Shown here piece after piece: positions 1 to 42,655 of a stretch of 42,655 nucleotides of DNA. Each line of letters starts with the position of its first letter. Position 1 is the first letter of the stretch. A model generated the notes under the pieces. It saw only the letters and a list, made by a program, of their open reading frames with translations. It was not told the origin of the DNA and did no database searches. The DNA is from Bacteroidia bacterium. GTDB taxonomy: Bacteria > Bacteroidota > Bacteroidia > AKYH767-A > OLB10. The DNA lies in assembly GCA_016788185.1 (NCBI GenBank), contig JAEUTF010000202.1, positions 1 to 42,655 of the forward strand, written 5' to 3'. Made by a program: the position numbers and the translations under genes.

Positions 1-1827
1 CGGATCAATCATGTGGTGATAGTGCCAAACGTTCGGATATTTTCCTCCGAGTCGCTGCAAATCGGGTCCTGTTCTCTTTGAACCCCATTGGAAGGGATGG
101 TCATACACATATTCACCGGCCTTGGAATATTCGCCGTAGCGCTCTGTTTCCGAGCGGAAGGGTCGAACCATCTGTGAGTGACAGGTATAACAGCCTTCTC
201 TCACGTAAATGTCGCGGCCCTGTAATTCGAGTGGAGTATAGGGCTTGACACTGGCAATGGTAGGCACATTGGATTGCACCAGAAAGGTGGGAACGAATTC
301 AACGATGCCGCCTATTAGTATTACAATGGTACTGAACAATAACATTTGCATCGGGCGACGCTCAATCCAGCGATGCCAATGGCCACCGTGCTCCGTTTCA
401 TTGGGATTGAGAGCAGGCGCTTCTGCCGCTTCCTCTTCATTCAAGGTGCCGGCTTTCATCGTTTTCATCAGATTATACACCATGCTGAGGGCACCCACCA
501 GGAAGAGGAAGCCACCCAGAGCACGCAATTTATACATTGGTAAAAGCTGAGTGACCGTTTCAAGGAAATTCGGGTAACGCAGCACACCATCGGCAGTGAA
601 CTCTTTCCACATCAGGCTCTGAGTGAAACCGGCCCAATACATCGGTACGGCATAAAACAAAATTCCGAGTGTGGCTATCCAGAAATGGAAAGAGGCAAGT
701 TTTTTAGAGTACAACTCGGTTTTATAGAGACGGGGAATCAGCCAGTATAAAATACCAAAGGTCAGCATGCCGTTCCATCCCAGTCCGCCCACGTGTACGT
801 GGGCAATGGTCCAGTCGGTAAAGTGGCTGATTGCGTTTACATTTTTCAGCGAAAGCATCGGTCCTTCAAAAGTGGCCATGCCGTAGGCCGTAATGGCCAC
901 CACCATGAATTTAAGCACCACATCTTCGCGAACACGATCCCATGCCCCGCGCAGCGTCAGGAGTCCATTGATCATACCGCCCCAGGATGGAGCAAGCAGC
1001 ATGATGGAAAAAACGGTACCCAGTGATTGCGCCCAATCCGGAAGGGCGGAATACAAAAGATGATGCGGTCCCGCCCAGATGTAAAGAAAGATCAACGCCC
1101 AGAAGTGGATGATCGACAGTCGGTACGAATATACGGGTCGATTGGCGGCTTTCGGCACAAAATAATACATCAGTCCGAGGTAGGGAGTGGTCAGGAAAAA
1201 GGCCACGGCATTGTGTCCGTACCACCATTGCACCAATGCATCCTGAACACCGGCATAGGCGGAATAACTTTTAAGAATGCTCACCGGAATTTCAATGGAG
1301 TTTACGATGTGCAGTACGGCAACCGTAACCACGGTGGCAATGTAAAACCAGATTGCTACGTATAAGTGGCGCTCACGTCTTTTGATGATGGTGCCAAACA
1401 TGTTGACGGCAAAAACGATCCAGACCAGAGCGATGAGGATGTCGATGGGCCACTCCAGTTCCGCATACTCCTTGCCGGTCGTGTGGCCGGTCAGCAGGGT
1501 GGCCGCTGCCAGTACAATAATGGTTTGCCAGCCCCAGAAATGCAACTTGCTCAGCAGGTCGCTGAACATCCTGGCTTTGCAGAGGCGTTGTAAGGAATAA
1601 TACAGACCCATAAAAATACCATTGCCCACAAAAGCAAAGATGATGGCGTTGGTGTGCACGGGCCTTACCCGGCCAAAACTGAAGTACTCGCCCAGGTTCA
1701 GGCCCGGGAACGGAATCTGAAGGGCTATGATCAGGCCGAGAAGCATGCCCACGATGCCCCAAACCACGGTGGCTAAGGCAAAGTTTCTTACGATGCGGTT
1801 ATCATAGCTGAATTTTTCAATCGTCAT
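1..1827 (-). CDS. ccoN: cbb3-type cytochrome c oxidase, fused subunits I and II (CcoNO), partial
   Basis: Catalytic subunit of the high-affinity cbb3 terminal oxidase in the inner membrane, reducing O2 to water. The first ~490 residues are a CcoN-type polytopic membrane protein with the haem and CuB histidines in recognisable contexts ([23 protein letters not shown]). After a linker the frame continues into a CcoO-type domain with a single TM segment and a CYTCH haem c site near residue 545, followed by the typical RPFRSE and GPDL segments. CcoN-CcoO fusion is known from Bacteroidota. The frame is still open at base 1, so the C-terminus lies outside the window. The start ATG overlaps the ccoS stop (ATGA, 1824-1827), so the two are translationally coupled. 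Genes for CcoP and later assembly factors would be expected beyond the left edge. Confidence 0.95.
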
Positions 1828-2027
1828 ACAGCGTCAGGATTTTTAGATTTATATTGTTCAGGTTGATTGCTTACTTCTTGATGGTTGAGTTCGTTTTCAA
1901 ACAAGACACGCACAGCCGGTGACACATCATCGTCATATTGCCCGGTTTTTACCGACCATAGAAAACCAAGGAGGAATCCGCCGGCTATCAGCAGGCTAAA
2001 TGCTATGAGAAGAAGGATGACACTCAT
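1824..2027 (-). CDS. ccoS: cbb3 oxidase maturation protein CcoS
   Basis: Small single-TM protein needed for cofactor insertion into cbb3 oxidase. It begins [12 protein letters not shown], giving one hydrophobic segment, followed by the family signature [14 protein letters not shown]. About 67 residues. A longer frame begins at 2051, but family members start with this second Met, and a predicted -7 element (2034-2041) lies between the two Mets, so the upstream Met would not be on the transcript. The predicted transcript start is about 2030, which leaves almost no leader. It lies between ccoI and ccoNO on the same strand and overlaps ccoNO by 4 nt. Confidence 0.9.
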
Positions 2028-2033
2028 GGAAGG

Positions 2034-2099
2034 CAAAACTAAATTTGACAATCATATGACAGGGTGATCTCGCTTAATTAAAATACTGACTTTTATCAT
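2034..2099 (-). promoter_or_regulatory. ccoS-ccoNO promoter with Crp/Fnr-type box
   Basis: Minus-strand -7 element TAGTTTTG at 2034-2041 fits the Bacteroidota consensus TAnnTTTG. A palindrome CTGAC-TTTT-ATCAT (2086-2099, core TGA-N6-TCA) is centred 55 bp upstream of the -7 centre, equivalent to about -62, the class I activator position. It sits in the 77-bp gap just after the ccoI stop. Alternative: a weaker -7 (TATGATTG, 2049-2056) would give a 16-nt leader but a non-canonical box distance. Confidence 0.55.
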
Positions 2100-2104
2100 C
2101 AATT

Positions 2105-4528
2105 TCATTTTTTGAATCCCAGACGGTACGCCTTCAAACTGCTGGCCAGTACGGTATAGATGACCAGGCTGCTGGTACTGATCGGCATGAGGATGGCTGC
2201 AATCACAGGGGACAGGGTGCCCTGCACCGCAAACCACAAGCCGCCGGCGTTGTAGAGCAGGGAGATGATGAAACTGATGACGATGATGCGGTGTCCCGAT
2301 TTGGCAAAGCGAATCAGGCGATGAATGCTCCCGAAATTTTTTGACAGCAGGATTCCATCACAGCCCGGTGTAAAATTGTTGATGTTCTCGGCCAGCGCAA
2401 GGCCCACGTGGCTGTGCATCAGCGCTCCGGCATCATTCAGTCCATCGCCCACCATCATGGCCTTTCTCCCCTCGTCCTGAATGCGATTCACTTCCTTCAA
2501 TTTGTCAAGGGGCTGCATGTCGAATTTCAGTCCTTCCTTCTGACCGGTGAGTGATTCGAGGTAGGGACGTTCGTGTTCGTGATCGCCGCTGATAACGGCC
2601 ACCCGGTACCCGTCGTTTTTAAGATCCTGAATCAATGGAGCGGCTTCGCTCCTGTATAGATTTCTGAATTGAAAATAGCCCAGAATTTCGCCGTTCACCT
2701 GAACCCCGACTTCGGATAGCCGGTATACGTCTTGATCCGGAATTTCATCCTGCAGAAATTTTCGGCTTCCCAGCCTGATAAAATAGGGGGTATGGTTCCC
2801 TTCTATTCCCATTCCGCTGATTTCCTTCACGTCGTATACAGAAGACCTGCTTGCCCCATCGGCCTGGAGGTGCCTGGCGAGCATCCTGCTGAGCGGGTGT
2901 GAGGAGGATTGGGCCAGACTGGCGATGGCTTGTGACAGGTCCTCGTTTAACCTGCTTCCGGTGTAGTGTACCTCAGCCTGTTCGGCGTGGGTAAGCGTCC
3001 CCGTCTTGTCAAAAAGCACAGTGTCCACATCGGCGAGCTTTTCAAGCACATGGGCGTTCTTCAGGTAAATGCCCTTTTTTCCGAGAATGCGGAGCATATT
3101 GCCAAAAGTAAAGGGTGCCGAGAGCGCCAATGCACAGGCACAGGCAATGACCAGCACCGAAGTGAAAGCCCGCATGGCTCTGGAGACATCCTGCGGATAC
3201 CAGTAGAGCAAAGCCAGTGTTGCAATGAGCAGGGTGACTACGACAAACCAACGGCTGATGTGGTTAACCATGGTCTGAAATCCGCTCTTTATTTCCGTTT
3301 TGCCGGATGATTGATTCCACAGTTGGGTAATGTAACTGTGAGATACTACTTTCTGAACCACCACCTCGGCCGGCGATCCCTGAAGGCGGCCACCGGCGTA
3401 TATACGGTCGCCTTTTTCACAGTATACCGGTCGTGATTCCCCGCTCACAAAGCTGTAATCGATCTCGGCCTGGTCACTGATCAGAATCACGTCAGCCGGG
3501 ATGATCTCCTGGTTCCGGATGAATAATCGGTCGTTGATCCGGAGATCCTGAACCGCAACGGGCTCTTCTTTTTGCCCGGTTAAACGGCTGACGGCAATCG
3601 GGAAATACGATTTATAGTCACGGTCAAAAGAAAGCCAGTCGTAGGTTTTGCTCTGGAAATTTCGCCCGATGAGCATGAAAAAAACCAGGCCCGTCATGCT
3701 GTCGAAGTAACCCGGTCCCGAATCCGTGGTGATTTCATAAATGCTGCGAAGAAACATCGCCACAATCCCCACCGCAATCGGAAAGTCAATGTTGACCACC
3801 CTTTGTCTGAAACTCAGCAGTGCGTTTCCCAGGAATTCACTGGCACTGTAAAAGAACACCGGGAGGGAAAGAAACAGGTTCAGGTAGGAAAAGGCCTTGT
3901 GAAAGTCGTTCCCGTGGTATACGCCGCCGGCAAAATATTCCGGAAAACTCAGGAGCATGATGTTGCCAAAAGCAAAACCGGCCACACCGATTTTGTAGAT
4001 GCGGCTTCGGTTTTGAGTTTTTTTGGTTTTTTGCTCCAGTTCATTCAGATTGAGTTCGGGAGCATAACCGATTTCATGGAGTTTCTCCACCACCTTCCTC
4101 AAACTGGTCCTTGACGGATCATAGACCAGCTGAATTTCCTTTTGTATGAAATGGGTCTGGGAACGGAGTATACCGCCATCAAGGCGATTCAGGTGTTCGA
4201 GCAGCCAGATGCAGCTGCTGCAATGCATGGAGGGAATGTGAAAACGGAGGTGCACACTGTCTGCATCCCTGAAACGAATCAGCCGGTTGGCGATCTCCTG
4301 ATTGTCAAGAAAGGCATAACGTTCTCCTAAAACAGGGTTTTGCTGGGTTTGCCCCGGACTATCCTGTAACTGGTAATAATTGCACAGATTATTTTCTGAA
4401 AGTACTTCGTAAACCAGTTTGCAGCCCGGGCAGCAAAAATTTTTCTGATCGAATGAAACGGCCTCTTCTTTGCAATTTTCACCGCAATGATAACATTGGG
4501 TTTGTGTCTGGAGGATTGCTTTCGACAT
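2105..4528 (-). CDS. ccoI: Copper-transporting P1B-type ATPase CcoI/FixI-like
   Basis: Membrane P-type ATPase that in this context supplies copper for cbb3 oxidase assembly. The N-terminus has a cysteine-rich zinc-binding-like module (C12, C15, C19, C32, C33, C36), then an HMA metal-binding domain with MHCSSC (C103, C106). Further on are an actuator SGES (362-365), the phosphorylation site DKTGTLT with D507, and a hinge GDGLND. The TM metal site reads IACACALAL (C463-A464-C465), so the usual proline of the CPC motif is alanine; I checked this at the DNA level (3136-3153). At 807 residues it matches Bacteroidota CcoI-type ATPases. The gene lies upstream of ccoS-ccoNO and has its own promoter with two Crp/Fnr-type boxes. 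Confidence 0.92.
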   Translation of the reverse strand: MSKAILQTQTQCYHCGENCKEEAVSFDQKNFCCPGCKLVYEVLSENNLCNYYQLQDSPGQTQQNPVLGERYAFLDNQEIANRLIRFRDADSVHLRFHIPSMHCSSCIWLLEHLNRLDGGILRSQTHFIQKEIQLVYDPSRTSLRKVVEKLHEIGYAPELNLNELEQKTKKTQNRSRIYKIGVAGFAFGNIMLLSFPEYFAGGVYHGNDFHKAFSYLNLFLSLPVFFYSASEFLGNALLSFRQRVVNIDFPIAVGIVAMFLRSIYEITTDSGPGYFDSMTGLVFFMLIGRNFQSKTYDWLSFDRDYKSYFPIAVSRLTGQKEEPVAVQDLRINDRLFIRNQEIIPADVILISDQAEIDYSFVSGESRPVYCEKGDRIYAGGRLQGSPAEVVVQKVVSHSYITQLWNQSSGKTEIKSGFQTMVNHISRWFVVVTLLIATLALLYWYPQDVSRAMRAFTSVLVIACACALALSAPFTFGNMLRILGKKGIYLKNAHVLEKLADVDTVLFDKTGTLTHAEQAEVHYTGSRLNEDLSQAIASLAQSSSHPLSRMLARHLQADGASRSSVYDVKEISGMGIEGNHTPYFIRLGSRKFLQDEIPDQDVYRLSEVGVQVNGEILGYFQFRNLYRSEAAPLIQDLKNDGYRVAVISGDHEHERPYLESLTGQKEGLKFDMQPLDKLKEVNRIQDEGRKAMMVGDGLNDAGALMHSHVGLALAENINNFTPGCDGILLSKNFGSIHRLIRFAKSGHRIIVISFIISLLYNAGGLWFAVQGTLSPVIAAILMPISTSSLVIYTVLASSLKAYRLGFKK

Positions 4529-4545
4529 ATTTAATTGCTGAATGG

Positions 4546-4611
4546 CAAGATTACGAGCCGGAAGATATCTGAATTATGACATGGGTCATCAGAACCCTTG
4601 ATGCTTGTCAA
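4546..4611 (-). promoter_or_regulatory. ccoI promoter with tandem Crp/Fnr-type boxes
   Basis: Minus-strand -7 element TAATCTTG (4546-4553) matches TAnnTTTG at 7 of 8 positions. Box 1, ATGAC-ATGG-GTCAT (4576-4589), is a perfect outer palindrome centred 33 bp upstream of the -7 centre (about -41, class II). Box 2, TTGAT-GCTT-GTCAA (4598-4611), is close to a textbook FNR/DNR site and is centred 55 bp upstream (about -62, class I). The two boxes are 22 bp apart, two helical turns, so both face the same side of the DNA. Confidence 0.6.
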
Positions 4612-4634
4612 AATGGAGTCAATCAGTCGCCTGT

Positions 4635-4678
4635 TTGATGCAAGTCATAGTTATGGAACCCGATTGCGTTCATTTTTG
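4635..4678 (+). promoter_or_regulatory. Divergent Crp/Fnr-type promoter of unknown target
   Basis: Palindrome TTGAT-GCAA-GTCAT (4635-4648) is followed on the plus strand by CATTTTTG (4671-4678), a 7 of 8 match to TAnnTTTG. The centre-to-centre distance is 33 bp, identical to the proximal ccoI box and the 5185-gene box. A transcript would start near 4682 and run rightward through the hairpin at 4744-4768. No recognisable gene follows before 5155, so it may be an sRNA, a small peptide mRNA or a long leader for the 5185 gene. Confidence 0.4.
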
Positions 4679-5070
4679 CTGCATGCGTGTGAAACCTACT
4701 GTTCTGATAACTCTCGGTCATCTTTATGGGTACCCTGCTTAGTGCCTTGTTCCGTAAAGGTACAAGGCGACCTCCATCGAACTTATTCATTCAAATCTAT
4801 CAAAAAATCGAATAGTGCCTGGCAGTTTGAGAGACACATAAACAGAAAAACACCTGCTGATGGAGACAGATCCGATCATGAATCATCCCCTGATATCCCC
4901 AATGGGCTGTACAATGAGGGAAAAAAGTGAAAAACTGATTCGGCAGACTGAAATGGGGAGAAGATGAAATTAAATTGCTGATAAACAGGGTGCTGCACGT
5001 GAAAGGATAGAAAAGAAGGATGAGGAGATCTTACCCGGGCATATGAAAAATTTGCCATTTGGAATCGCAA

Positions 5071-5128
5071 CTGATATTTATCATTTGGAACCTAAAAACC
5101 AAGAAGCACTTTTGCAGGTTATAACCTG
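5071..5128 (+). promoter_or_regulatory. Promoter of the 5185 gene: Crp/Fnr-type box plus palindrome at the start site
   Basis: Box CTGAT-ATTT-ATCAT (5071-5084) is centred 33 bp upstream of the -7-like element CACTTTTG (5107-5114). A TTTG at 5084-5087 gives a possible -33 element with a 19-bp spacer. Immediately downstream, over the predicted start site, lies the perfect 14-bp palindrome CAGGTTATAACCTG (5115-5128), a candidate repressor operator or 5' hairpin. Confidence 0.5.
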
Positions 5129-5184
5129 AAAGACGAATAACAACCAACGTAATTATGTACGGTCGATTTAACCAGAACACAAAG

Positions 5185-5592
5185 ATGAAACTCGAAATAA
5201 GGGATGACAGGAGATTATTTGAAATTCAGGAAGATTTCAATGTTCTATTTCCATTTTTAAAAATTGAATTTTTTAAGGCTCCGCACAGAATAGGGGAGGG
5301 GTCTGCTAAAATTCTGATTTATGAAAATAGCCGCTATGTTCGCGATTGCCGGGTAAAGCACCAGGATGGCGATTTAGTGATTTCTGAAAAAATGACCGTG
5401 AACGAGTTGGAAGAATCATTCCTGCGTGAATTCGGATTATCGGCCCAGGTATTCAGGAAATCCGGAAACGTCTGGCTGGAAACCTCAGCCACCGATAACT
5501 GGACACTCCGGCAGCAAAACAGTGAAGGTGCGGAATTATCGACCCAGATCCGTGACAAGCGTGAAAATGCGGATGATACCGACATGTATTGA
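5185..5592 (+). CDS. Conserved-looking hypothetical protein of the respiration locus
   Basis: I do not recognise a domain. The protein is about 135 residues from the second Met (MKLEIRDDRRLFEIQEDFN); an ATG at 5155 would add ten residues of less regular composition. It is soluble and charged, with no signal peptide or TM segment. The first ~100 residues look like an alpha/beta fold and the last ~25 are polar and likely disordered. It sits alone between two promoter-rich gaps and ends at a bidirectional terminator facing the regulator gene. A Crp/Fnr-type box at class II distance precedes it, so I infer that it is expressed with the cbb3 genes. Codon use resembles the neighbours. Function unknown. 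Confidence 0.75.
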   Translation: MKLEIRDDRRLFEIQEDFNVLFPFLKIEFFKAPHRIGEGSAKILIYENSRYVRDCRVKHQDGDLVISEKMTVNELEESFLREFGLSAQVFRKSGNVWLETSATDNWTLRQQNSEGAELSTQIRDKRENADDTDMY

Positions 5593-5612
5593 CCGGAAGC
5601 GTATACAGAAGT

Positions 5613-5649
5613 AAAAAAAGCGGAGCACCCGAAAGAGGCTCCGCTTTTT
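5613..5649. terminator. Bidirectional intrinsic terminator
   Basis: Perfect 7-bp stem GCGGAGC (5620-5626) and GCTCCGC (5638-5644), flanked by an A-run (5613-5619) and a T-run (5645-5649). It separates the convergent 5185 gene and the receiver-Crp/Fnr regulator. Confidence 0.9.
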
Positions 5650-5666
5650 CATTCACGTTCGTAGGA

Positions 5667-6728
5667 TTAACCTTTCAGGCTCCTGAGTTTCTTTTCATCG
5701 AGTAATCGGATCTTACCGTCTTTTATCTCGATCAGCTTTTCTTCTTTAAAGTCGCTCAGCGTTCGTATCAGCGATTCGGTGGCGGTTCCGACGATGTTGG
5801 CAAGGTCATCGCGGGCAATGGCCATTGAAAACTGTTCTCCCTCTTTATGCTGGTATTTTTCCTGTAAGAGTAAAAGGGCTTCCGCCGTTCTTTTCCGGAC
5901 GGAACTGTAGGCCAGGTCGAGCAGGCGCTCCTGTTTGTCAATGACCCCCTTGGTCAGAATTTTAATGAAGTTGCGTGTCACGGATACATTGCCGAAAACC
6001 ATGTTCTGAAACTCTTCTTTGGGAATGAACGTGATTTCGGAATCCTCGAGCGCTTCCGCCGATTCGTTGTAAGGATTCTCCTCCAGCAAAGCTGTATATC
6101 CAAAAAAATCACCCTCTTTCAGAAGGTCGGTGATCAGTTCTTTTCCGTATTCGTGCGTTTTGAAAATCTTGATTTTGCCTTTGTTGATATAATACAATCC
6201 ATTGGGGTAATTTCCTTCCAGGTAAACCGATTCCTTTTTGCGGTAGTGATTCACTTTCTTTCCTTCGAGGAATCTTTTGAGGGCATTCACCCCGGCTACA
6301 TCACTGATGAAATTACCAAGGCCGTCAATGTCCTTTTCATATTCCTTTTTAAGGATATCAGCCTTCCGGATACGGCTCTCCACCGCATTCAGCAATTCAC
6401 TTTTATCAAAGGGCTTGGTGATGTAGTCGTCGGCTCCCATGTCCATGCCGCGTCGCATGTCGCTCCTTTCGGCTTTGGCTGTCAGAAAAATAAAGGGGAC
6501 GGAGGCCAGTTGCGGGTCCTTGCCCAGCAAGTGCAACACGCCGTATCCGTCGAGGCCCGGCATCATGATGTCACAAATAATCAGATCAGGCTGCTCTTTC
6601 TTGGCCATTTCCACCCCTTCCTTTCCGTCAGGCGCCGTAACGACTTTGAAATTGGCTAACTCAAGAATTTCAGCGGTATTTTCCCTGACATCTTCGTTGT
6701 CTTCTATCAGTAGGATTTTCTTATTCAT
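5667..6728 (-). CDS. Response regulator: receiver domain fused to a Crp/Fnr-type DNA-binding module
   Basis: Residues 1-120 form a CheY-like receiver with acidic pocket EDNED, phospho-acceptor D53 (ICDIMMPG) and K105 (TKPF). Residues ~145-265 form a cNMP-binding-type beta-roll, and ~270-353 a Crp-type winged helix with recognition helix TESLIRTL. The E and R of that helix match the pair that reads the TGA half-site in Crp/Fnr proteins. The beta-roll lacks the Arg-Ser of the cAMP phosphate pocket (NESAEA instead), and apart from one Cys in the receiver domain (C52) there are no cysteines, so direct cAMP or [4Fe-4S] sensing is unlikely. Activation is presumably by phosphorylation. The start overlaps the kinase stop (ATGA, 6725-6728). 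It is the obvious candidate to bind the TGA-N6-TCA boxes nearby. Confidence 0.92.
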   Translation of the reverse strand: MNKKILLIEDNEDVRENTAEILELANFKVVTAPDGKEGVEMAKKEQPDLIICDIMMPGLDGYGVLHLLGKDPQLASVPFIFLTAKAERSDMRRGMDMGADDYITKPFDKSELLNAVESRIRKADILKKEYEKDIDGLGNFISDVAGVNALKRFLEGKKVNHYRKKESVYLEGNYPNGLYYINKGKIKIFKTHEYGKELITDLLKEGDFFGYTALLEENPYNESAEALEDSEITFIPKEEFQNMVFGNVSVTRNFIKILTKGVIDKQERLLDLAYSSVRKRTAEALLLLQEKYQHKEGEQFSMAIARDDLANIVGTATESLIRTLSDFKEEKLIEIKDGKIRLLDEKKLRSLKG

Positions 6729-7975
6729 GTTGATGGTTTTGCTTGGTTGGGGAAAGTGATTTTTATGGTGGTACCCTTGTCGATTTCACTGTGGAGCATG
6801 ATATGTCCCTTCATCAGGTCTACATAATTTCCGACAATGTGTAAGCCCAGTCCGGTGCCCTGAATATTGAAGGCATTCTTCCCACGGTAGAAGCGTTCAA
6901 ACAAATGCTTCTGGTCCTCATCACTGATTCCGATACCCTGGTCTTCCACTTCCAGGCTGATCGTGAAAGCATCAACCCTGGTTCTTACCTGAATGGTTTT
7001 ATGTTCAGCGGTGAATTTAATGGCATTGCTGATCAGGTTGATCAGGATGTTTTTCAAAAGCTTGCTGTCGAGGTAAATGCTGTTGTTTCCCTTGTGTTCA
7101 TAGGCAATTACCTGACCGGCCTTTGCCGTTAAATGAAAATCGCTTACCACTTCATTGGCCAATGCCGGCAATTCAAACGTTCGGTATTCGGCATGTACCT
7201 TTCCTTCCTCCAGTTTGCTGATGGAGAGGAAGTCGCTTAAAATGTCATTCAGGTTGTTGACGGCTGACTTTATCCGGTTGATGTGTTTGATTCTCTTTTC
7301 ATTGCTTGAACTGTCAACATACTCCGAGATCAGACTGGCGGAGGAAAGAATCGTAGTCAGAGGCGTTCTGAATTCATGGGAGGCCATTGAAATGAATCTT
7401 GATTTTAAATCATTCAGATCTTTGGCCTTTTCGAGTGCCAGGCTGAGTTCGTTCCTTGATCGTTCGAGTTCCCGAATGGCTTCCTGCAATACCTTGGTAC
7501 GGGCAGATACCTTCTTTTCAAGCTCCTCGTTGGTGGCAATCAGGGCGGCCGCTACCCGCTCAAGTTCCTTTTGCTTGTCCTGTACCGCCAGTTCAATTTG
7601 TTTCCGGAAGGTGATGTCTATGATAAAAGCTATGATGAGCCTTTCCTTCTTTACTTCAATCGGACTGAGGCTGATTTCAACCGGCATAAGATCGCCGGTT
7701 TTTTTACGGGCATACAAATCCAGTCCAACCCCCATGGGCCTGGAATGTGCGTGCTGATGATAGTTTTCGCGGTAGTGGTGGTGCTTGCCCCGGATACTGT
7801 CCGGAATCAGGTCTTCGATAACAAGTTGCTGCAATTCTTCGCTGGTGTAACCCAGCATACCGGCGGCAGCATGATTGGCCAGCCGGATACTACCTTTTGT
7901 ATCAGCAACGATGATCCCCTCAGTGGCATGATTAAATAAGGTATCAATTAATTCAAACTTGTCAATACTGTCCAT
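6725..7975 (-). CDS. Soluble PAS-domain sensor histidine kinase
   Basis: 416 residues with no TM segment or signal peptide, hence cytoplasmic. A PAS domain spans ~10-125, then a coiled-coil linker (~125-190), a HisKA domain with MASHEFRTP (H200 as phospho-acceptor), and a HATPase with NLISNAIKF, DQGIGI and GTGLGLHI. In the PAS domain, R62-G-K-H65 aligns by eye with the R-x-x-H that carries the proximal haem His in FixL. The distal-pocket Arg of FixL is not conserved: GVGLDL stands where FixL has GIGR. The PAS could bind haem or another ligand; non-haem PAS domains can also carry this His. It overlaps its response regulator by 4 nt, forming a cognate pair. Confidence 0.92.
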   Translation of the reverse strand: MDSIDKFELIDTLFNHATEGIIVADTKGSIRLANHAAAGMLGYTSEELQQLVIEDLIPDSIRGKHHHYRENYHQHAHSRPMGVGLDLYARKKTGDLMPVEISLSPIEVKKERLIIAFIIDITFRKQIELAVQDKQKELERVAAALIATNEELEKKVSARTKVLQEAIRELERSRNELSLALEKAKDLNDLKSRFISMASHEFRTPLTTILSSASLISEYVDSSSNEKRIKHINRIKSAVNNLNDILSDFLSISKLEEGKVHAEYRTFELPALANEVVSDFHLTAKAGQVIAYEHKGNNSIYLDSKLLKNILINLISNAIKFTAEHKTIQVRTRVDAFTISLEVEDQGIGISDEDQKHLFERFYRGKNAFNIQGTGLGLHIVGNYVDLMKGHIMLHSEIDKGTTIKITFPNQAKPST

Positions 7976-8067
7976 AACAGATGCGGTACGCTTCCCCCGT
8001 AATAAAAATAGTTAAATCCATGCGATCACAAAATTCCACACCGGAAACCTGTCTGAAACAGGCCTGC

Positions 8068-8262
8068 TCAGGCATCGTGTGACTTACGCAGGGTGTTGAT
8101 ACCTAGTAAACTATAAAGGGGGCAAATGCCGATGATTCCGGTTACGAAAGGGATCAGGCCAAGCAGGGCCCAGGCACTGTTTTGGTAGACAAAGAACATC
8201 GCAATGGCGACGCCCAGAAACATTCTGAGTACACGGTCGTTCATTCCCATATTGGTTTTCAT
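8068..8262 (-). CDS. DUF2892 (YgaP-like) small membrane protein
   Basis: About 64 residues. It starts MKTNMGMNDRVLRM, matching the DUF2892 N-terminus, then has two TM segments and the signature CPLYSLLGINT. Members are inner-membrane proteins, sometimes fused to rhodanese domains; the molecular role is not settled. An upstream Met at 8286 is excluded because the predicted -7 element (8288-8295) places the transcript start near 8284. A 5-bp stem (8048-8062) follows the stop and may be a weak terminator before the kinase gene. It has a Crp/Fnr-type box at class I distance, so it probably belongs to the low-oxygen set. Confidence 0.85.
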   Translation of the reverse strand: MKTNMGMNDRVLRMFLGVAIAMFFVYQNSAWALLGLIPFVTGIIGICPLYSLLGINTLRKSHDA

Positions 8263-8287
8263 AGCTGATTTGTTTTGAATGATCATT

Positions 8288-8353
8288 CAAAAATAGAGGC
8301 ATGAAAAATCAGCTTGCATAACGGCGCTCAGGTCATTTCATGATTTATGTCAG
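8288..8353 (-). promoter_or_regulatory. DUF2892 gene promoter with Crp/Fnr-type box
   Basis: Minus-strand -7 element TATTTTTG (8288-8295) is a perfect TAnnTTTG match. On the plus strand the box reads ATGAT-TTAT-GTCAG (8340-8353, core TGA-N6-TCA) and is centred 55 bp upstream of the -7, exactly the distance seen at ccoS and at the distal ccoI box. It lies just after the stop of the upstream nuclease gene. Confidence 0.55.
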
Positions 8354-8359
8354 CAATTT

Positions 8360-9763
8360 CTACTCCAGATTAAAGGTTTCTCCTTGCTGAGGTATGGCGA
8401 TATCGCTGAATCCCATTCCATGCAGATGCGTTTTAAAGGTAAGTTGAGCTTCCGGTTCCCCGTGTACAAGGAACATCCGTCTGACCAATGCGGGATTCTG
8501 ACAACTGAGGTATTGCATCATTTCTTTGTAATCGGCATGGGCGCTGTATGAATCCAGTACGGCAATGCGGGCCTTAACGGGGTATGGTTTTCCGAAAATT
8601 TTAACCTCCGTGGCCCCTTCAATCAGTTTTCCCCCGAGTGAACCGGGCGGAACATAGCCCACAATGAGTATCGTGTTGATGGCATCATTGATGTTGTTTT
8701 TTATATGATGCTTGATACGGCCGGCTTCCATCATCCCGGAAGCCGATATGATGATGCAGGCATCCTTGATTTCATTCAGAGCTTTGGAGGATTCCACATC
8801 CTGAATGTAATGCAGGTTGTCAAAGCCAAAGGGGTCATCGTCTGTTTTCATGTATTCCACAATATCCGGATTAAAGGACTCTTTGTGCTTTTTCATGATG
8901 GTCGTGGCGCTGATGGCCAGCGGTGAATCCACGTATACCGGTATTCTGGGCAACAAGCCCTTGTTGTGAAGACGATTCAGGGAGTATACGATTTCCTGGG
9001 TCCGGCCAAGACTGAAGGCCGGGATAATCAGTTTGCCGTTCAGGTCAACGCAGGTTTCCTTCACGATCTTCATGAGATGGGCTTCTGCATCTTCAAAAGT
9101 TTCATGGAGACGGTCGCCATAGGTGGATTCCATCAGGATATAATCTGCTTGTGGAAAAGGCTGAGGGGCCCGGATAATGATGTCATTGTAACGGCCGGTG
9201 TCACCCGAAAAGAAGACTTTTGTTTTTCCTTCCGGCTCATCAAATTCGAGGTTCACGGCGGCGCTGCCCAGTATATGGCCGGCATCGGTGAACCTGAACC
9301 GGATGTGTGAATCAATTTCCACCAGTTCATCCAGCGAAACGGGCACAAACTGTTTGAGCGCTTCTGTTACGTCTTCGGTGCTGTACAAGGGGTCCAGAGG
9401 ACGTTGCCCGTTTTTCGCCCTCTTTTTATTCAGGTAGACCACATCGTTCTCCTGGATGTGCGCGCTGTCAGCCAGCATCACGGTACAAAGATCGAGGGTG
9501 GCGGCGGTGCAGTAAATGGGTCCTTTATAGCCTTGTTTCACCAACTGGGGAATGTTTCCTGAATGATCAATATGGGCATGTGACAAAATCATGTAATCCA
9601 CGGCAGCAGGATCAAATCCGAAGTGACGGTTGATGTTTTCATTATCGCCGCCCCTGTTCTGGTAAAGCCCGCAGTCAAGTAACAAGCGTTTGTTTCTGCC
9701 GGTGGTGATGAGGTGCTTACTGCCGGTAACGGTTTGAGCAGCTCCGTGAAAGGTGATTTGCAT
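8360..9763 (-). CDS. MBL-fold beta-CASP RNA-processing exonuclease/endonuclease
   Basis: Metallo-beta-lactamase fold hydrolase of the CPSF-73/Ysh1-like beta-CASP branch, predicted to cleave or trim RNA with two zinc ions. Visible motifs: HAHIDHSG (the HxHxDH zinc motif), the downstream FTDAGHILGS histidine, SGDTG, the central beta-CASP insertion with ESTYGDR, and near the C-terminus SAHADY and VHGEPEA. The start is set at MQITFHGAAQTVTGS, where family members begin; an upstream Met at 9799 would precede the likely -7 element (TACATTTA, 9770-9777). About 467 residues. It is divergent to the DUF922 gene and not obviously tied to the respiration genes. Confidence 0.9.
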   Translation of the reverse strand: MQITFHGAAQTVTGSKHLITTGRNKRLLLDCGLYQNRGGDNENINRHFGFDPAAVDYMILSHAHIDHSGNIPQLVKQGYKGPIYCTAATLDLCTVMLADSAHIQENDVVYLNKKRAKNGQRPLDPLYSTEDVTEALKQFVPVSLDELVEIDSHIRFRFTDAGHILGSAAVNLEFDEPEGKTKVFFSGDTGRYNDIIIRAPQPFPQADYILMESTYGDRLHETFEDAEAHLMKIVKETCVDLNGKLIIPAFSLGRTQEIVYSLNRLHNKGLLPRIPVYVDSPLAISATTIMKKHKESFNPDIVEYMKTDDDPFGFDNLHYIQDVESSKALNEIKDACIIISASGMMEAGRIKHHIKNNINDAINTILIVGYVPPGSLGGKLIEGATEVKIFGKPYPVKARIAVLDSYSAHADYKEMMQYLSCQNPALVRRMFLVHGEPEAQLTFKTHLHGMGFSDIAIPQQGETFNLE

Positions 9764-9817
9764 AGTTTGTAAATGTATTAAAAGTACCATTTTGCCCAAA
9801 ATTTACGTTATGATGGA

Positions 9818-10393
9818 ATGAATCGGATTCTATACCTGTTGATCCCGCTTGGCTTGCTGGTCGTTTTTTCCTTTCAGGATGAAAAGGAAAGTCGTGTCAA
9901 AGTGTGGTCAGGCTCCTCCTGTCTTCAGGCAGCTGACTTCAGAATGGAGCGGGCTCCCGCCGCTGCCATGAAAACTGCCAGTCAGGGTAAAAACGGAAGC
10001 CTGGAAGGCTACATATTTTGTGGCATTGAGTTTTCCTATGAGGTGGAAGGGACGGAGATTCAATACAAAGTGATAGCCTTGATGGAGCCGGATAAATCTT
10101 GGCTGAGGGATAGCACGAACCGGTCAACACTTGAACATGAACAGGCACATTTCAATATTGCTGAAGTGTATGCCAGAAGGATCAGGCGGGAGCTGGCCGG
10201 GGAACAACACCCGGAAAGGGCAAAAAGCATGGTGAAGAGGAATCTCCTCCGCCTGCAAAAAAGACAAATCGATTTTGATAAGGATCATGTGAACGAAGAA
10301 GGGTTGAACAGTACCTGGAAAACATGGATTGATCAGGAATTATCCTCCTTAACCATGTATCAGGAAAATCAGTTTACGGTATACAAAAAATAA
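9818..10393 (+). CDS. Secreted DUF922 protein, predicted zinc protease-like
   Basis: 191 residues. An N-terminal hydrophobic stretch (residues 4-18) is a signal peptide or anchor, so the protein acts in the periplasm or cell envelope. The core signature LEHEQAHFNIAEVYARR contains HExxH and is typical of DUF922, a family predicted to be metal-dependent peptidases; activity is not established. It stands alone, divergent from the nuclease gene and convergent with the Smr gene. Confidence 0.8.
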   Translation: MNRILYLLIPLGLLVVFSFQDEKESRVKVWSGSSCLQAADFRMERAPAAAMKTASQGKNGSLEGYIFCGIEFSYEVEGTEIQYKVIALMEPDKSWLRDSTNRSTLEHEQAHFNIAEVYARRIRRELAGEQHPERAKSMVKRNLLRLQKRQIDFDKDHVNEEGLNSTWKTWIDQELSSLTMYQENQFTVYKK

Positions 10394-10445
10394 GTCCGGG
10401 AGGCGAAAATTCTTTTTTCCGGAGACATATTATCAGGAACCGTCT

Positions 10446-11504
10446 TCAGTCCAACAGTACTTCCGTGGCACCGCTTCCGTAGCGCTCAAAGGGGGCATCC
10501 TTAAAGTTCATCTTTAATTCTTTCAATTCCCTCCGGATCTCACTTTTCAGTTTTCCGTTTCCGATGCCATGTATGAAAATGATCTTTTTTGAATGCTGCA
10601 GAATGGCCCGATCGAGTTCTTTACGGAACCGTGCCAGTTGTACCTGAACAATTTCAGCATTGCTCATTCCTGAAGTGGAATCAATGATTTCTTCGATGTG
10701 TAAATCCACTTCCTGACTCAGGGATGAAAGTCCGTAGCTTCTTAACAGGTCGTTTGAAGGAGGCGATTTTTTACCGGTGCCGGCACTTGTTTTTTTCGGG
10801 TTCAGGTCTCCGTATTCATCCTTCAGTTTTCCGACCAGTTGCTCCAGGTTTTCTTCCGTCAATTCCTCCATGTCGAAAAGTGGTGTGATCCTGGCAAAAG
10901 CAAGCGGGGAGGGGAGATGCGGGAAGTGCTGGGTAATGGCAGGGAAGTTCAGTTCGAAATGTTTTTGCAAACGGGTGCGTGGAAGATGCAATTCGTTCTG
11001 ATGATACAATCCTTCAAAATACAAGCCTTCATAATCCATAAAAAATGCACGGTTTTTTTCTGCAAGCAGGTCGGCCGCACCGGGCAGGATGAAACCGGCA
11101 TGTAACCCCTTCAGGAATTTCCCTTGTTTAAGATTCAGCGAATACAGGAGAGGCATCGGGGTGCTGTTGACCAGATAGATGCTCACCGGCCCCGTGCTTA
11201 CCTGCTGAGCGGAAGGAATCACTGCACAGTAAATTTGATGGGATATGCCGAACTGCTTTGACAGGTCATGCACGGAATATCCCATGTCAGGTTCTGGTGT
11301 TTCAGGCAATGCCTGGTCCTGACTGATTTGATTTCCGGAATCAGGTTGTACCAAAACGAGTTCGGCAGGCAAGGCTTCAATCGGAAATCCGTCCTCAATA
11401 TCCACAATGATTTTACCATCACCGGTCACGGCGCTGACCTTTCCTTCCTGTTTTTCATTCAGAAAGCGAACGTAATCGCCGGGTTTGAAACGGGTGTTTC
11501 GCAT
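10446..11504 (-). CDS. DUF2027 and Smr domain protein (MutS2-C-like)
   Basis: 352 residues. The N-terminus (GDYVRFLNEKQEGKV) is an SH3-like segment found with DUF2027, followed by a beta-rich middle domain (~75-200). The C-terminal ~85 residues form an Smr domain with DLHIEEIID and the nuclease-associated IHGIGNGKL, ending GSGATEVLL. Smr domains bind or nick branched nucleic acids, or act on RNA at stalled ribosomes; which applies here cannot be told. No MutS ATPase is present, so this is not MutS2. The hbd gene precedes it on the same strand with a 22-bp gap. Confidence 0.88.
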   Translation of the reverse strand: MRNTRFKPGDYVRFLNEKQEGKVSAVTGDGKIIVDIEDGFPIEALPAELVLVQPDSGNQISQDQALPETPEPDMGYSVHDLSKQFGISHQIYCAVIPSAQQVSTGPVSIYLVNSTPMPLLYSLNLKQGKFLKGLHAGFILPGAADLLAEKNRAFFMDYEGLYFEGLYHQNELHLPRTRLQKHFELNFPAITQHFPHLPSPLAFARITPLFDMEELTEENLEQLVGKLKDEYGDLNPKKTSAGTGKKSPPSNDLLRSYGLSSLSQEVDLHIEEIIDSTSGMSNAEIVQVQLARFRKELDRAILQHSKKIIFIHGIGNGKLKSEIRRELKELKMNFKDAPFERYGSGATEVLLD

Positions 11505-11526
11505 GGGGGGTTACAGGGTGCTTCGC

Positions 11527-12423
11527 TCAGCGCCGGAAGTTTTCGGCCACCACGAGATCTTTTGATCCTTTGCTGTAGGCATAAAATCCCTGTCCGCTTT
11601 TTACACCGAGATTACCCGATACCACCATGTTCACCAGCAGCGGGCAGGGGGCATACTTGGGGTTCCCGAATCCTTCGTGCAATACGCGTAAAATACTGAG
11701 GCAGGTGTCGAGCCCGATAAAGTCGGCCAGTTGCAGCGGACCCATGGGATGCGCCATGCCCAGTTTCATGACCGTGTCAATTTCCTCCACCCCGGCTACT
11801 CCCTCATAGAGACTGCAGATGGCCTCGTTGATCATCGGCATCAGAATCCGGTTGGCAATGAAGCCGGGATAATCGTTGACTTCAACAGGGGACTTCCCCA
11901 GTTTCTTCGACAATTCAAAAATCTGATCGCAAACCGCCTGGCTCGTGTTGTAACCCCGGATTACTTCTACCAGTTTCATCACAGGTACCGGATTCATAAA
12001 ATGCATGCCGATGACTTTATCGCCTCGTTTTGTGACCGAAGCGATCTTCGTTATTGAAATGGAAGAAGTATTGGAGGCAAGGATACAGGATGGTTTGGTA
12101 AAGGCATCAAGATCATTGAAAATTTTAAGCTTTAAATCTATGTTTTCGGTGGCCGCTTCTACCACAAGATCCGCATCCTGTACGGCAGTTTTCAGGTCGG
12201 TCGAAACACCGATTCTTTTCAACGCGTCGGCTTTTTCCTGCTCGCTCAGATTTCCCTTGCTGACCTGCCTGTCCATGTTCCTGGCAATGGTTTCCAGGGC
12301 ACGGTCCAGCGCGCCTTGCTGGATATCTATTAATTTCACCTGGTATCCGCTTTGTGCAAAAACATGTGCGATTCCATTGCCCATTTGTCCGGATCCGATA
12401 ACGGCTATCTGCTGCATATCCAT
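11527..12423 (-). CDS. hbd: 3-hydroxybutyryl-CoA dehydrogenase
   Basis: NAD(P)-dependent oxidation/reduction of 3-hydroxyacyl-CoA, used in butyrate/PHB or fatty-acid metabolism. The Rossmann motif GSGQMGNG is at residues 10-17. The HFMNPVPVMKLVEVI segment carries the catalytic His and the substrate-binding region. The C-terminal helical domain has the DYPGFIANRILMP signature and ends at about 298 residues, normal for the single-function family. Met1 or Met3 may start the protein. A perfect -7 element (TAGCTTTG, 12435-12442) lies just upstream, preceded by an ACGTAA-type inverted repeat. Confidence 0.93.
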   Translation of the reverse strand: MDMQQIAVIGSGQMGNGIAHVFAQSGYQVKLIDIQQGALDRALETIARNMDRQVSKGNLSEQEKADALKRIGVSTDLKTAVQDADLVVEAATENIDLKLKIFNDLDAFTKPSCILASNTSSISITKIASVTKRGDKVIGMHFMNPVPVMKLVEVIRGYNTSQAVCDQIFELSKKLGKSPVEVNDYPGFIANRILMPMINEAICSLYEGVAGVEEIDTVMKLGMAHPMGPLQLADFIGLDTCLSILRVLHEGFGNPKYAPCPLLVNMVVSGNLGVKSGQGFYAYSKGSKDLVVAENFRR

Positions 12424-12434
12424 TTAATTTTGCG

Positions 12435-12514
12435 CAAAGCTAAACAGTATTCGTCAACCCCGCTTATTTATGCCCCGGAACCTTTACGTGAGTTACGTTA
12501 TGTAAAATACGTAA
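12435..12514 (-). promoter_or_regulatory. hbd promoter region with TTACGT inverted repeat
   Basis: Minus-strand -7 element TAGCTTTG (12435-12442). Upstream, TTACGT (12493-12498) and ACGTAA (12509-12514) form an inverted repeat with a 10-nt spacer, and a further TTTACG lies at 12483-12488. The repeat touches the stop region of the T9SS gene. It may be an operator for an acyl-CoA-responsive or other regulator; this is inference. Confidence 0.35.
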
Positions 12515-14812
12515 TTATTCTAGTTTGATAAAATGCCCTTTGCTGAGCGTTCGCTGTCGCACATCGGTGAGTCGCAGCTGATAGTGTCCGCCAGCCAAAG
12601 CCTGAATGCGAATGATGTGAAAACCACCGGACTGTGGCTGATAATTTTCACGAAGTACCAGTTGTCCGTTTGCCTGGAAGACCTCAAGGTATAATGTCTG
12701 GTTTTGAAACTCTTCAGGAATCATGATGCGGAGTTGATCCCGGGCCGGGTTGGGTATGAGAAGGAGTTGCGGGAGCCCTTCAGCTTGTTCTTCCAGCGAT
12801 ACACTTTGAGATTGCAGCGGGCTCTCCCAAACTCCTCTTCCGTATGTGGCCACACGAAGTACGCTGTTTAAGGGGCCATCATCATAAAACATGAAATCCG
12901 TGATGTTGGCAATAGAGGGCAGCCCCTGTGAAAAATTGTACCAGCTGGTCATTGTCTGGTTTTTGTACCAGACACCGGCCGCATTGCAGATGTACACCGA
13001 CTCATCCACAGCATGCGGATCACTGATGATTTTCAAAATATTAATAGTGGGAAGGTTGTAGCTTACATTGCTCCAGCTGATGCCCTGGTCCGCCGAGCGG
13101 TATACTTTCGATCCGGCTGTTACGTATACGATCGATGAATCGCTGGCGATGCCGCTCACACTGCCGCCCGGGTTGAGTACGACAGGCAGTGTGGACGTTG
13201 TCCAGACCGGTAATCCGCTGTTCAGTCCGTTAGCCCGGCGGAAGATGTTCGGTGCGAACAAAACATAGGCCACGTCGCTGCTGTGAGGAGCAAAAGTCAT
13301 ACTCCGTATGGCCGAATTGTAGAAACTGGCCTGCGACCAGAAAGGAACGGGACTGCTAAGGTCGTTGCTGAAAAACACATCCGTCATGCCGGCCAGGCCC
13401 AGTTCCGGATTCATCGGACTAAAAGCAATCCTGCAACTGTTATCCGGAGTGAAGGGCAATCCAAAACTCACTTCGGGTCCGGAAACAACATTTCTTCTTT
13501 TTCCGTTTTCATGGTAATACACGAGATTCAGATTCTGGTAGTCATAGGTCATTCTGGAGCCCCAGTCACCACCCCGGTTGGTTCGCCATTGTCCGTTGTA
13601 GGAGTAAAGCTCGCCGTTATCCTGGGTACCGATGCTGTTCATGTCCTTGCGGAGGGGGTTGCTGGCCGCTTTGTAAACTTCGGTGGCCTCCAGCCCGTTG
13701 CTTCTTGCCGACCAGTTTAAACCGGCATTCATACTTCGCCAAACCCCGCCGTCGTTGATATTGTAAAGTTCCAGCGTATTGTATGGATTGTACAGCATGT
13801 GGTGCATGTCGGTATGCAAACCCTGCCACCATTGAGTAAGCTGAGTCCAGGTAACCCCTCCGTCCACCGACCGCCACACCACGTGGGCTCCGGTAAAAAC
13901 GATATTGGGATTATTCGGATCCGCACACAGGGTAAAATTATAATTGCCCTGGCCGTTTCCATTGGCATCATAGCCTACCAGACTTTGTGCGGGATTGTGG
14001 TAAACCAGGGTGAAGGAAAATCCGCCGTCGCTTGATTTGAAGATACTTCCTTCGTCTTTGATCATGCCGGCATACACCAGGTTGGTATCGGCCGCCGATA
14101 CGGCCAGGCGCATGCCCTGCGCACTACCGCCACCTGGTACGGATATGCCGTTGAACACCTGCTGCCAGGAATCCCCGAAATCATCCGAACGGTAAAACTC
14201 ACCGCTGTAGGTTACCGCATACAGCACCCGGCTTCCTGCAGCCGGCTTGAAGGTCATGTCGGTAAATTGTCCTCCGCTTTTTCGTACGGTCCATGTTAAA
14301 CCTCCGTCCAGCGTTTTCCAGATCCCGTCATTGGTGGCCGCAACCAGACACAGGTGATCCGCGGGATCCATCAATATTTCAAGTGCCATCCGGACACCGA
14401 CACCCGTGTTCGACGGAAACCAATTGGCGCCGCCATCGGTACTTTTATAAATACCATGTGCCGGAGAATAATAATTCGGATCGCCTGTACTGAGATAAAG
14501 GATGCTGTCGTTGGTAAAATCAATACAAACGGAAGCACAGGCTCCCAGTGGCAATTGATCGGTGCCGCTGGCGTTCCAGCTTAAAGTGGCATTGTTGCTG
14601 ATCCATAAGCCTCCCGACGCACTGACTGCATACACTTTTTGTGGGTCGGAGGGATGAAACTTCATCTGACAAACCCGGCCAATTCCATTGATCTGGCCAC
14701 TGCTGTTCACCGGAAATTGTATAGGGCCGATGGCTTGCCAGCTGGCGGGTGTCTGTGCAGGGATGCGGGCAATGGTAAAGAGCAGGCAGAAGGAGAGTAG
14801 AATCTTAGGCAT
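12515..14812 (-). CDS. T9SS-exported beta-propeller (BNR/sortilin-like) protein
   Basis: 765 residues. Signal peptide at 1-19 (ends RIPAQ). The body contains repeated Asp-box/BNR motifs of the S-x-D-x-G-x-x-W type: STDGGANW, TLDGGLTW, SDDFGDSW, SVDGGVTW, SMNAGLNW, SADQGISW. This predicts a multi-bladed propeller like sialidase, VPS10 or xyloglucanase-type folds. The last ~80 residues (PNPARDQL, then ...GHFIKLE) form a type A T9SS sorting domain, so the protein is likely exported through the outer membrane and attached or released. No catalytic residues for a glycosidase can be assigned. It follows a small secreted protein gene with a 19-bp gap. Confidence 0.88.
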   Translation of the reverse strand: MPKILLSFCLLFTIARIPAQTPASWQAIGPIQFPVNSSGQINGIGRVCQMKFHPSDPQKVYAVSASGGLWISNNATLSWNASGTDQLPLGACASVCIDFTNDSILYLSTGDPNYYSPAHGIYKSTDGGANWFPSNTGVGVRMALEILMDPADHLCLVAATNDGIWKTLDGGLTWTVRKSGGQFTDMTFKPAAGSRVLYAVTYSGEFYRSDDFGDSWQQVFNGISVPGGGSAQGMRLAVSAADTNLVYAGMIKDEGSIFKSSDGGFSFTLVYHNPAQSLVGYDANGNGQGNYNFTLCADPNNPNIVFTGAHVVWRSVDGGVTWTQLTQWWQGLHTDMHHMLYNPYNTLELYNINDGGVWRSMNAGLNWSARSNGLEATEVYKAASNPLRKDMNSIGTQDNGELYSYNGQWRTNRGGDWGSRMTYDYQNLNLVYYHENGKRRNVVSGPEVSFGLPFTPDNSCRIAFSPMNPELGLAGMTDVFFSNDLSSPVPFWSQASFYNSAIRSMTFAPHSSDVAYVLFAPNIFRRANGLNSGLPVWTTSTLPVVLNPGGSVSGIASDSSIVYVTAGSKVYRSADQGISWSNVSYNLPTINILKIISDPHAVDESVYICNAAGVWYKNQTMTSWYNFSQGLPSIANITDFMFYDDGPLNSVLRVATYGRGVWESPLQSQSVSLEEQAEGLPQLLLIPNPARDQLRIMIPEEFQNQTLYLEVFQANGQLVLRENYQPQSGGFHIIRIQALAGGHYQLRLTDVRQRTLSKGHFIKLE

Positions 14813-14831
14813 GGTTCATCTGGCCCCCTTC

Positions 14832-15254
14832 TCAGGGTCGTACGTTGTCAAGGATTTTTTTTCGTTCATAGGGGAAAAGGATGCGTCCATCTTCCTGTAT
14901 CCAGGGTTCCGTCATCAACTGCCAGTGCCGGTAGCGCTTCACGGCAAAAGCCATTTCATTTTCAGGAGGGAGACGGCGGGTTCCGAATAATTTGGCCAGC
15001 CAGCTTTCTTTATGCTGCTTCTCCTCACCGGTTGCGTTTCGCATCCCGATGATTTCATCTTCTTCTCTGGGCAATGGATGAACTGAAAAATATAGCTGGA
15101 ATGCTTTCTCTACTTCATGGTAATTGGATAGGGTATCCTCCATCAGGTCGATCCAGTGAGGATAGTGCCTGTACGCCTTTTCACTGTATATTTTTTGGGC
15201 ATTGGCCATGCAGGAAAGCAGGAGCAAAGCGGATATCAGTAAGAGCCGGGTCAT
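14832..15254 (-). CDS. Small secreted or lipoprotein, unknown function
   Basis: 140 residues. The N-terminus MTRLLLISALLLLSCMANAQ is either a lipoprotein signal (LLSC) or a type I signal cleaved after ANA. The mature part is charged and aromatic-rich with no domain that I recognise. It lies between the oxidase subunit III gene (40 bp upstream) and the T9SS propeller gene (19 bp downstream), so it may be co-transcribed with both. Confidence 0.7.
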   Translation of the reverse strand: MTRLLLISALLLLSCMANAQKIYSEKAYRHYPHWIDLMEDTLSNYHEVEKAFQLYFSVHPLPREEDEIIGMRNATGEEKQHKESWLAKLFGTRRLPPENEMAFAVKRYRHWQLMTEPWIQEDGRILFPYERKKILDNVRP

Positions 15255-15294
15255 ATTTCGGAGGCTGAAAATAGTGAATTTAACCCCTGGATCT

Positions 15295-15924
15295 TTAAAA
15301 CGAAAAGAGAAAGGTAAGAAAAAGAAAAAGCCAGATCACATTGATAAAGTGCCAGTAAGAGCTGAATAACTCCAGCCGCATACCTTCAAACTGATTGGAA
15401 AAGTAAAGCAGGGAACGAACCGGGTCGTTCCAGATATCAAAGGCTTTCAGGTTGAGGTAAAAAAGATAAATCATCCCGGCGCCGGTATGAAGGAAATGTA
15501 ATCCTGTAATGGAATACAAAAAGGTGATTCCGGCATTCCCGTTCAGGTGGAAACCCTGATCGTAAATGGATTTCCAGGCATACACCTGTAAAACGACAAA
15601 GAGGCCGGAAAGGAAGAGTGTAGCTGCCAGTGAAAACAGAAGTCCGTTTGAATGATCCTCTTTGTAATGCCGGTGACAGAACGACAAGGTATAGCTGCTG
15701 AAAAGCAAGGCCAGCGTACTCAGGACAAATGATTTTGGGAATGCAAATTGTTCCAGGGGTTCGTTGTGCGTATACCAGACAATGAACATGACCACCAGCG
15801 AAAGGAAGAGCACACTGGATCCTACCAGTGCAAAAAACAGAATGGCTTTATAGGGTTGGGTCCTTTCCCGCTGTACCTCTAAGGAGGAAGAACGCGCTTC
15901 TTTTCCGGTTTTATCCTGACGCAT
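15295..15924 (-). CDS. Stand-alone haem-copper oxidase subunit III (CoxC-like)
   Basis: About 209 residues with five TM segments. The end, ELFSSYWHFINVIWLFLFLTF, is the hallmark of oxidase subunit III, and GLHFLHTGAGM fits the family. The start is set at the ATG at 15924: a perfect -7 element (TACATTTG, 15943-15950) with TTG 21 bp further upstream places the transcript start near 15939, downstream of the longer frame's Met. No other aa3 oxidase subunit gene is nearby, so the partner subunits must lie elsewhere. It is divergent from the AlkB-type gene. Confidence 0.88.
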   Translation of the reverse strand: MRQDKTGKEARSSSLEVQRERTQPYKAILFFALVGSSVLFLSLVVMFIVWYTHNEPLEQFAFPKSFVLSTLALLFSSYTLSFCHRHYKEDHSNGLLFSLAATLFLSGLFVVLQVYAWKSIYDQGFHLNGNAGITFLYSITGLHFLHTGAGMIYLFYLNLKAFDIWNDPVRSLLYFSNQFEGMRLELFSSYWHFINVIWLFLFLTFLFSF

Positions 15925-15942
15925 GATAACCTGCCTTTCACT

Positions 15943-15974
15943 CAAATGTACGACGAACCGGGTATTCGTTACAA
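15943..15974 (-). promoter_or_regulatory. Promoter of the oxidase subunit III gene
   Basis: Bacteroidota-type promoter on the minus strand: -7 TACATTTG (15943-15950, perfect) and -33 TTG (15972-15974) with a 21-bp spacer. It decides the start codon at 15924. Confidence 0.55.
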
Positions 15975-16033
15975 GAAAATCCTGTTTTTTTTAGTCCATG
16001 GCCTTTTCCATAAATTAGCGGAAATCCTTGCGA

Positions 16034-17173
16034 ATGAAATGGCGCTGGTTAAGATACTTTCTGGCATTCCTGGTTCCACTCGGGACCCTGTCCGGACTGA
16101 TCGGGGGAGGATGGCTCGTTTCCATTCCCCTCGTGTTCGCCTTTGCGGTGGTTCCGCTGCTTGAAATATGGATGAAGCCGGATTCCTCCAACCTCAATAA
16201 AGCCGAAGTGGAGTGGAGCAGATCCGACAGGATGTACGACCTGCTGCTGTATCTTCTCCTTCCTTTACAGTACCTGGTACTTTTCCTGTTTTTAGGAAGA
16301 GTGAACGATCATTCCTTGTCTTCGGCGGAGCTATCCGGAATGGTTTTATCCATGGGCTTGCTGTGCGGGGTGATCGGGATCAATGTTGGCCATGAACTGG
16401 GTCACCGGCCCGGCATCTTTGAGAAAAGCCTGGCACAGTCCTTTTTGCTGAGCTCCCTGTACCTTCATTTTTACATTGAGCACAACCGGGGGCATCATCA
16501 TCGGGTGGGTACGCCTGCCGATCCGGCCAGTGCGCGTTACGGAGAAAGCCTCTATGCATTTTGGTTCAGGAGCATCATGGGTAGTTATCGTTCTGCCTGG
16601 GAACTTGAAAGAAATCGTCTCAGGAAGAGTGGAAAACCGTTCTTCTCCTTCTACAACCAGATGCTGGTTTTTCAATTGGTTCAAATACTCTTCCTGACCT
16701 CCATTTTCCTGTACTTTGGTTGGCTGAGTATGGCTTTGTTTCTCGTCGCGGCGCTGACGGGCATCCTCCTCCTGGAATCAGTGAATTACATTGAACATTA
16801 CGGCCTCGGACGGAGAAAGAAGAGCGATGGAACCTATGAAAAAGCGCGGCATTGCCACTCCTGGAATTCTGATCATGTTCTGGGGCGACTTTTACTTTTT
16901 GAACTGTCCAGGCACAGCGACCATCATTACAAGGCCAGTAAAAAATACCAGTTGCTGGAGCACCTCGACGATAGCCCGCAAATGCCAACCAGTAGATACA
17001 GCGGCCACAATCATGAAGCGCTGGAGCACCTCGACGATAGCCCGCAAATGCCAACAGGATACCCCGGAATGATCATGCTCGCCCTGATACCTCCGCTGTG
17101 GTTTGCCCAAATCCATCCCATTCTGAATCGCGAGCAGAAAAGACTTCCGGCCATTGAGCTGGCCCGCTATTGA
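16034..17173 (+). CDS. alkB: AlkB-type membrane di-iron alkane 1-monooxygenase with internal duplication
   Basis: Integral-membrane non-haem di-iron hydroxylase of the AlkB/fatty-acid desaturase superfamily, predicted to hydroxylate terminal methyl groups of alkanes or similar hydrocarbons. Histidine boxes: HELGH (~120-124), EHNRGHHH (~149-156), NYIEHYG (~251-257) and LSRHSDHH (~291-298). About five to six TM segments. The ATG at 16034 is taken as start; the frame also opens with TTG two codons earlier. Unusual: the conserved segment LEHLDDSPQMPT occurs twice (~308-319 and ~330-341), because 66 bp are duplicated in frame. Electron-transfer partners (rubredoxin) are not in the window. Total ~379 residues. 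Confidence 0.88.
   Translation: MKWRWLRYFLAFLVPLGTLSGLIGGGWLVSIPLVFAFAVVPLLEIWMKPDSSNLNKAEVEWSRSDRMYDLLLYLLLPLQYLVLFLFLGRVNDHSLSSAELSGMVLSMGLLCGVIGINVGHELGHRPGIFEKSLAQSFLLSSLYLHFYIEHNRGHHHRVGTPADPASARYGESLYAFWFRSIMGSYRSAWELERNRLRKSGKPFFSFYNQMLVFQLVQILFLTSIFLYFGWLSMALFLVAALTGILLLESVNYIEHYGLGRRKKSDGTYEKARHCHSWNSDHVLGRLLLFELSRHSDHHYKASKKYQLLEHLDDSPQMPTSRYSGHNHEALEHLDDSPQMPTGYPGMIMLALIPPLWFAQIHPILNREQKRLPAIELARY
16955..17055 (+). repeat. 35-bp direct repeat, 66-bp period, inside alkB
   Basis: Identical 35-bp copies at 16955-16989 and 17021-17055, offset by 66 bp (22 codons). Each encodes LEHLDDSPQMPT. The sequence between them encodes SRYSGHNHEA, which resembles the upstream His box SRHSDHHYKA, so the unit looks like a partial duplication that lost SKKYQL and diverged. 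An assembly or strain-mixing artefact is possible. Confidence 0.9.
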
Positions 17174-17216
17174 AGGAAAGAAACGATGTTCAGCTATATT
17201 CCAGCCAGGGATAATA

Positions 17217-17231
17217 CCGGGATGTTCCCGG
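17217..17231. terminator. Hairpin between convergent genes, possible weak terminator
   Basis: Perfect stem CCGGGA (17217-17222), loop TGT, TCCCGG (17226-17231). There is no clear T-run, so it may be a weak or factor-aided terminator between alkB and the ABM gene. Confidence 0.4.
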
Positions 17232-17245
17232 ATAGAAGGGAAAGT

Positions 17246-17533
17246 TCAGGACGTTTCTTCCAATGAAAAGGCAAGGGGAGAGGCTTCAAAAAACGGTTTC
17301 ACCTTCGACCAGGTGGATTTGAACAATTCAGAATTTCGGTAACGGTTCAGGGCCTCAACAGAATCCCATTTACTCAGTGTGAAGTATATGTTTTCCTCAT
17401 CAGCATCCCGCATCAGGTGTAACTCCCGGCAGCCTTCAAAGGAGGCAATGGCCTCTTTGGAAGAGTGAAATTCCTTCAGAAAATGCGCCACGCATTCCTT
17501 TTTGAAACACAATCTGACAATTCTGGTGATCAT
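17246..17533 (-). CDS. Antibiotic biosynthesis monooxygenase (ABM) family protein
   Basis: 95 residues, a dimeric ferredoxin-like fold of the ABM type, typical of small haem-degrading or quinol-type monooxygenases and many uncharacterised proteins. Visible are the first strand (TRIVRLCFKKE), the helix with FLKEFHSSKEAI, and the signature FTLSKWDSVEALNRYRNSELF. Substrate unknown. Its ATG overlaps the stop of the SAM hydrolase gene (17530-17533), so the two are translationally coupled. Confidence 0.85.
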   Translation of the reverse strand: MITRIVRLCFKKECVAHFLKEFHSSKEAIASFEGCRELHLMRDADEENIYFTLSKWDSVEALNRYRNSELFKSTWSKVKPFFEASPLAFSLEETS

Positions 17534-18303
17534 TTGAATTCAATGCGTATGTTGTCGTTCAGACGAAGGTTCATCAATTTATAGGCATTGTCTTCGTTAA
17601 TGGCTATTTCGAGGTAGCCCGCCGCATTGAAAAAAGCCAGGGCAGAACCGGGATCCACCGAATGGTAACTTTCGCTGATGCTGTCAATCGTATGTTGTGT
17701 CTTTCGCACCACCACTTCGAATTTTCTTCCTTTTCGTTGGGTCTCAAACAAGGTATTGGTAATGTTGGTGACTACGTTTCCGAAATCATCGATGTAAATA
17801 ACCAAGCCGTGAATGAGTTCTTCATCAATTGCCGGCTGAAACGCGGAGCGTTGCACAACATGTTCCGGCCTGCTGCCAAGTTCATACAGGTTTTTACCGG
17901 AGAGCAGATGGTGCATGCTTCCGGCCAGGGTAGGAAGATCGTATAGAAAGGAAGAATCCTTAACCGGCTGGATTTTCACCACATCAATGGGGGAATCTTC
18001 AAAAATCAAGGAGAAAAATCCATCGTTCAAACCAATGAAAATATGGTTTTCCTTCTTGATGGCCAGCAGTTCATTGGACTGTTTGATCTGACCGTGAACC
18101 CCTATAAAATGAAGACTCCCGGCAGGAAAATGAGGGAATGCATTCTTAAAAATATAGGCAGCCTGCTGGATGTTATGTCGTGCCACCTGGTGTGACAAAT
18201 CAATAAAACGGACGTCCGGAATCATGGATAACAACATACCTTTCAGCGCACCGATATGATAATCCCTCGTGCCCCAATCAGTTGTGAATGTTACGATGCT
18301 CAT
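17530..18303 (-). CDS. SAM hydroxide adenosyltransferase (DUF62, SAM-dependent chlorinase/fluorinase family)
   Basis: Family that uses water to hydrolyse S-adenosylmethionine to adenosine and methionine, the usual role of non-halogenating members. The start MSIVTFTTDWGTRDYHIGALKG contains the family N-terminal motif. FIDLSHQVARHNIQQAAYI and the later IDDFGNVVTNI are also typical. The frame extends 36 codons further upstream to 18411, but a perfect -7 element (TAATTTTG, 18312-18319) and family alignment favour 18303. It overlaps the ABM gene by 4 nt. 257 residues. Confidence 0.9.
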   Translation of the reverse strand: MSIVTFTTDWGTRDYHIGALKGMLLSMIPDVRFIDLSHQVARHNIQQAAYIFKNAFPHFPAGSLHFIGVHGQIKQSNELLAIKKENHIFIGLNDGFFSLIFEDSPIDVVKIQPVKDSSFLYDLPTLAGSMHHLLSGKNLYELGSRPEHVVQRSAFQPAIDEELIHGLVIYIDDFGNVVTNITNTLFETQRKGRKFEVVVRKTQHTIDSISESYHSVDPGSALAFFNAAGYLEIAINEDNAYKLMNLRLNDNIRIEFK

Positions 18304-18386
18304 GACTGCTTCAAAATTATCCAATTTTTCCACTGTGGGAATTATGCTTAGGATGAATTCACGGAAAAAATGCCGATTTTTGCAGA

Positions 18387-18677
18387 ATGAGGCCAGGCAA
18401 TGAAAGTCCAATCAGTGAGGTGATCCGGGAAATGCTTCGCAAGTACGAACTGGAAGATGGCTTGTGGAACGTAAGGATTCATGAAGCCTGGGCAAAGTGT
18501 ATAGCAGCCCCTGTGTTGCAGCGTACGGTGAAAATTCATTTTAACAACGGAAGCCTGAAGGTCACGCTGAATTCCTCCGTGGTTCGGAACGAATTGGAAT
18601 TGATGAAGAATGAAATCATTCAATCCCTGAACAAGGAGTTGGATGCTCAGGTAGTCAACGAAGTCAGTTTTTTCTGA
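18387..18677 (+). CDS. DUF721/DciA-like protein
   Basis: 96 residues with the DUF721 pattern: an N-terminal helix (ISEVIREMLRKYELEDGL), a W-AKCIA segment, then a KH-like beta-alpha part (TVKIHFNNGSLKVTLNSSVVRNELELMK). DUF721 includes DciA, a loader of the replicative helicase in many bacteria lacking DnaC; this Bacteroidota form lacks extra domains. It is followed 3 nt later by a tiny membrane-protein gene. Confidence 0.82.
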   Translation: MRPGNESPISEVIREMLRKYELEDGLWNVRIHEAWAKCIAAPVLQRTVKIHFNNGSLKVTLNSSVVRNELELMKNEIIQSLNKELDAQVVNEVSFF

Positions 18678-18680
18678 GGG

Positions 18681-18797
18681 ATGAGAAAAAAAGCAAGGGG
18701 GAACGGATATTCAACGTACGAAAAAGTGGTCCTGACGGCTTTATTGATTTTTTTTCTGGGGATGTTGTATATGTTTTTTATTCTGCCCCGGCTATAA
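18681..18797 (+). CDS. 38-residue single-TM small protein
   Basis: ATG at 18681, three bases after the DUF721 stop, with TAA at 18795-18797. The peptide starts MRKKARGNGYSTYEK (basic, cytoplasmic), then has a ~20-residue hydrophobic helix (VVLTALLIFFLGMLYMFFIL) and ends PRL. The positive-inside N-terminus and tight coupling support a real gene. A bidirectional terminator follows at once. No family recognised. Confidence 0.6.
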   Translation: MRKKARGNGYSTYEKVVLTALLIFFLGMLYMFFILPRL

Positions 18798-18800
18798 AAT

Positions 18801-18829
18801 AAAAAACCCCGGACTCACCGGGGGTTTTT
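18801..18829. terminator. Bidirectional intrinsic terminator
   Basis: A-run, then CCCCGG (18807-18812), loop ACTCA, CCGGGG (18818-18823) and a T-run to 18829. It separates the DUF721 pair from convergent ndk. Confidence 0.85.
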
Positions 18830-18846
18830 GAGGGCCGCTGTTGGCT

Positions 18847-19266
18847 TTAAAAACGTTCCAGCATCGAGAAAAAGAAGCTTCCTTCGATGGCTGCATTTTC
18901 GTTGCTGTCTGAACCGTGTACTGCATTGGCTTCGATCGACTTGGCGTAAAGATTACGGATGGTACCGGGTGCGGCCTTGCTGGGATCTGTTGCGCCAATG
19001 AGCGAACGGAATTCCTCCACCGCGTTTTCCTTTTCCAGAATAGCCGCAACGATCGGTCCGGATGACATGTAGGAGACCAGGTCCTGGTAAAACGGACGTT
19101 CTTTGTGGATGGCGTAAAATTGTCCGGCTGTTTCAGGAGTTAACCGGGTGTATTTCATTGCGATAATTCTGAAGCCGGCCTGGCTGATGTGGTTGAGAAT
19201 AGCACCGATGTGGCCGTTCTCAACACCATCAGGTTTAATCATTGTAAATGTTCGGTTGGTGGTCAT
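18847..19266 (-). CDS. ndk: Nucleoside diphosphate kinase
   Basis: Transfers the gamma-phosphate between nucleoside triphosphates and diphosphates via a phospho-His. 139 residues, normal length. Motifs: [10 protein letters not shown] at the N-terminus and NAVHGSDS with catalytic H117. Complete, with no oddities. A well-formed promoter lies upstream (19295-19325) and overlaps the start of divergent nrnA. Confidence 0.97.
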
Positions 19267-19294
19267 GTTTTGAGTTGTATTTCTTTTCGGAGTG

Positions 19295-19325
19295 CAAAGG
19301 TAATTGGATTAATTTTGATGTTCAA
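19295..19325 (-). promoter_or_regulatory. ndk promoter
   Basis: Minus-strand -7 TACCTTTG (19295-19302, perfect) and -33 TTG (19323-19325) with a 20-bp spacer. The -33 element abuts the nrnA start codon on the other strand. Confidence 0.6.
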
Positions 19326-20356
19326 TGTCAAACCCTGTTTTTAGTACCGAGAAGCTTGATGCATTTAAATCACTTCTCTCCGAACCCAAAAAAGTAGTCA
19401 TCACCACCCATCATAAACCGGATGGCGATGCATTAGGGTCATCCTTAGGCCTCAGTCAGGTACTGATGAAGGCCGGGCACCAGGTAAAGGTGGTCCTGCC
19501 CAGTGAGTTTCCCATGTTTCTGGATTGGATGAAATCCAGCCGGGACGCACTGGATTTTATTAAAAATACTTCCGGGGCCCGAAAAGCCCTTGACGAAGCG
19601 GAGTTGTTGATTTGCCTGGATTTTAACGACCCCTCCAGGGTAGAGCAGATGCAGGCAGATCTGGAGAAGGTGAAAGTGCCCATGGTGCTCATAGATCATC
19701 ACCTGGACCCCAAGGTGGGCTTTTGTAACATTCAATTTTCCTACCCCTCGATTGCTTCCACCTGTGAGTTGATCGTACATCTGCTGATGGTGCTCAATTG
19801 GGACCACCATCTTGACCGCGACAGCGCGGAATGTCTGTATACTGGCATTATGACGGATACGGGAAGTTTTCGCTTTAACTCCGTGACACCGGCGACGCAT
19901 CGGGTAGTGGCCCGGTTGATGGATGAAGGGGTCAGAAATGATTACATCCATGAAATGATTTACGATACCAATTCATTCTGGAGAATGAAGTTTCTGGGCT
20001 TTACCCTTTTTCAGAAAATGCAGGTTTTGGAAGAATACAAAACGGTGGTGTTGACGGCCTCTCAGAAGGACATGGATGAATTTCACCATGAACCGGGAGA
20101 TCTCGAAGGAATCGTGAATTTCGGCTTGTCCATCCGCGATATGAAAGTCGCTGTTTTGTTTAGTGAAAGAGATGGTCTGGTAAAAATTTCATTCCGCTCA
20201 AAAGGTAAATTTTCGGTGAAGGATATTGCTGAAAAATATTTCGAAGGCGGCGGACACCGGAACGCGGCCGGCGGACGTTCAAAATTATCATTGGACGATA
20301 CCGTCAAGAAGTTTGTGGCGCACCTGGCGGAATATAAAAGTGAATTGAATGAATAA
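19325..20356 (+). CDS. nrnA: DHH-family oligoribonuclease/pAp phosphatase (NrnA-like)
   Basis: 343 residues. Degrades short oligoribonucleotides and/or dephosphorylates pAp. The DHH domain has HHKPDGDALGSSLG near residues 30-43, LDFND and the eponymous IDHHLDPK. The C-terminal DHHA1 domain has GGGHRNAAGG. The stop overlaps the start of the next lipoprotein gene by 8 nt, forming an operon with two FKBP-type proteins. Confidence 0.93.
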   Translation: MSNPVFSTEKLDAFKSLLSEPKKVVITTHHKPDGDALGSSLGLSQVLMKAGHQVKVVLPSEFPMFLDWMKSSRDALDFIKNTSGARKALDEAELLICLDFNDPSRVEQMQADLEKVKVPMVLIDHHLDPKVGFCNIQFSYPSIASTCELIVHLLMVLNWDHHLDRDSAECLYTGIMTDTGSFRFNSVTPATHRVVARLMDEGVRNDYIHEMIYDTNSFWRMKFLGFTLFQKMQVLEEYKTVVLTASQKDMDEFHHEPGDLEGIVNFGLSIRDMKVAVLFSERDGLVKISFRSKGKFSVKDIAEKYFEGGGHRNAAGGRSKLSLDDTVKKFVAHLAEYKSELNE

Positions 20357-20897
20357 TACGTTGAAATACCTCGTTCCGGCTTTCGTTCTGGGGTGCTGGA
20401 TGGCCTGCGGAAAGGCAAAGCAGCAAAGGGTTTCCCCTGCCAATTCCGGAAGGTCGGAGGCGGACATGCGGGAAGCCTTGATTCACCAGAACAAGGATCT
20501 GATCAACGAAGAGATCGAAGCCATACAGGCCTTTACAGACCGCCGGGGCTGGCAGATGGATACCACCTCCACCGGATTGCGTTTCAGCATCCGCGAGCAG
20601 ACCTCGGGTCGCCCGGCCCGATTGATGAAAGATGTGACCATTTCTTTTACCGCCTCCCTGCTGAATGGTACCCTGTGCTACTCCAGCGACAGCAGCGGTA
20701 CCTTGACTTTTACGCTGGGGCAATCAGATTTGCCTAGCGGACTACAAGAGGGAATTCTGAAAATGAAAGAAGGCGAAAAGGCCCTGATCATCGTTCCTTC
20801 TTACCTGGCCTATGGCATCAGCGGCGATGGTATTTGCATTCCGGGCAGCAGCAGTATACTCTATGAAGTGAAACTCGAAAAAGTCAGTGAGCAATGA
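20349..20897 (+). CDS. FKBP-type peptidyl-prolyl isomerase lipoprotein, GldI-like
   Basis: 182 residues. Lipoprotein signal with lipobox around WMAC (Cys near residue 20). The segment after it and the GLRFSIREQTSG linker resemble GldI/MIP-type proteins. The FKBP domain covers ~85-180 with LPSGLQEGILKMKEGEKALIIVPSYLAYG and a C-terminal YEVKLEKV. Predicted to fold envelope proteins in the periplasm; a GldI assignment is plausible but not proven. Overlaps neighbours on both sides (8 nt and 4 nt). Confidence 0.8.
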   Translation: MNNTLKYLVPAFVLGCWMACGKAKQQRVSPANSGRSEADMREALIHQNKDLINEEIEAIQAFTDRRGWQMDTTSTGLRFSIREQTSGRPARLMKDVTISFTASLLNGTLCYSSDSSGTLTFTLGQSDLPSGLQEGILKMKEGEKALIIVPSYLAYGISGDGICIPGSSSILYEVKLEKVSEQ

Positions 20898-21793
20898 GCC
20901 GGCAGCGTCATAACAACTATTTGTATCGGGGAATAGCCGTGTTGTGCATGGCATGGCTGGTCTATTCCTGCAACAAGGATGGGTTTTCAATTACCGGGAG
21001 TGGATTGAAGTATCACCTGATTGAACAAAAGGGTGGACGTAAACCTTTACCCGGTGAAATGATGCGATTACACCTGGTGTACAAAGACAAGGAGGGCCGG
21101 GAATTGTACAACTCCGGAGTCCTGGGAGATGCCTTTGTGCTTGAACTCACGGCTCCGACCTTCAAAGGCGGCCTGGAAGAAGGATTTGCAATGATGGGCG
21201 AAGGGGACTCGGCTGCCTTCCTGGTTCCCGCCGATTCGGTATTTGATAAAACATTTAAGCAGGTATTGCCTGCCGGGATCAGGAAGGGTGATTTACTCAG
21301 GTTTGAGGTAAGGATGAAAAAGGTAATGTCGGTGAAGGAATTCAGGGACGAAGACCGGACAACTGCTAAAAAAAACAATGAGGCCGAACAACGGGCCATC
21401 GAATTTTACCTGGGCAATAACAACATGAATGTGCAACCTGTGAAACCCGGTGTCTACTATATATCTTTCAGGGAAGGTAAGGGCGAAAAACCGGTTCAGG
21501 GAGATAGTGTGGAAATCCGTTACACAGCCCGCTTTCTCGACGGACAGGTGTACGACGGATCGGCGCAAAAGGGAAGTAACCTGCTGTACATGCTTGGTGA
21601 CGGGCTACGCTTGCTGGCCTGGGAAGAAGCCGTAGCCTCCATGCGTGAAGGCGGCTTGTCGCGACTGGTGCTCAGTTCCGCGGCGGCCTACGGTTCGTCC
21701 GGCAGGGGCCCGGTGCCACCGGACACACCGGTCGTTTTCGACATAGAACTTGTAAAGGTGTATAAAAAGGGAGCAGCAAGGCACAATAAATAA
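20894..21793 (+). CDS. Tandem-domain FKBP-type peptidyl-prolyl isomerase lipoprotein
   Basis: 299 residues with a lipobox-like LVYSC near residue 26. Two FKBP-like domains: residues ~40-140 (GGLEEGFAMMGEGDSAAFLVPAD) and ~185-295 (PVQGDSVEIRYTARFLDGQVYDGS ... AYGSSGRGPVPPDTPVVFDIEL). The second keeps the conserved core; the first is more diverged. The start overlaps the previous stop (ATGA, 20894-20897). Likely an envelope chaperone; the transcript ends at the strong terminator at 21822. Confidence 0.82.
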   Translation: MSRQRHNNYLYRGIAVLCMAWLVYSCNKDGFSITGSGLKYHLIEQKGGRKPLPGEMMRLHLVYKDKEGRELYNSGVLGDAFVLELTAPTFKGGLEEGFAMMGEGDSAAFLVPADSVFDKTFKQVLPAGIRKGDLLRFEVRMKKVMSVKEFRDEDRTTAKKNNEAEQRAIEFYLGNNNMNVQPVKPGVYYISFREGKGEKPVQGDSVEIRYTARFLDGQVYDGSAQKGSNLLYMLGDGLRLLAWEEAVASMREGGLSRLVLSSAAAYGSSGRGPVPPDTPVVFDIELVKVYKKGAARHNK

Positions 21794-21821
21794 GGTCTGG
21801 AATCTGCCAGCCATAGAAATG

Positions 21822-21851
21822 AAAAAAGCCTCTGCGAGCAGAGGCTTTTTT
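21822..21851. terminator. Strong bidirectional intrinsic terminator
   Basis: Perfect stem GCCTCTGC (21828-21835), loop GA, GCAGAGGC (21838-21845), flanked by A6 and T6. It ends the nrnA-FKBP operon and the convergent histone-like gene. Confidence 0.92.
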
Positions 21852-21869
21852 GTTAACCCAAGAAGATGA

Positions 21870-22166
21870 TTATTTCTTCTTGGCAGCTTTTTTAGTAGCT
21901 TTTTTGGCCACTTTTTTAGTAGCTTTCTTAGCTGTTTTCTTAGTGGCTTTCTTAGCAACTTTCTTGGTTGCTTTTTTAGCGCTTTTCTTAGCAGCTTTCT
22001 TTGCACCTTTTTTAGCAGCTTTCTTGGTTGCTTTTTTAGCAGCCTTCTTAGCAGCTTTCTTAGGAGCAGCCATAGCTTCAACGTTAGTCATTTTGAAGCC
22101 GATGATGCGTGTTACGCCGGCTGCACTTGTTGCAGTGCTTTTTTTCATTTCCATGTTCTGTTTCAT
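21870..22166 (-). CDS. Histone H1-like Lys/Ala-repeat DNA-binding protein
   Basis: 98 residues. The first ~35 are mixed (TRIIGFKMTNVEAM). The rest is a tetrad repeat of the form x-A/T-K-K (AAKK, ATKK, GAKK, SAKK, VAKK, TAKK), about 16 units, ending KKK. This is the composition of histone H1 C-terminal tails and of bacterial Hc1/Hc2-like proteins, which bind and compact DNA non-specifically. It is a monocistronic unit between a terminator and an AT-rich upstream region. Confidence 0.8.
   Translation of the reverse strand: MKQNMEMKKSTATSAAGVTRIIGFKMTNVEAMAAPKKAAKKAAKKATKKAAKKGAKKAAKKSAKKATKKVAKKATKKTAKKATKKVAKKATKKAAKKK
21961..22059 (-). repeat. 60-bp imperfect tandem repeat in the histone-like gene
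   Basis: Identical 20-mers start at 21961 and 22021, within two largely similar 60-bp blocks. They encode the Lys/Ala tetrads. Such repeats allow length variation by slippage. Confidence 0.75.
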
Positions 22167-22332
22167 GTTTTTTTTGTGTTTTGAATTGGGTTAACGATTA
22201 TTTGTTGTGGTTATACTGTCACTATTTAATTTTTGTTACATTTCCTGTAACCTTTTTCCATCTGACACTTTTCACCAAACAACTTCTCATTAATTCCAAC
22301 CACACGGTGCTTTGCTTTTCTGCATCCAGGTT

Positions 22333-23583
22333 TTATGATATTGAAGTAACAATTTTATCTACATTGTACTTTCCGGCTTTCAGATTTGCCTGAACATCCT
22401 TGAAAGCTTTAATGGTATAGGTTACATCTTCCAGTGTATGTACGGCAGTCGGAATCAGACGCAGCATGATGACCCCTTTGGGTACAACCGGGTACACCAC
22501 CATGGAACAGAAGATATCGTAATTCTCCCTCAGATCCAGAATAAGATTGGTGGCTTCGGGGATAGTACCGTTAAGATAAACGGGGGTAACCGGGGAATTG
22601 GTTTTGCCGATTTCAAAGCCGGCTTCTTTTAAACCGGATTGCAGCGCATTGGTAATCTTCCACAGATTGTCCTTCAATTCGGGACGGGTACGCAACAACT
22701 CCAGCCTTTTCAGAGCACCCATCACCAGCGGCATGGGCAGCGACTTGGCAAATATTTGCGAGCGCATGTTGTACCGCATAAACTCCACCACCTGTTCTTC
22801 GCTGCTGATGAAGGCGCCGATCAGTGCCATGGATTTGGCAAAGGTGCCGAAATAAATATCAATGCCGTCCTGGCATCCCTGGTGTTCGCCGGTGCCGGCT
22901 CCGGTTTTACCCATGGTTCCAAAGCCATGTGCATCGTCCACAAAAAGGCGGAAATTGTATTTCTTCTTCAGTTCGGTAATCTCCTTGAGTTTGCCCTGGT
23001 CACCCGACATCCCGAACACGCCTTCTGTAATAACCAGTATTCCGCCATTGCTCTGTTCAACCAGTTTGGTGGCCCGGTCCAGTTGCTTGGTCAAGCTGTC
23101 AATGTCGTTGTGGGGATAAACAAATCGCTTACCCATGTGAAGCCTTAAGCCATCTATAATACAGGCATGGGATTCCGAGTCGTATACGATTACATCATGA
23201 CGGTCAACCAGGCAATCGATCGCGCTGACCATGCCCTGGTAGCCATAATTCAAAAGTATGGTATCTTCCTTGTGCATGAACTTTGACAATTCAGCTTCCA
23301 GTTGTTCGTGCTGGTTTGAATTGCCGGACATCATGCGGGCGCCCATGGGTAAAGCCATTCCGTATTGTGCGGCGGCTTCTGCATCGGCCTTCCGTACTTC
23401 AGGATGGTTGGCCAGCCCCAGGTAATTGTTTAAACTCCATACCAACTTCTCTTTCCCACGGAACACCATCTTGTTGGAGATGTCACCTTCCAGTTTCGGG
23501 AAGGTGAAGTAACCGTGCGCATCCTTCGCGTGCATTCCAAGCGGACCCCTGTTCTTCCGGATCTTTTCGAATATATCAGTCAT
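22333..23583 (-). CDS. PLP-dependent alpha-oxoamine synthase (SPT/KBL/cysteate acyltransferase-like)
   Basis: 416 residues. Condenses an amino acid with an acyl thioester. PLP site: H139 (SESHAC), DDAHGFG with D217 and H219, and GTFAKS with Schiff-base lysine K250. The family includes serine palmitoyltransferase, 2-amino-3-ketobutyrate CoA ligase, BioF and the Bacteroidota enzymes that start sphingolipid or sulfonolipid synthesis. Which amino acid is used cannot be told from sequence by eye; no bio or tdh genes are nearby, which favours a lipid role. A perfect -7 element (TATTTTTG, 23657-23664) lies ~75 nt upstream. Confidence 0.85.
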   Translation of the reverse strand: MTDIFEKIRKNRGPLGMHAKDAHGYFTFPKLEGDISNKMVFRGKEKLVWSLNNYLGLANHPEVRKADAEAAAQYGMALPMGARMMSGNSNQHEQLEAELSKFMHKEDTILLNYGYQGMVSAIDCLVDRHDVIVYDSESHACIIDGLRLHMGKRFVYPHNDIDSLTKQLDRATKLVEQSNGGILVITEGVFGMSGDQGKLKEITELKKKYNFRLFVDDAHGFGTMGKTGAGTGEHQGCQDGIDIYFGTFAKSMALIGAFISSEEQVVEFMRYNMRSQIFAKSLPMPLVMGALKRLELLRTRPELKDNLWKITNALQSGLKEAGFEIGKTNSPVTPVYLNGTIPEATNLILDLRENYDIFCSMVVYPVVPKGVIMLRLIPTAVHTLEDVTYTIKAFKDVQANLKAGKYNVDKIVTSIS

Positions 23584-23740
23584 CTTTTAATAATACTTTT
23601 TTTCTTTCGCTAACGTTATTGTGTTTCCGCCACAGAATGTGACCGAAATATCATCACAAAAATAAAGTTAAAATCATTAGGCACCATAATGTTTTCAACA
23701 TACATTTGTTAATCAAGTGAATTCACAAAATGCAAATGAG

Positions 23741-23748
23741 TACATTTG
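23741..23748 (+). promoter_or_regulatory. bamD -7 element
   Basis: TACATTTG, a perfect TAnnTTTG match, 19 bp before the bamD ATG. The same octamer also occurs at 23701-23708, 40 bp upstream, and could be a second start. No good -33 element was found. Confidence 0.45.
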
Positions 23749-23766
23749 CAACACAAAGAAGATGCA

Positions 23767-24579
23767 ATGAAGCGACTGTTATTATTATTGATTCCTCTCC
23801 TGATACTCTCCTCCTGCAGCAGGTTTCAGCAAATGATGAAGAGTACCGATATGGAAGCGAAGTACAACGCTGCCGTAAAGTATTACGATAAAAAAGATTA
23901 TTACCATGCCCTTCAGTTGTTCGAGGAATTGATTTCGGTTTTCCGCGGAACATCAAAGGCGGAGATGTCCTATTACTATTATACGTATTGCACCTATTAT
24001 GTGGATGACTATACCATGGCCGCATACCACTTCAACAATTTTGTGCAAAGCTATCCGAACAGCAAGCATGCGGAAGAAATGCAATACATGTATGCCTATT
24101 GCTATTACCTGGATTCGCCGATCCCGAGCCTTGATCAGTCAAGTACCCTGGAGGCCATCGACAAGTTTCAGCTGTTCATTAACAAATTCCCGGAAAGCGC
24201 CAGGGTTCCGGATGCCAACAAAATGATCGATGAGCTGCGGCTGAAACTGGAGGAAAAGACCTTTAACAATGCCCGGCAGTATTACCGTACCGAGAACCAT
24301 AAAGCTGCGGTGGTGGCCTTTTCCAACCTGTTAAAGGACTATCCATATACTATATATAAGGAGGAGGCCCTGTTTCTGAGCTTTAAGTCATCCTACCTCT
24401 ATGCCCTGAATTCGGTGGAGGCCAAAAGGGTGGAAAGGTTGAAGCTGGCCCGGGAAGAGTATTTAAAATTAGTAGATAATTTCCCCCAAAGTCGGTATCT
24501 TCGCGACGCAGAAAAGATCCTGGAATCCATCGACAGGCAACTGGGTGCCCGGAATCCGGGATCTGCAAGCGTCCATTAA
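23767..24579 (+). CDS. bamD: Outer-membrane assembly lipoprotein BamD
   Basis: Component of the BAM complex that inserts beta-barrels into the outer membrane. Lipoprotein signal with lipobox ILSSC (Cys ~17), then TPR-like helical repeats: YNAAVKYYDKKDYYHALQLFEELI, AAYHFNNFVQSYPNS, ALFLSFKSSYLYALNSV and YLKLVDNFPQS. The ATG at 23767 is used; the upstream in-frame TTG overlaps the -7 element. 270 residues. First gene of the run bamD-rpoZ-coaBC-porD-recN. Confidence 0.92.
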   Translation: MKRLLLLLIPLLILSSCSRFQQMMKSTDMEAKYNAAVKYYDKKDYYHALQLFEELISVFRGTSKAEMSYYYYTYCTYYVDDYTMAAYHFNNFVQSYPNSKHAEEMQYMYAYCYYLDSPIPSLDQSSTLEAIDKFQLFINKFPESARVPDANKMIDELRLKLEEKTFNNARQYYRTENHKAAVVAFSNLLKDYPYTIYKEEALFLSFKSSYLYALNSVEAKRVERLKLAREEYLKLVDNFPQSRYLRDAEKILESIDRQLGARNPGSASVH

Positions 24580-24611
24580 ACCGGCTTATACATATATATA
24601 TAAAGTAATAC

Positions 24612-24932
24612 ATGGCAAATTACAAGTCTTCAACCAATACCACGGTGACCAGAGATATGGTGAATTTCGAGGAGAAAACCAACAATATCTACGAGAGCCT
24701 GGTGGTACTCGCCAAGAGGGCAAACCACATCTCCCTGGAGATGAAAGAAGAACTCAACGAGAAACTTTCGGAGTTCGCCAGCATTACCGACAACCTGGAG
24801 GAAGTTTTTGAAAACAGAGAGCAGATTGAAATCTCTAAGCACTATGAGAAACTGCCAAAACCCAGCCTCGTGGCCATCCAGGAGTTCCTCGATGGTAAAA
24901 TTTATTACCGTAATCCGGCCAACGAACAATAA
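24612..24932 (+). CDS. rpoZ: DNA-directed RNA polymerase omega subunit
   Basis: 106 residues. Bacteroidota-type omega/Rpb6 protein: TRDMVNFEEKTNNIYESLVVLAKRANHIS is the conserved helix region. It assists RNA polymerase assembly. It lies between bamD (32-bp gap) and coaBC (11-bp gap), the usual neighbourhood in this phylum, which supports the call despite weak similarity to proteobacterial omega. Confidence 0.88.
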   Translation: MANYKSSTNTTVTRDMVNFEEKTNNIYESLVVLAKRANHISLEMKEELNEKLSEFASITDNLEEVFENREQIEISKHYEKLPKPSLVAIQEFLDGKIYYRNPANEQ

Positions 24933-24943
24933 CCCGAATATTC

Positions 24944-26143
24944 ATGCGCCTTTCCGGTAAAAGGATTCTCCTTGGCGTCACCGGAAGTATTTCTGCATAT
25001 AAAGCGGCCAGCCTTTGTCGTCTTTTAATCGGCGAAGGTGCTGAAGTTCAGGTCGTTATGACCAACGCGGCTACAGATTTTATCACCCCCCTCACGCTTT
25101 CTGTATTATCGGGTAAACCGGTTTATTCCTCCATGATCTCCGAGGAACAGTCCTGGAACAACCATGTGGAACTGGGACTATGGGCTGATTTAATGGTAGT
25201 AGCACCGCTGTCAGCCAATACTTTAGCCGCTTTTGCACAAGGAACCTGCGATACCCTTCTTCAGGCTGTTTATCTCTCCGCACGTTGCCCGGTCATGGTG
25301 GCTCCGGCGATGGATCATGACATGTATTTACACGAAGCCACCCATAAAAACCTGGAGGTATTAAAAGGCCGTAGCGTTGAAATACTGGGGCCCGCCAAAG
25401 GTGAACTGGCCTCCGGCCTGATTGGTGAAGGACGCTTGCTTGAGCCTGAGGACATACTTGAATGCGTAATCAGGCATTTTAACCCGAACAGGGCATTGGA
25501 GGGCAGAAAAGTCTTAGTAAGTGCCGGCCCCACATGCGAACCTATTGATCCTGTGCGGTTTATAACCAACCATTCTACCGGTAAAATGGGGGTTGCCCTT
25601 GCCTCTGAACTTTTGAAACAAGGAGCCCGTGTGATTTTGGTGGCCGGCCCTCTGCAGGTTCCAGTTCCGAAGGGACTCAAACACATTCCTGTCTCTACAG
25701 CCAGAGAAATGTACGAAGCCTGTCTGGCTGAATTTCAGGGTGCGGATGCCGCCATCATGACGGCGGCCGTAGCCGATTACCGTCCTTCAAAGCCATCAGA
25801 AGTAAAAATAAAAAAGGCCGGGAACGAGATGGTACTCGAACTCAGTAAAACCGATGACATCACGGCGGCATTGGGTCAGCGGAAGAAACAGGGACAGTTG
25901 CTGGCCGGATTCGCTCTGGAAACGGATAATGAACTGGAAAACGCCCGGGCCAAACTCGAAAAAAAGAATCTCGATTTTATCGTGCTGAATTCATTGAAAG
26001 ATGAAGGTGCCGGCTTTGGCACGGATACAAACAAGGTGACTTTACTTTTCAGGAACAACACTCAGGTAAATCTGCCGTTGATCAGTAAGGAGAAAGTGGC
26101 TGTGAAAATTGTCGAAACCTTAGTAAATTTGATGCATGCGTAA
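24944..26143 (+). CDS. coaBC: Bifunctional phosphopantothenoylcysteine decarboxylase/phosphopantothenate-cysteine ligase
   Basis: Two consecutive steps of coenzyme A synthesis. The N-terminal CoaC flavoprotein (1-180) has LGVTGSISAYKA, an active-site HVELGLWAD and MVAPAMDHDMY. The C-terminal CoaB part (185-399) has VSAGPTCEPIDPVRFITNHSTGKMG and the AAVADYRP segment. 399 residues, full length. The stop overlaps the porD start by 8 nt. Confidence 0.96.
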   Translation: MRLSGKRILLGVTGSISAYKAASLCRLLIGEGAEVQVVMTNAATDFITPLTLSVLSGKPVYSSMISEEQSWNNHVELGLWADLMVVAPLSANTLAAFAQGTCDTLLQAVYLSARCPVMVAPAMDHDMYLHEATHKNLEVLKGRSVEILGPAKGELASGLIGEGRLLEPEDILECVIRHFNPNRALEGRKVLVSAGPTCEPIDPVRFITNHSTGKMGVALASELLKQGARVILVAGPLQVPVPKGLKHIPVSTAREMYEACLAEFQGADAAIMTAAVADYRPSKPSEVKIKKAGNEMVLELSKTDDITAALGQRKKQGQLLAGFALETDNELENARAKLEKKNLDFIVLNSLKDEGAGFGTDTNKVTLLFRNNTQVNLPLISKEKVAVKIVETLVNLMHA

Positions 26144-27035
26144 ATTATCCTTCCTGTTGCTTGCACTTTTGTTCAGTGTAAAAGGGCTGGTGGCTCAGGA
26201 GTTGAATTGCTCGGTTACGGTCATTTCACCCCGGATTCAAACTTCCGACAAACGGATTTTTACCACCCTGCAAACCTCCATCATGGAGTTCATCAACAAT
26301 ACAAAATGGACCAGTGATAAATTTAAGAACGAAGAAAAAATAGAATGCAGCATCCAGATTGAAATTGAAGAGCGTGTGGGTACCGATGAATTCAAAGGCT
26401 CCATACAGGTCAGTTCCCGTCGACCCGTGTATGGAACCTCTTATAATTCTCCGATACTGAATTACAAGGACGATGATTTCAATTTCCGTTATGTTGAATT
26501 TCAGCCCTTCGAATACAACGATGGCCAGGTAAATCCCAACCTGCTCATGGTACTGGCCTTTTATGCCTATACCATTATCGGTTTCGATTACGAAACCTTT
26601 TCACCCATGGGCGGCAGCATGTATTTTGCCAAGGCACAGGCCATAGTGGCCAACAGTGCGAATGCTCCTGAACCCGGCTGGAAAGCCTTCGAGGGACTTC
26701 GGAACCGCTTTTGGCTGATGGAAAATATCAACAATCCCATTTATAAACCCATTCGTCAGTTTTATTACGACCTGCACAGAAAGGGCCTGGATGCGATGAG
26801 CAAGAAATCGGACGAATCGGCAAGAGCCATTGCCGCCAGTCTCGAAAAGTTAAGAAGAGTTCATGCGGACAAACCGCTTTCGGTATTCATGAAAACGCTT
26901 TTTGATGCAAAGGCCGATGAAATGGTGAACCTCTTTACCGGGGCGCCGGCAGATGTAAAATCGCAGGCGAAGCAAACGCTCAGTGATATTGATCCGATCA
27001 ATACCACCAAGTATCAGAAGATTACCGGAGGATAA
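26136..27035 (+). CDS. porD: PorD/DUF4835 family protein (type IX secretion-associated)
   Basis: 299 residues with a signal peptide (cleavage after LVAQ). The family is Bacteroidota-specific and linked to type IX secretion/gliding. Characteristic stretches are the start ELNCSVTVISPRIQ, then FQPFEYNDGQVNPNL, and YAYTIIGFDYETFSPMGG. Its position after coaBC and before recN is the usual one. The T9SS client protein at 12515-14812 shows that the pathway is active here. Confidence 0.85.
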   Translation: MRKLSFLLLALLFSVKGLVAQELNCSVTVISPRIQTSDKRIFTTLQTSIMEFINNTKWTSDKFKNEEKIECSIQIEIEERVGTDEFKGSIQVSSRRPVYGTSYNSPILNYKDDDFNFRYVEFQPFEYNDGQVNPNLLMVLAFYAYTIIGFDYETFSPMGGSMYFAKAQAIVANSANAPEPGWKAFEGLRNRFWLMENINNPIYKPIRQFYYDLHRKGLDAMSKKSDESARAIAASLEKLRRVHADKPLSVFMKTLFDAKADEMVNLFTGAPADVKSQAKQTLSDIDPINTTKYQKITGG

Positions 27036-27081
27036 TTTTATTCCGGTTAAAGCAGGATTAATTTAAGGTAGATTTACGTGT

Positions 27082-28743
27082 ATGTTGAAGCACCTGTCTG
27101 TACAGAATTATGTGCTGATTGATCAATTGGACATTCAGTTCGGCAAAGGATTAAGTATAATCACCGGTGAAACCGGTGCCGGGAAATCGATCCTGCTGGG
27201 CGCCCTCGGCCTCATGCTGGGTCAGCGCGCCGACACCGACCTTCTGTTGGATAAAAAGAAGAAGTGTATCGTGGAAGGTGTTTTTGATATCCGCTCCTAT
27301 GATTTACAGTCTTTTTTTTCAGATAAGGAGCTCGACTTTGAGGAAGACTGTACGATACGCAGGGAGATTAATCCGGAAGGAAAATCGAGAGCCTTTGTGA
27401 ACGACTCACCCGTGAACCTTTCCCTGCTGAAGGAGATCACATCACGGCTGGTGGATATCCACAGTCAGCATGAAACCCTGCTGTTGTCCGACAGTCGTTT
27501 TCAGCTCAATGTGACGGATGCCTATGCGCAGAACCGTAAACAGCTGGAAAATTACCGTACAGCATATACCGCCTGGCGCCAGGCAAAAAAAGTACTGGCG
27601 CAGCTCAGAGAGGATGAACAAAAAAGCAAGGCCGATCTGGATTATCTTAAATTTCAATATGAGGAGATTTCCGGATTGAAGTTGATGGATGGAGAGCAGG
27701 AAATGCTGGAGTCAGAGCAGGATAAACTGGCGCATGCGGAAGATATCCTGCAGCAATTGGATCGGGTGTTGCACGTACTGCGGGACGGGGATGACAATGT
27801 GGTGGCGCATCTGAATATGGTGAATCAGGTGCTGAGTGGCTTGCAGAAATTTGACAGCAGTTTTAACCTGTTGAACGAAAGGATTCAAACTGCCATCATC
27901 GAGATAAAGGACATTCACGGAGAATTGGAGCATTACACAGGTACTTTACAGGCTGACCCGAGTCGACTGGAACAAATTGGCGAACGCCTGGGTTCCATCT
28001 ATGCAATGCAGAAAAAACACAGGTTGAGCTCCGTGAAGGAACTCATTCAGCTGCAGACGGAACTGGAAGAAAAGATCAGCCGGATTTCTTCGCTCGATGA
28101 TCACCTGCTCGATGCGTCAAAAGAACTGGAGATTGCTGAAAAGCAACTGAAGAAGGAAGGAGAGGCCCTTACACAGTCCAGGAGAAATGCGGTGCCCGGT
28201 ATTGAGAAGGAAATCATGAAGCAATTGGCTGATCTGTCCATGCCCCATGCCCTCTTACGTGTAGCCGTGGTGGATGAAGCGGAGGGTGTTTTCAGTTCCG
28301 ATGGCATGGAGAAAATTCAGTTTTTGTTTTCTGCCAACAAAGGCGGCGACTTCAAAGAATTGTCTAAGGTGGCGTCAGGAGGAGAGATGTCGAGACTGAT
28401 GCTTTGCATAAAATCCGTACTCGCCCGGCTTTCAGCCATGCCGACGGTTATTTTCGATGAGATTGATACCGGCATTTCGGGCGAGACGGCGGCCCGGGTA
28501 GGTAGTATCCTGAAGCAAATGGGACGAAAGCACCAGGTGCTCGCCATTACGCATCTGCCACAAATGGCTTCAAAGGGAGATGAGCATTTCCTGGTCTATA
28601 AAGAAGTAAAAAAAGGGACCACCCGCTCTTTTCTCCGGAAGCTTACGGAAGCCGAGAGGATCAATGAAATTGCCCGGATGCTGAGCGGTGAAGAGCTGAC
28701 CACGGCAGCGCTTGAAAATGCGCGCGAACTTTTAAATCAATAG
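27082..28743 (+). CDS. recN: DNA repair protein RecN
   Basis: SMC-like ATPase acting in double-strand break repair. Walker A GETGAGKS at 29-36, long coiled-coil arms (~150-370), signature SGGEMSRLMLCIKS and Walker B TVIFDEIDTGISG, then AITHLPQMAS. 553 residues, normal length. A -7-like TAGATTTA (27069-27076) suggests it can be transcribed separately from porD. Confidence 0.96.
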   Translation: MLKHLSVQNYVLIDQLDIQFGKGLSIITGETGAGKSILLGALGLMLGQRADTDLLLDKKKKCIVEGVFDIRSYDLQSFFSDKELDFEEDCTIRREINPEGKSRAFVNDSPVNLSLLKEITSRLVDIHSQHETLLLSDSRFQLNVTDAYAQNRKQLENYRTAYTAWRQAKKVLAQLREDEQKSKADLDYLKFQYEEISGLKLMDGEQEMLESEQDKLAHAEDILQQLDRVLHVLRDGDDNVVAHLNMVNQVLSGLQKFDSSFNLLNERIQTAIIEIKDIHGELEHYTGTLQADPSRLEQIGERLGSIYAMQKKHRLSSVKELIQLQTELEEKISRISSLDDHLLDASKELEIAEKQLKKEGEALTQSRRNAVPGIEKEIMKQLADLSMPHALLRVAVVDEAEGVFSSDGMEKIQFLFSANKGGDFKELSKVASGGEMSRLMLCIKSVLARLSAMPTVIFDEIDTGISGETAARVGSILKQMGRKHQVLAITHLPQMASKGDEHFLVYKEVKKGTTRSFLRKLTEAERINEIARMLSGEELTTAALENARELLNQ

Positions 28744-28795
28744 CCCTGATATCAGTTTGTTACGTGTACGGGGCCCCTTGCACGATACAAAGCAT

Positions 28796-28803
28796 TATTT
28801 TTG
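28796..28803 (+). promoter_or_regulatory. fabI -7 element
   Basis: TATTTTTG (28796-28803), perfect TAnnTTTG, 17 bp before the fabI ATG. A TTG at 28778-28780 is only 15 bp upstream, so the -33 element is uncertain. Confidence 0.4.
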
Positions 28804-28820
28804 ACGCATAAACCAAAGTT

Positions 28821-29633
28821 ATGTCAAACTCATTGTTGAAAGGTAAAAAAGGGATCATCTTTGGTGCTCTTGATCCGAATTCAATTGCATGGAAAGTGGC
28901 GGTTCGTGCCCATGAGGAGGGAGCCAGTTTTACACTGACCAATGCCCCGGTTGCACTCAGAATGGGAGCCATCAATCAACTGGCGGAAGCCTGTAATGCG
29001 AAGGTGATTGGTGCGGATGCCACCTCCAATGCTGACCTCGAAAACCTGTTCAGGGAGTCCATGAATGAACTGGGCGGAAAAATCGATTTTGTTCTGCATT
29101 CCATCGGCATGTCTCCCAACGTACGCAAGGGAAAATCCTACACCGACCTCGATTATGATTTTTTTCATAAGACCATTGATATCTCCGCAATGTCGCTGCA
29201 CAGGGTGTTGCAGTCGGCCATGAAAGTGGATGCCATCAATGAATGGGGAAGCGTGGTGGCATTGACCTATATCGCCGCTCAGCGCGTTTTTCCTGATTAC
29301 AACGATATGGCGGATGCCAAATCCATGCTGGAGAGCATCGCCCGCAGTTATGGTTACCATTACGGAAAAGCCAGGAAAGTGCGGGTCAATACCATTTCGC
29401 AATCACCCACCAGAACCACGGCGGGTCAGGGGGTAAAGGGTTTTGATTCCTTCTTCAACTATGCCGATGCCATTTCTCCGTTAGGAAATGCACCCGCCGA
29501 AGCCTGTGCGGATTATTGTATCACCTTGTTCTCTGATTTGACCCGTCATGTGACCATGCAGAATTTATTTCATGACGGTGGCTTCTCCTATACCGGGGTG
29601 AGCAGGGAAGTGATGGAAAAATTTGATTCCTGA
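28821..29633 (+). CDS. fabI: Enoyl-ACP reductase (NADH), FabI
   Basis: Last reductive step of fatty-acid elongation. Short-chain dehydrogenase fold: N-terminal nucleotide-binding GALDPNSIAWKVA, HSIGMSP, and the catalytic Y-x6-K pair in PDYNDMADAKSM, followed by NTISQSPTRTTAG. 270 residues, normal. The C-terminus FLHDGG-type motif reads NLFHDGGFSYTGVS. Downstream of the stop the frame stays open for 26 codons, which I take as chance. Confidence 0.96.
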   Translation: MSNSLLKGKKGIIFGALDPNSIAWKVAVRAHEEGASFTLTNAPVALRMGAINQLAEACNAKVIGADATSNADLENLFRESMNELGGKIDFVLHSIGMSPNVRKGKSYTDLDYDFFHKTIDISAMSLHRVLQSAMKVDAINEWGSVVALTYIAAQRVFPDYNDMADAKSMLESIARSYGYHYGKARKVRVNTISQSPTRTTAGQGVKGFDSFFNYADAISPLGNAPAEACADYCITLFSDLTRHVTMQNLFHDGGFSYTGVSREVMEKFDS

Positions 29634-29710
29634 AGCATTTCAGGACCGACATTTTCTATGCGGTGATCAAAGACAGGCACAGTAGCGTCAAAGAAAAGAA
29701 CGGTGCAGAT

Positions 29711-29745
29711 TAAAAAATAAAAAACCCCGCTTGGCGGGGTTTTTT
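29711..29745. terminator. Bidirectional intrinsic terminator
   Basis: A-rich lead, AACCCCGC (29723-29730), loop TTG, GCGGGGTT (29734-29741), T-run. It separates fabI from convergent clpC. Confidence 0.9.
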
Positions 29746-29747
29746 AT

Positions 29748-32288
29748 TTATGATTCTTCTTTCTTCTTTTTGGGTTTGGGTGGCTTCACCACATTAATCT
29801 TTAGCCCTTCGGCTTCCGCTTCATGATGCAGTTCGATGGTATCGCCTTCTGCCAATTCTCCTTTTATAATTTCTTCCGCCATCGGATCTTCAATGTACTT
29901 CTGAATGGCTCGCTTGAGCGGACGTGCACCAAAGTTGGAATCGTATCCTTTGTCGGTTAAGAATTCTTTGGCTTCAGCGGTGAGTTTCACCTTATAGCCC
30001 AACTCATTGACACGCTTGTACAGACTTTCAAGTTCGAGGTCGATGATCTTGAAGATATCCTCTTTGCTCAGGCTGTTGAAGACGATCACATCATCAATCC
30101 GGTTCAGGAACTCCGGCGCGAATGCCTTTTTCAGAGAGTTTTCAATGACTCCGCGTGCATGCTCATCCGCCTGGCTGCTCTTGGAGGCGGTAGAGAATCC
30201 TACACCCTGTCCAAAATCTTTCAGCTGCCTTGACCCGATATTGGAGGTCATGATGATGATGGTGTTTTTAAAATCAACTTTGCGTCCGAGGCTGTCGGTG
30301 AGTTGTCCGTCATCCAGCACCTGCAGCAGCAGGTTGAATACATCCGGGTGTGCCTTTTCTATTTCGTCAAGAAGGACGATGGAGTAGGGCTTGCGTCGTA
30401 CTTTTTCGGTCAGTTGTCCGCCTTCTTCGTATCCTACATATCCGGGAGGCGCTCCGATAAGTCGCGACACGGCAAATTTCTCCATGTATTCACTCATGTC
30501 GATGCGGATCAGGGCATCTTCGGTATCGAAGAGGTAGCGGCTGAGAACTTTTGCCAGTTCGGTTTTACCGACGCCGGTAGGTCCCAGGAAGATAAAGGTT
30601 CCGATCGGCTTATTGGGATCTTTGAGGCCGGCACGGTTACGCTGAATGGCTTTCACCACTTTCTTCACCGCTTCGTCCTGACCAATTACCTTTCCTTTGA
30701 GTTCTTCCGGCATTTTGATCAGACGGGTTGTTTCGGCCTGGGCAATTCTGTTTACCGGAATGCCACTCATCATGGCAACCACCTGGGCCACATCTTCCAC
30801 ATCCACCGTGTAGCGCTGGGTTTTGGTTTCTTCCTCCCAGGCGCGTTTGGCGCTTTCCAGTTGTTCGAGGAGTTGCTTTTCAGAGTCGCGGAGCCGGGCG
30901 GCTTCTTCGTATTTCTGGCTGCGAACCACTCTGTTCTTTTCCTGTTTGATATCCTGAACTTTATTTTCCAGGTCAATGATGTTGGGCGGAACGTGGATGT
31001 TCGAAATGTGTACCCTCGAACCGGCTTCATCCAACGCGTCAATGGCTTTGTCGGGGAGAAAACGGTCGGTGATATACCGGTTGGTGAGCTTTACGCAGGC
31101 ATCAATGGCGCCCTCTGTATAGGCCACGTGATGATGTTCTTCGTAACGCTCCTTGATGTTGTTCAGGATCTGAACGGTTTCCTCCACGGAAGTAGGATCA
31201 ACGATGACTTTCTGAAAACGACGATCCAGTGCACCGTCCTTTTCAATATACTGACGGTATTCGTCAAGCGTGGTCGCGCCGATACATTGAATCTCTCCGC
31301 GGGCCAGGGCGGGCTTGAACATGTTGGAGGCATCCAGTGAACCGGAAGCGCCACCGGCGCCGATGATGGTATGTATTTCGTCGATGAAAAGAATGACATC
31401 CGGCGATTTCTCGAGTTCATTCATGACCGCTTTCATCCGCTCCTCAAACTGTCCGCGGTATTTGGTACCGGCCACCAGGGAGGCGAGATCAAGCGTAACA
31501 ATTCTTTTGTTGAAAAGCACGCGCGAAACTTTGCGCTGCACGATCCGAAGGGCAAGTCCTTCGGCAATGGCGGATTTACCGACACCCGGCTCTCCGATCA
31601 GAATCGGATTGTTTTTCTTACGGCGGGAGAGAATCTGGGAAACACGTTCAATCTCCTTTTCACGTCCTACAATCGGATCCAGTTTTCCCTCTTCGGCAGC
31701 CTTGGTGAGGTCACGTCCGAAATTATCCAGAACCGGTGTTTTTGATTTGGACTCGCCGGGTTTTTTCTGAGAGGAGCCGAAGGAAGGACCGTCATCGTCT
31801 TTGGAGTAGGGGTCGTCGTCGGAGGAGGATTGCGGGGCCTCCGATTTGAAATTCGATTTGAAGAGTTCGAGTTCTTCCCGCATGATGTCATAGGTCACGC
31901 CAAACTGATTTAAAATCTGCGTGGCGATGTTATCTTCATCCTTCAAAATCGCCAGCAGGAGATGTTCGGTACCGATGATTTCACTCTTGAAAATTTTCGC
32001 TTCAAGATAGGTGATTTTCAGGGCCTTTTCAGCCTGTTTGGTCAGAGGAATATTGTTGAGATTACTGACTGAACCCGCATTGCCTTTGACGGCGTTTTCT
32101 ACGGATTTTCGCAGCTCCACAAGGTTGATGTTTAAAGATTTCAGGAACTTGATGGCCATTCCTTCTCCTTCGCGGATGAGACCGAGAAGCAGGTGTTCGG
32201 TTCCTATATAATCATGCCCCAGGCGCAAAGCCTCTTCACGACTGAACGTGATGACATCTTTTACCCTGGGTGAGAATTTAGCTTCCAT
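29748..32288 (-). CDS. clpC: ATP-dependent Clp protease ATP-binding subunit ClpC
   Basis: AAA+ unfoldase that feeds ClpP. Two ClpN repeats (1-145), an acidic low-complexity linker (~148-185), D1 with Walker A GEPGVGKS (~232), a UVR-type middle region (YEEAARLRDSEKQL), D2 with GPTGVGKT and a VGF loop (GQGVGFSTA) that would dock ClpP. The C-terminus is lysine-rich (KPPKPKKKK). 846 residues. Divergent from gyrA across a 361-bp gap. I saw no CIRCE-type operator upstream. Confidence 0.96.
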   Translation of the reverse strand: MEAKFSPRVKDVITFSREEALRLGHDYIGTEHLLLGLIREGEGMAIKFLKSLNINLVELRKSVENAVKGNAGSVSNLNNIPLTKQAEKALKITYLEAKIFKSEIIGTEHLLLAILKDEDNIATQILNQFGVTYDIMREELELFKSNFKSEAPQSSSDDDPYSKDDDGPSFGSSQKKPGESKSKTPVLDNFGRDLTKAAEEGKLDPIVGREKEIERVSQILSRRKKNNPILIGEPGVGKSAIAEGLALRIVQRKVSRVLFNKRIVTLDLASLVAGTKYRGQFEERMKAVMNELEKSPDVILFIDEIHTIIGAGGASGSLDASNMFKPALARGEIQCIGATTLDEYRQYIEKDGALDRRFQKVIVDPTSVEETVQILNNIKERYEEHHHVAYTEGAIDACVKLTNRYITDRFLPDKAIDALDEAGSRVHISNIHVPPNIIDLENKVQDIKQEKNRVVRSQKYEEAARLRDSEKQLLEQLESAKRAWEEETKTQRYTVDVEDVAQVVAMMSGIPVNRIAQAETTRLIKMPEELKGKVIGQDEAVKKVVKAIQRNRAGLKDPNKPIGTFIFLGPTGVGKTELAKVLSRYLFDTEDALIRIDMSEYMEKFAVSRLIGAPPGYVGYEEGGQLTEKVRRKPYSIVLLDEIEKAHPDVFNLLLQVLDDGQLTDSLGRKVDFKNTIIIMTSNIGSRQLKDFGQGVGFSTASKSSQADEHARGVIENSLKKAFAPEFLNRIDDVIVFNSLSKEDIFKIIDLELESLYKRVNELGYKVKLTAEAKEFLTDKGYDSNFGARPLKRAIQKYIEDPMAEEIIKGELAEGDTIELHHEAEAEGLKINVVKPPKPKKKKEES

Positions 32289-32649
32289 AAGGATGATTTT
32301 TATACTTGTTGAACGTAAGGGGATCGAAAAGGTTTTAGTGGTGTTTTGGGCTGTTTTTCTAAGACGACCAGGGGTAATGGTTTATTTGGATTGCATACTG
32401 TTTGTGCTCTAATTTACAACCACACACAGCAGGTCGCAAAGTTTTTTTAGTACTTATTACATAATTGTTGCATTGTTAATAATTCTAACTGCTCATTGCC
32501 AAAAATATGCCACGCTTTCGCTACCTTCGTGCTTCCCTGAAATACTTTATCAACAGGTCGACTAACATTATTAAGTTGTTGCTAGTCAACAGTTTGTTAT
32601 TACTCAGGAAGACTGACAAAATTGCATAGATCTTAGAAAACGTTCAGAC
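32289..32649. other. Intergenic region between divergent clpC and gyrA
   Basis: 361 bp, AT-rich, no gene. A minus-strand perfect -7 element TATTTTTG (32500-32507) would give clpC a ~200-nt leader. On the plus strand TACCTTCG (32522-32529) with TTG 23 bp upstream is a possible gyrA promoter. A single TTATCAACA (32548-32556) is one base off a DnaA box. Confidence 0.4.
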
Positions 32650-35223
32650 ATGGCAGAAGGCGAAAAAATCGTCAGAATCAACATTGAAGATGAGATGAAA
32701 ACGGCCTACATTGATTATTCAATGTCGGTGATTGTTTCCAGGGCTTTACCCGATGTTCGCGACGGACTTAAACCGGTGCACCGCCGGGTTTTATTCGGCA
32801 TGCAGGATCTGGGAGTTTTTTCCAACCGTCCGTATAAGAAATCAGCGAGAATCGTCGGGGAAGTGTTGGGTAAATACCATCCGCACGGCGACAGCTCGGT
32901 GTACGATACCATGGTGCGCATGGCGCAACCCTGGAGCCTTCGGTACATGCTGGTGGACGGGCAGGGAAACTTCGGATCGGTTGACGGTGATAGCCCTGCA
33001 GCCATGCGTTATACGGAAGCGCGGTTGCGGAAGCTGGCCGAAGAGATGCTGGCGGATATCGACAAGGACACGGTGGATTTCAGGCTGAATTTTGATGATA
33101 CCCTGGAAGAGCCCACAGTGTTGCCGGCGAAAATTCCCAACCTGCTGGTGAACGGCGCTGCCGGTATTGCAGTGGGTATGGCCACCAACATGGCCCCGCA
33201 CAACCTGACGGAAGTGCTGAACGCGATCATCGCCTATATCGACAACAGAGAGATTACCGTGGAGGAACTTTCCCGGTTTGTAAAGGCACCTGATTTTCCG
33301 ACCGGCGGCATCATTTACGGCTATTCGGGGGTGAAGGATGCCTATGAAACCGGCAGGGGACGGGTAGTGATACGTGCCAAAACCCTCATCGAAACGATGG
33401 ACAATGGCCGGGAAAGAATTATCGTTACCGAGATTCCGTATCAGGTCAACAAGGCGGAAATGATCAAAAAAACCGCCGACCTGATCAATGAAAAGAAAAT
33501 AGAGGGGATCAGTGACATCCGTGATGAGTCGGACCGGGAGGGGATGCGTATCGTATACGAAATTAAACGGGATGCCATGGCCTCGGTGGTGCTCAACCAC
33601 CTGTACAAGCATACCGATCTGCAAAATTCATTCAGCATAAACAACATCGCCCTCGTTGGAGGCCGTCCGATGATGCTGAACCTGAAAGATCTGATTCTGC
33701 ATTATGTCGATCACCGGCATGAAGTTTTGTTGCGTAAAACGCGCTATGAGCTGGCAGAGGCCGAGAAAAGAGCCCACATCCTGGAAGGCTTGCTGATCGC
33801 ACTGGATCACCTGGACGAAGTCATTGCCCTGATCCGCAAATCGCAGACGCCTGACGAAGCGAAAACAGGATTGATGGATAGTTTTCAGTTGAGCGAGATC
33901 CAGTCCAAAGCCATCCTCGAAATGCGTCTGCAGCGCCTTACCGGCCTGGAGCGCGACAAGATTCGTGATGAGTATGCCGAGATCATGAAAATGATTGATT
34001 TTTATAAGCAGGTACTTTCCGACGAGGCCCTTCGGATGAAGATTTTGAAGGATGAAATGACGGAGATGCGTGAAAAGTACGGGGATGAGCGCAGAACGGA
34101 AATTGTTTACATGGCCGATGATATCTCCATGGAAGACATGATTGCGGATGAGGCGGTAGTGATCACCATTTCACACATGGGATACATCAAGCGGACCGCA
34201 TTGAATGAATACCGGAGCCAGGGCAGGGGAGGGCGCGGTTCAGCCGGTGCCGCGACCCGCGATGAGGATTTTGTGGAACATCTCTTTATCGCCACCAACC
34301 ACAATTACCTGCTGCTCTTTACCGAAAAAGGCAAGTGTTTCTGGTTAAGAATATTCGAAATACCGGAGGGAACGAAAAATTCAAAAGGAAGGGCGCTCCA
34401 AAACCTGATCAGTATTACACCGGACGACAAGGTGAAGGCCTTTGTCAATGTAATGAATCTGGATGACGAAGATTACCTGAACAATAACCACATCATTCTG
34501 TGTACACGCCAGGGAACCATTAAAAAAACCTTGCTGGAAGCGTATTCCCGTCCACGCCAAACCGGAATCAACGCCATCAGCATCAACGATGGAGATGAAC
34601 TGATTGAAGCGCGACTGACCAACGGCACCAATGAAATACTGCTGGCCATCAAGTCGGGCAGAGCCATCCGGTTCAATGAATCCACCGTCAGGCCGATGGG
34701 CCGGAATGCGGCGGGGGTGCGCGGCGTCAGTCTTGAAGATAAGAACGATGAAGTGATCGGGATGGTGTGTATCCAGGACCAGGCGAAGGAAACCATCCTT
34801 GTGGTCTCTGAAAAAGGATACGGAAAACGCTCGGAGTTGGAAGATTACCGGGTCACGAACCGCGGCGGTAAAGGGGTAAAGACTTTACAGGTGACTGACA
34901 AAACCGGCCAGCTGGTTGGCATAAAATCTGTAATAGACGGCGACGACCTCATGATCATCACCAAGAAAGGAACCACCATCCGGATTCCGGTCGATGAGTT
35001 GAGGGTAATGGGACGGGCTACACAGGGCGTGAAGCTCATCCGACTCGACGACGAGGATGAAATCGCTTCTGTGGCCAAAGTGGAAGAACATCTGTTAAAA
35101 GCCGAAGAGATAGAAACGGAGATCAACACCGCAGAGGAAGGAGGTTCCGATGGAAATTCAGGAACCGAGTTGCCAGGTGAGGAAAACGAAAACCCAGGAG
35201 AGTCGAGTCCGGAAATTCTGTAA
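32650..35223 (+). CDS. gyrA: DNA gyrase subunit A
   Basis: Breakage-reunion subunit of gyrase. Catalytic Y121 (AMRYTEARL). The quinolone-resistance region reads [11 protein letters not shown], with S82 and D86 unmutated relative to E. coli S83 and D87. The C-terminal beta-pinwheel starts around residue 500 with a GyrA-box-like QGRGGRG. The last ~35 residues are acidic ([10 protein letters not shown] ... [10 protein letters not shown]). 857 residues. A TPR protein gene follows after 23 bp and is probably co-transcribed. Confidence 0.97.
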
Positions 35224-35246
35224 TCATCAACCATAAAATATTAAAC

Positions 35247-36398
35247 ATGAAACGTTTATTGGCTTTATTTGCACTTTTAGTGTTAATAAATTTAAGTGCA
35301 GGCGCCCAGAAAGCTGCGGTGCAAACAGCGTACAATTACCTTCGTTACGATGACCTGGACAAGGCGAAAGAAGCCATTGATGGTGCAGTGGTCCATGAGT
35401 CTACCATGGGAATGGCTAAGGCCTGGTATTATCGCGGAAGTGTTTATCATGCCATTTACGAAAGCGCCAAAGAGAAATTTGCACCCTTGAAGCCGGGATC
35501 TTTAAATGAAACCAGGGTTTCATACGAAAAAGCGCTGGAACTTGATACCAAGAACGAGTTCCGGGATGACATCCTGAAGCGCCTTGAAATTGTTGCTTCT
35601 CAATCACTTAACAACGGAGTGGACAATTATAAGGAAGGCAGGTATGCGGAAGCTCTTAAATCCTTCCAGGCATCGGCCGATCTCAACAAGAAGTACTTCA
35701 AACGGGTCGATACCCTTGCTTTGTACAATGCCGGACTGGCTGCCGATAAAGCGGGTGATGCGACTACTGCACTCAACAATTTCAAACTGCTCACCGAAGC
35801 TAATTATGGAGGTTCAAGGCTATATAGCCTGATGGCCAACATGTACCTGGATCAAAAGGATACGGCCAATGCTTTGCTGGTTATCAACCAGGGCCGGCAG
35901 AAATATCCGGAGGACGGAGTGCTGATTACCCAGGGATTGAATATTTACCTGTCATCGGGCAAAGACAAGGAAGCGTATGCACAGAATGAAGAGGCTTTAA
36001 AAACCGATCCGAACAATGCAGTTTTGTATTACATCAAAGGTAACCTGGCCGATAAACTGAATAAAAAGGAAGAGGCCGTTGCCGCCTATAAAAAGTCGAT
36101 AGAACTCAAGCCGGATTACTTCGATGCGGTATACAATCTGGGCGCCATGTTTTTCAACGAAGGCGCTGAAATGGCCAATAAAGCCAACAGCATTCCGCCA
36201 AGTAAGGTAGCCGAATACGATGCCGCCAAGAAGAAGTTTGAAGCCAAATTCAAAGAAGCTTTGCCATACCTCGAAAAGGCATATCAGATCAATCCGAAGG
36301 ATGTAGGGACTATGCAATCACTGAAGCAATTGTATACCCGTTTGGGTGATCTTGCCAAAGCGGGTGAGATGAAGAAGGCGCTCGAATCGAACAAGTGA
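35247..36398 (+). CDS. Secreted TPR-repeat protein
   Basis: 383 residues. Signal peptide (cleaved after SAGA). Multiple tetratricopeptide repeats, e.g. NGVDNYKEGRYAEALKSFQASADLN, YNAGLAADKAGDATTALNNFKLL, IKGNLADKLNKKEEAVAAYKKSIELKPDY and LPYLEKAYQINPKD. Probably a periplasmic or envelope scaffold; the partner is unknown. It follows gyrA on the same strand and ends at a terminator. Confidence 0.85.
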   Translation: MKRLLALFALLVLINLSAGAQKAAVQTAYNYLRYDDLDKAKEAIDGAVVHESTMGMAKAWYYRGSVYHAIYESAKEKFAPLKPGSLNETRVSYEKALELDTKNEFRDDILKRLEIVASQSLNNGVDNYKEGRYAEALKSFQASADLNKKYFKRVDTLALYNAGLAADKAGDATTALNNFKLLTEANYGGSRLYSLMANMYLDQKDTANALLVINQGRQKYPEDGVLITQGLNIYLSSGKDKEAYAQNEEALKTDPNNAVLYYIKGNLADKLNKKEEAVAAYKKSIELKPDYFDAVYNLGAMFFNEGAEMANKANSIPPSKVAEYDAAKKKFEAKFKEALPYLEKAYQINPKDVGTMQSLKQLYTRLGDLAKAGEMKKALESNK

Positions 36399-36404
36399 TT
36401 ATGA

Positions 36405-36440
36405 AGAAAAGAGGCGTAACTGCCTCTTTTCTAGTCTTTT
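36405..36440 (+). terminator. Intrinsic terminator after the TPR gene
   Basis: Stem AAAAGAGGC (36407-36415), loop GTAACT, GCCTCTTTT (36422-36430), followed by a T-containing stretch (CTAGTCTTTT). Confidence 0.8.
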
Positions 36441-36678
36441 ATAACTTAACATAATGTTAATTATAGAACAAACCAACGGGTTTTCGGGTAGCTGGTTTTG
36501 TATTGTTTGCCCGGTTTTGTTAAGATGGATTAAGCCTGCTGTATCGTGGCCTTCATAGCGATTCAACCAGAATCAAGCACTCTTTCTGCAGATGCGAAAT
36601 CTTCCATTTCTCAAGCCGATCTCGACTTCAGCAGTTCAACTGCATACGTTTTCATGTAGTAGCCGATGCATCTGTGAT

Positions 36679-37110
36679 TCAGTCAGCGGCTTTCGCCGGC
36701 TCATACTTCCCCATCGCTTCAGCGGCCACCAGATTGACCGGATCATGGCTTTTACGGGTTCCTTTCAAGGCTCTTGGAATGACCCTTACCAGTTCATCAT
36801 CTCCGATTTCAATTCCATAGTCATAACAGAACCTGTTCACGAGGCTGTTTTGAAGCCTTTCTTCGGTAAAGTACTGCCAGTCGTATCCATTGAAGCTTAA
36901 CTCTTCCCGGGTAAGTTCTGTCGTTTTGGCTTTGCTCAATTCAGCGAGGATATGCCTGTTTTTCCGCAGTTTGTGGTTCACATAGCGGATCATGGCATTT
37001 CGATAGCCGTTGTACTTGTTGTGATACGCGTTCCTGCACATGTCTGTACAGAACTTTTTGTCGGTTCTCCCGCTGATGGGGTCCCCGCAGTCAAGGCACT
37101 TTTTTCTCAT
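36679..37110 (-). CDS. Zinc-ribbon protein, unknown function
   Basis: 143 residues. An N-terminal C4 zinc ribbon: CLDCG (C5, C8) and FCTDMC (two Cys about 15-20 residues later). The rest is helical and basic (KYNGYRNAMIRYVNHKLRKNRHIL), compatible with nucleic-acid binding. Resembles Bacteroidota proteins annotated as DUF2116-type zinc ribbons, but I do not assign a function. It stands alone; the 280 bp to its right-hand convergent neighbour hold a perfect 15-bp palindrome (36446-36460). Confidence 0.75.
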   Translation of the reverse strand: MRKKCLDCGDPISGRTDKKFCTDMCRNAYHNKYNGYRNAMIRYVNHKLRKNRHILAELSKAKTTELTREELSFNGYDWQYFTEERLQNSLVNRFCYDYGIEIGDDELVRVIPRALKGTRKSHDPVNLVAAEAMGKYEPAKAAD

Positions 37111-37541
37111 GGTTTGCTTATTTAAAATGGTGAATGCTTAGCAAGAGCTTGGTTCCAGGGTTTTTGAAAAATTGCCCGTGGAGCGATAAGAACGTGGCAC
37201 TAAATTACATCCAATTCAGGCCCGGATAAAATTCCATACTTCGTCTTTTCAACCGTTTCGTTTTAAGAACATTCACTTTCAGTTGTTTAGAATTCAATTA
37301 TTTAACGTTAATAAACGTTAGCAAACGGCTAATTCCATCATCCCGTGCCGAACTCCCCTTAAAAATGAGTTACAAGGATTGCTGTGGCCAACAGATGATC
37401 GCTTCCTGAAATCGTTTGTAAATGAGTGTATCCGACTATAAATATTTATTCACCGGATAATGCCCGTAGCGCCCTGCATCTTTGCCTCGTCGACCATGAA
37501 GCGCTGCGCTTAGTATTCAGTTAAACCACAAATCTTTAAAA
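37111..37541. other. Intergenic region upstream of ssb
   Basis: 431 bp with no convincing gene. It contains the palindrome TTAACGTTAA (37302-37311) with a second AACGTTA nearby, and a -7-like CATCTTTG (37477-37484) that could serve ssb. Otherwise I see nothing in it. Confidence 0.35.
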
Positions 37542-37898
37542 ATGAACTCACTGAAAAACAAGGTGAACCTGATCGGAAACCTGGGATTCAATCCCGAAGT
37601 CAAAATGATTGACGGTGGTAAAAAACTCGCCAAAGTAACCATCGCCACCAATGAAACCTACCGCAATGCAAAGGGCGAACGCGTCACCGATACGCAATGG
37701 CACAATCTGGTGGCCTTCGGTAAGACCGCGGAGGTACTTGAACGCTATACCAAGGTGGGTAGCAAAATTGCCGTGGAAGGCAAACTGGTGAGCCGTAGCT
37801 ACACCGATAAAAACGGTCAGAAAAAATACATGACCGAGGTCCAGGTGAATGAGGTGCTTATCCTCAGCAACTGGAACGATGATCAGGCCGAAAGCTGA
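37542..37898 (+). CDS. ssb: Single-stranded DNA-binding protein, short form
   Basis: 118 residues, essentially one OB fold: NKVNLIGNLGFNPEVK, KVTIATNETYRNAKGERV, TQWHNLVAFGKTAEVLERY, GSKIAVEGKLVSRSYTDKNG. It lacks the glycine/proline-rich linker and the acidic DDDIPF-type tip that recruits partner proteins; it ends NWNDDQAES. This short form is known in Bacteroidota, where a second, longer SSB may exist elsewhere. Confidence 0.93.
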   Translation: MNSLKNKVNLIGNLGFNPEVKMIDGGKKLAKVTIATNETYRNAKGERVTDTQWHNLVAFGKTAEVLERYTKVGSKIAVEGKLVSRSYTDKNGQKKYMTEVQVNEVLILSNWNDDQAES

Positions 37899-37917
37899 AA
37901 AGGATCATCGTCAACTG

Positions 37918-37953
37918 ACCGTCGCTTCTTCAATGTGGAGCGGCGGTTTTTTT
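37918..37953 (+). terminator. Intrinsic terminator after ssb
   Basis: ACCGTCGCT (37918-37926) pairs with AGCGGCGGT (37939-37947) with one G-U pair, followed by seven T. Confidence 0.8.
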
Positions 37954-38031
37954 ATTGTTTGTTTCCGGGATGGATTCAAACCAATTCTTTGCTCTTTACA
38001 AAAAATGACATTGAAAAACAGTTCAAATTAA

Positions 38032-39156
38032 TTATTTAGGTAAATCTTTTAAGTACTTGATAATTATATTGCTGGATTTTTCTGATGCACCTTCGCCGCC
38101 CAGTTTTTGTTTTAATTCCGTGAACGCCTCCAGCATTTTTTTCCGGTAATCTGTGTCAAACAATTTCAGCAGTTCCTGTCTCAGGTTCGCGGCTTTAAGA
38201 TCGGCTTGAATAAGTTCCTTCACAATTTCACGGTCCATGACCAGGTTGACCAGGGAGATGTATTTTACCTTGACCAATTGCCTCGCGATCCAGTAAGAAA
38301 CTACATTTCCCTTGTAACACACTACCTCCGGTACGCCGAACAGGGCCGTTTCAAGAGTGGCTGTGCCGCTGGTGACCAGGGCCGCGGAGGCCTGGCTGAG
38401 AATAGCATAGGTTTGTCCCTGAATCAGGCTGATGTCTTTCCGGTTCCCTAACAAACCCTGGTAGAATGCAGGGTCCTGCGAGGGTGCCATGGCAAGGACA
38501 TAATGAAATTGATGCAAATCCTCTGTCGCCTGCAACATGAGCGGAAGCATGGTTTCAATCTCCTGTTTACGACTCCCTGGAAGCAAAGCCACCATGTTTT
38601 TGTCCTCAGGAATGCCATGCGCCTTTTTCCAGTCGGGTCCTGCCCATTGCCTGTGACCGATTGCATCCAGCAGTGGGTGACCAACAAAATCCACTTCCAT
38701 GCCCCATTTTTGATAAAAGTCCTTTTCAAAAGGCAGGATCACCAACATCTTGTCTACATCTCTCTTGATCTTGTGAATTCTCGATTCTTTCCAGGCCCAG
38801 ATTTGCGGGGAAATATAGTAGATGGTCCGGATGTGTTCTTTCTTTGCAAACTCCGCTATCCGTAAATTAAATCCGGGATAATCAATCAGGATAAGGACAT
38901 CCGGTTTCCATTGCAGGATATCTTCTTTGCAATAATTCAGGTTTCTGAAGATCGTTCTCAGGTTGGCAATCACTTCCAGGAAACCCATAAATGCCAGATC
39001 CCGGTAGTGCATCACAATCTCAGCACCCTGTTCCTGCATCAGGTCTCCTCCCCAGCAACGGCATTCCGCCTCCTGGTCATTCAGCTTTAGATATCGGATG
39101 AGGTTGCTGCCGTGCAGATCCCCCGAAGCTTCTCCGGCAATGATGTAGTATTTCAT
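38032..39156 (-). CDS. lpxB: Lipid-A-disaccharide synthase
   Basis: Glycosyltransferase (GT19) forming the lipid A disaccharide at the inner membrane. N-terminal IIAGEASGDLHGSNL, GFLEV, IDYPGFNLR, SPQIWAWKESRI, VGHPLLDAI, LLPGSRKQEI and the C-terminal TSGTATLETALFGVPEVVCYK are all present. 374 residues. Its start overlaps the upstream small membrane-protein stop (ATGA, 39153-39156), so it belongs to the surE operon. Confidence 0.96.
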   Translation of the reverse strand: MKYYIIAGEASGDLHGSNLIRYLKLNDQEAECRCWGGDLMQEQGAEIVMHYRDLAFMGFLEVIANLRTIFRNLNYCKEDILQWKPDVLILIDYPGFNLRIAEFAKKEHIRTIYYISPQIWAWKESRIHKIKRDVDKMLVILPFEKDFYQKWGMEVDFVGHPLLDAIGHRQWAGPDWKKAHGIPEDKNMVALLPGSRKQEIETMLPLMLQATEDLHQFHYVLAMAPSQDPAFYQGLLGNRKDISLIQGQTYAILSQASAALVTSGTATLETALFGVPEVVCYKGNVVSYWIARQLVKVKYISLVNLVMDREIVKELIQADLKAANLRQELLKLFDTDYRKKMLEAFTELKQKLGGEGASEKSSNIIIKYLKDLPK

Positions 39157-39449
39157 CGCAGCACCTTAAAATAAACCACCACAAAAGCATACAGAAAAGT
39201 GGCTCCGATTACTCCGCGAGCAGCTTTGTCCATTTCTTTGGTATAAAAGAGGAAAAAAGCGGCAAGATTGAAGATGACACCGAGGCTGAGTACCGATACC
39301 GCCAGGTTCGCTCGTATGACATGGGTTAAAAAGGCATCCAATTCCATGTATCCGAAAAAGGAAAGGAAATACAAGTAAAATCCCACCAATGGAAGAAGGA
39401 TTCCCGGGATGAATCCTGTTAAGAAATGATCGCTCAGTATTTTTTTCAT
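39153..39449 (-). CDS. Small membrane protein B of the surE-lpxB operon
   Basis: About 98 residues from MKKILSDHFLTGF, with three predicted TM segments: GILLPLVGFYLYFL, ANLAVSVLSLGVIFNLAAFFLFY and GATFLYAFVVVYF. A longer frame to 39506 overlaps the preceding gene and begins with an atypical Cys-rich stretch, so the inner Met is preferred. The N-terminal DHFLTGF is shared with the preceding protein, suggesting paralogy. It overlaps lpxB by 4 nt. Function unknown; envelope or lipid A-related by context only. Confidence 0.75.
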   Translation of the reverse strand: MKKILSDHFLTGFIPGILLPLVGFYLYFLSFFGYMELDAFLTHVIRANLAVSVLSLGVIFNLAAFFLFYTKEMDKAARGVIGATFLYAFVVVYFKVLR

Positions 39450-39456
39450 TGGTATG

Positions 39457-39759
39457 TTACAGGGTAATGAAGTGGTATTTCCGGTTGTACAAATAGAGCA
39501 TTGCACTAAGGAAAATCGAAAGGAATAACCCTTTGCCTGTTTCTGTTTCTCTCCTGCTTACAAAATGCCAGCGCATCAATACCAGGATCAGCGAGAGTAT
39601 AATCAGTTGAATGGATTCAGCCTGAATAAACAGCGGTCGATCCCAATGCCTGAGCACGAACTGATCGGCTTTCTTCAGGAGGACATACAGCAAGGTCATC
39701 GCGAGTAAGCCCTCTGCAAATCCGGTCAGCAGGTGATCCTTCAGGTTCGTTTTAATCAT
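39457..39759 (-). CDS. Small membrane protein A of the surE-lpxB operon
   Basis: 100 residues, starting MIKTNLKDHLLTGF. Three predicted TM segments: LLAMTLLYVLL, LIILSLILVLMRW and LFLSIFLSAMLYLY. It shares the DHxLTGF N-terminal motif and topology with the next gene. It overlaps the surE stop by 8 nt (39752-39759) and is 7 bp from protein B, so the four genes form one transcription unit. Function unknown. Confidence 0.75.
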   Translation of the reverse strand: MIKTNLKDHLLTGFAEGLLAMTLLYVLLKKADQFVLRHWDRPLFIQAESIQLIILSLILVLMRWHFVSRRETETGKGLFLSIFLSAMLYLYNRKYHFITL

Positions 39760-40558
39760 GCCATTTAACAGTGTTCAAATGCGGTATGGCATGGTGTGCG
39801 GTGAAATCGAATTGTACCGGCACCACCGAAACATAGCCTTTGCTCAAGGCCCATTCATCGGTATCGATGCCGGAATCAAAATTGATGAACTTTCCGGTAA
39901 GCCAAAAGTAATCGCGTCCGTTGGGGTCCTTTCGGTGGTCGAATTCCTCTTTCCATTTGGCATTGGCTTGCCGGCAAATGCGAATTCCTTTGATCTTTGA
40001 AAGCGGCAGGTCCGGGATGTTCACATTCAGTAAGGTTCCTTCGGGCAGGCCGATGTGCAACACATTGCGTACGATGGTCTCGATCATCTTTCTGGACGGA
40101 GCAAAATCGGCCTGCATGCTGTAGTTCAGCAGACTGAATCCAATACTGGGGATGCCTTCAATGGCCCCTTCCATGGCCGCCGACATGGTTCCAGAGTAAA
40201 TGACATTGATGGAGGAATTGGAGCCGTGGTTGATGCCGGAAACGCATAAATCCGGTTTGCGGTGCAAGATCTGATTAACCGCCAGTTTTACGCAGTCAAC
40301 CGGAGTACCGGAGCATTGCCAGGAATCTACCTGTTCAAACACCTCTACCTTGTCGAGGCGGAGCGGCCGGTTGATGGTGATGGCATGTCCCATGGCCGAT
40401 TGAGGACTATCCGGTGCCACGACAATCACATCGCCGAATTGCTTCATGGTTTCCACCAGATTTCGAATACCCGGAGCGGTGATGCCGTCATCATTGGTAA
40501 CGAGAATTACGGGGCGTTTCGCTTTGGCCTTTTTAACTGTACTTTTTTTTGTCGCCAT
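39752..40558 (-). CDS. surE: 5'/3'-nucleotidase SurE
   Basis: Metal-dependent nucleoside monophosphatase. Conserved LVTNDDGITAPGIRNL near the N-terminus (DD metal ligands), APDSPQSAMGHAIT, SGTPVDCVKLA, and SGINHGSNSSINVIYSGTMSAAMEG. The first ~15 residues are a lysine-rich extension. 268 residues. First gene of the surE-membrane pair-lpxB operon. Confidence 0.95.
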   Translation of the reverse strand: MATKKSTVKKAKAKRPVILVTNDDGITAPGIRNLVETMKQFGDVIVVAPDSPQSAMGHAITINRPLRLDKVEVFEQVDSWQCSGTPVDCVKLAVNQILHRKPDLCVSGINHGSNSSINVIYSGTMSAAMEGAIEGIPSIGFSLLNYSMQADFAPSRKMIETIVRNVLHIGLPEGTLLNVNIPDLPLSKIKGIRICRQANAKWKEEFDHRKDPNGRDYFWLTGKFINFDSGIDTDEWALSKGYVSVVPVQFDFTAHHAIPHLNTVKWHD

Positions 40559-40643
40559 ATGCTTTTTCAGAGAGCGAAGGTACTACTTGATTCAGAATAT
40601 CGCCTCTTTTCGTATCGGTAATAACGTCTCTGTTGTCCGGTCT

Positions 40644-40680
40644 AAAAAAGAAAAGCCGCTCCTTTTCAGAGACGGCCTTT
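40644..40680 (-). terminator. Intrinsic terminator after hsp20
   Basis: Read on the minus strand: GCCG(T)CTC pairs with GAGCGGC around loop TGAAAAG with a one-base bulge, followed by TTTTCTTTTTT. Confidence 0.65.
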
Positions 40681-40702
40681 CGATAGGAATGTTCGGTTTG
40701 AA

Positions 40703-41140
40703 TCAGGCGATGCTGATTTCACGTGTTTTGGCTTTTTCTTCGGCTTTTTTAGGAAGTGTCACCAGCATTACACCGTTTTCATAGTTCGCCCCGATATGGT
40801 TTTGGTCCACGTTTTCGGGCAGATTGAAACGACGTGTAAAGGACGAGAACGAAAACTCCCTGCGGGTGAATTTTTCATTTTTCTCGGTGCTTTCCAGTTT
40901 CTGTTCAGCTGAAATCACCAGGGTGTTGTCTTCAATCGCCAGTTTGAAATCCTCTTTTTTAAGACCCGGAACAGCCAGTTGCAATTTGTAAAGCTGTTCG
41001 GTTTCGCTGATGTTAACCGCCGGCGCATTCCACCTGCGAAACTCGTTTCCGGCAAAATCATTGAAGAAGTCGTTGAATAAATCAACGGAATTCAGAATTG
41101 AACGGGCGGGGCTTTCTTTTTGCCATTTGATGAGTGTCAT
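40703..41140 (-). CDS. Hsp20/alpha-crystallin family small heat-shock protein
   Basis: 145 residues. ATP-independent holdase. The alpha-crystallin domain spans ~40-135 with PAVNISETEQLYKLQLAVPGLKKEDFKLAIED, REFSFSSFTRRFNLPENVD and ANYENGVMLVTLPKK (the A-x-x-x-n-GvL motif). The last residues KTREISIA carry the I-x-I tail for oligomer contacts. No vegetative -7 element is visible in front; a long inverted repeat sits 69-119 nt upstream. Confidence 0.93.
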   Translation of the reverse strand: MTLIKWQKESPARSILNSVDLFNDFFNDFAGNEFRRWNAPAVNISETEQLYKLQLAVPGLKKEDFKLAIEDNTLVISAEQKLESTEKNEKFTRREFSFSSFTRRFNLPENVDQNHIGANYENGVMLVTLPKKAEEKAKTREISIA

Positions 41141-41208
41141 AGTTTTAATTTTTTTTGGTTCTCCCCTTTCCGAACAAGCCTTGTACCAATCCCCTCATCG
41201 CTAAATTT

Positions 41209-41259
41209 TTGCGCCATATTGTCATAAAACCACAAGTCAACGGTGACACATTGGCGCAA
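41209..41259 (-). promoter_or_regulatory. Inverted repeat upstream of hsp20
   Basis: 16-nt arms at 41209-41224 and 41244-41259 match at 13 of 16 positions (outer 8 bp TTGCGCCA/TGGCGCAA perfect, inner TGTCA/TGACA perfect), with a 19-nt spacer. Candidate heat-shock operator or RNA structure. It is not CIRCE. Confidence 0.5.
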
Positions 41260-41292
41260 GCCTGGCGTAAAATATTTATATAAAGCTGTAAA

Positions 41293-41943
41293 TCAGCGAG
41301 CTTTATCTCCCAACATGGGAACAAAACGAAACTTGTCGAGTTGGATGATTTCAGTTTCACCATTGGGCTTTTTCAAAATGGTGGTCATGGTTTGTTCGGA
41401 AAGCGGTCCAATCGGAATGACCATGATCCCTCCCACTTTCAATTGATCAATCAGTTTAAGCGGAATCTCTGTAGCGCCGCAGGTAACCAGGATTTTATCG
41501 AAAGGTGCAAAGGCCGGTAATCCCTTAAAGCCATCGCCAAAAAATGTTTTTATGCTGTGATAATTGAGACTGTCGAGGAGTTTACGGGTGTTTTCATGAA
41601 GTGGTTTATGCCTTTCGATGGAAAACACTTTTGCTCCGGTTTCCGCTAAAACGGCTGACTGATACCCGCTTCCCGTACCGATTTCCAGTATTTTATCACC
41701 TTTCCGGGGATCCAGCAATTGGGATTGATAAGCAACCGTGTAAGGCTGGGAGATGGTTTGGCCGCAGGAGATGGGGAATGCTTTATCCTGGTAGGCAAAT
41801 TCAAGAAAGGCATTGTCCATAAAAAAATGCCGCGGAATCTTCCCAATAGCATCCAATACGGCCTCATTTTGAATGCCTTTATCCCGCAATTGCTGCACCA
41901 GTTGACGACGTAAGCCCTGGTGTCTGAAAGAATCCTGTAACAT
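41293..41943 (-). CDS. pcm: Protein-L-isoaspartate O-methyltransferase
   Basis: Repairs damaged aspartyl residues by SAM-dependent methylation. The start MLQDSFRHQGLRRQLV matches the family; the frame extends to 42003, but a perfect -7 element (TATTTTTG, 41950-41957) lies between the two. SAM-binding motif LEIGTGSGYQSAVLAE, the upstream signature GQTISQPYTVA, and the C-terminal VIPIGP. About 216 residues. Confidence 0.93.
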   Translation of the reverse strand: MLQDSFRHQGLRRQLVQQLRDKGIQNEAVLDAIGKIPRHFFMDNAFLEFAYQDKAFPISCGQTISQPYTVAYQSQLLDPRKGDKILEIGTGSGYQSAVLAETGAKVFSIERHKPLHENTRKLLDSLNYHSIKTFFGDGFKGLPAFAPFDKILVTCGATEIPLKLIDQLKVGGIMVIPIGPLSEQTMTTILKKPNGETEIIQLDKFRFVPMLGDKAR

Positions 41944-42035
41944 CAGGTGCAAAAATAGATTCGCGGGAGGCTTATTATTACGCGGGTACAATAAATTCCT
42001 CATCGTTTTTCAACAGGTAGCAAGCTAAAAACGAA

Positions 42036-42043
42036 TAATTTTG
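42036..42043 (+). promoter_or_regulatory. -7 element of the Gfo/Idh/MocA gene
   Basis: TAATTTTG (42036-42043), perfect TAnnTTTG, 15 bp before the ATG at 42059. No clear -33. Confidence 0.4.
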
Positions 42044-42058
42044 CACAAAATTTCCAGT

Positions 42059-42655
42059 ATGTTGAAGATAGGTGTGTTAGGTGCCGGACATCTCGGTAAA
42101 ATTCATATCAGGCAAATTCTTGAATTGTCGGATGTATTCCACTTGGCCGGTTTCTACGATCCCGATACAGAAAGGTCAGAAGCAGTCTCCGCTGAACTGG
42201 GGGTTCCTCATTTCACTTCCATGGATGCCTTGTTAGCAGCGGTTGACGTCGTGGATGTGGTAACGCCTACAGTGCATCATTACGATTGTGCCAGTAAAGC
42301 ATTGCGCCGTTCAAAGCATGTTTTTATAGAAAAGCCCCTGGCCAACACCCTCCAGGAAGCCAAGGATCTGATGCGTTTGGCAAAAGAGGCGGACATGAAG
42401 GTTCAGGTTGGCCATGTCGAACGATTCAATCCGGCGTTCAAGTCAGCTCTCCCCTATCTCGGTCAACCGATGTTTATTGAAACACACCGTCTGGCACAAT
42501 TCAATCCGAGAGGCACCGATGTATCCGTTGTTTTGGATTTAATGATCCATGATATTGACATCGTGCTGAGTGTGGTACGTTCACCGGTAAAAAAGATCAG
42601 CACCAGCGGTGTGGCGGTCGTCAGTGATACACCCGATATTGCCAATGCGCGGATC
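42059..42655 (+). CDS. Gfo/Idh/MocA family oxidoreductase, partial
   Basis: The frame is open at the right window edge; 199 codons are present. N-terminal Rossmann fold with MLKIGVLGAGHLGKIH, and FYDPDTERSEAV. EKPLANTLQEA is the conserved E-K-P motif, and VGHVERFNPAF and DLMIHDIDIV carry the catalytic-region Asp/His. NAD(P)-dependent sugar or nucleotide-sugar oxidoreductase; the substrate is not identifiable. Proximity to lpxB is suggestive of, but not evidence for, a UDP-GlcNAc oxidoreductase role. Confidence 0.88.
   Translation, partial: MLKIGVLGAGHLGKIHIRQILELSDVFHLAGFYDPDTERSEAVSAELGVPHFTSMDALLAAVDVVDVVTPTVHHYDCASKALRRSKHVFIEKPLANTLQEAKDLMRLAKEADMKVQVGHVERFNPAFKSALPYLGQPMFIETHRLAQFNPRGTDVSVVLDLMIHDIDIVLSVVRSPVKKISTSGVAVVSDTPDIANARI

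Follow-up and report, generated by a model that had tools for sequence, protein, structure and literature searches.

The window, by which we mean the entire stretch of 42,655 nucleotides analysed, begins with genes of a cbb3 oxidase: ccoN/O (1–1824), ccoS upstream of them (1824–2027, reverse strand) and the gene of a ccoI-type copper P-ATPase (2105–4528, reverse strand). Beyond these lies a forward-strand gene for a conserved protein (5155–5592, hereafter the 5155 gene), in a fold search of which no significant match was found, and adjoining it a regulator gene (5667–6728, reverse strand). The 353-aa product of the latter combines, according to Pfam, a receiver, a cNMP_binding and an HTH_Crp domain (receiver-Crp below), with the recognition helix GTATESLIRTL. 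A PAS histidine kinase of 416 aa (6725–7975, reverse strand; Pfam) and a small YgaP-like_TM (DUF2892) membrane protein (8068–8286, reverse strand) complete the locus. The DUF2892 gene is likely the first gene of a kinase-regulator operon, and the start codon in use is probably its second ATG.

Six TGA-N6-TCA palindromes had been predicted in the gaps between these genes, and all six are present, at 2087, 4577, 4599, 4636, 5072 and 8341, the earlier coordinates having been one base low. Their predicted centre-to-centre spacings to a TAnnTTTG-type -7 element are both exact: 33 bp for the boxes at 4577 (reverse strand), 4636 and 5072 (both forward), and 55 bp for those at 2087, 4599 and 8341 (all reverse). 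They make up five promoters rather than six, because the boxes at 4577 and 4599 use one common -7 element. Three degenerate partner boxes had been overlooked, each of them at a distance of exactly 22 bp from one already named.

At the ccoS-ccoN/O promoter the distal box TGATAAAAGTCA (2087–2098), 55 bp from the -7 element and thus at about -62, is accompanied by a proximal degenerate box TAAGCGAGATCA (2065–2076), which matches five of six positions and occupies the -33 position; the -7 element itself, TAGTTTTG (2034–2041, 6/6), is followed by the ATG 6 nt downstream. The ccoI promoter carries a perfect pair, TGACAAGCATCA at -55 (4599–4610) and TGACCCATGTCA at -33 (4577–4588), with the shared -7 element TAATCTTG (4546–4553, 5/6). 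Upstream of the DUF2892 gene, the distal box TGACATAAATCA at -55 (8341–8352) has a 5/6 proximal partner TGAGCGCCGTTA (8319–8330) and a 6/6 -7 element TATTTTTG (8288–8295), all on the reverse strand, as are the elements of ccoS and ccoI. On the forward strand, the promoter at 4636, which would drive an unassigned transcript, consists of the -33 box TGATGCAAGTCA (4636–4647), a 5/6 partner TGGAGTCAATCA 22 bp upstream (4614–4625) and the -7 element CATTTTTG (4671–4678, 5/6), while the 5155 gene has a single box at -33, TGATATTTATCA (5072–5083), and the -7 element CACTTTTG (5107–5114, 5/6).

The -7 elements follow the TAnnTTTG consensus of the Bacteroidota primary-sigma promoter (PMC7366714), although the 5/6 match at three of the five promoters counts against the model; no sigma70-type promoters were found between 4500 and 5700; an Rfam scan of the window gave no match. 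All six boxes fit the tighter core TGAY-N4-RTCA, and they share the core of the FNR-type palindrome (TTGAT-N4-ATCAA-like) with variable outer T/A positions. The pattern TGAYNNNNRTCA, which likewise fits all six, has 296 matches in the genome (3.23 Mb), or about one per 11 kb, so that 0.07 boxes would be expected in the three gaps (777 bp) where six were found (p ~2e-10). The clustering had been called correctly as far above chance. The rate of once per 4 kb assumed for plain TGA-N6-TCA was too low: 33 copies occur in 42.7 kb, against 15.1 in shuffled sequence.

The same geometry recurs beyond the window. Boxes were counted by pattern searches in which gaps of 23 and 45 correspond to centre distances of 33 and 55 bp, with a gap of 34 as control. 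When a perfect -7 element was combined with TGAN6TCA at 31 different gaps in the own genome, 13 of the 28 matches fell at gaps 23 and 45; with the window removed and the search restricted to YR boxes, 8 of 13 did so (p ~3e-7). This genome-wide comparison adds to the strong support for the predicted Crp/Fnr-type regulon in which promoter spacing is fixed around the cbb3 genes. Among 61 genomes drawn from the genus, family, order and class, there were 272 exact-pattern matches at 33 bp and 166 at 55 bp, compared to 39 at the control gap, and in 788 kb of sequence from 79 receiver-Crp loci that were retrieved separately, the two gaps yielded 26 and 61 matches, compared to a mean of 0.7 per other gap. 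Some receiver-Crp genomes (G042, G049 and G052) contain few exact matches. Counts from relatives are not fully independent, because many of the promoters are orthologous; the own-genome test and a sample reduced to roughly one locus from each genome (see below) are less exposed to this. With start sites predicted, the 33-bp distance to the -7 centre, seen in the whole genome and in the 61 genomes, corresponds to the class II position (about -41.5).

In about 15 relatives, whose neighbouring proteins are 50–90% identical, the promoters of ccoS, ccoI, the DUF2892 gene and the 5155 gene retain both the box and its exact spacing, while the surrounding letters differ. At the -55 position, 12 or more related genomes have preserved the ccoS box and about 10 related loci the DUF2892 box; the proximal ccoI box stays at -33 in G007, G009, G014, G020 and G022. 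In G002 the box at 4636 is conserved, and the -7 elements of this promoter and of the 5155 gene are identical to those in the window.

The regulon had been described as local, a restriction that did not hold, as the code also precedes genes for USP, Hsp20, RIC-type Fe-S repair and other functions, and is found in most related genomes. Targets in the own genome comprise ccoS, ccoI, the DUF2892 and 5155 genes, USP and Hsp20 (both with tandem boxes), two RIC proteins of the ScdA/hemerythrin type, a tryptophanase-type beta-eliminating lyase, a protein resembling homogentisate dioxygenase, an HGD-D dehydratase subunit and others; part of the one-mismatch matches in this set are probably due to chance. 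Across relatives, repeated targets are ccoS (17), the 5155 gene (13), DUF2892 (10), USP (10), the kinase (9), Hsp20 (7), DoxX (7), a HemN-like radical SAM protein (3) and cytochrome c (3). This list matches the expected content of an oxygen-limitation regulon, and the recurrence of the code across the genome and its relatives indicates a common low-oxygen programme read by Crp/Fnr-type activators.

We consider it likely that the boxes are activator sites of a Bacteroidota oxygen-limitation regulon, built on a box near -40 that is often aided by a second one near -62, and with receiver-Crp as the main reader. Activation, cooperativity, the identity of the regulator and oxygen as the signal are our reading of what is seen in the DNA itself, namely the boxes, their spacings and tandem rule, their conservation and targets, and two regulators with their domains. 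A dimer of the Crp/Fnr family would bind TGAY-N4-RTCA centred 33 bp upstream of TAnnTTTG, at about -40 (class II), and recruit RNA polymerase from there. Most core-set promoters would have a second dimer on a box exactly 22 bp, or two helical turns, further upstream, at about -62. The adjacent PAS kinase, probably a FixL-like heme sensor, would phosphorylate receiver-Crp, which would in effect be FixJ and FixK fused in one protein, and a separate [4Fe-4S] FNR with a nearly identical recognition helix probably reads the same boxes.

This second regulator raises the question of the reader. Six proteins with a cNMP domain are encoded in the genome, and just two carry the recognition helix GTATE[ST]LIR: receiver-Crp and a protein of 235 aa encoded on contig C166 (GTATETLIRNL), the latter with an N-terminal CX2CX8C motif and a fourth Cys, as in [4Fe-4S] FNR. 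Receiver-Crp does not have this cysteine set; its one Cys lies within the receiver domain (ICDI). Its cNMP domain, judged by eye, seems to be without the Arg-Ser pair with which CRP contacts cAMP. The box motif cannot distinguish between the two proteins as readers, and FNR could in principle be the sole reader, with receiver-Crp reading something else and its position being incidental. In keeping with this, FNR-only genomes (n=5) contain 23 spaced boxes, compared to 2 at the control gap, and the FNR-only G004 retains the ccoS and ccoI boxes. Nevertheless, 16 same-family genomes with receiver-Crp and without a detected close FNR relative hold 61 spaced boxes, compared to 9 in the control, those whose loci were fetched keep the local boxes, and the code precedes the kinase gene itself in 9 loci, all of which makes FNR as sole reader unlikely. 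Genomes with neither regulator (n=3, one with a partial match) have 4 boxes compared to 0, all at the shorter gap. As spaced boxes accompany either regulator alone, both proteins are plausible readers: the original assignment of receiver-Crp stands as a plausible candidate, though not as the only one given the near-identical helix of the Cys-rich FNR. We suggest that receiver-Crp is probably the main reader and the [4Fe-4S] FNR a second candidate.

The two discrete spacings, 33 and 55 bp, had been taken to mark separate class II (-41) and class I (-62) promoters. A class I promoter would have its activator at about -61.5 without a site at -41, and this is not what was found: of the 88 strict -55 boxes, 84 are accompanied at the -33 position by a partner matching at least four of six positions (72 of these at least five), as are those of ccoS and the DUF2892 gene in the window. 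Among 81 unique -55 promoters, 66 score at least 5/6 at an offset of 22, and none of the other offsets between 13 and 33 gives more than three; in the sample of about one locus per genome, offset 22 is occupied in 21 of 32 cases and other positions in 3 of 640. Independent class I and class II promoters are therefore improbable, a little more so than FNR as sole reader. A scan demanding at least 5/6 in each box returned 80 pairs at offset 22 and 0–4 at each other offset from 18 to 26; 44 of the 80 were perfect in both boxes, 35 in the distal box only and 1 in the proximal box only. Conversely, 24 of 30 strict -33 boxes in the one-locus sample stand alone. With -55 boxes nearly always paired and most -33 boxes alone, the shared component is the -40 site, and the -62 box is an addition to it. 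Since the distal box stays perfect while the proximal one may decay, the distal box probably anchors cooperative filling of its weaker neighbour. A link of the tandem rule to one of the two regulators was considered and is unsupported, as the FNR-only G004 also has a 5/6 partner at ccoS (L163).

Repression through the boxes, for instance by a Crp/Fnr-type protein that blocks polymerase under aerobic conditions, is a much weaker explanation and in our judgement very improbable. Crp/Fnr proteins are able to repress, and the proximal box abuts the -33 region; however, weak -7 elements and positions at about -40 and -62 on one helical face fit activation, and there is no spacing peak over the -7/start region in the histogram, which covered upstream boxes only. 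Chance or a compositional artefact can be set aside almost with certainty, because, frequent as plain TGA-N6-TCA is in the window, the spacing peaks appear outside it and in dozens of other genomes, and the genome-wide histogram had already refuted chance.

Returning to activation by receiver-Crp, the kinase offers a candidate route for the signal. FixL and DosP heme domains are among the best solved relatives of its N-terminal PAS domain, and H65, which aligns with the heme-ligand His of FixL, is kept in 82 of 84 orthologs while flanking residues vary freely. At the position of the FixL distal Arg, orthologs have Met, Leu or Arg (Leu here). The domain likely binds heme, as far as can be judged from these alignments, although a PAS domain of this type need not do so. 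Besides the kinase gene, the receiver-Crp gene also has the code upstream of it, in 2 loci, and in the window the DUF2892 promoter probably reads through into kinase and receiver-Crp, making autoregulation likely.

Several known systems share parts of this arrangement. FNR/Anr regulons of Proteobacteria use the box TTGATNNNNATCAA, with the core TGATNNNNATCA and class II position seen here, include the cbb3 oxidase among their targets as well (PMC6588701), and depend on a Cys-rich regulator of the kind also encoded in this genome. Unlike in those regulons, the promoter here is of the Bacteroidota -7 type and not sigma70, the outer T/A positions are not required, the 22-bp tandem pair is the common form in the core set, and the boxes are probably shared with a phospho-regulated reader. 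The alphaproteobacterial FixL-FixJ-FixK cascade would be similar in its FixL-related PAS kinase, a phosphorelay to a Crp-type regulator without Fe-S, and cbb3 targets; there, FixLJ-FixK has been proposed to have taken over FnrN boxes, a parallel to the replacement of one reader by another (PMC4999443). In that cascade FixJ normally induces a distinct fixK gene, whereas here Response_reg, cNMP_binding and HTH_Crp_2 form one protein. Receiver-Crp itself fits neither type: it lacks the cysteine set of an FNR and, unlike a FixK, has its own receiver. In Herbaspirillum seropedicae, the Crp/Fnr-type regulators Fnr1 and Fnr3 act jointly on a single set of promoters (PMC5934665). These are FNR orthologs that may form heterodimers on one box, whereas here one of the two regulators has a receiver domain and the boxes frequently come in pairs. 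The NmpRSTU system of Myxococcus xanthus places cbb3, its P-type ATPase and hemN under two-component control (PMC11841059), with a protoglobin kinase as sensor and an NtrC-like regulator, both unlike those found here.

A literature search, limited for subscription journals, returned no FNR-type or receiver-Crp regulon and no activator-to-promoter geometry for Bacteroidota; a 2021 study of wastewater genomes instead matched Bacteroidota Crp/Fnr homologs to MalR motifs (PMC8510549). With so strict a rule (33 bp, 22 bp and TAnnTTTG), low-oxygen regulons can be recognised in the DNA of a large phylum, and the geometry between activator and RNA polymerase becomes testable for the unusual Bacteroidota primary sigma factor. 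The fused regulator to which the rule points is widespread and has apparently escaped study. Its gene is also present in cultured relatives such as Runella limosa, Dyadobacter and Rufibacter, while the organism of the window itself seems to belong to a lineage not yet in culture. More tentatively, and with less than even confidence, we suggest that a single code throughout Bacteroidota, in which a perfect box at about -62 is set exactly 22 bp from a weaker one at about -40, may have two interchangeable readers, a receiver-Crp fusion under heme-PAS control and a [4Fe-4S] FNR, with tandem cooperative binding setting the threshold. If so, two chemically different oxygen sensors would serve one regulon.

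Two smaller observations concern the transcripts. The idea that the 4636 promoter is followed by a structured small RNA found no support (fold z-score of 0.2, no terminator-like site). At ccoS, the start codon follows the -7 element by only 6–12 nt in at least 12 genomes.

At ccoS (1824–2027, minus strand), only 6 nt separate the TAnnTTTG-like -7 element from the start of the gene (window 2027–2041), and in about a dozen relatives the same distance is 6–12 nt. The ccoS mRNA is therefore probably nearly leaderless; in B. thetaiotaomicron, 5' UTRs of <10 nt account for only ~3.7% (PMC7366714).

Reading from the plus-strand promoter with its box at 4636–4647 and -7 element at 4671–4678, no recognisable gene was found in window 4679–5071. 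At the equivalent place in two related genomes (G007 and G022), an apparent small membrane-protein ORF was seen by eye downstream of a TACTTTTG element, and window 4679–5071 may thus represent a remnant or a short transcript.

The conserved protein encoded at 5155–5592 (plus strand) had no match in Pfam or NCBIfam, and its AlphaFold model (pLDDT 83) retrieved nothing significant in a fold search; its homologs lie close to a gene for the receiver-Crp regulator at 47 of 100 loci. Directly 3' of this gene's -7 element, at the predicted start site, is a palindrome, CAGGTTATAACCTG (window 5115–5128), kept only in part in the related genome G002.

Elsewhere in the same genome, the gene for FNR, the separate [4Fe-4S]-type candidate reader, lies on another contig (locus L213, G000:C166:4500-13000) near genes for ScdA/RIC and for a small protein resembling truncated hemoglobin; the divergent gap there carries two boxes, each with the 33 bp spacing.

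Between the DUF2892 and kinase genes, an inverted repeat, CCTGTCTGAAACAGG (window 8046–8067), is a possible attenuator inside the presumed operon.
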